A stretch of DNA of 30,516 nt, taken from positions 1 through 30,516 of the IMG/VR virus record IMGVR_UViG_3300037042_001180, one strand, 5' to 3'. The DNA is from a virus. A model generated the notes under the pieces. The model saw only the letters and a program-made list of their open reading frames with translations, was not told where the DNA came from and made no database searches. A program made the translations under genes and the position numbers. Below, piece by piece: positions 1 through 30,516 of the stretch; position 1 is the first letter of the stretch, and each line of letters starts with the position of its first letter.

Positions 1-360
1 AACAATAGCATCAAAATATGAACATGACCCAGAGCCATTTTGTGCAACGTTAAAAGGTATCCCAGATATTTGCGTAGCGCTTCCTGTCCCAATAGAATTA
101 ATAATAATAATTCCTGAAACTGTAACCAGCCTTCCAACGCGAGTGTAAAACCCTTCGCGATAAGAATAAGTAGCATCTCCACCCAAACTAGGGGTCCAAG
201 TCCCCTCCTCATACCAGTTCAACAACTGCGAGGTCGTCCCTGCTGCTGGTGTGTTGGCGGTGAAATTGATGCCTTCGCCGGATGTGTCTATAACCAAACT
301 TCCATCAACGATGGTCTGATCGCCTGTGCGTGTGGCTGGGAATCCAGTTGTTTTTAACAT
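1..360 (-). CDS. Tail fibre / receptor-binding protein, N-terminal part (runs off the window)
   Basis: The reading frame starts with ATG at 360 and is open for 120 codons to the window edge, so only the N-terminus is seen. It begins MLKTTGFPATRTGDQTIVDG. Around residues 47-75 it has a stretch containing NWYEEGTWTPSLGG, then YTRVGRLVTVSGII, a beta-rich pattern that I know from many phage tail fibres. It lies directly downstream of the head-binding adaptor, 10 bases away, in the place where P22 has its tailspike. The first 60 bases are 35 percent G+C by direct count, lower than the neighbouring virion genes, which fits exchange of host-range genes. The role in receptor binding is inferred; the C-terminal receptor domain is outside the window. 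Confidence 0.75.
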   Translation of the reverse strand, partial: MLKTTGFPATRTGDQTIVDGSLVIDTSGEGINFTANTPAAGTTSQLLNWYEEGTWTPSLGGDATYSYREGFYTRVGRLVTVSGIIIINSIGTGSATQISGIPFNVAQNGSGSCSYFDAIV

Positions 361-370
361 TTTGTAATCC

Positions 371-862
371 TTAAATCAGAAACTCAATCACTGATGTGAC
401 TGGTGGCGCTTCGGAGAATGTAACGTTGCCACCGGCTATGGTGTAGCTGCTTTGGTTTTGATACACGCCGTTGATGTAAATGAGGCTGGGGACGAAAGGC
501 ACGGCGAAGATTGTCTCTGTCCCATCTCCGGTGGCGTTCTCAAACAAGTTACCCGCCGAGCCTGGGAAAGCATTGCCATTTAATGAGGTGTAAAGCGTGC
601 TTCCGTTCTTATTCATTACCCGGATGCTGTAGTCCTGAGAAACGTACAAGCGTGCAGACGTCCCGCTGTTGGACGGGTAGCCATTGAGCGTGCGAATAGG
701 CTGCGCGGCTGGGATGGTTTGGGCGGCGTCCCAGTAGACGTTGATGGGGTTTGTCTGGGGGTCTAGGTTGACCGTGCCGAGCCAGATGTAACCATTCTCC
801 AGCGGTTGTCCGTCGATGTCGGTGAATATCGGGAACGGTTGATTGACTTCAAGTGCTGACAT
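371..862 (-). CDS. Tailspike head-binding domain protein (short adaptor)
   Basis: This 163-residue protein resembles the P22 tailspike head-binding domain, the part that fixes the spike to the portal-tail complex. Residues about 8-95 carry FPIFTDIDGQPLENGYIWLG, DPQTNPINVYWD, RTLNGYPSNSG and YSIRVMNKNG, in the same order as the conserved strands of that domain. The C-terminal part (from about residue 105) contains GDGTETIFAVPF and YINGVYQN, a second small beta domain found in many tail fibres. There is no catalytic beta-helix, so it is far shorter than P22 gp9 (about 667 residues). The start at 862 has a clear AAGGA ribosome binding site 9 bases upstream. It probably works as an adaptor for the fibre encoded next. 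Confidence 0.8.
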   Translation of the reverse strand: MSALEVNQPFPIFTDIDGQPLENGYIWLGTVNLDPQTNPINVYWDAAQTIPAAQPIRTLNGYPSNSGTSARLYVSQDYSIRVMNKNGSTLYTSLNGNAFPGSAGNLFENATGDGTETIFAVPFVPSLIYINGVYQNQSSYTIAGGNVTFSEAPPVTSVIEFLI

Positions 863-895
863 TGTGTTTAGTCCTTGGTGATGGGTGATTGTCGT

Positions 896-2818
896 TTATG
901 GCTGGGCGATTGGCAAGGCGTTGAGGGCTTCGTTAATTTTGGCTTTGGTACGGCCTTCTTTGCGCATCTTGACGAGCTGGGTGATGCCGGATGCTATTGG
1001 GAGTGGCAAGCCGGTTAAAGCGCCTGTAGCGCCTGCTTCGGCCATGGCTGCTAATAGGGTGCCTGCGGTGCCTGAGCTGTTGATTAGCGTGCCTGGTGGC
1101 ACGGTGGTGACGTATTTCACCACGTCGTTGAGGTCACGCACAATGGCGGCGTTCTTTTTACCGAGGATAACGTCTAGGCGTCCATTGGCGTCTAAGGCGC
1201 GGATAGTTTGGTTGAGCTTTGCGGGGCTGACTAGGGGACGGTCGTTGCTGTCCATACCCATGCCTTTGGTGGCTTCGTCACGGAGGTGGCGAACGGTAGC
1301 GCCTTGGAGTTCTTTCCATGCTTGCTGGCCGTCTTTTCCGCTAGTGACCAGGACACGCTTTAAGAAGGTGATTTCTTCGGGTGACGCGCCAAGCACGGAT
1401 TTTCTGAATACCTGATCGGCTGCGACTAGGGGGTCTTCCATGCCTTTTCTGTTTTTAATGAGCCTGGCGACTACGGCGCGGTTTTCAAATTTTCGGGCTT
1501 GCTCGGTGCGGATGGCACGGGCCTTTTTGTAAAGGTCACCGCCTAGGTTTTCGGTCTCTCCGTCGAAGACGCGGCGAAGGGTGCCGCCGTGAAATTGATC
1601 TGCACCTTCGAAGCCTGCGCGTTGAAAGGTTTGGCGTAGGCTTTCGGCTTGCTTGAGGGTGACGGGCTGGGCGATTAGGTTGCCTGCTTCGTCGGGTAAG
1701 GCGGCACCGATGGCGATGGCTTTGGCGCGTGCGGCTTTGAGGACTGGGGCTAGGTCGCCTTCGGGGATGTTTTCGTTGATGTAGTCGACTACGTTTTTCA
1801 GGGTGACATTGTTTTCGAGTTCACCGGCGTTTTCGGCTGCTTTGTAGGCGGCGCGGGTTTTGTTCTTGGCGGCTGTTAGGCCCTCGGTCAATGTTTTAAC
1901 GACTGCACCGCCGGTGCTTGAAAGGTCGGATAGCTGGGCGTCGGTCATGTCCACCAAGGCGTCGAAGTTTTGCAAGGCTTGGAGGTTGTTTTCTTCGGCG
2001 CGTTGGCGAAGGGGGCCACCAAGGGATGACTTGAGTTGTTCTTTTTCAAACTCTAGTTGCTGGGCTTCCCTGCTTGCTGCGCCTCTGGTTAATTTAATGG
2101 GGACGGGTAAACCTTCGGCGGTGGTGACGCGGCGTAAGGCCTCGGGGGTGGCGGCTGCACCGGCGGCTACACGAGCTCCGGTAGTGGCTGGTGTGATTGG
2201 TGGGGCTTCCATGCCTAAAGTCTCGCGCACGGCGGTTGTAGCGGCCTGTATGGGCCTTGCTATTGCTTGGCCTGCCCTGCCTGCTGCTTGTTGGGCGGCG
2301 GCTGTACCGCGTTGGGCGGTGACTTTAGCGAGGGGGGCGACGTTGCGCACGGCTTGCATTGCTTGGCCTGGGGCCGCGAGCATGGGCATAACGGGCGGCA
2401 AAGCGCTTAGGGCTTGGCCTACGGCTTGCACTTGCTCTTGTCCTGCTTGGGTGCGTGGCTGGTAGGTGAGCGCCTGAGCGCCTTCTACGGCGGATTTCTC
2501 GACCGCTCGGACGGCTTCGGGTGTGCCGAATTGTCCTGAGAGGATTTGTTGGGCCAAACCGGTGCCTGCACCTACGATGCCACCGATGAGGCCACCTGTG
2601 GCACCAGTGCCTAGGGTTAGGGCGGTCTCGCCTGCACCAATGAGCTGCTGGCTTATGCCGGGTTCCTGCGGGAGTGGCGCGGCCTGTGCTTCTTGGGCGG
2701 CTGCATTTTCACGCGATCTTGCCGATTCAAAAGCTCGGGCTACGGTATCAAACTCGGTCGTTCCTCTTTTTGCTGCGTTGGCGACAATCCATGCGGCGAA
2801 TTCAGATGATGCGGCCAT
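896..2818 (-). CDS. Putative DNA ejection protein (P22 gp16-like position and size)
   Basis: This 640-residue protein is in the P22 gene 16 position, and P22 gp16 has 609 residues. Such proteins are carried in the virion and released into the cell envelope to help DNA cross it. The N-terminus has EFAAWIVANAAKRGTTEFDT, a short helical motif that I associate with phage injection proteins. Residues about 66-90 are a glycine-rich hydrophobic run (GTGATGGLIGGIVGAGTG) with GxxxG spacing, able to enter a membrane, and a second one occurs near residue 585-625. The middle is helical and charged. Its start ATG shares one base with the stop of the gp20-like gene upstream (TAATG). The assignment rests on position, size and these features rather than on strong sequence identity. 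Confidence 0.65.
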   Translation of the reverse strand: MAASSEFAAWIVANAAKRGTTEFDTVARAFESARSRENAAAQEAQAAPLPQEPGISQQLIGAGETALTLGTGATGGLIGGIVGAGTGLAQQILSGQFGTPEAVRAVEKSAVEGAQALTYQPRTQAGQEQVQAVGQALSALPPVMPMLAAPGQAMQAVRNVAPLAKVTAQRGTAAAQQAAGRAGQAIARPIQAATTAVRETLGMEAPPITPATTGARVAAGAAATPEALRRVTTAEGLPVPIKLTRGAASREAQQLEFEKEQLKSSLGGPLRQRAEENNLQALQNFDALVDMTDAQLSDLSSTGGAVVKTLTEGLTAAKNKTRAAYKAAENAGELENNVTLKNVVDYINENIPEGDLAPVLKAARAKAIAIGAALPDEAGNLIAQPVTLKQAESLRQTFQRAGFEGADQFHGGTLRRVFDGETENLGGDLYKKARAIRTEQARKFENRAVVARLIKNRKGMEDPLVAADQVFRKSVLGASPEEITFLKRVLVTSGKDGQQAWKELQGATVRHLRDEATKGMGMDSNDRPLVSPAKLNQTIRALDANGRLDVILGKKNAAIVRDLNDVVKYVTTVPPGTLINSSGTAGTLLAAMAEAGATGALTGLPLPIASGITQLVKMRKEGRTKAKINEALNALPIAQP

Positions 2819-4257
2819 TATTTGCCACCTCTGATAATTGCCAAAGCCTGATCTTCAATGCTGACCGCCTGAGTTGGTGCTGGAGTGCGTGGTGTGGGGA
2901 TTTGTTCCACCAGTGAGGTTTGTTTTGGTGGCCCTGCTTTTTTGGACACGTCGGTGACTATGCGCTGAGAAAAGTCGTTGAAGGTTTCGCCTGGTTTGGC
3001 TGCGTAGTCCCCGGCGATGAATGTGTTTTTGGCACGGGTAAGGGTGCCATTGTTGTTGGCGAGCCAGTCGGTTTTGGCGTTGTTGATGGAGGCGTCGATA
3101 TTTTGCATTTTTGCCATGCCGCGCAAGAACTGGGCCACGTTCTTTGAATCTGATGTGTCTTTGGGAAAGCCGCGTAGGGCCATCTCGATGTCTTTGTCTG
3201 TGGCTGGGCCTGGCGGTAGTGATTTGATGGCGGCTTGATTGCGCAGGCGTGTGTATTCTTGGCGCAAAGCGGTGTCGTAGCCCTCGATGCCTAGGGTTGA
3301 CTTGGCAAATTCACCGAGCCGTGAAGCTGCACCGTAACCGCCGAGTCCTTCGATGCGTTGAGCGAGGTCGTTCATTTGGTCTGCGGCCTGCTTAGAGGTG
3401 CTGGCGATGACGGCGGTTTCGTTGATTAGTTTGCGGGTGTCGGCTGGGATGGTGCCGAGCTTTTCGTTAATGCTTGCAAACTTTTCGGCTACGGTGGCGG
3501 CGGTGGTTTGCTTGTCTAGGGCGAGGCGCTGGGAGCGGTCACCGATTTGGCTTTGCAGGTTTTTGATGTCCCAGTTGCTTTTGTTCAAACCGGCTTGCTG
3601 CAAGCGTTCTGCGAATGCGGATTCAATTGCTGATTTTTCGGCTTCGGAAACTGCTTTCTTGGCTTCCGCGCCTGCTTTTTCTAATGCTGATGGAGCCAAG
3701 GCTTCAGCGCGTACCGTACCCAAAGCCTTGTCGATGCTTTCAAACATTTCCTTTGAGCCTGGGAGGTAGGCCAAGTTTGTCGTTAATGCTTTGAATACCG
3801 CGCCTGGTCCACCTTTGGTTGGGTCGGCGGCGGCTTCGGCGTAACGGTCAAACAATGAGGCTTCTTCTTCGTCGCCTGAGTTGCGTTCGGCTAGGGCGCG
3901 GTCTTGCAATAGTTTGATTCCGGTTTGTGGGTTGACTTGCAAGGCAGACAGGATTTGGCCTGTTGACTTCAAGACGCCTTGTTGCTTTTCTTTACTGATG
4001 CCTTCCATGTAGGGCAAAAATTCTTTTGCCTGTGCCGGGGACAATAGCGAAGCGTATTTGGCGGCGTCTTTCATCGTTGGGTTTGGAAGGGCAAAGAATT
4101 TTGCCTGTTCCTGAGCTGCTAATTGTTGCTGCTGTTGTTGGCGTTGGGCTTCTACTTTCTTGGCTTCGATTTCGGCCATGCCAGCGCCGATTTTGTAGCC
4201 TTGTAAAGATTGGGTGAAAGGGTCTGCAACTTGTTGCAAATAGTTGATTGGTTGCAT
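2818..4257 (-). CDS. Putative DNA ejection protein (P22 gp20-like)
   Basis: This 479-residue protein occupies the P22 gene 20 position, and P22 gp20 has 471 residues. It starts MQPINYLQQVADPFTQSLQG, a type of start that I recognise from podovirus injection proteins. A long helical region rich in Gln and Ala follows (a run of Q near residue 39-45 and repeated AxxEA patterns), with possible coiled coils at about 200-300. No signal peptide or catalytic motif is seen. It is likely packaged with the gp7- and gp16-like proteins and forms part of the trans-envelope DNA channel in the host. The start has an AAGGA ribosome binding site 7 bases ahead. Function is inferred from gene order, length and composition. 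Confidence 0.65.
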   Translation of the reverse strand: MQPINYLQQVADPFTQSLQGYKIGAGMAEIEAKKVEAQRQQQQQQLAAQEQAKFFALPNPTMKDAAKYASLLSPAQAKEFLPYMEGISKEKQQGVLKSTGQILSALQVNPQTGIKLLQDRALAERNSGDEEEASLFDRYAEAAADPTKGGPGAVFKALTTNLAYLPGSKEMFESIDKALGTVRAEALAPSALEKAGAEAKKAVSEAEKSAIESAFAERLQQAGLNKSNWDIKNLQSQIGDRSQRLALDKQTTAATVAEKFASINEKLGTIPADTRKLINETAVIASTSKQAADQMNDLAQRIEGLGGYGAASRLGEFAKSTLGIEGYDTALRQEYTRLRNQAAIKSLPPGPATDKDIEMALRGFPKDTSDSKNVAQFLRGMAKMQNIDASINNAKTDWLANNNGTLTRAKNTFIAGDYAAKPGETFNDFSQRIVTDVSKKAGPPKQTSLVEQIPTPRTPAPTQAVSIEDQALAIIRGGK

Positions 4258-4267
4258 ATTTTTGTCC

Positions 4268-5050
4268 TTAGAAGTATTGGCCTAGGTCTTGCCCGCCATA
4301 CGCCATGCCACTGCCGAAGCCTGAACTACCGACGGGGGTTTGAGAGAATTGGGCTTGTAAACCAGATGTTCCTGAGCCGCCGCCGAATAAGCTGCCAAAA
4401 CCGCCAGCGCCTGAGACTGCGCCAAGTGCTTGATTGATGCCGCCGGTCAGGGCGCTTTGTTGTCCTAGGATTCCACCGGCTTGAGCTGCGCCTTGCTGCT
4501 GTAGCAGATTGCCAATATTCGCGCCGGTTGTCATGCCTGCTGTGCCCACGCCTGCGGCGGATTGCTGGCCGAGTGAGGTAAGCCCACCAAGGCGGCTGTA
4601 TTGCTGCTCAATAAGGCTTGAGAGTAGCTGCGGCCTGAACTGGCCTAGGGCGGCTTGGATGTTGCCACCGCGAAGGCCACCGGTTGCCGATGCGCGTTGC
4701 AATAGGGCTTCCTCGCCTTGCTGGGCCATGGCTTTGTAAGCCTCGCCACCGCTGATGCGCTCGATGGCGGCGCGTTCTGCCTCTGGGCCTTGCAAGCCTA
4801 AGAAGGCCTGTTGCTGGGTTAGGGCTGGTGCACCTGCTGCGACATAAGGCTGAAGTAGTTTCTGAACCGCGTCGAACTGGCGACGTTGTTCGTCAATGCC
4901 TGCTTGAGCTGCGCCTGTTTGCGCTTGAGAGGCTTGGCCCACTGCTTGACCGCCTTCTAAAGCGCCGCCAAGGGCACCGCCAATGGTGCCACCAATAGGC
5001 CCACCAAAAAAAGAACCGGCTAAACCGCCTATTGTGCTAAGTAACCCCAT
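4268..5050 (-). CDS. DNA transfer/ejection protein (P22 gp7-like)
   Basis: This 260-residue protein has the size and place of P22 gp7 (229 residues). The N-terminus is a hydrophobic, glycine-rich segment (MGLLSTIGGLAGSFFGGPIG, then more GG pairs to about residue 35), probably able to interact with a membrane. It is followed by a helical part with QRRQFDAVQKLLQPYVAAG, a motif found in many phage DNA-transfer proteins, and a Gln/Ala/Gly-rich C-terminal half. The start at 5050 follows a GAGG ribosome binding site. It precedes the gp20-like gene by 10 bases. The family assignment is firmer than for its two ejection partners, but its exact role in the virion is known only by analogy. Confidence 0.72.
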   Translation of the reverse strand: MGLLSTIGGLAGSFFGGPIGGTIGGALGGALEGGQAVGQASQAQTGAAQAGIDEQRRQFDAVQKLLQPYVAAGAPALTQQQAFLGLQGPEAERAAIERISGGEAYKAMAQQGEEALLQRASATGGLRGGNIQAALGQFRPQLLSSLIEQQYSRLGGLTSLGQQSAAGVGTAGMTTGANIGNLLQQQGAAQAGGILGQQSALTGGINQALGAVSGAGGFGSLFGGGSGTSGLQAQFSQTPVGSSGFGSGMAYGGQDLGQYF

Positions 5051-5076
5051 AAGAACACCTCAACTTTTCATTGGAT

Positions 5077-5103
5077 GCCGCTGGTAGCATGATTCTCAGC
5101 GGC
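5077..5103 (-). other. Intercistronic stem-loop upstream of the gp7-like gene
   Basis: A perfect 7-bp inverted repeat, GCCGCTG and CAGCGGC with a 13-base loop, lies in the 80-base gap between the 132-residue protein gene and the gp7-like gene. No U-run follows it on either strand, so it does not look like an intrinsic terminator. It could stabilise or mark a cleavage site in the late mRNA. The gap holds no other gene. Confidence 0.35.
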
Positions 5104-5130
5104 TTGATTTTCGCATAAATTCGCACTTCG

Positions 5131-5529
5131 TCAATCCATCTCTGCTTCGCGTTCTTCCCATGCCTGGCATGAGCGCAAATCGTGGCAGATGAAATTGAGC
5201 TTTTTGCAGTAACCCCTGAAGCCTGCGCCGGTGTCCCATTGGTTTTGCGGGATGCGCTCCATGTTGGCCTGGGTCATGGTGCTGTTGTCGTAATACTCGC
5301 AGTTGGAGCAGCGGCGGCGGCGGGCTTCTTTTTCGTCGACCTGCATGGCCTTGCCTAGGGCGACCCAATAAACTTTGTTCGCGCCGGGTTCGTTGCTGGG
5401 TGTTTCGGGTCCGAGAAGCCAGTCGTCAATGGCGGTCTGGGTGTTCTTCTTGTTCTCTGAAGTGCTGATAAATTCCTCGCCCATGGGGAGGCCTGCGAAG
5501 CCTTTGGGGATGACTAGAAAGTTTTTCAT
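5131..5529 (-). CDS. Cysteine-rich virion-region protein, function unknown
   Basis: A 132-residue soluble protein lies between the fibre-like genes and the ejection genes, where P22 has gene 14. It contains five cysteines in its C-terminal half: a CSNCEYYDN pair near residue 78-81, then a GYCKKLNFICHDLRSC group. This spacing could bind a metal or a small Fe-S centre. There is no signal peptide or membrane segment. The start has AGGA about 11 bases upstream. I recognise the general type from other podovirus virion modules but know of no proven role. The position suggests a head-completion or ejection-related function, which is only inference. Confidence 0.7.
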   Translation of the reverse strand: MKNFLVIPKGFAGLPMGEEFISTSENKKNTQTAIDDWLLGPETPSNEPGANKVYWVALGKAMQVDEKEARRRRCSNCEYYDNSTMTQANMERIPQNQWDTGAGFRGYCKKLNFICHDLRSCQAWEEREAEMD

Positions 5530-5543
5530 TGGGCAGTGTCCTG

Positions 5544-5879
5544 TTAGGTGATTTCGCGGCCTGAGGCCCTGATTGTCAATGCGGTGGCTGCGCTGGCAAT
5601 GGTTGAGATAAAGCCACCGGCTTCGAGTGCCTGGCCCACCAGCTCGGGGAATGTGTAGGTCTCGTCGGGGGCGATGCTGCGGGTGTCCACGATAAGGTTG
5701 GACGCGCCTACGGTTCCGCCGCTAGTGACTAAATTCACGCCAATGGTGACGTTGGCCGCGCTGGTGTTGGTGGCGGTGAATTTGTCGATCAAGGCACGGG
5801 CGTTGGTGGCGGTGTATTGGGTGGTTTGGCTGTTTTCGGCTTGTTTGGCCGGAATGAGCACTTTCACGGTGACGGTCAT
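5544..5879 (-). CDS. Small conserved virion-region protein
   Basis: This 111-residue protein is beta-rich, with repeated small residues and no cysteine or membrane segment. It starts MTVTVKVLIPAKQAENSQTT and contains FTATNTSAANVTIGVNLV and IAPDETYTFPELVGQALEAG. The composition and strand pattern look like a small beta-sandwich such as a decoration or tail-attachment protein. It lies between the TNF/C1q-tailed fibre protein and the Cys-rich protein in one minus-strand operon, with an AAGGA ribosome binding site before ATG 5879. I recognise similar proteins in other podovirus tail modules but not a demonstrated function. Confidence 0.7.
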   Translation of the reverse strand: MTVTVKVLIPAKQAENSQTTQYTATNARALIDKFTATNTSAANVTIGVNLVTSGGTVGASNLIVDTRSIAPDETYTFPELVGQALEAGGFISTIASAATALTIRASGREIT

Positions 5880-5891
5880 GGTGGTGGTTCC

Positions 5892-7205
5892 TTATTGTTC
5901 GGTCTGGGTGACGGCGAGAATGACTGCTGGTGCAGCGGGTGCAAATGCGGTGGCTGCTACGGTTGAGATGCTTACGTTTGTGTTATCTGAGGCGTACATA
6001 ACTTCAATGAATTCGTTGGCAAGCAATGATGCAATCACGTTTAGAGTGACGACTAGGTATCCATTATTAAGCGTGATGGATGCAACTCGCGCTGAATTTG
6101 GCAAATCAGTGGTTCCATTTTTGCGGAGCCATACCCGAATTGATTTCTGAGAGCTATTGCCCGAGGTAATTTGCACGGAAACGGCGAGATTGTATAAGCC
6201 TGCCTGATTAACGTAAACCTGAGATGTGGTGGCTCCGACATAGACGCCGCTGGCAATTTGGGTCGTATTGAAAAGCAGGGGATAGGCGGTGTTTATTGCG
6301 GCTGGCGTTTGGCTATTGGTCTTGGTGAACTCGCCGTAGTAGAGCTGTTGCTGAATTGTTGGGCGAACGAAAATTACGCCAATTGTTGCACTGACTTTTA
6401 GAACGGCTGCAATGGGTACTACGTTATTTGGGGAGGTTGGTTTTATTTTGGTTAATCCACCGGCAACTGTTGGTGATGCGTAAAGAATATCTCCAACTGT
6501 GTAGGCGCTGGTGTCTAGGTCTCGAACGTAGCCGAAGGTGGTGCAATATCCGCGAGTGCCTGAATCTGGAAAGTCGTGCGTCATGACGCCCAAGACGTAA
6601 AGCGTGGGAGTTGCTCCATTGGCTAAATATGGGGAGACTGCAAGCGTGCTGTCTGGGACGACGCCAGTGAAGCCTACGACCGTGCCATTTGGAATAGTGA
6701 CGCCGGTGTTATTTTGAACGCGTGCGTAGGTCTCTAGGCCGATCTGCTGAGTAACGCCGTACCTCATGCCAAGGTCTAGGGTTTCGTCAAAGTCGTTCCA
6801 TGCCATGCGCCGAACTTTATCCGCATGGGGAGATGATTCATCAAAATCAATGTAATCGGTAACTATTGAGTTGTTACGCTCGGTTACGGGCGCGGCTGGG
6901 ATGAGTTCAATGGATGCGGCCAGGCGGCTGATGGCGTCTAGGGCTGCTTGGACTTTGGCATTGATGACGGCGTCGTCAACGGCGGTGTCCTGGGCGAGTG
7001 AGGCGATGATGGCGAGGGCTTCATTGGCGGTGGCCTGGGCGCTGCCTGCTTGCACCTCGGTGCCCTGTGTGTCTGGGTTGGCTGATACTTGGTCGACGAC
7101 GGCAAAAAGCAACTCGAATTGCCTGATCTGTTGTTGGTCGGTTAAGAAGGCCGCGAGCTGATCGCGGGTTAGGCTGAGTTTGCGTGAGTAGGGTGCGGTT
7201 GCCAT
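5892..7205 (-). CDS. Tail fibre/needle-like protein with TNF/C1q-like C-terminal domain
   Basis: This 437-residue protein follows the gp10-like gene, the slot that P22 uses for the tail needle gp26. Residues about 10-110 are helical with heptad-like spacing and suit a trimeric coiled coil. The middle (about 115-290) is beta-rich, with LDLGMRYGVTQQIGLETYAR, a pattern seen in phage fibre proteins. The end (about 295-437) contains SGVYVGATTSQVYVNQAGLY and alternating strands typical of a C1q/TNF-like jelly roll. The Sf6 tail needle is known to end in a TNF-like knob, which supports a plug or receptor-contact role here. It is nearly twice the length of P22 gp26 (233), so it may be a needle with an added fibre domain or a separate fibre. 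Confidence 0.6.
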   Translation of the reverse strand: MATAPYSRKLSLTRDQLAAFLTDQQQIRQFELLFAVVDQVSANPDTQGTEVQAGSAQATANEALAIIASLAQDTAVDDAVINAKVQAALDAISRLAASIELIPAAPVTERNNSIVTDYIDFDESSPHADKVRRMAWNDFDETLDLGMRYGVTQQIGLETYARVQNNTGVTIPNGTVVGFTGVVPDSTLAVSPYLANGATPTLYVLGVMTHDFPDSGTRGYCTTFGYVRDLDTSAYTVGDILYASPTVAGGLTKIKPTSPNNVVPIAAVLKVSATIGVIFVRPTIQQQLYYGEFTKTNSQTPAAINTAYPLLFNTTQIASGVYVGATTSQVYVNQAGLYNLAVSVQITSGNSSQKSIRVWLRKNGTTDLPNSARVASITLNNGYLVVTLNVIASLLANEFIEVMYASDNTNVSISTVAATAFAPAAPAVILAVTQTEQ

Positions 7206-7207
7206 GA

Positions 7208-8614
7208 TTAAAACGCCAGTGCTTCTATTTGGGCTTCTAGGCGTGCGAATGAGATATGGGCGTCACTGGAGCCTTGGAATCGTTGAATGCGCCAGTTACG
7301 CATATGGCCTTGCTGGAACCATGAAAGGCGCTTTAAGGTGTTGCCGGTCGTGCCTACTGAGATGCTGCGGGGCTGGCTCCATGATTTCCCGTCTAGGCTG
7401 TAACTGGTGCTGATCTTTGGGTTGGTGCCGAGGGCTACGCTTCCGGTTAAGCTGACCAGTTCCAGCTCATTGAAAATTGCGCCTTTGCTTTCGTTGTAAA
7501 CAATGGTGGTGCCGAATTCCCAGCGCACTTGCTGGCCCCAGTGGTGGCCGGTGTCTTGGACCAAGTAGCCGATGGCGCTTGATTGCGGATCTCCAATAAG
7601 CCATTTGTCGTAAGCCCACACCAGATTGCGCGCGCGGTATTGCGCGAAGCCCACCACGGTGGTGGTTAGGGTAAACCATACCTGTTCGCCTAATGCCTCG
7701 GATGCGGAGGCGTCGTAGACGATGGTGCGGTCTGGGAGGTGAACGTAGAGGTGCTGATGGGCTTTGTCGTTACGGGCTTCGAGTTTGACCAGCGCGAGTT
7801 GGGCGGTGGTGTAGTTCAAGAGCAAATTGTCGATCTCTTGAGTGCTGACCTTTTGCGTGGTGGCGGCGGCTCCGACGTAGATGGCTGGGGCTTCGTTTAA
7901 GCCGCTGCCTAGAAAGGCGATGCGATCAACGTAGACACAGCAAGCGTGGGTGCCGATGACGCCCTTTTGAAGCTGGGCACCGTCGATACGGGCGAATGGG
8001 AAAAATTCGCTGCCTACGTTGTTGAACACCTCGATGGTGTTTCGGTTGAGCGCGTAGACCTCGTTCCTGAGCTTGAGCAAGGCCACGACTGGGTCTGGGT
8101 CTACCTCTGAACTTCCGTATTTAAGCGGGTTTACCTGCGTGGGGTCGGATAGTTCGGTGACGACTAAGTTTGCGCCGTCGGTGGTCATGAAGTAGCCATC
8201 GACCCACACCATGTCAAGGACGATGCCTAGGTCTGAGTCGGTTACCTGCGTGAGGGTGCCATTCCAGTAATAGAGCCTGGTTCCGCTGACGATGGCGAGG
8301 CGGTCGAAACTGTAGTCAAAGGTGACTAGGTTGTTGACCGGGCCACCGACGTCGCCTAGGGTGGTGACGGTGCCGTTACTGGAGACTGTCACCAGTTTTG
8401 TGCCCATGACGCGGTAACAAATTCCGTTCCAGTTGATGCCACCACGGTCAGTGCCGGGGCCGGTTCCGTTGGCTACGATTCCGTCGCCGGGGCGTAGAAA
8501 GCCATTACTGATGCCCGACTTCTTTGGTACGGGCACCATGTTGACGGGGTAGGCGGTGCGTAGTTCTGGCGTGCCGTCGGTGTAGATGCCGTTAAGGATT
8601 GCGATTTGTGCCAT
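7208..8614 (-). CDS. Packaged DNA stabilization / tail hub protein (P22 gp10-like)
   Basis: The protein has 468 residues against 472 for P22 gp10, and several stretches match in order. The N-terminus has the YPVNM segment that gp10 has as YLPVNM. Further on it has a HLPDRTIVYDASAS stretch equivalent to HLPRHVLVYDASSS, and then KGAIFNELELVSLTGSVA equivalent to the gp10 sequence ending LEVESSTGVA. gp10 forms the hexameric hub below gp4 and keeps DNA in the filled head until injection. The repeated strands fit a beta-propeller. The start ATG at 8614 follows the upstream stop by only a few bases, with a weak ribosome binding site, so translational coupling is likely. Confidence 0.92.
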   Translation of the reverse strand: MAQIAILNGIYTDGTPELRTAYPVNMVPVPKKSGISNGFLRPGDGIVANGTGPGTDRGGINWNGICYRVMGTKLVTVSSNGTVTTLGDVGGPVNNLVTFDYSFDRLAIVSGTRLYYWNGTLTQVTDSDLGIVLDMVWVDGYFMTTDGANLVVTELSDPTQVNPLKYGSSEVDPDPVVALLKLRNEVYALNRNTIEVFNNVGSEFFPFARIDGAQLQKGVIGTHACCVYVDRIAFLGSGLNEAPAIYVGAAATTQKVSTQEIDNLLLNYTTAQLALVKLEARNDKAHQHLYVHLPDRTIVYDASASEALGEQVWFTLTTTVVGFAQYRARNLVWAYDKWLIGDPQSSAIGYLVQDTGHHWGQQVRWEFGTTIVYNESKGAIFNELELVSLTGSVALGTNPKISTSYSLDGKSWSQPRSISVGTTGNTLKRLSWFQQGHMRNWRIQRFQGSSDAHISFARLEAQIEALAF

Positions 8615-8617
8615 GGT

Positions 8618-8881
8618 TTACCACTTGACCTTGTTGGCCCAAAATGCCGCGCTCATTTTGCCTTTGGCAATGTTTTCGGCATGACGGGCTTTGAATGATT
8701 CGTTTCGTTTGCTGCCTTCGGGGGAGCCTTTGACGCCCTGTTGACCGAAGCGGATGGTTTTAACCTGGTCACCGGCCTTGGCTACGACGACGTGGCTTTT
8801 GGTTGGGTGGCCTGGTGTGGCCTTTGGCTTGTTGTAGCCGGTTACACCGGCGTTGGTCAATCGGGCGTCTTTGGTTGCCAT
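8618..8881 (-). CDS. Small basic conserved phage protein, function unknown
   Basis: This 87-residue protein is very rich in Lys and Arg. It contains HPTKSHVVVAKAGDQVKTIR, then FGQQGVKGSP, and ends with NIAKGKMSAAFWANKVKW. I recognise this family as a short conserved protein in several podovirus and cyanophage virion modules, but no function is proven. The charge suggests binding of DNA or RNA. It lies 3 bases after the 151-residue gene and 3 bases before the gp10-like gene, so it is co-translated with tail proteins. No signal peptide or membrane segment is present. Confidence 0.75.
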   Translation of the reverse strand: MATKDARLTNAGVTGYNKPKATPGHPTKSHVVVAKAGDQVKTIRFGQQGVKGSPEGSKRNESFKARHAENIAKGKMSAAFWANKVKW

Positions 8882-8884
8882 GAG

Positions 8885-9340
8885 TTACCCGATGCGGTAC
8901 CAACTATTTGTGGCCTGGTAGAAGCGCATTCTGAAGAAGTCTTGAGCTGATAGGGCACTTGGAGCGCCGTAGAGGTTTGCAGCGCCATTGGCGGCGAGCG
9001 TGAAGGCGGTTATCTGCTGGGTGGTGGTGACCAGTACCTCGGTGCCGTCTGGCGTGCCGGTGTTAAGTGGCAGGGTGATTGTGCCGGTGGCGAGTGTTCC
9101 GGCTGGTTGGATGACCATCCATTGTTGGGCGCTTACGGGCGTGGGAACGGCGACGTTAAAGCCGGTGCCTGGCGTGAATAAGTTTGTCGCCACGGTGGGC
9201 GATGCGAAGGTAGTTTGAAAGTATTGCAGGAGTTGGGTGACGGACATACGTCGGGCGTCGCCGTTGTTGGGGACGTAGACGGGGATTTGATCGCCGCCGG
9301 AGACTTGGCTTAGGCCTGAGAGTTGGTTGATAGTTGCCAT
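8885..9340 (-). CDS. Tail-module structural protein, beta-rich, function unknown
   Basis: A 151-residue protein sits between the gp4-like and gp10-like genes, where P22 has no gene. It starts MATINQLSGLSQVSGGDQIP and has an SVTQLLQYFQTTF helix at about residues 33-46. The rest is beta-type, with TGTITLPLNTGTPDG and ITAFTLAANGAANLYGAP, and it ends near FYQATNSWYRIG. Such an N-terminal motif followed by a small beta domain is common in phage tail appendage and baseplate-like proteins. A role as a tail accessory or decoration protein is likely but not proven. The AAGGA site lies 15 bases before the ATG, a rather long spacing. Confidence 0.7.
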   Translation of the reverse strand: MATINQLSGLSQVSGGDQIPVYVPNNGDARRMSVTQLLQYFQTTFASPTVATNLFTPGTGFNVAVPTPVSAQQWMVIQPAGTLATGTITLPLNTGTPDGTEVLVTTTQQITAFTLAANGAANLYGAPSALSAQDFFRMRFYQATNSWYRIG

Positions 9341-9355
9341 GATGCGGTGGTGTCC

Positions 9356-9838
9356 TTAGTTAAATTCTAGTTGGCTGTCGCCGCCGACTTGCACGCTGGT
9401 GGTGGGCTGGCGTAAGAATGGATTGTCGTAGACGCGCCATGGTTTGTTGCCTGCACCGCTGGGCATGGAGCCTGGCATTTGTTGCTGGTTGGGCATAGCG
9501 GCGATAGATAAAAGCGTGTTGTACGATTCTTTCGCCGTGGTCTTGGTGTCGGGCATAACCTGCTTGCCGTAGCTGGGCGCGAGTTTGATGGCCAAGTTGG
9601 TGTAGATGGCTTCGATGGAGCTGTCTGGGACGTTGGTTTGCTCGTCTAGGTCGCTGTCCTGGGGGCTACTGGGTAGCGGGTAGGCGAGGCGAATGCCTAG
9701 GGCGTTCCATGCGGCCATCATGGTGTCGAGGCGCTGAAGGGCTGATTGAAGTTGCTCGGGTGTGAGGTCGAAGACGTAGGAGGCGAGGCCAATTTCCTCG
9801 AAGGCTTGAGTGACGAATTGGCGCTTGGTCCATCCCAT
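9356..9838 (-). CDS. Head completion / tail accessory factor (P22 gp4-like)
   Basis: The protein has 160 residues and P22 gp4 has 166. The N-terminus has QAFEEIGLASYVFDLTPEQL and RLDTMMAAWNALGI, matching the gp4 helices around RKLGVAS and DDLEAMMAEWYQDGI. Near residue 128 it has MPSGAGN where gp4 has MPTGSGN. gp4 binds below the portal after packaging, closes the channel together with gp10 and in P22 also has a muramidase-type activity; I see no obvious lysozyme motif here. The start at 9838 has a GGAG site 8 bases upstream. Confidence is high from these matches and from the following gp10-like gene. Confidence 0.9.
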   Translation of the reverse strand: MGWTKRQFVTQAFEEIGLASYVFDLTPEQLQSALQRLDTMMAAWNALGIRLAYPLPSSPQDSDLDEQTNVPDSSIEAIYTNLAIKLAPSYGKQVMPDTKTTAKESYNTLLSIAAMPNQQQMPGSMPSGAGNKPWRVYDNPFLRQPTTSVQVGGDSQLEFN

Positions 9839-9840
9839 GT

Positions 9841-10116
9841 TTATTCTCCAGTGAGTTGTTCTTGAATCAATTGTCCCAGCTTTTTGTCGCGGGTGCGACC
9901 ATCAAATTTGATGCCAAGCTGGGCGGCTTTGGTTTCTAGCTCTGCGCGGGTTGGCGGTGCGTTGTCTGATGGTGCTGGGGAGGCTTGAATGGTAGCTTGC
10001 GCGGCCTGTTCGCGCAATAGGCGGTGGTTGATGCCGTCCAGGGGTTTGGAGGGTTTACGCTTCTTTGTTGGCTTTTTGTCTTTTGCGTATTTGGGCATCA
10101 AGATAATTTCTTTCAT
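9841..10116 (-). CDS. Small basic protein with C-terminal LEM/HeH-type motif
   Basis: The chosen ATG at 10116 overlaps the stop of the preceding 55-residue gene (TGATG), giving 91 residues. A GTG three bases further upstream and an ATG at 10098 (MPKYAKDKKPTKK) are alternatives. The N-terminus is strongly basic. The C-terminal 40 residues have TRAELETKAAQLGIKFDGRT and end KLGQLIQEQLTGE, which fits the helix-extension-helix fold found in LEM/SAP/Rho-N type domains of phage head proteins. It lies directly before the gp4-like gene. Nucleic acid binding in head completion is plausible but only inferred. Confidence 0.65.
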   Translation of the reverse strand: MKEIILMPKYAKDKKPTKKRKPSKPLDGINHRLLREQAAQATIQASPAPSDNAPPTRAELETKAAQLGIKFDGRTRDKKLGQLIQEQLTGE

Positions 10117-10283
10117 CACTTGGCTTTCTTTGGGGCTTTGCCTGGCTTGCCTGCTTTGAGTGCGGCTGTGCGTGCGGTGCTGAGTGCGACTGCAATGGCT
10201 TGCTTTTGGGGCATTCCGGATTTCACTTCTTTGGAAATGTTTTTACCGATTGATTTGGTGCTATAGCCTTGTTTCAGGGGCAT
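10116..10283 (-). CDS. Very small basic conserved protein (55 residues)
   Basis: ATG at 10283 is preceded by GGAG with 8 bases spacing, and the frame ends with TGA at 10116. The protein starts MPLKQGYSTKSIGKNISKEV, continues with SGMPQKQAIAVALSTARTAA, and ends in a Lys/Pro-rich tail. The KQAIAVALSTAR core is a motif that I know from short conserved phage and bacterial proteins of unknown function. It is between the homing endonuclease gene (10-base overlap) and the next small basic gene (1-base overlap). The overlap with the endonuclease implies that the endonuclease was inserted tightly between coat and this gene. Confidence 0.7.
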   Translation of the reverse strand: MPLKQGYSTKSIGKNISKEVKSGMPQKQAIAVALSTARTAALKAGKPGKAPKKAK

Positions 10284-11020
10284 GGTGTTTTCTCCAGTTT
10301 GCGTTTATCACGGGCTAATTGCATAGATGCCAGTCGCTTGGCCCTGATAACAGGGTCTTGCCACGAGCTTGTTGTTTTTCCAGAGATTTTCTGCTTTGTA
10401 CTTTCATCTCGTGCAGGTCTAGTTCGTTCTTTTGCTGCTTGGCTCATCTTGGCACGAGTTTCTGGAGTTCTCTTGTAATCTGCCAACTTTTGCTTGGTTG
10501 ATTCTGGCATTACATAACCAGATTTTATGCGTTCTTTCCATGCCAGTTTTGTTTGCATAGATCGTGCTAAACGCATCTCATCTGTCCATGTTGCCTTAAG
10601 GCTTTCAGTTACCTTCTTACGATAGTCTTGATTTTTCCAAAGTTCAATTGATGCCTTAACCCATGATGAAACGTCAGCATACTTTCTGCCTGTAGCCTTT
10701 GCAGAAATCTTCGCAGCAACATCTGGATTTTTGGATGGGGCGGTTTCACCACCGTAAGCAACGTTGTACCCTTGTGGAGCCAATGTTCCTAAAGCAATGA
10801 TCGCCACTTTTTCTGCCGCGTGCAATTCGGCTTGCGTCTCAAACTCAGCAGCCACCGTGATTGCAGGCTCACCGTACTTGCGCCACGCACAATGCACAGC
10901 CAATTGACTGTCACTTTTGACAGACCGCTTATGCTGTGCGATGCGGATATTCATATTGCGTGACGTTTGTCCGATATATGCCTTGCCCGACGAAAAAACC
11001 AACTTGTACAAAATGTGCAT
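10274..11020 (-). CDS. Free-standing GIY-YIG homing endonuclease
   Basis: The 248-residue protein has a GIY-YIG nuclease domain at about residues 1-95: LYKLV at 4-8 stands for the GIY element, AYIGQT follows at 14-19, then an Arg at 26, a Glu in ELHAAEKVAII and GYNVAYGGE at the end. The C-terminal part has repeated basic motifs (TKQKLADYKRTPETRAKMSQ, then STKQKISG) of the NUMOD3 type that bind DNA in homing enzymes. It is not inside an intron as far as can be seen and sits right behind the coat gene. A sampled 60 bases are 43 percent G+C. It would cut related phage genomes lacking the gene near this site. Activity is not proven. Confidence 0.88.
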   Translation of the reverse strand: MHILYKLVFSSGKAYIGQTSRNMNIRIAQHKRSVKSDSQLAVHCAWRKYGEPAITVAAEFETQAELHAAEKVAIIALGTLAPQGYNVAYGGETAPSKNPDVAAKISAKATGRKYADVSSWVKASIELWKNQDYRKKVTESLKATWTDEMRLARSMQTKLAWKERIKSGYVMPESTKQKLADYKRTPETRAKMSQAAKERTRPARDESTKQKISGKTTSSWQDPVIRAKRLASMQLARDKRKLEKTPCP

Positions 11021-11052
11021 ATCATGCTCCTGATTAACTCAAGAGCATGATA
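11020..11052 (-). promoter_or_regulatory. Hairpin sequestering the homing endonuclease ribosome binding site
   Basis: A perfect 10-bp inverted repeat (TATCATGCTC at the 5' side, GAGCATGATA at the 3' side on the minus strand) with a 13-base loop ends on the first base of the endonuclease start codon. The Shine-Dalgarno AGGAG spans the loop-stem border at 11031-11027. In this structure ribosome access would be blocked on long read-through mRNA from the coat gene. T4 homing endonuclease genes use the same kind of control. No U-run follows, so it is not an intrinsic terminator. Confidence 0.7.
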
Positions 11053-11072
11053 ACACATTAAGCGGTATTATC

Positions 11073-11095
11073 TTGTTTAATTATTGATTAAACAA
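11073..11095 (-). other. AT-rich inverted repeat over the coat stop codon
   Basis: TTGTTTAAT and ATTAAACAA form a perfect 9-bp dyad with a 5-base centre that covers the TAA stop of the coat gene. It is not followed by a U-run on the minus strand. It could protect the 3' end of coat mRNA or remain from insertion of the endonuclease gene just downstream. Function is unknown. Confidence 0.35.
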
Positions 11096-12370
11096 AAGTA
11101 TACCTGACATTTCCGGGTTTTTGTTGACCACGCCGAACAGGGTGTCCATGCGGTATTTGATGGTCATGCTGTCGATGTCGTAGAACTTTTGCATCACCAA
11201 CTCAATGCCTTGGTCGGTGCTTGCACGCATGACTGCGACACCAGCGTCCGAGGGCACTGCGTAGCGTCCGGGCAAGATTTCCAAGGAGTCACGCTGCCAG
11301 AACACGTTAACCGCTGCGGTGTTGACGTTCAGGAAGGTGATGGCGGCTGCGTCGGCTGCAATGGCCACTTCGACGTTTTTGTACTGCAACTGAGCGTCGG
11401 TTGGGGCCACGCCCTGAGCGCCGATGATCGGTGGAGTAATCACTAAGCTGGTGCCGCCGACGGGGACGCTCACGACACGGAATGTCTTGAGTTGGCCGGT
11501 GGATTGCTTGGTGATGTGGTGCACGGCGTAGACTTCAGCGATTGTGAAGGCGTCGCCAGCTTTGACGCTTTCCGAGGTGGTCACGGTGACGGTTTGGAAG
11601 CGGTTGTCAACGTTGATCTGGCCGCCGACGGAGGTCGATGTGGCTTGAGGAGCGTAGTTCGCTTGTGTGCCTGCACCGCTGGTGTCGATAGTGATGGCAG
11701 CGCCGCCAGCGGCTGCTGTCAGACGGTTGGCGTAGTCCATTTTGTAAGTCTCGAAGCCGGCGACCGTACCGACGTATGAACGCTCGTAGGCTTTGTCGGA
11801 CTTGGAGTTACCGAATGAACGTGTGGCAGCGGCCAAGTTACCGGCGAGGCCGTTGTAGTCGCGGCTGGAGAGGGCGATGAAGCGGTCGTAATCGGGCACG
11901 CCTTGCTCGTTCAGGATGGCGTCGCACAGGGCGATGTCGTCGTAGTCACCGGCAGCGGCAGCAATTGGCACGACCAAAGAACCGAGGCCAGCGGCTGAGT
12001 TCATGATGGCGATATTGATGTCGGATGCAAGTTTCTGTTTGGCGCTGTCACCGAGGCGACCTTCTTGCAGGGCGTCACGGAGTTCCAAGGTGGTCATTTC
12101 CCATGGCACTGTCTTGCTGAAGCCGAGAGTAGCGGGGACGGCCAACTGGGTCATGCCTTGGTAAGAACCGGCAATAGTTACGCCTGGCGTGCTGTCGATG
12201 GACTGCGCGATGTAAGGCTGTGGACGCCAAATGGTGTTGTTTGAACGCTCCATTTGTGTTTGGTCTGTGTTGTAGACCGAAACGTGGCGGGAAAGCACCA
12301 GTGCGTCTTGGAAGCCTTCGAGGAGGTCTTCAAAGGCGACACGTTCTTCTTTGCTAAATGCGTTTGACAT
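11081..12370 (-). CDS. Major coat protein (P22 gp5-like)
   Basis: This 429-residue protein is almost the same length as P22 gp5 (430) and belongs to the HK97-fold P22 coat family. Diagnostic matches are QMERSNNTIWRPQ at about residue 38 (gp5 has MQRSSNTIWMPV) and INVDNRFQTVTVT near 250 (gp5 has VNVDNRFATVTLS). A later NVNTAAVNVFW stretch matches the gp5 segment around NVFW. It forms the T=7 type procapsid with the scaffold encoded just upstream. The ATG at 12370 has a strong AGGAA site 8 bases ahead, consistent with the need for high expression. The gene follows the scaffold stop by 20 bases. Confidence 0.95.
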   Translation of the reverse strand: MSNAFSKEERVAFEDLLEGFQDALVLSRHVSVYNTDQTQMERSNNTIWRPQPYIAQSIDSTPGVTIAGSYQGMTQLAVPATLGFSKTVPWEMTTLELRDALQEGRLGDSAKQKLASDINIAIMNSAAGLGSLVVPIAAAAGDYDDIALCDAILNEQGVPDYDRFIALSSRDYNGLAGNLAAATRSFGNSKSDKAYERSYVGTVAGFETYKMDYANRLTAAAGGAAITIDTSGAGTQANYAPQATSTSVGGQINVDNRFQTVTVTTSESVKAGDAFTIAEVYAVHHITKQSTGQLKTFRVVSVPVGGTSLVITPPIIGAQGVAPTDAQLQYKNVEVAIAADAAAITFLNVNTAAVNVFWQRDSLEILPGRYAVPSDAGVAVMRASTDQGIELVMQKFYDIDSMTIKYRMDTLFGVVNKNPEMSGILLFNQ

Positions 12371-12390
12371 GATTTATTTCCTGAAAATGA

Positions 12391-13248
12391 TTATTTTGAG
12401 ACTGCGCGTTTCTGTGCTCTGTACTGAATGACTTTCGTCATGTTGCCAGTGCGGGCAGCGTCTTCGCGGAGCCGCTCTAGGGTTGAGTCCACCGCGCCGG
12501 ATGAGCGGCCAGTACCTGTGACTACTCGCTCGGGCGGTGGGGCTGCTTTGCGGTTGGTAACTTTCAAGTCTTTCTCCAGTTTAGCGACCGCAAATGCAAA
12601 CTTTACGGGGTCTTTGATCTCGGATAGCTCTTTTGCCTTCTTTGGGTTCTTGCCAAGTGCGTAAACCACGAGGGCCGGATTATCGGCACCTTGGAGCATG
12701 ACACCTTGCTGGGTGACGCTGAATAATTCCTGGGCGATTGCCTCGGCATCATCAAAGTCTTTGACTTTCAGTTCTGCTTTCGCTTTGCTGTAGCCGTCCA
12801 GCTTGGATTGCCAGGCCTTTTGCTGATTCATAACTTCAGCTTCTTGCTTGGCGTTGACGTCGTCGGCTGTTCGCTTGCGCTCGAACCAATTGGTCAATGC
12901 TGTCTCGAATTGATCGGCGTCGTAGTCGTGATCTTCTAAGGTGGGCTTTTTCCCCAGCACGACCGGTTTGTTCTCGGTGGTGGCGGTGGTGTGTAGCTTT
13001 CCCTGAAGTTCGCGGTTTTGGCGCTGAAGTTCGCGGTTCGTTTTACGCAATTCGCGTACCCATTCGGGCGCGTGAGCTGGTTCCTCGGGAGGTGGTGCGT
13101 CCTCGCCAATGCTTACGATCACGTCGTCGTTGTCGCTTTCGTTGGACTGGTCGGCTGAGTCTGCGCTGGGCGCGTCCTCGGCTTGGATTTCGTCCTGAAC
13201 GATCACGTCGTCGTCTTGGCTATCGTTTGCTTCTACCTTTTGATTCAT
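12391..13248 (-). CDS. Scaffolding protein (P22 gp8-like)
   Basis: The 285-residue protein lies between portal and coat, the place of P22 gene 8 (303 residues). The N-terminal 60 residues are very acidic and disordered (many D and E). A helical, coiled-coil part follows (RELRKTNRELQRQNRELQGK at about 66-85), then EFE-type charged helices. The C-terminus is basic (QYRAQKRAVSK), like the helix-turn-helix tail that scaffolds use to bind coat. It guides coat assembly, leaves the procapsid before DNA fills it, and is not in mature virions. Sequence identity with gp8 is low, so the call depends mainly on place, charge pattern and size. Confidence 0.82.
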   Translation of the reverse strand: MNQKVEANDSQDDDVIVQDEIQAEDAPSADSADQSNESDNDDVIVSIGEDAPPPEEPAHAPEWVRELRKTNRELQRQNRELQGKLHTTATTENKPVVLGKKPTLEDHDYDADQFETALTNWFERKRTADDVNAKQEAEVMNQQKAWQSKLDGYSKAKAELKVKDFDDAEAIAQELFSVTQQGVMLQGADNPALVVYALGKNPKKAKELSEIKDPVKFAFAVAKLEKDLKVTNRKAAPPPERVVTGTGRSSGAVDSTLERLREDAARTGNMTKVIQYRAQKRAVSK

Positions 13249-13275
13249 CGTTGACCCTGTCGAACTCGCCCATAG

Positions 13276-13299
13276 AAACGGCTGGGCGGGGTGCCGTTT
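13276..13299 (-). other. Stem-loop between portal and scaffold genes
   Basis: AAACGGC and GCCGTTT make a 7-bp stem with a 10-base C-rich loop in the 79-base gap between the portal stop and the scaffold start. There is no U-run. In many phages such gaps hold RNA processing or promoter sites that let scaffold and coat be made in larger amounts than portal. No convincing promoter was found by eye. Confidence 0.3.
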
Positions 13300-13327
13300 A
13301 GCGCATTGTCGCTCTTTTTAACTCAAT

Positions 13328-15379
13328 TCACAACTGGGGTTGCTCTTGTTGCATTGGTGGCATCAAAGTTTCCATCATCTTCATGGCGTGGTCTTGAGAT
13401 TCCATGTCGACCTCGGATAAGGTTTTCATGGTTTGGGCGCGTTTGAGTTCGGCGGCTGCGACGGTTTCCACGGTGTCGGCGCGGGCTTTGGCGGCTTTGG
13501 CTGTGGCTTCTTCGGCTGCGGCTTGGAGGTACACCGCATTCGGGTCTTGAGGCTTGCCTTGCATTTCGGCCATCATTTCTTCTTGCTCTGCGTCGGTGGG
13601 TTTGAGCACGCCCATGCGGAGTAGCTTTTTCCTGAAGTAGGCGTTTGCGTCGCTGATGCCTTCGCCTTCCATGTTCATCATGGCCATGGCGGTGATGACC
13701 TGAGCTGTCTCTGGGTCTTGAGTGATCTGGAGCATCCCAGTAAGCGCACGAACGGTTGCTTGCTTCTTGCTGCTGCTGGACGGCCCCACGTCTGCGATGA
13801 CGTCGAATGTGGCGCTGCTCATGTCGTTTTCCATGACGATTTCGCCGGTTTCTTGGTCGATGGTGGGTTGCATTAACTCGACGACGCCGGAGTCGCCGGA
13901 TGGGGCGACGGTCTTCATTTTGCGCTTGTCTTCGGTGTAAATGTCACGGGCCATGGAAAGCCAAATCTCGCCGCAGCGTTTCATGCCTTTGGCAAAGTTG
14001 CTCATGTAAATGAAGGATTGACCGTCGACGCGGGTTTGAATCATCTCAACGGCTTTGCCGGACATGCCGCTGACCATTTGGTCTGCGCCTTGCTGGTTGC
14101 CGAGAATGTCCTGCATATCGGTCTCGGTGATCTGCAAGAGCGCGGCCATGGCGGGCGGGATTTGTGGGCTTTTGGTGTAAGCCACCGGGCCGCTAATGGC
14201 CTGGTTTCCGTTTTGGTCGGTGATGGGGTTAATGAGCAGGTAAGGGTAGTCTTTGAGGTTGTCCTCTGCCCACATCATTTGATGCCCGGCGACTTGCTCG
14301 GGCATGAGGATGGGCTTTTCTACGCTTGAGAGGGCGCTGATCTCGCCGAGCTTGGAGAGCTGCATGTTCTTGAGGCGCTGGGCGTCCTTGGCAAGCCTGA
14401 CGTGCCCCATGCAGCGTTCCACGTTGTCCACAAACCAGCGTTTGCCGTAGACGACCACGATGGGGATGCACTTACCGGCGATGTAGCCGGCGTCTTCCAG
14501 GACGCGGCCACCGCTTAGAACGTATTTGCGCACGCGCTTACGCTTGACCTTCTTTTGGCGTACTTCGCGGGAGCCGATAGCGGCTAGGGTTTCCTCTAGG
14601 CTTTCGTCGTTGGTGAAGTCGGCTTGTGTGTAGCGTTCCTCGGTTCCGTCGATGGCCGCAAAGATGCGGATGGTCTCGGTCTTTTCCTCGACTTTGTAAT
14701 ATTCTGCGACGTAGACCACGTCCGGGGTGCACCAGTCAAATTCTGATTGGTGAATGATTTTGGGCCAGTCGGTGGGGTTGTCGTTGTATGTTTCGGTGTA
14801 AGCCTGGCGGGTCATGCTGGTGACGACGTAGCAATATTTTGCGTCTGATTTGTCCTGGCGCTTGGCACCGAGGTCGAAGAAGACTGAGCTGTCGGCGTCG
14901 AAGATGGGTTCGATGCGGATGCGTTGGCGGTCGTCTTCGTCGTTTTCCTCGTCCTCGTAGACGGTGCGCAGGCGCCATGCACCGATGCCTCCGCCTACGG
15001 CTTCCTCGAATGCGTTGTCGTAGGCTTCGTCGGCGACTGATGCCTGTTCGTCTGCCCGGTAGAGGCCGTCGCAGACTTCGGCTAGCTTGTCGTTTTCGGC
15101 ACCGTCTTTGCTTACGAAGTCCACCGTGATGCGGTTATTGCGGTACTCGTTGACGACGCGAATGACGGCCAACATGATTTTGTTGACCTCGAATTTTGGT
15201 TTGTTTTCGTACTGATCCCAGAGCGGGCCTTCCCACTGGGCACCGGCGAGGGAGTAGAAACGCCGGTCTTGGAGGCATTGCAGGCGCTCATCTCGCAGGG
15301 CGCTTTGGACGTCATCAAACTGGGTGATGGCTTCTGAGTGAATGTTGGCGAGGCGTTGGTCGGTGGATAGGCGGGCCAT
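13328..15379 (-). CDS. Portal protein (P22 gp1-like)
   Basis: The chosen ATG at 15379 (MARLSTDQRL) has an AAGGA site 9 bases upstream and gives 683 residues; P22 gp1 has 725. An in-frame ATG at 15415 has no such site. The protein has features of the P22 portal family: a FYSLAGAQWEGPLWDQYENK region near residue 40-60, RVVNEYRNNRITVDF after it, and a core GKCIPIVVVYGKRW. Near the C-terminus is a long Ala/Glu/Lys-rich helix (about residue 590-670) that fits the barrel-helix of P22 portal, ending in a Met/Gln-rich tail. Twelve copies would form the DNA entry ring at one vertex and dock the terminase. It starts about 40 bases after the terminase stop. Confidence 0.93.
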   Translation of the reverse strand: MARLSTDQRLANIHSEAITQFDDVQSALRDERLQCLQDRRFYSLAGAQWEGPLWDQYENKPKFEVNKIMLAVIRVVNEYRNNRITVDFVSKDGAENDKLAEVCDGLYRADEQASVADEAYDNAFEEAVGGGIGAWRLRTVYEDEENDEDDRQRIRIEPIFDADSSVFFDLGAKRQDKSDAKYCYVVTSMTRQAYTETYNDNPTDWPKIIHQSEFDWCTPDVVYVAEYYKVEEKTETIRIFAAIDGTEERYTQADFTNDESLEETLAAIGSREVRQKKVKRKRVRKYVLSGGRVLEDAGYIAGKCIPIVVVYGKRWFVDNVERCMGHVRLAKDAQRLKNMQLSKLGEISALSSVEKPILMPEQVAGHQMMWAEDNLKDYPYLLINPITDQNGNQAISGPVAYTKSPQIPPAMAALLQITETDMQDILGNQQGADQMVSGMSGKAVEMIQTRVDGQSFIYMSNFAKGMKRCGEIWLSMARDIYTEDKRKMKTVAPSGDSGVVELMQPTIDQETGEIVMENDMSSATFDVIADVGPSSSSKKQATVRALTGMLQITQDPETAQVITAMAMMNMEGEGISDANAYFRKKLLRMGVLKPTDAEQEEMMAEMQGKPQDPNAVYLQAAAEEATAKAAKARADTVETVAAAELKRAQTMKTLSEVDMESQDHAMKMMETLMPPMQQEQPQL

Positions 15380-15418
15380 GTGTTTAGTTCCTTGGGGTTT
15401 GCGCGATTGTCGCATTGA

Positions 15419-16645
15419 CTACCATTTGTGCATAGTAGCTATTGGGGTGAAGGTGGCGGGTTTGGCTGCACCGGAGCGCCGGACGGCTTCGCAGGCGTAG
15501 CGGAGGGCGTCGATGACGTGGTTCTTTTTGTCCTCCAAAACTGGCAGTATCTTGCCGGTTAACGGGTCGGTTTTGTAGCTGTAGAGGGTGAGTTCGTCGA
15601 TAGTGTGGAGGCAGCGGGGGTGAACCACGATGTCGTAATTCTTGAGGAACTCAATGCCTTCCTCGACGGACTTCGGGCCTTTGACGGCGGTCATGATCTT
15701 TGGAAAGCCGTTCTTTCTCATGTGGCTGATAGTTTCGGGCCTGGCTGAATCTGCAACGATGGGCCACTTTTCTGCCTCGGGCACTTGCATAAATAGTTCT
15801 GGGGTGTTGACGATCTCGCAGCCCACCATGTAGGCTTCGTAGTCGATGTAGAGTGTGCGCCCGATGATGTGGCAGCGCACCAAGGTTGTCGGGTCAACCG
15901 AAAAGCCCCAGTCAGCGCCGAAGCGGTGAATGGCGTCACGGGGGGCGTCGAAGTCGTCGACACGCCAGTTCTTAAACACCCGCGATACGCTGTTGGTGAG
16001 GTAACCGCCCATCCAAACGTGCTGGTATTTGTCGGGGTCACGGCGGAGGTCGTACTGCATTTCATCCCTGAGCACGTCGGGGAACCACGGGTTGTCGGTG
16101 AAGTTGACCTTTAAAACTGTGGCGTCTTTGGGTGGTGTTGCACCGCGTAGGAGGATGTCAACCGGGTCGCTGGACTGGCGCGGGTTCCATGTAAACCAAA
16201 GTTCTGAGTTTGGTTTCCTGATTGTGGGTCGGAGTAGGTCTAAGCTGGTTTGGCTCAGGCTTTGGGCTTCCTCCACCCATGCGCAATCGTAGCCTTCTAG
16301 CGACTTAATGCTGTCGGCGGTATGGTTCTGCATACCTTGGAAAATAATGGCTCCATCGCCCTTCTTGGACTTGATAACGGCGTCTTGGACTTCGAAGTAA
16401 GCACCGGCGTTCATGCCTTGGATTTTGGTCTCCAGTAAACGCTTCACCGATTGGCTGAGTGATTTCTGAATCTCACGAACGCAGACGCTTCGCCGCTTTT
16501 GGTCGATGATATGGGCCTCTATCATCAATTCTGCAAAGAGGTGCGACTTCCCAGAGCCACGCCCACCCCAAGCGCCTTTGTAGCGGCTGGGTTCCATCAG
16601 GGGGATGGCCCAAGCGGGGGTTTGGAGTTGAAGGACTTTACTCAT
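15419..16645 (-). CDS. terL: Terminase large subunit (packaging ATPase-nuclease)
   Basis: The 408-residue protein shows both terminase domains. The ATPase has Walker A GGRGSGKS at 27-34, and Walker B with catalytic Glu in CAWVEEAQ at 121-128. The nuclease has acidic residues in FGADWG (D245), VADSARPE (D299) and HVIDALRY (D379), as in RNase H-like headful nucleases. It moves DNA into the procapsid and cuts it. I chose ATG 16645, which overlaps the small-subunit stop by 8 bases and implies translational coupling. A TTG seven codons upstream is possible but has no advantage. The family is short compared with P22 gp2 (499). Confidence 0.95.
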   Translation of the reverse strand: MSKVLQLQTPAWAIPLMEPSRYKGAWGGRGSGKSHLFAELMIEAHIIDQKRRSVCVREIQKSLSQSVKRLLETKIQGMNAGAYFEVQDAVIKSKKGDGAIIFQGMQNHTADSIKSLEGYDCAWVEEAQSLSQTSLDLLRPTIRKPNSELWFTWNPRQSSDPVDILLRGATPPKDATVLKVNFTDNPWFPDVLRDEMQYDLRRDPDKYQHVWMGGYLTNSVSRVFKNWRVDDFDAPRDAIHRFGADWGFSVDPTTLVRCHIIGRTLYIDYEAYMVGCEIVNTPELFMQVPEAEKWPIVADSARPETISHMRKNGFPKIMTAVKGPKSVEEGIEFLKNYDIVVHPRCLHTIDELTLYSYKTDPLTGKILPVLEDKKNHVIDALRYACEAVRRSGAAKPATFTPIATMHKW

Positions 16646-17078
16646 GCTTGACGATGACGCGCTCAATCTTCGTAAACTCTAGGGGGGCACCGTCAGCGCC
16701 GGTGATTTCGTGTTTTTGAGTTTCTGCCCAGCGCATTTGGGTTTTGCTCCACCAAATCATGGCCGTGGTGTCGCCGCCCATGGCTTTTTGGAATAGGGTT
16801 CTTCCTATTCCTGAATTTGCCTTGGCTTTTCCAGCCACCAGCTCGGTGGCGAAGTGAATGCGCAAAGTGTCAACGCTGATGCCTTGGCGAATCAGAATCG
16901 CAATTTGGTCAATGGGCAGGCCGTAACCGGACAAGGCTTCTACTTGTTTGCGCTCGGCGTCTACTGGCTCAAACTTTGGCCGTCCAGCTCCTGGTTGAGC
17001 GCCGCCGGTACCTGGGCGAGCACCGCCATGCTTTTTTATAAGGGGTTTTTCTTCAAGTTTTGGTTTGCGTGTGGTCAT
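16638..17078 (-). CDS. terS: Terminase small subunit
   Basis: The 146-residue protein sits directly before the large subunit and overlaps it. Residues 1-36 are basic and Gly/Pro-rich (KKHGGARPGTGGAQPGAGRP), a tail that several small terminases have. Residues about 45-80 form a helix-turn-helix type region with GYGLPIDQIAILIRQGISVD, which would read the packaging site. The rest is helical and could drive ring assembly. An AGGG site lies 6 bases before the ATG. The packaging (pac) site is often within or near this gene in P22-like phages, but I cannot point to it here. Confidence 0.88.
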   Translation of the reverse strand: MTTRKPKLEEKPLIKKHGGARPGTGGAQPGAGRPKFEPVDAERKQVEALSGYGLPIDQIAILIRQGISVDTLRIHFATELVAGKAKANSGIGRTLFQKAMGGDTTAMIWWSKTQMRWAETQKHEITGADGAPLEFTKIERVIVKHE

Positions 17079-17080
17079 TT

Positions 17081-17953
17081 TTACCCTGCCTCATTAATTT
17101 TTTTGTGACGTTCATGCATTATTTTCGGAACAGCCTTGTTCCATTCAATTTTGTGATGAATACGCGGATGCGTCGTGATCAACATGCTGACCTTGCAGCA
17201 GCTTGGAGCCGCCATTACACTGTAAAAGGATTTGACATAAGTCCCCATTGTTTTGTATGCCTCTGTGTTTCCGCCTGAGTTAGATTGCGTTTGCATTTGG
17301 GTCAGCATGACATTGGCGATCTGACAAAAGATTTTGCCTGTTCTGCCATGGGTCAGATAGGTGTTGACGTCATCGTTCATACGGCCTATGAAAATGCAAT
17401 CATCGGATGGGTCTTTGTTGACCTTAAACACAAAGCTGTTCATGGCTTTGCGTTTGTATTGCACGCTATCAAATGATGCTGCGCCACCAATGAAGTCGCC
17501 GCCCTGAGCCATTGCGATGGTAGTGGCTTTCGTGTTTTCTAGACAATCAATGAAGGCATCAAATACTTTGTTCATTCTTGTGATGGGCTTGTAACCTAAA
17601 GTAGGACCATCAACGAAACGATGAATGAGGCTTTTGTAGTCGTCTTCATACTCAAAGAAGTAGTCCAAGCCTAGCGTCCGTGCGATGTCATAGCAGGCAT
17701 TGCGTGCATAGACAATTACCTTATTACCCTCGAAGTTGTCCATGATGTCAAACTTGTCTTGGTAAGATTGTTTGCTGAAAACAATCACCTGATCTTTGTA
17801 CTTTTCTTGGTACTCCAATAATGTTTTGTCTTCATCGTCACAAATGAGGTAAATTTTTCCCGTGTAGCCTGATTGCCGCAAGGTGTTATAGGTGATCACC
17901 TTGTCAGGTCGGCCATGAGTCAAGATGAAAACGGCATAGTTATGCATTGCCAT
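17081..17953 (-). CDS. Putative TET-associated-type glycosyltransferase (TAGT)
   Basis: The 290-residue protein looks like a GT-A fold glycosyltransferase of the phage TET/JBP-associated group. The N-terminus reads AVFILTHGRPDKVITYNTLR, then GYTGKIYLICDDEDKTL, then VYARNACYDIARTLG followed by FFEYEDDYKS at about residue 100-120, where EDD is in the usual place of the metal-binding DxD. This family is predicted to put sugars on oxidised or hydroxymethylated pyrimidines in phage DNA. It overlaps the phosphatase-nucleotidyltransferase gene by 14 bases and is followed 2 bases later by terminase small subunit. ATG 17947 is an alternative start. No TET oxygenase or nucleotide hydroxymethylase is visible in the window, so the acceptor is uncertain. 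Confidence 0.75.
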   Translation of the reverse strand: MAMHNYAVFILTHGRPDKVITYNTLRQSGYTGKIYLICDDEDKTLLEYQEKYKDQVIVFSKQSYQDKFDIMDNFEGNKVIVYARNACYDIARTLGLDYFFEYEDDYKSLIHRFVDGPTLGYKPITRMNKVFDAFIDCLENTKATTIAMAQGGDFIGGAASFDSVQYKRKAMNSFVFKVNKDPSDDCIFIGRMNDDVNTYLTHGRTGKIFCQIANVMLTQMQTQSNSGGNTEAYKTMGTYVKSFYSVMAAPSCCKVSMLITTHPRIHHKIEWNKAVPKIMHERHKKINEAG

Positions 17954-18896
17954 TTTTCACTCGCGTGCTGCTGTAATTGTGTTTGCGTTTGAGGTAGATT
18001 ATTTCTTTGCCTAAAGCGTCAATCTTGGATTTCATTTCCCATTCGTCTGTGCGATGGTCTTCACCTAAGAAATAAACATCATACTCAAGGGAGGAAAATA
18101 TATCTGCATCTCTGGTGGGGTTCTCATAAGGGATTACTTCATCAACCCATTTAACGGCACGCAACTGCATGTATCGCTCATAAATTGATTGAATTGGGTC
18201 TTTGTATGTTGGTTTGCAATGAAGTCCAACAATAAGCACGTCGCAATGTTTCTTTGCTTCTTCAAGAGCCAATACATGGCCTGAGTGCAAGATGTCTGCG
18301 ACCATTGGGAAAAATCCGATTTTCATATTGCTGCCTTTTGATGTTGATGATTCAATTGTGTATGGTTTGCAGTTTTTTATGTGCAGGTCGTAATATGCTT
18401 TGTGAATAACCTTTTTTGGCGGGTTTAAAGCAAACATAAACATTTTGATGGTTCCGCTGTGAGCCACAATGAGAATGCTTTTTCCGCTGTGTTTGCTTTC
18501 CATGTCGTTGACAAAAGATTTAACCCTAGCCAAAAAAGCCGTTTTGCTTTCTATTTGATATTTTTGCAAAAAATTAGGGTCTTCGCTTTTCAATAGCTTT
18601 TCGCTGTTGAGGTGCTTTCCTTCTAATAAGCCTTTGCTGAGTTCCATGAGCCTGGGGTCGCATGATTTCTCTGTGTGGCGGTGGTATCTTAAAATTTTGT
18701 TAGCCGTAGATTTTGCGCGTTGCAGTGGTGAGTAGTAGCAATAATCAAAATGATCATGCTTGAGTTCATTAGCAAGTTGGTGGGCCTGCTTAGCGCCAGT
18801 CTCATTTAATGGGATGTCGTACTGGCCATGCATGATTCCATTTTTATTCCAATATGTCTGGCCGTGCCTAACAAGAATGTATTTATTCTTCGCCAT
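17940..18896 (-). CDS. Histidine phosphatase - nucleotidyltransferase fusion protein
   Basis: Residues 1-160 are a phosphoglycerate-mutase-like histidine phosphatase: VRHGQT (catalytic His 11, Arg 10) and a second His in VAHSGT (146). Residues 191-318 are a cytidylyltransferase-type domain: FFPMVADILHSGH with HxGH at 204-207, and YSSTRVK at 308-314 equal to the ISSTxIK motif. Both active sites look intact. Such enzymes remove phosphate from a sugar or polyol and activate it with CTP or ATP. Gene overlap with the glycosyltransferase suggests that it supplies its activated donor. ATG at codon 191 has an AGG-containing site 7 bases upstream and could make the second domain alone. In one sampled 60 bases G+C is 35 percent. 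The substrate is unknown. Confidence 0.85.
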   Translation of the reverse strand: MAKNKYILVRHGQTYWNKNGIMHGQYDIPLNETGAKQAHQLANELKHDHFDYCYYSPLQRAKSTANKILRYHRHTEKSCDPRLMELSKGLLEGKHLNSEKLLKSEDPNFLQKYQIESKTAFLARVKSFVNDMESKHSGKSILIVAHSGTIKMFMFALNPPKKVIHKAYYDLHIKNCKPYTIESSTSKGSNMKIGFFPMVADILHSGHVLALEEAKKHCDVLIVGLHCKPTYKDPIQSIYERYMQLRAVKWVDEVIPYENPTRDADIFSSLEYDVYFLGEDHRTDEWEMKSKIDALGKEIIYLKRKHNYSSTRVKNGNA

Positions 18897-19650
18897 TTAA
18901 ATCATCTATTTGCGCGGTTAAGTGAACAAATCCATTTTCAATGGCTTGCTTGTAATCAACAATTACAAGAGCACTTTTCTCCATTAGCTCTTGGCATTCT
19001 TTTGACGAGTGCGCATAAAAATCTGCGACTTTGGAATAATTGAAAACAATATGACGTGATGCAGCCGCCATCAAAAAATCTTTTTCTTGTTGAGTTAGCT
19101 TGCTTTCTTTGATGTCAGCAATCAAGCCCATTGCCTTTTCATCGTCGTACAAATCTTCTACTGGTGGCTTTTTATTTTTCGGTTCGTAGGTTGGAACTGT
19201 GATTTTGTCACTGTAAATTGCATCTGCCTCTGAAATATCCATTAATAATTTCAATTCTTTGTCATTAAATCCAGTGAGCGAGAGGTCAAAGCCTAAATCG
19301 CTAATCTCGCCCAGCTCAAGAGCCAGCATGGATTCATCCCACCCAGCATTCAAAGCCAGCTTATTGTCGGCAATGATGTAAGCCCGCTTCTTTGCGTCGC
19401 TCCAGCCGGAGGCCACCATTACGGGGACTTCAATCATCTTGAGGCGTTGGGCGGCGAGGGTGCGCCCGTGGCCTGCAATGATGCTTCCTGCCTCGTCAAC
19501 TAGCACCGGGGTAGTCCAGCCCCATTCTTTGATTGAGGCGGCTATTTGGCCGATTTGCTCGTCCGAGTGGGTGCGGCTGTTACGGGCGTAAGGAATGAGG
19601 CGGGTGATGTCCCACTTTTCCACTTTGTCGGCTGGGTTGATGGTCGCCAT
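18883..19650 (-). CDS. ParB/Srx-type domain protein with extra C-terminal domain
   Basis: ATG 19650 (MATINPADKVEKW) gives 255 residues and lies 2 bases after the stop of the small secreted-type gene. Residues about 10-105 are a ParB-like domain: IPYARNSRTHSDEQ, then IAGHGRTLAAQRLK and YIIADNKLALNAGWD. This form is common in phages, often next to or fused with DNA methyltransferases, but no methyltransferase is present. The last 110 residues are a separate helical domain (ADIKESKLTQQEKDFLMAAA, then ASRHIVFNYSKVADFYAHSS) that I recall from other phage proteins, also without known function. It overlaps the fusion-enzyme gene by 14 bases. It may bind or cut DNA, or hydrolyse NTP as ParB does. Confidence 0.85.
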   Translation of the reverse strand: MATINPADKVEKWDITRLIPYARNSRTHSDEQIGQIAASIKEWGWTTPVLVDEAGSIIAGHGRTLAAQRLKMIEVPVMVASGWSDAKKRAYIIADNKLALNAGWDESMLALELGEISDLGFDLSLTGFNDKELKLLMDISEADAIYSDKITVPTYEPKNKKPPVEDLYDDEKAMGLIADIKESKLTQQEKDFLMAAASRHIVFNYSKVADFYAHSSKECQELMEKSALVIVDYKQAIENGFVHLTAQIDDLNGEE

Positions 19651-19652
19651 GT

Positions 19653-19778
19653 TTAAAACCCTGAGCTGCTGCTGGTGGTGCAGGTGATGCTGTTGTCCCA
19701 GTTCCTGACGCACCGGGTGGTGGTCTGAGCCTGGGCAAAAGTGGCGGTGAGCGTGAGGATAAGGATTAGGGTTTTCAT
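19653..19778 (-). CDS. Short exported protein with signal peptide (41 residues)
   Basis: The frame from ATG 19778 to TAA encodes MKTLILILTLTATFAQAQTT followed by about 21 residues with RCVRNWDNSITC. The first 18 residues are a textbook signal peptide with AQA-Q cleavage. The mature part would be about 23 residues with two cysteines spaced for one disulphide bond and a Ser/Thr-rich end. It is 2 bases before the ParB-type gene and 26 bases after the DUF6378 gene; the ribosome binding site is weak. Related tiny phage periplasmic proteins exist, but I know no function. Envelope or superinfection control is a guess. Confidence 0.65.
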   Translation of the reverse strand: MKTLILILTLTATFAQAQTTTRCVRNWDNSITCTTSSSSGF

Positions 19779-19804
19779 AATGTTTAGTTTGTGTGATTTT
19801 GTGT

Positions 19805-20086
19805 TTATTGTGCATTGTCCTCTTTTTCTAAGCGGTTAGCCACCAAAGTTGGATAGCCGCCAAGGTCGACCCAGTTGTCGGCATAGTTTGGGTCACCGTT
19901 GAGGATGCGTGCAATTTTGTGGGCGATCATTTCCAAGGCTTCGCGTTGGTCACTTACCAGACGTTCCCAGCCCGGGTGATTGCGCATGTCGTCCTTGATG
20001 GTTTGGCTGATGCTGGCATGGCCTTCGAAAGTGCCGTAGCGGGCTTCACGGCCTGCGAGCATTTCATTGATGTTGGTTTGTTTCAT
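19805..20086 (-). CDS. DUF6378-like phage protein
   Basis: The 93-residue protein has MKQTNINEMLAGREARYGTF, then PGWERLVSDQREALEMIAHK followed by IARILNGDPNYADNWVDLGG. This last block is the hallmark of a widely distributed phage family of unknown function that I remember as DUF6378. It is helical, soluble and without catalytic motif. Its ATG overlaps the stop of the 188-residue gene (ATGA). Similar proteins often lie in nucleotide-metabolism or replication neighbourhoods, and a role as small regulator or binding protein is possible. Function remains unknown. Confidence 0.82.
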   Translation of the reverse strand: MKQTNINEMLAGREARYGTFEGHASISQTIKDDMRNHPGWERLVSDQREALEMIAHKIARILNGDPNYADNWVDLGGYPTLVANRLEKEDNAQ

Positions 20087-20649
20087 AAGTCTTCTAATTC
20101 ATCTGAGAGGTTGTTAAAAATGTCAAGCCTGTGCTGCTTGAGTAACATTGCATTTTTTGTCATAAGCAGTTTCCCATTTTTTGATGAAAGCCAGTAATTG
20201 GCTTTGTGAGGAACGCGCTGACCTAGGGCTACAACTTTCAAGTTGTTGCAATTTGGGGCGTATTCTTTGCGAAATAAACGCCATTCAATGCCTGGTTCAT
20301 TGTCATCGTCAAGCCTGCTGCTGGTCATCCATCCTTCGCCATCCGGTGGTAGGTTTCCTGCAAACATCTTGATTGATGTTTTTTTCTCGCGTGGCTTTTG
20401 TGCATTGAGTTTTTGAACGCATGGAACGCACCAGCGTTTTACGCCGCCGTCTTCAATGAGGCCATCTTCCATGAGTTGGTTAATGATTCCGCCTGGCCTT
20501 GATGGGGCTGCATGGTTGTTGATGGTGCGCTCTGCGTAGCCTTGAGCCGCCATCCATTGAACGAAGTCATCACGCTTAACGGTGAAGTTGGTGCTGTCTG
20601 GAAAAGCGCCAAGGTAAAGGCATAGCTTGTAAAAGGATTTCTGATTCAT
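20083..20649 (-). CDS. Unknown protein, possible winged-helix N-terminus
   Basis: This 188-residue protein is not recognised. The N-terminal 75 residues look like a winged helix (FVQWMAAQGYAERTINNHAA, then GGIINQLMEDGLIEDGG). WCVPC follows at about 74, and the rest is basic with an ending NAMLLKQHRLDIFNNLSDEL. It follows the 78-residue gene by 2 bases and overlaps DUF6378, so all three are translated together from the promoter at 21.03 kb. The 78-residue protein has a similar pattern (short helices then GGLLQANMIEPF), so both may be related DNA-binding proteins. Confidence 0.7.
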   Translation of the reverse strand: MNQKSFYKLCLYLGAFPDSTNFTVKRDDFVQWMAAQGYAERTINNHAAPSRPGGIINQLMEDGLIEDGGVKRWCVPCVQKLNAQKPREKKTSIKMFAGNLPPDGEGWMTSSRLDDDNEPGIEWRLFRKEYAPNCNNLKVVALGQRVPHKANYWLSSKNGKLLMTKNAMLLKQHRLDIFNNLSDELEDL

Positions 20650-20651
20650 GG

Positions 20652-20888
20652 CTATGTCACGTTTTTGCTAATCATCATTGCGCTGGCCCATGCGTGATCA
20701 ATGACGACCCAGCCATGTTCGAATGGTTCGATCATGTTTGCTTGGAGCAAGCCGCCGATAAGTCCATCGCCATTTGACGGGTCAACCGCCTTGCGAATTT
20801 TGGCTGGCGAGTAGCCTTGATTTTGCAAATGATTTTTTAAACCGCTTTCGCTGATGTAAGGTCTTGAACCCTGTTTTTCCCAATTCAT
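20652..20888 (-). CDS. Small protein with winged-helix-like pattern
   Basis: I set the start at ATG 20888 (MNWEKQGSRPYISESG) because a GGAG site lies 5-6 bases ahead; a longer frame from 20921 lacks one. The protein has 78 residues with ESGLKNHLQNQGYSPAKIRK, then DGLIGGLLQANMIEPFEHGW, which resembles a small winged helix. It is the first gene after the leader region and promoter at 21.03 kb, so it is an early gene. It could regulate or bind DNA. I do not recognise the family. Confidence 0.72.
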   Translation of the reverse strand: MNWEKQGSRPYISESGLKNHLQNQGYSPAKIRKAVDPSNGDGLIGGLLQANMIEPFEHGWVVIDHAWASAMMISKNVT

Positions 20889-20942
20889 AAATTCTCCAAA
20901 ATTAATCGCATTACCGAACAACCCACCTGCCTATCACCTATT

Positions 20943-20964
20943 CCCCAGTTTCACTTAACTGGGG
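20943..20964 (-). promoter_or_regulatory. Perfect 8-bp inverted repeat in the leader of the 20.9-kb operon
   Basis: CCCCAGTT and AACTGGGG are separated by 6 bases, 55 bases before the ATG of the 78-residue protein. Without a U-run it is not an intrinsic terminator. It may be an operator or an mRNA structure downstream of the promoter at 21031-21060. Confidence 0.45.
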
Positions 20965-20989
20965 GTATAGGAGTATGGGTAGGGTAGGG
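20961..20989 (+). repeat. G-run tract with GGGTA repeats (possible G-quadruplex)
   Basis: On the plus strand a GGGGG run is followed after 11 bases by GGG TA GGG TA GGG. Four G-runs could fold into a quadruplex, and the minus strand would be C-rich. It lies in the non-coding leader next to the primase-helicase gene. It may bind a protein, slow polymerase or be part of an origin; none of this is proven. Confidence 0.4.
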
Positions 20990-21024
20990 TAGTTTCCGTA
21001 ATTTATGCCACCTTCGACTACCCT
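20986..21024 (-). promoter_or_regulatory. 8-bp inverted repeat at the likely transcription start
   Basis: AGGGTAGT at 20986-20993 pairs with ACTACCCT at 21017-21024, with 23 bases between. The right arm is where the transcript from the promoter at 21.03 kb should begin, so it could be an operator or a 5'-end stem-loop that protects the mRNA. Confidence 0.4.
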
Positions 21025-21030
21025 GTGCAT

Positions 21031-21060
21031 AGTATATAACATATTGATTTAGGTTGTAAA
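21031..21060 (-). promoter_or_regulatory. Sigma70-type promoter for the 20.9-kb minus-strand operon
   Basis: On the minus strand, TTTACA (21060-21055) is followed after 16 bases by TATATA with an upstream TG (extended -10), or after 18 bases by TATACT. Both spacings are acceptable for a host sigma70 promoter. It lies behind the primase-helicase stop and points to the 78-residue gene and on to the ParB/glycosyltransferase cassette. No other promoter this good was noticed upstream of terminase. Confidence 0.65.
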
Positions 21061-21082
21061 GGGTTTTTTTGGGTTGTTTTTG

Positions 21083-22882
21083 TTATCTGGTTTCAGCTTG
21101 TGTTGACCACCATGCGTTTTCAAGAACTCGGCTTTCAGAGCTGAATTTTGATTCTTTTTTGTCTGCTTTGGCGGGTGCTTGAGCCTCGATAATCACGGCG
21201 CTGGTGACTGGTTTGTCGTCTTCATCGAACCAGCCTGGAATGGCTACTTGGTGAAGTTCAACGAATACGGTCTCTGCCATTTCTGCGTCTTTGCTCTTTC
21301 TTTGCACGATTTCCATGGGTTTGGTGTCTTTGCCGGGCACGATGCTGATCTCAATATCCAGTGCCCCGCGCCATGCGCTTGAGCCTCGGGCGCGGTGTTG
21401 GGCTTCTTCGCTGACGCCGGTGTGGTGCACCAGAATAACGGAGCAGGAAAACTCCATCATTAAGGCGTTGCAGGCGTCCAGCATGGTTTTGGCGTCCTGG
21501 GCGCTGTTTTCGTCGCCTGATAGAAAGCGGTGCAGGGTGTCCACCACGATAACGCTGGGGCTAATGTTGCTCTGCTTGATGGCTGAGGTTACGCGTTGAT
21601 AGCCTTCGGTGGTGTTGAGGTCGCAGCCATCCCGAGAGAGCCACATTGAGAGTTTCCCGGCCTGATTGTGGTGCTTCCAGGCGGCGACCCTGCCGCGTAG
21701 CCCGTGGTGACCTTCGCCCGCTAGGTAAACCACGTTGCCGGTTTTTACTTTGTGGCCTATCCAGTCGGGGGTGCCGCTGGCCATGCGAAGGCACCAGTCT
21801 AAAACTACGAAGGTTTTGCCGCCACCGCTGGGGCCGTGAACCATGATTAGGGCTTGCTCTTGAAGCCAGCCTTTGACGAGCCAAGCGATGGGGCTGGGTT
21901 GGGCGCAAAAGTCATCTGCTGGGATGAGCCAGTCATTCTTTGGAGGGATGAGCAGGGCGGCTAGGTTGTGGCCTGCCTGGGCGTAGTCGTTGGCGTCCCC
22001 TGGGAGTGGTGGCATTACGACCCTGACGCCATATTTGGCGCTGGCCTGATCTGCGTAGCGTTGGCCGACTCCAGAGGCGTCATTGTCTGCGACTAAAACA
22101 ATGTCCTGGGTGGGGCTGTACATTTCGCGCAGGCTGGCGGTGACGGGCACTAAGTTGCTCGCGCTATAGGCGACTACGCAGGGGCGGTTGGTGGTTTCGT
22201 GGATTGTGGCGGCGGTGGCAAAGCCTTCAGCGACATAAAGCGTGCCGGGTTCGTCCATGGTGCCGATCATCCAGAACTTGCCGCCGGTCTGACCGCCTGA
22301 GTGGTAGAGCTTGCCGCCGTCGTGGGTGATGTACTGCAAGCTGGCCAAGGTTCCGTCTTGGTCGTAGAGGGGGACTACCAAGCGGCCATCGCCGGTTGCC
22401 CGAGCGCCGTGGACGCCGATACCTTTTTTGGCTAGGTATGGGTGATCTTGCAATGCGGCCTGTGCGCCGGTCCAAATCTTTTCTACTGTGGCGGATGCCG
22501 CTTCATGTTTACGCTCTAGTTCCGCGTCGCGTAGGGTTTTGGCTTCGGTCATGCGCCTGGCGTGGGCCATTTCCTCGGTCTGGGTGAGTTTGCGCCCGAC
22601 GTCTGCCCTGAATGTTTGCTCCATCCCCATGCGCCAGCAACCAAAGCGGCCTGCTGGGATGCCGTCACCAAAAATCAGATACCAGCCGGGCTTGTCGCCG
22701 TGGCCTGGTGCGCCTTTTGTGCCTGATTTAAAGCGGTGAATCTTGCCGTCCATATGGATGTCGTCCGGCGGTTCCAAGCCTGAGTTGGCCATGGCTTCGC
22801 GGAGTTGGGTTTCCGGGCTAGAAATTAGCTTTTCTGGTGGTGGTGCCCAAGGCCCGCCGAGGATGTTAGATAGATTCGCCAT
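21083..22882 (-). CDS. Toprim primase - RepA-type helicase fusion
   Basis: The 599-residue protein has a front region with FGDGIPAGRFGCWR at about 71-84, then a Toprim domain with LYVAEGFATA (catalytic Glu 219), LVADNDASG (Asp 266 and 268) and GDANDY at 295. The second half is a RecA-like helicase of the RepA/AAA_25 type: Walker A GPSGGGKT at 350-357, VIVVD at 444-448 and LVHHTG at 484-489. There is no clear N-terminal zinc finger. It would prime and unwind DNA at the phage fork. Its start overlaps the end of the HTH gene by 17 bases, so both are made from the divergent control region at 23.1 kb. Confidence 0.92.
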   Translation of the reverse strand: MANLSNILGGPWAPPPEKLISSPETQLREAMANSGLEPPDDIHMDGKIHRFKSGTKGAPGHGDKPGWYLIFGDGIPAGRFGCWRMGMEQTFRADVGRKLTQTEEMAHARRMTEAKTLRDAELERKHEAASATVEKIWTGAQAALQDHPYLAKKGIGVHGARATGDGRLVVPLYDQDGTLASLQYITHDGGKLYHSGGQTGGKFWMIGTMDEPGTLYVAEGFATAATIHETTNRPCVVAYSASNLVPVTASLREMYSPTQDIVLVADNDASGVGQRYADQASAKYGVRVVMPPLPGDANDYAQAGHNLAALLIPPKNDWLIPADDFCAQPSPIAWLVKGWLQEQALIMVHGPSGGGKTFVVLDWCLRMASGTPDWIGHKVKTGNVVYLAGEGHHGLRGRVAAWKHHNQAGKLSMWLSRDGCDLNTTEGYQRVTSAIKQSNISPSVIVVDTLHRFLSGDENSAQDAKTMLDACNALMMEFSCSVILVHHTGVSEEAQHRARGSSAWRGALDIEISIVPGKDTKPMEIVQRKSKDAEMAETVFVELHQVAIPGWFDEDDKPVTSAVIIEAQAPAKADKKESKFSSESRVLENAWWSTQAETR

Positions 22883-23060
22883 GGGTGGTGTTACGGCTGG
22901 TTAAGTAGGCGCTGAGGGCAAGCATTACTTTGTAAGTGGGGTTAGCGTTTTCATTGTCTCTGATCTGAGCAATGGTGTTGTAGTGCAGGCCGGTGGCCTC
23001 TGCTACTTTGCCGGGGCTTCGGTCTTCTAGGGCTTGGCGGATTGCGTAGAGGGTCATCAT
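22866..23060 (-). CDS. Small HTH regulator (Cro/CI-like)
   Basis: The 64-residue protein contains a typical helix-turn-helix: ALEDRSPGKVAEATGLHYNT with the recognition helix near YNTIAQIRDNENANPTYKVM. It has the size of Cro-type regulators. The ATG at 23060 has AAGGA 9 bases upstream; a second ATG follows directly. It is the first gene of the minus arm and faces the plus-strand recombination operon, with a palindrome (ATTCTA-TAT-TAGAAT) between them, so it probably regulates both arms. A prophage repressor role cannot be claimed because no integrase or second repressor is seen. Confidence 0.82.
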   Translation of the reverse strand: MMTLYAIRQALEDRSPGKVAEATGLHYNTIAQIRDNENANPTYKVMLALSAYLTSRNTTHGESI

Positions 23061-23103
23061 GGTTTTTGTTCCTTTTGTGAAAATAAATTGTTTTGATGTG
23101 TTG

Positions 23104-23118
23104 ATTCTATATTAGAAT
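23104..23118. promoter_or_regulatory. Probable operator, perfect 6-bp dyad in the divergent control region
   Basis: ATTCTATATTAGAAT has 6-bp arms and a 3-base centre. It is the only clear short palindrome between the HTH gene and the Sak4-like gene. It contains -10-like sequences (TATATT, TAGAAT) for plus-strand transcription; the -35 is poor (TTGTTT at 23088, 19 bases from TAGAAT). A bound HTH dimer would block RNA polymerase. Confidence 0.55.
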
Positions 23119-23124
23119 AAGGCC

Positions 23125-23155
23125 ATGCCCCGAACTGATACCCAGACGGGGGCAT
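23125..23155 (+). promoter_or_regulatory. Leader hairpin before the Sak4-like gene
   Basis: ATGCCCC and GGGGCAT form a 7-bp GC-rich stem with a 17-base loop. It is followed immediately by AAAAAAGGA, the ribosome binding region of the first plus-strand gene. It may stabilise the mRNA 5' end or modulate translation. It is not a terminator for plus-strand transcripts because an A-run, not a T-run, follows. Confidence 0.45.
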
Positions 23156-23174
23156 AAAAAAGGATGAATTGAAG

Positions 23175-23852
23175 ATGGCAATTAATTTAAAAAACACGGG
23201 CGGTTTGTCTGCCAATGGTGTGAAGCTTCTTGTCTACGGGCAAGCTGGGGCGGGTAAAACTTCCCTTATTAAGACGCTGCCAACGCCTTTGGTATTGTCT
23301 GCCGAGGGTGGGCTGCTGTCCATCCAAGACGCTGACCTTCCATATATTGAGGTGACCAGCATGGCTTCTTTAATGGAGGCATACCAGTGGCTGACTGAAT
23401 CGGACGAGGCGAAGCACTTTGAGTCAATCGCGCTGGATTCGATCTCTGAGATTGGCGAGGTGGTGCTAAACGCTGAAAAGAAGGCGACGAAAGACCCACG
23501 GGCGGCTTACGGTGCGATGCAGGAACAGATGAGCGACTTGATTCGCGCGTTCCGTGATCTGCCTGGCAAGCACGTTTACATGACGGCGAAGTGTGAAAAG
23601 AGCCAAGACGAAGCTGGGCGCATTCTTTACGCGCCTTCTATGCCGGGGAATAAGACCGGCCAGGCGCTGCCTTACTTCTTTGATGAAGTGCTGGCCTTGA
23701 GGGTTGAGAAAGACGCGGAGGGCGTGACCCAGCGGGCTTTGATGTGTGATTCTGATGGCCTTTGGCTGGCGAAAGACAGGAGCGGCAAGCTGGCTCCGTG
23801 GGAGTCGCCGGATTTGGGTGCCATCATTGCAAAGATTGGGGCACGGTCATGA
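23175..23852 (+). CDS. Sak4-like RecA-type ATPase (single-strand annealing recombination)
   Basis: The 225-residue protein has Walker A GQAGAGKT at 22-29 and Walker B SIALDS at 84-89 in a minimal RecA-core (AAA_24 type), as in phage Sak4 proteins. Sak4 helps pair homologous single strands together with phage SSB. I chose ATG 23175 rather than the TTG two codons before; AAGGA lies 10 bases upstream. It is the first gene of the plus arm, followed by its usual companions. The PFFDEVLALRVE-type segment near 170 is also usual for the family. Confidence 0.9.
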   Translation: MAINLKNTGGLSANGVKLLVYGQAGAGKTSLIKTLPTPLVLSAEGGLLSIQDADLPYIEVTSMASLMEAYQWLTESDEAKHFESIALDSISEIGEVVLNAEKKATKDPRAAYGAMQEQMSDLIRAFRDLPGKHVYMTAKCEKSQDEAGRILYAPSMPGNKTGQALPYFFDEVLALRVEKDAEGVTQRALMCDSDGLWLAKDRSGKLAPWESPDLGAIIAKIGARS

Positions 23853-24223
23853 GCCTGGCACGCCAATGGCTCGACGCCAAAGATGTCGAAACCCGGTCGA
23901 TTCGCCTTCGCCGGGACATTGAGGACGAGATGGTGGCGCTTTACAAAATCTCGAATCAAGCCGAAGGCACGCAGAATGAGACTGAGGGGGCTTACAAAAT
24001 CAAGATTGTGAATCGTATCAGTCGCAAAGTAGATTCGGACAAGGTGCAGGAGTTGGCCGCTGAGTTTGGGCTGACTGAGCACTTGGCAAAGTTGTTCCGT
24101 TGGACGCCTGAAATAAATGCTTCGGCATGGAAGGCGGCTGACGAGACTATCACGCGTCCTTTGATGGACGCAATCACGGCGACCCCTGGACGCCCTTCTT
24201 TTTCAATCAATATTTCGGAGTAA
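23849..24223 (+). CDS. Sak4-associated conserved protein
   Basis: ATG 23849 overlaps the Sak4-like stop (ATGA) and gives 124 residues starting MSLARQWLDAKDVETRSIRL. Contains IEDEMVALYKI, AYKIKIVNRISRKVDSDKVQ and EINASAWKAADE. A similar small protein occurs between Sak4-like and SSB-like genes in many phages; function unknown. It could be a partner of the ATPase. The longer frame from 23762 overlaps the Sak4-like gene by 91 bases and is not likely. Confidence 0.78.
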   Translation: MSLARQWLDAKDVETRSIRLRRDIEDEMVALYKISNQAEGTQNETEGAYKIKIVNRISRKVDSDKVQELAAEFGLTEHLAKLFRWTPEINASAWKAADETITRPLMDAITATPGRPSFSINISE

Positions 24224-24230
24224 TTACATC

Positions 24231-24719
24231 ATGGCTTTTTTAGAACAATCATTCTCGGTGGCTGACCTGCCTGTTTCAACCAACAACTTTGAGCCGCTTC
24301 CCGCTGGCTGGTACACGGCGAGCATTGCCGGTGCTGAGATTAAAAACACGAAGGCCGGTACTGGCCAATACATTGCGGTGAAGTACACGATCACCGGGCC
24401 ATCGTTCCAGGGGCGTGTGGTGTTTGGCAACCTGAACATTAAAAACCCGAATGTGAAGGCCGAAGAAATTGGACGCCAGCAACTGGGCGAGATTATGCGA
24501 GCGATTGGACTGGCGAAGGTGACGGACACGGACCAGTTGATTGGCGGCAATATCTCGATCAAGTTGGAGGTGAAGCGTTCCGAGGAATACGGGGACAGCA
24601 ACGAGATTAAGCAATTCAAGGCTATGTCTGGAGCTGGTGGAGCAATGCCGGTGCCTTCTTCGGCTGGTGTTGCTGCTGCTGCACCGACACGCGCGGCACC
24701 ACCGTGGGGAAAGAAGTAA
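24231..24719 (+). CDS. DUF669-type SSB-like protein
   Basis: The 162-residue protein has PLPAGWYTASIAGAEIKNTK, then QYIAVKYTITGPSFQGRVVF followed by NLNIKNPN and EIGRQQLGEIMRAIG, typical of the DUF669 family, which is thought to bind single-stranded DNA by an OB-like fold. The C-terminus is a flexible Ala/Pro linker ending PPWGKK, resembling the short protein-binding tip of SSBs, but basic rather than acidic. It follows the Sak4-associated gene by 7 bases. It probably coats ssDNA for the Sak4-like ATPase. Confidence 0.85.
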   Translation: MAFLEQSFSVADLPVSTNNFEPLPAGWYTASIAGAEIKNTKAGTGQYIAVKYTITGPSFQGRVVFGNLNIKNPNVKAEEIGRQQLGEIMRAIGLAKVTDTDQLIGGNISIKLEVKRSEEYGDSNEIKQFKAMSGAGGAMPVPSSAGVAAAAPTRAAPPWGKK

Positions 24720-24729
24720 TTTAGTTTTT

Positions 24730-24768
24730 GGGGGAAAGATTTGTGTGTTGAGTACCCCATTTTTTTTT
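24730..24768 (+). terminator. Weak terminator-like element after the SSB-like gene
   Basis: A G-run (24730-24734) can pair with CCCC at 24755-24758 with a large loop of about 20 bases, followed by nine T. The stem is only 4-5 bp, so it may only attenuate read-through into the exonuclease gene, or the T-run may be a simple repeat. Confidence 0.25.
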
Positions 24769-24777
24769 GAGAACGCC

Positions 24778-25803
24778 ATGAACATACCTGAACAAACAAA
24801 CACGATTCAAGCCCTGATTGACCAAGTACACGAGGGCCGTAAGGAGTTGCCACGGGGCCACCTTGGTGCTTCTATGCTGGGTGACCCGTGCGACCGTAAG
24901 CTGTGGCTGTCCTTTCGCTGGGCGGTGCAGGAGAAATTTAAGGGCCGCATCCTTCGTTTATTTCGCCGTGGGCATATGGAAGAAGTAACGATTGTGAGTG
25001 ACCTGCGGGCGATTGGGATTGACATTCGGAGCACGACGGGCGAGCAGAGCCGGGTTGACTTTGGTAGTCACGTTTCGGGGAGCTTGGACGGGATTATTGA
25101 AAGTGGCGTGCCTGATGCGCCGAAGTCGCGCCATGTGGCGGAGTTCAAAACTCACGCAAAGAAGTCGTTTGATGATGTGGAAAAGAACGGGGTTCAGAAG
25201 TCGAAGCCTTTGCATTATGTGCAAATGCAGGTTTACATGAAGGGCACGCGGATTGATCGGGCGCTTTACCTGGCGGTGTGCAAGGATGATGACCGGATTT
25301 ACACGGAGCGTGTGAAGTACGACAAGGAGGTGGCGGATAAGGCGATTGAGCGGGCGCACCGCATAACGCTGTCTGACCGTATGCCGGAGCCGTTGAGCAC
25401 GCGTGCGGATTGGTTCGAATGCAAGTTCTGTTCTGCCCATGAGTTTTGCCATAAGACGCAAACCACGAAGCACGTTAATTGCCGCACCTGTGCGCACGCC
25501 ACACCGCTGAGTGATTCGACGTGGCACTGTGCGCGGTGGGATGATGTGATTCCGTTGGATTCCCAGCACACCGGCTGTGATAACCATGTTTTGCATCCTG
25601 ACCTGGTGCCGTGGAAGCGCCTAGACGGGCCTGACCAATGGACGGCTATCTACGAGGTGGATGGGCAGAAAATAGCCAATGGCGCACCGGCTGAAGGTGT
25701 CTACGGTAGCACTGAATTGCTGGCTAATGTGGCGGCTTGCACAAGTGGCGACCCGTTGATTGCCGAGGCGCGTAAGGTTTGGGATGGGCGGGTGGTGGGA
25801 TGA
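24778..25803 (+). CDS. Cas4/RecB-type PD-(D/E)XK exonuclease with Fe-S cysteines
   Basis: ATG 24778 gives 341 residues. Catalytic motifs are GSLDGI (D104), VAEFKTH (E122, K124) and the YVQMQVYM motif at about 147-154. One Cys at 38 (GDPCDRKLW) and three at 215, 218 and 224 (ECKFCSAHEFC) are placed as in the Cas4/AddB Fe-S cluster. A further group (C235, C238, C251, C267) could bind a metal as an additional element. It would resect DNA ends for Sak4-type annealing. Its stop overlaps the next gene (ATGA). The ribosome binding site is weak (GAG 6 bases ahead). Confidence 0.88.
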   Translation: MNIPEQTNTIQALIDQVHEGRKELPRGHLGASMLGDPCDRKLWLSFRWAVQEKFKGRILRLFRRGHMEEVTIVSDLRAIGIDIRSTTGEQSRVDFGSHVSGSLDGIIESGVPDAPKSRHVAEFKTHAKKSFDDVEKNGVQKSKPLHYVQMQVYMKGTRIDRALYLAVCKDDDRIYTERVKYDKEVADKAIERAHRITLSDRMPEPLSTRADWFECKFCSAHEFCHKTQTTKHVNCRTCAHATPLSDSTWHCARWDDVIPLDSQHTGCDNHVLHPDLVPWKRLDGPDQWTAIYEVDGQKIANGAPAEGVYGSTELLANVAACTSGDPLIAEARKVWDGRVVG

Positions 25804-25985
25804 CGCACCGCCTGGACGCCACCGTGTTTGTGTACCGCAATATTGAGACCAGGGAGGTGAAGGCGCGTTACGTTGAGGATGCACTGGAGCTTGATAAAAA
25901 CCCTGATTTTGTCCATGTGGCGACATTGGAGCCACGAATGTGGATTGAATACTATTTTGATTTGGTGAATAAAAATGCTTCGTGA
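25800..25985 (+). CDS. Small unknown protein between exonuclease and helicase
   Basis: ATG 25800 overlaps the exonuclease stop, and the end overlaps the helicase start by 11 bases. The 61-residue protein begins MTHRLDATVFVYRNIETREV and ends WIEYYFDLVNKNAS. It is a mixed beta/alpha soluble peptide, acidic towards the C-terminus. I do not recognise it; its conserved overlaps imply co-translation with the recombination enzymes. Confidence 0.65.
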   Translation: MTHRLDATVFVYRNIETREVKARYVEDALELDKNPDFVHVATLEPRMWIEYYFDLVNKNAS

Positions 25986-27564
25986 TTACCAACAACGCAC
26001 CATCGACCAGCTTTATGCGTGGTTTGAGGCTGGGAACGTAGGGAACCCTTGCTTGGTGTTGCCTACGGGGTCGGGCAAGAGCCACATTGTGGCTGCGCTG
26101 TGCAAGGATGCCTTGCAGAATTGGCCGGACACGCAAGTGCTGATGCTCACGCATGTGAAAGAGTTGATTGAACAGAACGCGCAGAAGATGCGGGAGCATT
26201 GGCCTGGTGCACCGATGGGGATTTATTCGGCAAGCATTGGGCGGCGTGAGCTGGGGGAGCCGATCACGTTTGCCGGGATTCAGTCGGTGCGCACGAAGTC
26301 GCGTGAGCTGGGGCATATTGATTTGTGCATCATTGACGAGTGCCATTTGGTGTCTCATAAAAATGAGGGCGGCTATCGCACGCTGCTGGCTGAGTTGTTG
26401 CTGATTAATCCTGCTATGCGGATTATTGGTTTGACGGCCACACCGTTTCGTTTAGGGCATGGGCTGATAACGGATAAGCCTGCTTTGTTTGATGCGCTGA
26501 TTGAGCCGGTGAGCATTGAGGAATTGATTTTCAAAGGCCATTTGGCGACGCTGCGGTCCAAGGTCACCCGGGCGAAGCTGGACACGTCGGGCGTGCATAA
26601 GCGTGGGGGGGAGTTTATTGAATCTGAGTTACAGGCGGCGGTCGATAACGACGATCTGAATAGCGCCGTAGTGCGTGAGGTGATTGCGCAAGCTGGTGGG
26701 CGCAAGGCTTGGCTGTTCTTTTGCGCCGGGGTTGACCATGCCCGCCATGTGGCGGAGGTGCTGAATGATTACGGTGTGGTGGCTGACTGTGTGACCGGGG
26801 AAACACCGAAAAAAGAACGTGCACGGATGTTGGCTGACTTTAAGGCTGGCAAGATTCGGGCGCTGACCAATGCCAATGTTTTGACAACCGGGTTTGACTA
26901 CCCGGACATTGATTTGATTGCGATGATGCGTCCCACCATGAGCGCGAGCCTGTATGTCCAGATGGCCGGTCGTGGCCTGCGTCCCAAGTCTCACACCGAT
27001 CATTGCCTGGTGCTTGACTTCGCGGGCGTGGTGGAGATGCATGGGCCGATCACGGCGGTGCAACCACCAAAGAAGGGGAGCCTGGGCGATGGGGAAGCGC
27101 CGATTAAGGTGTGCGAGGCCTGCGGTGAGCTGTGCCCGATATCAATTCAAATATGCCCGGCCTGTGGTGCTGCGTTTCCTGAGCCGGTGGCGAAGTCGAT
27201 GGCGCTGCGTAATGATGACATCATGGGGCTGGAAGGTAAGGACATGGAGGTGACGCATTGGATGTGGCGTAAGCACTTGAGTCGGGCGAGTGGCAAAGAG
27301 ATGCTGGCCTGCACCTACTACGGGGGCTTGAGTGATGCGCCGATAACCGAATATTTGGCGGTGGCGCATGATGGGTATGCTGGTGATAAGTCGATGCGCC
27401 TGCTTTGCTCGATGGCGTCCAGCGCAAAAGTGCCGATGCAGTTGACGCCTGATGTGGAGTTGATGGATGTTGCAGACCTGATGAACTTAGGCGCGCCACC
27501 GGCGGGCATTGAGTACAAAAAAGATGGTAAATTTTTTAGAGTTTTAAAAAGGACATGGACATGA
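25975..27564 (+). CDS. SF2 DEAD/DEAH-type helicase with zinc ribbon
   Basis: The 529-residue protein has the SF2 helicase motifs in order: LPTGSGKS at 29-36, DECH at 121-124, TATP at 154-157, then the second RecA domain with TTGFDYPDIDLI at about 304 and QMAGRGLRP at 329-337. After this come C380, C383, C394 and C397 in CEACGEL and ICPACG, a zinc ribbon. The last 130 residues have a smaller unknown domain. It resembles phage UvsW-like and ResIII helicases that remodel branched DNA. Together with the exonuclease and SSB-like protein it fits replication-recombination. Confidence 0.9.
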   Translation: MLRDYQQRTIDQLYAWFEAGNVGNPCLVLPTGSGKSHIVAALCKDALQNWPDTQVLMLTHVKELIEQNAQKMREHWPGAPMGIYSASIGRRELGEPITFAGIQSVRTKSRELGHIDLCIIDECHLVSHKNEGGYRTLLAELLLINPAMRIIGLTATPFRLGHGLITDKPALFDALIEPVSIEELIFKGHLATLRSKVTRAKLDTSGVHKRGGEFIESELQAAVDNDDLNSAVVREVIAQAGGRKAWLFFCAGVDHARHVAEVLNDYGVVADCVTGETPKKERARMLADFKAGKIRALTNANVLTTGFDYPDIDLIAMMRPTMSASLYVQMAGRGLRPKSHTDHCLVLDFAGVVEMHGPITAVQPPKKGSLGDGEAPIKVCEACGELCPISIQICPACGAAFPEPVAKSMALRNDDIMGLEGKDMEVTHWMWRKHLSRASGKEMLACTYYGGLSDAPITEYLAVAHDGYAGDKSMRLLCSMASSAKVPMQLTPDVELMDVADLMNLGAPPAGIEYKKDGKFFRVLKRTWT

Positions 27565-27746
27565 AACAAAGACACCCAGAGCCAGCGGCTGTAACGCTCT
27601 ACAAGGCGGGGCCACCAAAGTGCTGCCATACCTGCGAACATTACGGGAATGATGGCCTATGCGTGGCGTTCTTTATGGAGCCGCCTGAGGATTTCGCGGC
27701 AACCGTAGATTTATGCCCTGAGTGGGAGTCAGAATGTCCATTCTAA
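27561..27746 (+). CDS. Small cysteine-rich protein (possible zinc binding)
   Basis: I chose ATG 27561, which overlaps the helicase stop (ATGA) and has AAGGA 7 bases upstream; the ATG at 27555 is too close to that site. The 61 residues have PPKCCHTCEHYGNDGLCVAF followed by DLCPEWESECPF, giving six Cys that may hold one zinc. The CEHY motif is similar to CEYYDN in the Cys-rich virion protein at 5131-5529, although the rest differs. Function unknown. Confidence 0.72.
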   Translation: MKQRHPEPAAVTLYKAGPPKCCHTCEHYGNDGLCVAFFMEPPEDFAATVDLCPEWESECPF

Positions 27747-28051
27747 AAGTGCGCCCAATTGGGCAAAGAATTCGCCAGTGTCTGAATGTCCTGAGTGATG
27801 GGGGCGTGCCGATGACCTCGCGTGAGGTGTGGGGGAGGCTTGAGGGGGTGAGTATTGAGAACGCCAGCAAGTATTGCCTGCGCTCTGTTGAGCTGGGCCT
27901 GATGACCGTGAACCGCGATGGGCGGCATAACACCTTTGTGTGTGTGTCTGGTTGGCGTGAGGCGTTGGAGCGTCGCGCTCGCGTAGTGGAGCCTAAAAAG
28001 GTTTTGCCACTCCACAAAATGATTAATAGCGTTTGGAGCCTGGGGTTATGA
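27734..28051 (+). CDS. Winged-helix protein, putative DNA-binding
   Basis: ATG 27734 follows GGGAG by 5 bases and overlaps the previous gene by 13 bases. The 105-residue protein has IGQRIRQCLNVLSDGGVPMT, then SREVWGRLEGVSIENASKYC and LRSVELGLMTVNRDGRHNTF, the pattern of a winged helix. The C-terminus is basic. It could regulate early genes or bind DNA at replication. A second winged-helix protein is encoded at 29169-29504. Confidence 0.7.
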   Translation: MSILKVRPIGQRIRQCLNVLSDGGVPMTSREVWGRLEGVSIENASKYCLRSVELGLMTVNRDGRHNTFVCVSGWREALERRARVVEPKKVLPLHKMINSVWSLGL

Positions 28052-28404
28052 AAATTGAAGTACCAACTGAACACCACGAACAAGCCATGACGGTGCAATG
28101 GTTCCGCCGGGCATGGCCTGGGGTGATTATTTTCGCCATCCCGAACGGTGGGGCGCGGGATATTCGCACGGCCACCAAGTTAAAAATTGAAGGCGTGGTG
28201 CGTGGCGTGCCTGATCTGTTCATCCCTGCCTGGCGGCTGTGGGTAGAGATGAAGCGCACGAAGGGGGGAAGTGTTAGCCCTGAGCAGAAAAGTTTTATAA
28301 AGTATCTGGAAAGTGTTAATTATGCTGTTATAGTTGCAACAGGTGCTGAAAATGCAAAGTTGCAAATAGGCGCTTTTTTTAACCAACTGGAGAAAATTGA
28401 ATGA
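28048..28404 (+). CDS. VRR-NUC domain nuclease
   Basis: The 118-residue protein is a minimal VRR-NUC nuclease: HHEQAMTVQWFRRAWPGVII, then PNGGARD, VRGVPDLFIPAWRLWVEMKR (Asp of PDLF, Glu and Lys of VEMK) and SPEQKSFIKYLE. Stand-alone phage members of this family can act on branched DNA such as Holliday junctions. It fits with the helicase and Sak4 module. ATG overlaps the previous stop (ATGA), and the next gene overlaps its stop likewise. Confidence 0.9.
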   Translation: MKIEVPTEHHEQAMTVQWFRRAWPGVIIFAIPNGGARDIRTATKLKIEGVVRGVPDLFIPAWRLWVEMKRTKGGSVSPEQKSFIKYLESVNYAVIVATGAENAKLQIGAFFNQLEKIE

Positions 28405-28544
28405 CGAAAGAAATTAAAGACAAAGGCATCACGATTCGCGTGCCTGCAAGCGTCCTAGTGCTCTTGAAGGCTGAAGCGGCGGCGAACACGCGCACGATGG
28501 CGGCTCATGTGCTGCACATTCTGAAACAGAATTTAGGCAAATAA
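28401..28544 (+). CDS. Arc-type ribbon-helix-helix-like protein (47 residues)
   Basis: The short frame from ATG 28401 overlaps the VRR-NUC stop. It reads MTKEIKDKGITIRVPASVLV, then LKAEAAANTRTMAAHVLHIL with KQNLGK at the end: a strand followed by two helices, as in Arc/MetJ regulators. Such a protein would bind DNA as a dimer of dimers. It is small but the overlap on both sides and the pattern make it convincing. Confidence 0.7.
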   Translation: MTKEIKDKGITIRVPASVLVLLKAEAAANTRTMAAHVLHILKQNLGK

Positions 28545-28545
28545 G

Positions 28546-28734
28546 ATGCTTGCCAAACTTCTTGAAATGTTCCGCCAGCCTAGTGCTGAGATTCTTGCAA
28601 CTCGTGAGCTTGAGGAAGCCCATCGTAGTCTGCTAGATGCTTGTTCCAACATGGAATATGCGAAGCGTATGGCTGAGTACCACAATGACCGAATCAAGCG
28701 CCTGAAGGCTTATTTGTATGGAGATTTGAAATGA
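28546..28734 (+). CDS. Small coiled-coil phage protein
   Basis: The 62-residue protein has MLAKLLEMFRQPSAEILATR, followed by ELEEAHRSLLDACSNMEYAK and a basic end near HNDRIKRLKAYL. I recognise it as a small conserved early phage protein of unknown function, likely helical. It starts 1 base after the RHH-type gene stop and overlaps the next gene (ATGA). Confidence 0.75.
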   Translation: MLAKLLEMFRQPSAEILATRELEEAHRSLLDACSNMEYAKRMAEYHNDRIKRLKAYLYGDLK

Positions 28735-29027
28735 CCAAGCCAGTTGATAGAACTGCCCGGACGGTGGCGGAGCGCACGCGCACGGTGCTGCGGGAAAACT
28801 TGAATAGTTCGGCGCACGCGCTGTCTCCGCTGACTGATAAAAACCCCAAGCGATATGTGAGCGGTGGCGCGGTGTTGCTCGCTAAACGTCCTGGCCAGGC
28901 TATGCCTGCAAGTGACAATATTTTTAAACGTGGTACGTACTCGGTGGGCGATGGTGAGCGTATGCAATCGGGGCGGCCTGGTGCTGATGATCACTTGCAA
29001 ATCAAGTCGCGTGGGTTTTCGGTATGA
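28731..29027 (+). CDS. Unknown basic small protein
   Basis: The 98-residue protein starts MTKPVDRTARTVAERTRTVL and has RYVSGGAVLLAKRPGQAMPA, then FKRGTYSVGDGERMQSGRPG. It is basic, Gly-rich and probably partly disordered. No family is recognised. It lies in the overlapping gene train, which supports that it is real. Confidence 0.65.
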   Translation: MTKPVDRTARTVAERTRTVLRENLNSSAHALSPLTDKNPKRYVSGGAVLLAKRPGQAMPASDNIFKRGTYSVGDGERMQSGRPGADDHLQIKSRGFSV

Positions 29028-29167
29028 AGCTGTTTATTGAAATGATGGAATGGTTAATGGCTGGCGTGGCTGTAGTGGCGGCGCTGGTGGCCATGTCTGC
29101 GGTGCTTGGTGGCGTGCTTGGCTTTTGCTTTGCCACTGCTAGGTTCTGTTTTTTACTTTGGGGCTGA
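29024..29167 (+). CDS. Small single-span membrane protein (47 residues)
   Basis: The frame from ATG 29024 (ATGA overlap) encodes MKLFIEMMEWLMAGVAVVAA, then a long hydrophobic run (LVAMSAVLGGVLGFCFATAR) and a short end. One or two helices would cross the membrane. Function is unknown; a holin is not supported, since no endolysin is next to it. Confidence 0.55.
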   Translation: MKLFIEMMEWLMAGVAVVAALVAMSAVLGGVLGFCFATARFCFLLWG

Positions 29168-29168
29168 G

Positions 29169-29504
29169 ATGAATTACACGCCGGAAACAAAATGGATCGG
29201 GGGCGCTTACCCTGGCGCTATGCCGCCGCAATTGCACCACTACGTTGACGTTGAAAAACGAATCCGCGAACGTAAGCCTAGGCGAACACAGTTCCAGCCT
29301 AGTCCAACGGTTGATCTAATCCTTTCAATTGTCAGGACAAACGGCCCCATTAGCCTTGCCCAGCTCATAGCACTGACGGGCAAAAGCGAGCCGACAATTT
29401 ACGCCAAGTTAGTTCGATTGATGAAGAAGTCGCTAATCACGCAAGAGTTGCGCAAGAACACGCACAACCACCAAAGCTCGCTGTTTTATTCGGGGGTCCA
29501 ATGA
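29169..29504 (+). CDS. Winged-helix protein
   Basis: ATG 29169 lies 1 base after the membrane protein stop. The 111-residue protein has LILSIVRTNGPISLAQLIAL, then TGKSEPTIYAKLVRLMKKSL at about residue 69-88, a clear winged HTH, and a basic end. It would bind DNA, possibly as an early gene regulator. Upstream residues 1-50 are Arg/Pro-rich and probably disordered. Confidence 0.75.
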   Translation: MNYTPETKWIGGAYPGAMPPQLHHYVDVEKRIRERKPRRTQFQPSPTVDLILSIVRTNGPISLAQLIALTGKSEPTIYAKLVRLMKKSLITQELRKNTHNHQSSLFYSGVQ

Positions 29505-29914
29505 CTAAAGAACGTGAAGCCTTAAAGCTGGCGCTTGCGGCGCTGGAAGAAGCACATTACAAGCACGAGCATCGACAAGACGCTACTAAGCGAGGACAAG
29601 CCATCACCGCAATCAAAGAAGCCTTGGCACAGCCAGAGGCAGAAGCTCATCTGCAAGCAGTGTCGGACTTTGGGCAGTTGCAAGCACAGATAGATGAGCG
29701 CAACTTCTGCCAACGGTGCGGTAAGCTGTTGCCTCGTACTTATCGGGCACTGACATCACAACAGTGCTGCCCACCTACAGCACCCACGGGATGGGACAAC
29801 GGACTATCGCAAGACTACGACAAGAAGCTAGGTGCATGGTTTAGCGAGAAACCAAATGCCAAAGAAGAATTACGAGGACGAACATTTGACGATTACGGAA
29901 ACAAAATATCATGA
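29501..29914 (+). CDS. Unknown protein with zinc-ribbon-like Cys pairs
   Basis: The 137-residue protein begins with a helical part seen often in phages (KEREALKLALAALEEAHYKH, then QAITAIKEALAQ). The C-terminal part has NFCQRCGKLL and a later CC, which could form one zinc site. It overlaps genes on both sides (ATGA). Role unknown. Confidence 0.7.
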   Translation: MTKEREALKLALAALEEAHYKHEHRQDATKRGQAITAIKEALAQPEAEAHLQAVSDFGQLQAQIDERNFCQRCGKLLPRTYRALTSQQCCPPTAPTGWDNGLSQDYDKKLGAWFSEKPNAKEELRGRTFDDYGNKIS

Positions 29915-30162
29915 ACTATGAAGTAAAACTAAGCGTTGTGAGACGCAAGGGCAGGGCGGGTAGAAAGATGATCTCCCCTTTCATCAATGACTGGAACGTA
30001 TGGGACATACCTGAGAAACATTGGACTGAAGAAGTTCAGAACGCAATCGAGAATGCGTACCGGATGGGGCGAAACCACACTATAGCCCAAATCAAAAGAG
30101 AGATGGATGTGCCGTACGGTGCCCTCATAGGTAATTGGGGTGAAGTGAAGGACGCGACATGA
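29911..30162 (+). CDS. Unknown small protein
   Basis: The 83-residue protein starts MNYEVKLSVVRRKGRAGRKM and has WNVWDIPEKHWTEEVQNAIE, then AYRMGRNHTIAQIKREMDVP. It is soluble, basic at the front. No family is recognised. It overlaps both neighbours by 4 bases (ATGA). Confidence 0.65.
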   Translation: MNYEVKLSVVRRKGRAGRKMISPFINDWNVWDIPEKHWTEEVQNAIENAYRMGRNHTIAQIKREMDVPYGALIGNWGEVKDAT

Positions 30163-30275
30163 CTAACACAACAGCACTCTTGCTTCTTGCCGCTGCATTC
30201 ATTGCACCCCATGTCCCAGCTTTTGTGGGACTAATCATTGGGGTGATTTTTCTTTTCATAGGGGTTTTCTCATGA
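30159..30275 (+). CDS. Tiny membrane protein (38 residues)
   Basis: ATG 30159 overlaps the previous stop, and the end overlaps the next start. It encodes MTNTTALLLLAAAFIAPHVP, followed by AFVGLIIGVIFLFIGVFS, two hydrophobic segments joined by a short turn, as in a small hairpin membrane protein. Function is unknown. Confidence 0.5.
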   Translation: MTNTTALLLLAAAFIAPHVPAFVGLIIGVIFLFIGVFS

Positions 30276-30481
30276 CCCCCGAGTACAAACTCACAGCCTA
30301 CGGCGCTGCCGTGGTCGCTCCGTCTTGCCACTGGATAAAGATTGACGAGTACACGCCACGGGGTGTCTCCATGTGGTTGATTAACAAGCGGTCTGGTGTG
30401 GCTCAGAAGGGTCAGCACACAACGGACGATAAGTTTTTCGATTACTGGTTCCCGTTGCCCACATTCAGGAAAGAAAAATGA
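30272..30481 (+). CDS. DUF551-like small protein
   Basis: The 69-residue protein has HWIKIDEYTPRGVSMWLINK, then GVAQKGQHTTDDKFFDYWFP followed by LPTFRKEK. The W-I..P.G...W/L...G...F..W.PLP order resembles DUF551, a widespread phage family of unknown function. ATGA overlap on both sides. Confidence 0.65.
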   Translation: MTPEYKLTAYGAAVVAPSCHWIKIDEYTPRGVSMWLINKRSGVAQKGQHTTDDKFFDYWFPLPTFRKEK

Positions 30482-30516
30482 GATTAAAAACCTACTCAAT
30501 GCTGGACGCTATGCTT
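30478..30516 (+). CDS. Start of a further gene (runs off the window)
   Basis: ATG 30478 overlaps the previous stop (ATGA) and opens MRLKTYSMLDAML before the window ends. Only 13 codons are visible, so nothing can be said of its function. Confidence 0.5.
   Translation, partial: MRLKTYSMLDAML

Follow-up and report, generated by a model that had tools for sequence, protein, structure and literature searches.

The window, i.e., the whole stretch of DNA analyzed here, comprises the 30,516 nucleotides of IMG/VR virus record IMGVR_UViG_3300037042_001180. The locus of interest contains, in this order, a P22-like major capsid protein gene, a GIY-YIG homing endonuclease gene, a small gene for 55 amino acids, and a gene for the P22 tail accessory factor. 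Its features are as follows:

11081–12370, minus strand: P22-like major capsid protein gene (Pfam P22_CoatProtein, E 1.1e-85)
11064–11104, minus strand: second inverted repeat of the region, around the capsid stop codon (18-nt arms, 83%)
10274–11020, minus strand: GIY-YIG homing endonuclease gene, 248 aa (ATG start; open reading frame from 11020 to 10274)
10292–10295, minus strand: GGAG within the endonuclease coding sequence, probable ribosome binding site (RBS) for the small gene
10116–10283, minus strand: small 55-aa gene, with its ATG within the last endonuclease codons

The 248-aa protein matches PHROG homing endonuclease families (E 1.9e-21 to 7e-4). It scores under the Pfam gathering thresholds itself, and members of its family match NUMOD3 and GIY-YIG (best 3e-5 and 1e-5, respectively), which upholds the identification as a homing endonuclease made in a preliminary description of this DNA. 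The GIY-YIG catalytic motif is present, with Y5, Y15-I16-G17, R26, H30, E70, and N86 near-invariant in the family alignment; a search of solved structures with the family profile gave chance-level matches only. We infer that this is a free-standing, mobile GIY-YIG homing endonuclease gene. The pairwise dN/dS of the gene (median 0.15) indicates that it is under purifying selection. Relatives (25 from IMG/VR plus further ones) are nearly all located directly behind the capsid gene, and in most carrying alleles the end of the endonuclease gene overlaps the ATG of the small gene.

The locus is also represented by empty alleles. In L030, the capsid protein and the downstream proteins are 99% identical to those of the window and the endonuclease is absent; its position is occupied by an intrinsic terminator, GGGGGGCTTCGGCCCCCCTTTTTTT, plus the AATAGGAG of the small gene, the latter replaced by GGAG in the window. 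In the comparison of L030 (3780–3860) with the window (10274–11080), endonuclease insertion goes together with loss of the capsid terminator. By one fixed rule, an intrinsic terminator was found behind the capsid gene in 71 of 71 empty alleles and in none of 34 carrying alleles, a few of the carrying loci being the same contig twice or near-identical. The cassette therefore appears to have replaced the capsid terminator, so that the endonuclease gene would lie within read-through capsid mRNA; this replacement, missed in the preliminary description, would explain the existence of such mRNA.

The flanks of the cassette bear on its arrival. At the 3′ end of the capsid gene, 36 nt (11081–11116) are identical to L004/L013, and the preceding 84 nt differ at 15–16 sites; against L030 the pattern is reversed, with 7 differences in the last 30-nt block and 0–2 in most upstream blocks. 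There is a similar short donor-type tract at the start of the small gene (10240–10283), such that tracts of ~36–40 nt flank the cassette on both sides. These tracts are the co-conversion footprint expected from homing and date the homing event to after the split from L030. At the capsid stop codon, the conserved inverted repeat at 11064–11104 (TTTAATCAATAATTAAA) is partly compensated in relatives (TTTAAT..ATTAAA to TTCAAT..ATTGAA); empty alleles often carry a different short inverted repeat there (CCAGTAATCTGG).

The Hairpin Over the Endonuclease Start

Before the endonuclease start, the minus strand reads ATCATGCTC..GAGCATGAT and then ATG; in full, the sequence 5′ of the ATG is AATGTGTTATCATGCTCTTGA GTTAA TCAGGAGCATGATATGCACATT. 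This region contains the following elements:

11012–11059, minus strand: complete hairpin of 21 bp, with a single bulged U at 11019 within the AUG
11039–11059, 11034–11038, and 11012–11033, minus strand: 5′ arm, loop, and 3′ arm, respectively, which fold together
11020–11052, minus strand: inner 10-bp perfect stem
11027–11031, minus strand: Shine-Dalgarno (SD) sequence AGGAG, within the 3′ arm
11018–11020, minus strand: AUG start codon, with A and G paired and U bulged
11047–11055, minus strand: extended -10-like element TGTTATCAT (TGnTATCAT), in the 5′ arm, with a predicted RNA start at ~11040

The preliminary description named a 10-bp perfect hairpin containing the AGGAG and the spacing to the ATG. 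That hairpin is present, but it is only the inner part of a 21-bp stem, about twice as long, which encloses the AGGAG, the AUG, and codons 2–3 of the endonuclease gene. The complete hairpin has a minimum free energy of -28 to -31 kcal/mol and is markedly more stable than shuffled sequence (z -5.1, or -8.2 in a fixed window of -50 to +15); among 207 control gene starts at the same loci, only 4 have z < -2.5. The inner stem is the sole perfect stem of ≥10 bp (loop ≤16) in the window; 0.9 such stems are expected by chance in 30.5 kb, so that one alone is not rare. The placement of the hairpin on the SD and start codon, and its full extent, are non-chance.

Two other roles for this structure were considered. 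Neither arm is followed on its 3′ side by a T run, which rules out an intrinsic terminator. Coupling to translation of the capsid gene is unlikely, because the stem starts 22 nt past the capsid stop codon and persists when the fold omits RNA as far as 15 nt past that stop. An Rfam scan of the window returned no match (e.g., no group I intron and no riboswitch).

The hairpin is conserved among relatives. Across ~23 distinct family sequences at the same site, the start region forms a hairpin (-25 to -32 kcal/mol) in which the SD, the start codon, or both are closed, with a single exception (L132, at the same site). In the main group, compensatory changes include A-U in place of C-G (L026) and C-G in place of U-A (L127), and stem pairs are changed to G-U in L009 and L011. 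In the alignment, 93.8% of stem cells are paired, versus 23–61% in slid controls, and four stem pairs have double changes; column shuffles match the observed pairing rarely, though not never, since much of the stem is invariant. Departures in the stem comprise 25 G-U on the mRNA strand versus one A-C, and this excess therefore points to a hairpin that acts as RNA structure rather than as a DNA palindrome. The strongest evidence of conservation comes from hairpins of unrelated sequence (L134/L138, with a GTG start; L027/L029; and L137) that keep the same register and pair the first codons: the hairpin sequence has been replaced wholesale at least three times with its logic kept. A translational lock on the endonuclease start is thus well supported, its structure shown by covariation in the aligned sequences. 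Given the buried SD and AUG, the conserved and covarying hairpin, and purifying selection (dN/dS ~0.15), the gene is very probably functional, as the preliminary description had also supposed.

A Promoter-Like Element in the 5′ Arm

The extended -10-like element TGTTATCAT is the only TGnTATNAT on the minus strand of the window (shuffle p 0.02). Its TATCAT is at -32 relative to the start codon, and the RNA start predicted near 11040 falls at the last bases of the 5′ arm, at the junction with the loop. For short RNAs starting 5–9 nt past TATCAT (the usual spacing), folding agrees with the preliminary expectation of an SD closed on long transcripts and accessible on one starting inside the hairpin: the predicted probability that the SD is unpaired is 0.001 in the read-through RNA and 0.57–0.71 in RNA starting in the loop. 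The element is conserved in the main group, and it is short of consensus; a convincing -35 was not found. The compensatory change in L127 weakens the -10 to TACCAT while the stem is kept, and the hairpin arms of L134, L137, and L027/L029 have no good -10. We consider an internal promoter in the 5′ arm of the hairpin to be plausible, although unproven. A conserved GATAAT is present upstream of the hairpin, a possible competing promoter that would yield RNA with the hairpin still in it.

Start-site hairpins with release by a short transcript are known for endonuclease genes of T4 and Aeh1 (PMC2988022). T4 segB, I-TevII, and gene e, refolded by the same procedure as positive controls, have late promoter elements inside the start-site hairpin (CATAAATA at -30 in segB and TATAAATA at -26 in I-TevII) or within the fold (TATAAATA at -34 in gene e). 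As in the window, the SD and start codon of T4 segB, I-TevI, I-TevII, and I-TevIII and Aeh1 mobE are closed on long transcripts (PMC2988022); in that set, a promoter element in the 5′ arm gives a short transcript lacking this arm, which for the present gene is a prediction. Those genes encode free-standing or intron GIY-YIG or HNH endonucleases, and the gene described here is of the GIY-YIG type. It differs from the T4 set in belonging to a P22-like phage, in having a sigma70-type extended -10 rather than TATAAATA, in the reach of the stem into codons 2–4 and its stability (-28 to -31 kcal/mol, versus -19 kcal/mol for segB), and in that the cassette appears to replace the intrinsic terminator that follows the major capsid gene. 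The T4 late genes soc, e, 49, and others likewise have an RBS-sequestering hairpin with a promoter inside; unlike the endonuclease gene, they are ordinary genes of the phage, transcribed from T4 late promoters. The segD-like seg43 of Aeromonas phage 25 likewise has a strong hairpin adjoining the endonuclease RBS (PMC2988022), although there the RBS is outside the stem and in the window it is inside. In the open literature searched, reports of such hairpins were confined to T4-like and Aeromonas phages.

The match to the T4 strategy proposed in the preliminary description is therefore partial. The SD and AUG are buried in the read-through RNA and the geometry resembles that of segB and I-TevII, but the T4-type late promoter TATAAATA that this strategy would entail has no occurrence in the window. 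For release from an internal start, TGnTATCAT in the 5′ arm is favorable, and three sister hairpins without such a -10 are not.

Start-site hairpins also occur in other GIY-YIG genes. In a non-random sample with starts called by rule or annotation, 17 of 55 GIY-YIG gene starts had z < -2.5, compared with the 4 of 207 control genes of the same loci; with the focal family left out, the figure was 10 of 48 (Fisher p 1.3e-5). Most of the genes surveyed have no start-site hairpin, which rules out a lock general to all GIY-YIG genes. For a -10 match in a fixed interval, the combined p was 6e-4 for structured endonuclease genes and 0.15 for controls; 4 of 14 structured genes were individually at p < 0.05, and unstructured endonuclease genes gave 0.02. 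L152 (TGGTATAAT adjoining a 10-bp stem), a case picked by eye, was left out of this test; a combined p of 9e-6 takes in eye-picked cases and is not relied upon. Start-site hairpins accompanied by a -10 were identified in L149 (TGCTATAAT at -35), L155 (TGTTACACT at -36; L155 and L164 are from a Rhizobium freirei genome), L165, which follows the major head gene of Xanthomonas phage PhiXhv-7 (TGTTAAACT at -37), and, as a borderline case, L168 of Pseudomonas phage MR14 (TATGAT at -32). The hairpins of L165 and L168 (12 and 15 bp) resemble that of the window in having the -10-like element placed for an RNA start near or in the loop, whereas their sequences are unrelated to it, the proteins are ~28–39% identical, and the phages are different. 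Scans with the L153 and L155 proteins yielded no new relatives.

Further GIY-YIG genes were observed, some of them at structural gene loci. In the crAss-like phage cr125_1 (L249, 600–690), such a gene immediately follows the major head gene and has an energetically weak, all-A/T hairpin (ATATAATATAA..TTATATTATAT) over the ATG. In Ackermannviridae (L167, L243, L244, and L251), GIY-YIG genes are located between the tail sheath and tail tube genes, immediately past an intrinsic terminator in L167, L244, and L251; L167 has a long stem over the start codon. In L216 (~960–1006), an 18-bp stem closes a GIY-YIG start codon, with the SD in the loop.

Proposed Operation of the Lock and Its Significance

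We propose that a mobile GIY-YIG gene inserted between the capsid gene and the small gene, replacing the intrinsic terminator. Read-through of the capsid mRNA would then transcribe the endonuclease region, as terminator loss suggests, and on this RNA the 21-bp hairpin would shut the SD, the AUG, and codons 2–3, such that the endonuclease would hardly be translated. A short transcript starting where the 5′ arm ends, under the control of the predicted extended -10 TGnTATCAT, would lack the 5′ arm and leave the SD open. The principle would be that of T4 I-TevI and segB, with a sigma70-type promoter in place of the T4 late promoter. Taken as a whole (lock, terminator replacement, and release from an internal start), we regard this account as probable.

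The account is least constrained at the step of release. The hairpin could be a permanent low-expression device with no internal promoter, in which rare opening on abundant capsid mRNA would give a leak that suffices for homing but is too small to do harm. The same fold is kept in L134, L137, and L027/L029 without a -10 in the arm, and loss of the terminator should make read-through capsid mRNA plentiful; however, the main group conserves the extended -10, no second copy occurs on the minus strand of the window, its position is exactly that of the late promoter in T4, and unrelated genes have such an element too, so that we hold this explanation to be possible but on balance improbable. Release might also be a matter of processing, if an RNase III-type or other nuclease cut the 21-bp stem and removed the 5′ arm. 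The 21 pairs with a single bulge come near the stem length that RNase III-type enzymes use. There is also precedent for processing, in that RNase E acts on T4-type endonuclease transcripts (PMC2988022). Yet no cleavage site is recognizable in the stem, and its inner sequence is constrained in a promoter-like manner in several families, which makes cleavage a quite unlikely route.

Two other explanations concern what the hairpin is for. It may stand in for the lost terminator, by exposing ~750 nt of untranslated RNA to Rho and thus keeping the downstream genes low, in which case the host phage would benefit from the lock no less than the endonuclease. The terminator is absent in every carrying allele and present in every empty one, and the downstream genes are separated from the capsid gene by the endonuclease gene; the small downstream gene nevertheless has its own GGAG, and we consider such a function unlikely. 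Alternatively, the inverted repeat could be a DNA operator for autorepression by the endonuclease, with the RNA fold incidental. I-TevI provides a precedent, as it represses its own gene at an operator overlapping its late promoter (PMC2988022), but here G-U pairs are confined to the mRNA strand (25 versus 1), and unrelated sequences keep both the fold and the start-codon register, including pairing with codons 2–4. We therefore give this explanation very little credence.

Previously described hairpin control of homing endonucleases comes from T4 and its close relatives. The translational lock and internal-start release proposed here would place the known T4 strategy in an unrelated and common freshwater phage group, at the capsid locus, with terminator replacement added. 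With carrying and empty alleles available as matched sets, the cost of the element, the idea of a promoter within the hairpin, and the effect of terminator loss on the genes downstream of the capsid gene can be tested directly. We tentatively suggest, as a possibility rather than an expectation, that GIY-YIG genes far beyond the T4-like phages have repeatedly evolved a general lock in which a sigma70-type promoter lies in the 5′ arm of an RBS-sequestering hairpin, combined in the P22-like group with obligatory replacement of the capsid terminator. If so, its reach would extend over P22-like, Xanthomonas, and Pseudomonas phages and a Rhizobium genome, and in the P22-like group the locked gene would also take over control of downstream read-through. 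Because the fold has been kept through wholesale replacement of its sequence, there is strong evidence that selection requires such selfish genes to be silent on the mRNA of the host phage.

Follow-up and report, generated by a model that had tools for sequence, protein, structure and literature searches.

A putative replication origin between a phage primase-helicase gene and its detached winged-helix domain

What is the function of the densely structured, non-coding stretch that adjoins the primase gene of this virus? The window analysed here is the whole 30,516-nt stretch of IMG/VR virus record IMGVR_UViG_3300037042_001180. A preliminary description, made from the letters of the window, had recognised a promoter, two 8-bp dyads and a GGGTA tract beside the primase gene, and had interpreted them as a structured non-coding leader that could serve as an origin, an operator cluster or an RNA switch. 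All of these features are present, the promoter at chance level and the hairpin as a mildly unusual structure; as for their interpretation, a replication origin fits better than a leader or an RNA switch. For most environmental phages the origin has yet to be assigned, since sequence alone does not reveal it.

The element and the split initiator gene

The features of the element are read on the minus strand, which is the coding strand here, and follow one another in the order TTTACA-18-TATACT, AGGGTAGT, ACTACCCTACCCTACCC, the CCCCAGTT/AACTGGGG hairpin, GGAG and ATG (Table 1). The downstream limit lies at about 20921 or 20889, beyond the 20930 given in the preliminary description. Dyad 1 is formed by two iterons that face each other. 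The apical stem of the hairpin, CCCCAGTT/AACTGGGG, is perfect over 8 bp and continues imperfectly to about 20935–20973. The GC content falls to 32–38% around 20991–21110, compared with 55% in the adjoining kilobase. The promoter-like pair is not above chance (1 found, 0.9 ± 1.0 expected; 1.2 kb scanned), a similar pair occupies the same position in the split-clade relatives, and the AT-rich stretch that holds it may double as a DNA-unwinding element. The G-run GGGTAGGGTAGGG at 20977–20989 occurs once in the window and in none of 100 dinucleotide shuffles; it sits on the plus strand, opposite the coding strand, and a transcript would therefore carry C-runs.

By count alone, the repeat of the window is low (four copies of CTACCC, a number that 1 of 40 shuffles reached), and the array is convincing only with the support of the relatives. 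Cumulative GC skew, one of the checks named in the preliminary description, was computed for the window and not for a full genome; it does not turn at the element and, at this scope, neither supports nor rules out an origin.

Table 1. Features of the locus and their coordinates in the window
Feature	Position	Strand	Basis or remark
WH2, 188 aa, second winged-helix protein related to WH1	20083..20649	-	WH profile match, hhalign, helix comparison, AF2
WH1, 78 aa from ATG at 20888 (likely start)	20652..20888	-	homolog of the primase C-terminal domain of relatives
Ribosome-binding site GGAG of WH1	20894..20897	-	sequence; GGAG retained in split-clade relatives
Putative replication origin, whole	20921..21082	-	between primase-helicase and detached WH1; kept in split-clade relatives
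Hairpin: apical stem 20943-20950 / 20957-20964, loop 20951-20956, lower stem 20935-20942 / 20966-20973	20935..20973	.	sequence and covariation
Three overlapping iterons GGGTAG (20977, 20982, 20987), the G-run tract	20977..20992	+	sequence
Dyad 1: AGGGTAGT 20986-20993 / ACTACCCT 21017-21024	20986..21024	.	8 bp; conserved in split clade
Iteron GGGTAG	21018..21023	-	sequence
Promoter-like pair TTTACA (21060-21055), 18 nt, TATACT (21036-21031)	21031..21060	-	AT-rich stretch; 10/12 consensus matches
Primase-helicase body, 599 aa: TOPRIM primase and RecA-like AAA_25 helicase	21083..22882	-	Pfam
HTH regulator, head of replication operon (context)	22866..23060	-	PHROG 18104, E 5.9e-9

The primase-helicase matches Toprim_3 (E 1.7e-12) and AAA_25 (E 1e-36), with no SF3 helicase family among its Pfam matches, and ends with TAA after residue 599. 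It was compared with a sample of 80 IMG/VR relatives of the primase. In the fused relatives with enough sequence, the frame runs past residue 599 for about 70 residues into a winged-helix (WH) domain at the C-terminus, a tail homologous to the product of the small open reading frame of the window, WH1. One such relative, L001, has a primase 98% identical to that of the window, with the WH tail fused. Because the frame is continuous in the relatives, the element lies inside what is one gene there and is not an ordinary spacer; in the window the WH domain is encoded separately, as a small protein, with the element between it and the primase-helicase.

This split layout recurs in six other loci, all of which keep the whole element. 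L196 is a further, more distant split case; in L193 an element of this kind separates a fused WH1 from WH2. Conservation of the element is looser in both. Both frame and stop vary among the split relatives; in L087, for example, the frame reads on for a few codons. Beyond these loci, the primase matches 4208 plasmid records, all below 60% identity and only two covering 80%. None of 100 pattern matches in bacterial genomes was confirmed, and the exact DNA pattern of the C-tract has five matches in viral contigs, all on contigs already among the relatives.

The WH1 open reading frame spans 20652–20921 in full. Its product is 23–44% identical to the fused or distant domains and 83–88% identical to the split ones. 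WH1 is predicted to be a winged-helix domain, with an AF2 model that folds as β-α-α-α-β-β-α (pLDDT 84.5). Among 367 Foldseek matches none has E < 0.001, and a second structure search returned generic, weak winged helices only (best Z 5.5, rmsd 3.0, 60 residues aligned); the origin-binding domain of P4 alpha is absent among the structure-search matches listed for WH1. Pfam, run on 39 WH domains, assigns no family to WH1 of the window, and two families have stray weak matches among the rest.

The second protein, WH2, is related to the first (hhalign probability 96.6, E 6e-10). It is found in the window, in the split-clade loci examined and in L193, and outside these the motif is limited to the L036 contig and related ones (L094, L158). 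In its AF2 model, the winged helix is joined by a C-terminal part of about 100 residues without an assigned role. The clade of the window thus has two related WH proteins after one putative origin.

Two further observations concern the surroundings. A possible DNA-modification cassette lies at 17081–19815 on the minus strand, with a TET-associated glycosyltransferase (PF20691, E 5.1e-31), a histidine-phosphatase/cytidylyltransferase fusion and a ParB-like protein; its GC content, 40–44% at 17–19 kb, is below that of the rest. The preliminary description had tied the element to the operon with this cassette, and the cassette does lie further downstream, with no link beyond that. Among the structural genes, the open reading frame at 10274–11020 (minus strand) has an N-terminus that we take to resemble a GIY-YIG endonuclease.

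Repeat arrays of the relatives and the helix that they track

Most relatives carry an array of a different repeat with the same architecture, directly after the fused primase-WH gene. The array is composed of tandem repeats, a GGGCAAAA-like spacer, more repeats, a hairpin and inverted repeats, and the repeat classes include GTAAC, GGAAC, AGGGGG, AGGGTCA, AGGGTA, CGGTAC and others. Arrays are also present in isolated phages, namely Idiomarinaceae phage 1N2-2 (GGTACA, 11 copies), Alteromonas phages PB15 and XX1924 (GGTTCA, 13 and 12 copies) and Salicola phage CGphi29 (GGGACA, 6 copies).

The census of arrays started from 221 loci, from which L081 and L088–L092 had been removed beforehand as copies of loci already included; 72 regions had passed an initial screen. 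Eighteen loci lacked a WH hit and 18 had too little flank, which left 185, or 84 distinct neighbourhoods after removal of near-copies. Seventy of the 84 contain a 6-mer whose density none of 40 shuffles matched. The 14 below this threshold are the window, four members of its clade or kin (L083, L085, L196 and L193), four loci in which exact copies of a known class repeat are too few (L001, L034, L054 and L077) and five without a recognisable array (L162, L171, L187, L205 and L206), the last two being truncated contigs for which coding DNA was scanned. Over the 70 loci, the 6-mer occurs 522 times inside the neighbourhoods (22.6 per kb) and 106 times outside them (0.23 per kb).

The position of the array is retained even where the gene order is disturbed: in L001 and L003 the primase-WH gene is followed by an inserted gene, behind which the array still stands. 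The inserted genes are small, unrelated and different in each locus, as in an insertion hot spot. L003 also has a dense GCCAGA array upstream of the primase (18 copies in 250 nt, at 1551–1950). DnaA-like boxes, TTATCCACA, flank the array in the GTAAC and GGAAC classes (e.g., L004 6010–6240), with two or more boxes in 17 of 19 and 6 of 7 regions, respectively; the count is 0 of 6 regions for the clade of the window and its kin and 0 of 17 for the AGGGGG class. This distribution suggests that host DnaA assists at some of these origins and not at others.

Comparison of repeats (as 6-mers) with proteins (as identities) indicates that the repeat follows a 12-residue helix of the WH domain and not the rest of the primase. 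The comparison used 74 of the 84 loci, 73 of them with a primase body; the 74 comprise the 70 above together with the window, L083, L085 and L196, which were retained although shuffles reached their count. Over the 73 loci, the raw correlation with repeat similarity is 0.47 for the helix, whose 12 columns were picked after the data were seen, 0.34 for the rest of the WH domain and 0.16 for the primase body. As partial correlations the three values are 0.32, which none of 999 permutations reached, 0.08 and −0.05.

Where two primase bodies are at least 70% identical, the repeat core is shared by 245 of 329 pairs with like helices, 6 of 45 intermediate pairs and 18 of 603 pairs with unlike helices. 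With more distant bodies, the repeat is shared by 2 of 31 like-helix pairs (helices at least 75% identical), 45 of 239 intermediate and 174 of 1381 unlike pairs. The rule that joins helix and repeat is not universal and performs poorly with distant primases, in part because single substitutions seem to switch the repeat. Such a switch appears, for example, between SEASAKQYIKPS with GTAAC and SEASAKQAIKPS with GTACA. Between the GTAAC and GGAAC groups (19 and 6 sequences), 2 of 80 WH columns separate the two; one of these falls in the 12-residue helix, where Gln (Lys in three offset rows) goes with GTAAC and Val with GGAAC.

Applied to the window, the correspondence between helix and repeat predicts that the repeat is better matched by WH2 than by WH1. 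The WH2 helix, YAERTINNHAAPSR, is closest to the helices of phages with the repeats AGGGTCA and AGGGTA, both of which share AGGGT with the AGGGTAG of the window. WH2 may therefore be the reader of this repeat, and WH1 may be a remnant or a partner.

A hairpin conserved as structure

A perfect stem of at least 7 bp with a loop of 3–6 nt is present in 59 of the 84 neighbourhoods, not all of which bear the same hairpin; the figures for shuffled 300-nt segments and for downstream controls are 146 of 1680 and 20 of 137. Given the frequency in the shuffled segments, the hairpin of the window is on its own only mildly unusual. One form has a TTTA loop, found in 49 of the 84 neighbourhoods on 22 different 7-bp stems. 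Across 29 distinct rows of these stems, 186 of 203 cells are Watson-Crick pairs, 2 are G-T pairs and 15 are mismatched; at control TTTA sites, 4 of 220 reach five of seven pairs and none more, in a comparison that sets the best site per region against single control sites.

In the clade of the window the loop is AAGTGA or AGTGA instead of TTTA. The stem of this clade (six sequences, with L167–L170 left out of the structure alignment) has 15 pairs, with 95.5% of its cells paired; 4 of the 15 pairs are changed on both sides, a number that 1 of 500 shuffles reaches. These patterns indicate that the stem is maintained by compensation while its sequence drifts. A TTTA-loop hairpin without a fixed stem sequence has as candidate roles a cruciform, a priming site or a loading site, and the scarcity of G-T pairs gives a slight lean toward a DNA rather than an RNA structure.

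A probable origin, its rivals and its relation to known systems

We consider it probable that the element is the replication origin of this phage, the first of the options in the preliminary description. This assignment derives from the architecture and position that the element shares with its relatives and from the co-variation of repeat and WH helix. The lack of DnaA-like boxes in the clade of the window weighs against it.

An operator reading, also among the earlier options, calls on much of the same evidence. A WH protein, or WH2 or the HTH regulator, would bind the repeats and autoregulate an internal promoter and leader for WH1, WH2 and the genes behind them, with the hairpin as a bystander or as an element of translation or stability. 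WH domains are common in regulators, the promoter-like pair and the dyads overlap in the clade of the window, and WH1, which has a good ribosome-binding site, lies immediately downstream. If the same domain recognised a conserved operator, much of the same pattern, including the co-variation, could result. We nevertheless judge it unlikely, as the array in the fused classes stands behind the initiator gene and not before it, the DNA-binding domain is fused to a primase-helicase, and up to 13 copies around a sequence-free hairpin exceed the need of an operator. No second cluster is found at another promoter in any of the 70 loci (70/70), and the 13 GGGTAG copies of the window all lie away from its main divergent promoter near 23060–23169, so that an operator cluster finds little support.

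The hairpin could instead act in RNA, as part of a 5′ leader, an attenuator or a small RNA, with the C-tract pairing either with GGGTAGT upstream or with GGTAGGAGGG downstream. The two mutually exclusive partners of the C-tract are visible in the sequence, the stem changes are compensatory, and the stretch has a modest folding excess (z −1.84; 8 of 200 shuffles at least as stable as the RNA fold). Relative to shuffles, however, both DNA strands fold as well or better (z −2.05 and −2.56), and the stem changes are almost all Watson-Crick, with the two G-T pairs in 203 cells noted above. There is no Rfam match at gathering score and no tRNA in the window. The place of the element relative to the genes also shifts, from before WH1 in the window to after WH1 in L193 and behind the inserted genes in L001 and L003, and pairing leaves unexplained the tandem direct repeats that track a protein helix. 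An RNA function, and with it the RNA switch suggested earlier, is accordingly improbable.

Still smaller is the chance of a G-quadruplex or i-motif switch, in which the plus-strand GGG-TA runs would fold and control the region. GGGTAGGGTAGGG and a GGGGG run fit a loose quadruplex pattern, which is found in all six neighbourhoods of the clade and its kin, but in 0 of 19 and 0 of 7 neighbourhoods of the GTAAC and GGAAC classes; for the remaining neighbourhoods the counts are 9 of 17 and 8 of 35. Because these sister classes have the same architecture, the G-runs of the preliminary description follow from the repeat of each class and are a by-product rather than the function. Least probable of all, to the point of being negligible, is a mobile insertion in the primase gene, an intron-like or bypass element whose splicing or skipping would give back the fused protein. 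The element does fall exactly at a domain boundary, in a gene that relatives carry uninterrupted; against this, WH1 has its own ATG and a conserved GGAG, no Rfam intron match was obtained, frame and stop differ among the split relatives, and the same type of element behind the whole gene elsewhere shows that it is not foreign to the locus.

Starting from the observed gene order, architecture, co-variation, stem compensation and WH fusion in most relatives, we propose how the origin may work. WH1, WH2 or both would bind the GGGTAG iterons as double-stranded DNA, as the co-variation suggests, and the bound protein would recruit the TOPRIM/AAA_25 primase-helicase, to which the domain is fused in relatives. 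The AT-rich stretch at 21026–21060 and the iteron-flanked hairpin would then open, perhaps as a cruciform or an exposed single strand, which would allow the helicase ring to load. By analogy with the ssi hairpins of RSF1010 or the stem-loop of pRN1, the hairpin would mark the place of loading or of first priming. In the clade of the window the putative origin now separates the primase-helicase from its WH domain, and the detached WH1, which has its own ribosome-binding site, probably also has its own promoter, a predicted one, inside the origin.

A wider reading joins these elements, which we put forward tentatively, with a chance slightly under even. The phages would carry a natural recognition code that can be read from sequence: the WH domains, about 70 residues long and without a Pfam model, would form a family with at least nine iteron specificities (GTAAC, GGAAC, AGGGGG, AGGGTCA, AGGGTA, GGTTCA, GGTACA, CGGTAC, GGGACA and others), switched by one or a few residues in one helix. 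Origin and binding domain would constitute an exchangeable identity module on a near-identical primase-helicase, and the clade of the window would have split its initiator into primase-helicase, WH1 and WH2, with the reading of the repeat passed to WH2. A search confined to open PMC papers found no description of an origin family of this kind.

If the origin reading is correct, the origin of a whole phage group, the four isolated phages included, can be named from architecture. The group would also provide a natural experiment in protein-DNA specificity, in which single-residue changes of a helix are set against single-base changes of a repeat. Sister phages with near-identical primases could, by exchanging the origin-and-WH module, replicate in one cell without cross-recognition, an idea that bears on the compatibility of co-infecting phages.

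The closest known systems each share part of this organisation. In satellite phage P4, as described in PMC4234260, the alpha protein unites a TOPRIM primase, a helicase and a winged helix that binds the origin repeats. The same division of labour is found in the fused relatives, and the window has the TOPRIM primase domain (Toprim_3). The helicase of P4 alpha is of the SF3 type, whereas the helicase here is a RecA-like AAA_25 domain. In further contrast with P4 alpha, the origin here adjoins the gene and holds a compensating hairpin, and the WH domain of the window is detached and accompanied by a second one, the same-chain arrangement being confined to the fused relatives.

Origins of the type of pRN1 (ORF904) and Bordetella phage BIP-1, again as treated in PMC4234260, have a stem-loop directly downstream of the primase-helicase-WH gene that is needed for replication and conserved in structure but not in sequence; restoring the symmetry of the stem restores its function. 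A stem-loop conserved as structure just downstream of the primase-helicase gene is likewise found here. pRN1 differs in having an archaeo-eukaryotic primase, an SF3 helicase and a large, 100-nt stem-loop without iterons, compared with TOPRIM, AAA_25, a short hairpin and iterons in the present system. Plasmid RSF1010, according to PMC4234260 and PMC4434180, combines iterons in its oriV with single-strand-initiation hairpins and has a separate binder, helicase and primase (RepC, RepA and RepB′). The split layout of the window resembles it in its iterons and hairpin and in the separation of binder and helicase. The RepB′ primase is, however, of the archaeo-eukaryotic type, unlike the TOPRIM primase here, which forms one protein with the helicase.

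The iterons of lambda ori lie in gene O, and specificity goes with the binding domain among lambdoid phages. The likeness to lambda O is that the iterons are beside or inside the initiator gene; lambda O is not known to have primase or helicase activity of its own and loads host DnaB. In PLE, a satellite of Vibrio phages, the RepA_N initiator recognises repeats in a non-coding region on which replication depends, according to PMC7145576. That initiator belongs to an unrelated family, and its repeats are inverted sub-repeats on a poly-A tract.

The general mark of iteron origins, a repeat array beside the initiator gene, is present here, above all 40 shuffles in 70 of 84 neighbourhoods and with four copies in the window. 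Because at least one defining feature of each of P4 alpha, pRN1 and RSF1010 is not shared, the present system is a variant and not a member of any of them: it mixes parts of P4 alpha, pRN1/BIP-1 and RSF1010 with a TOPRIM/AAA_25 protein.
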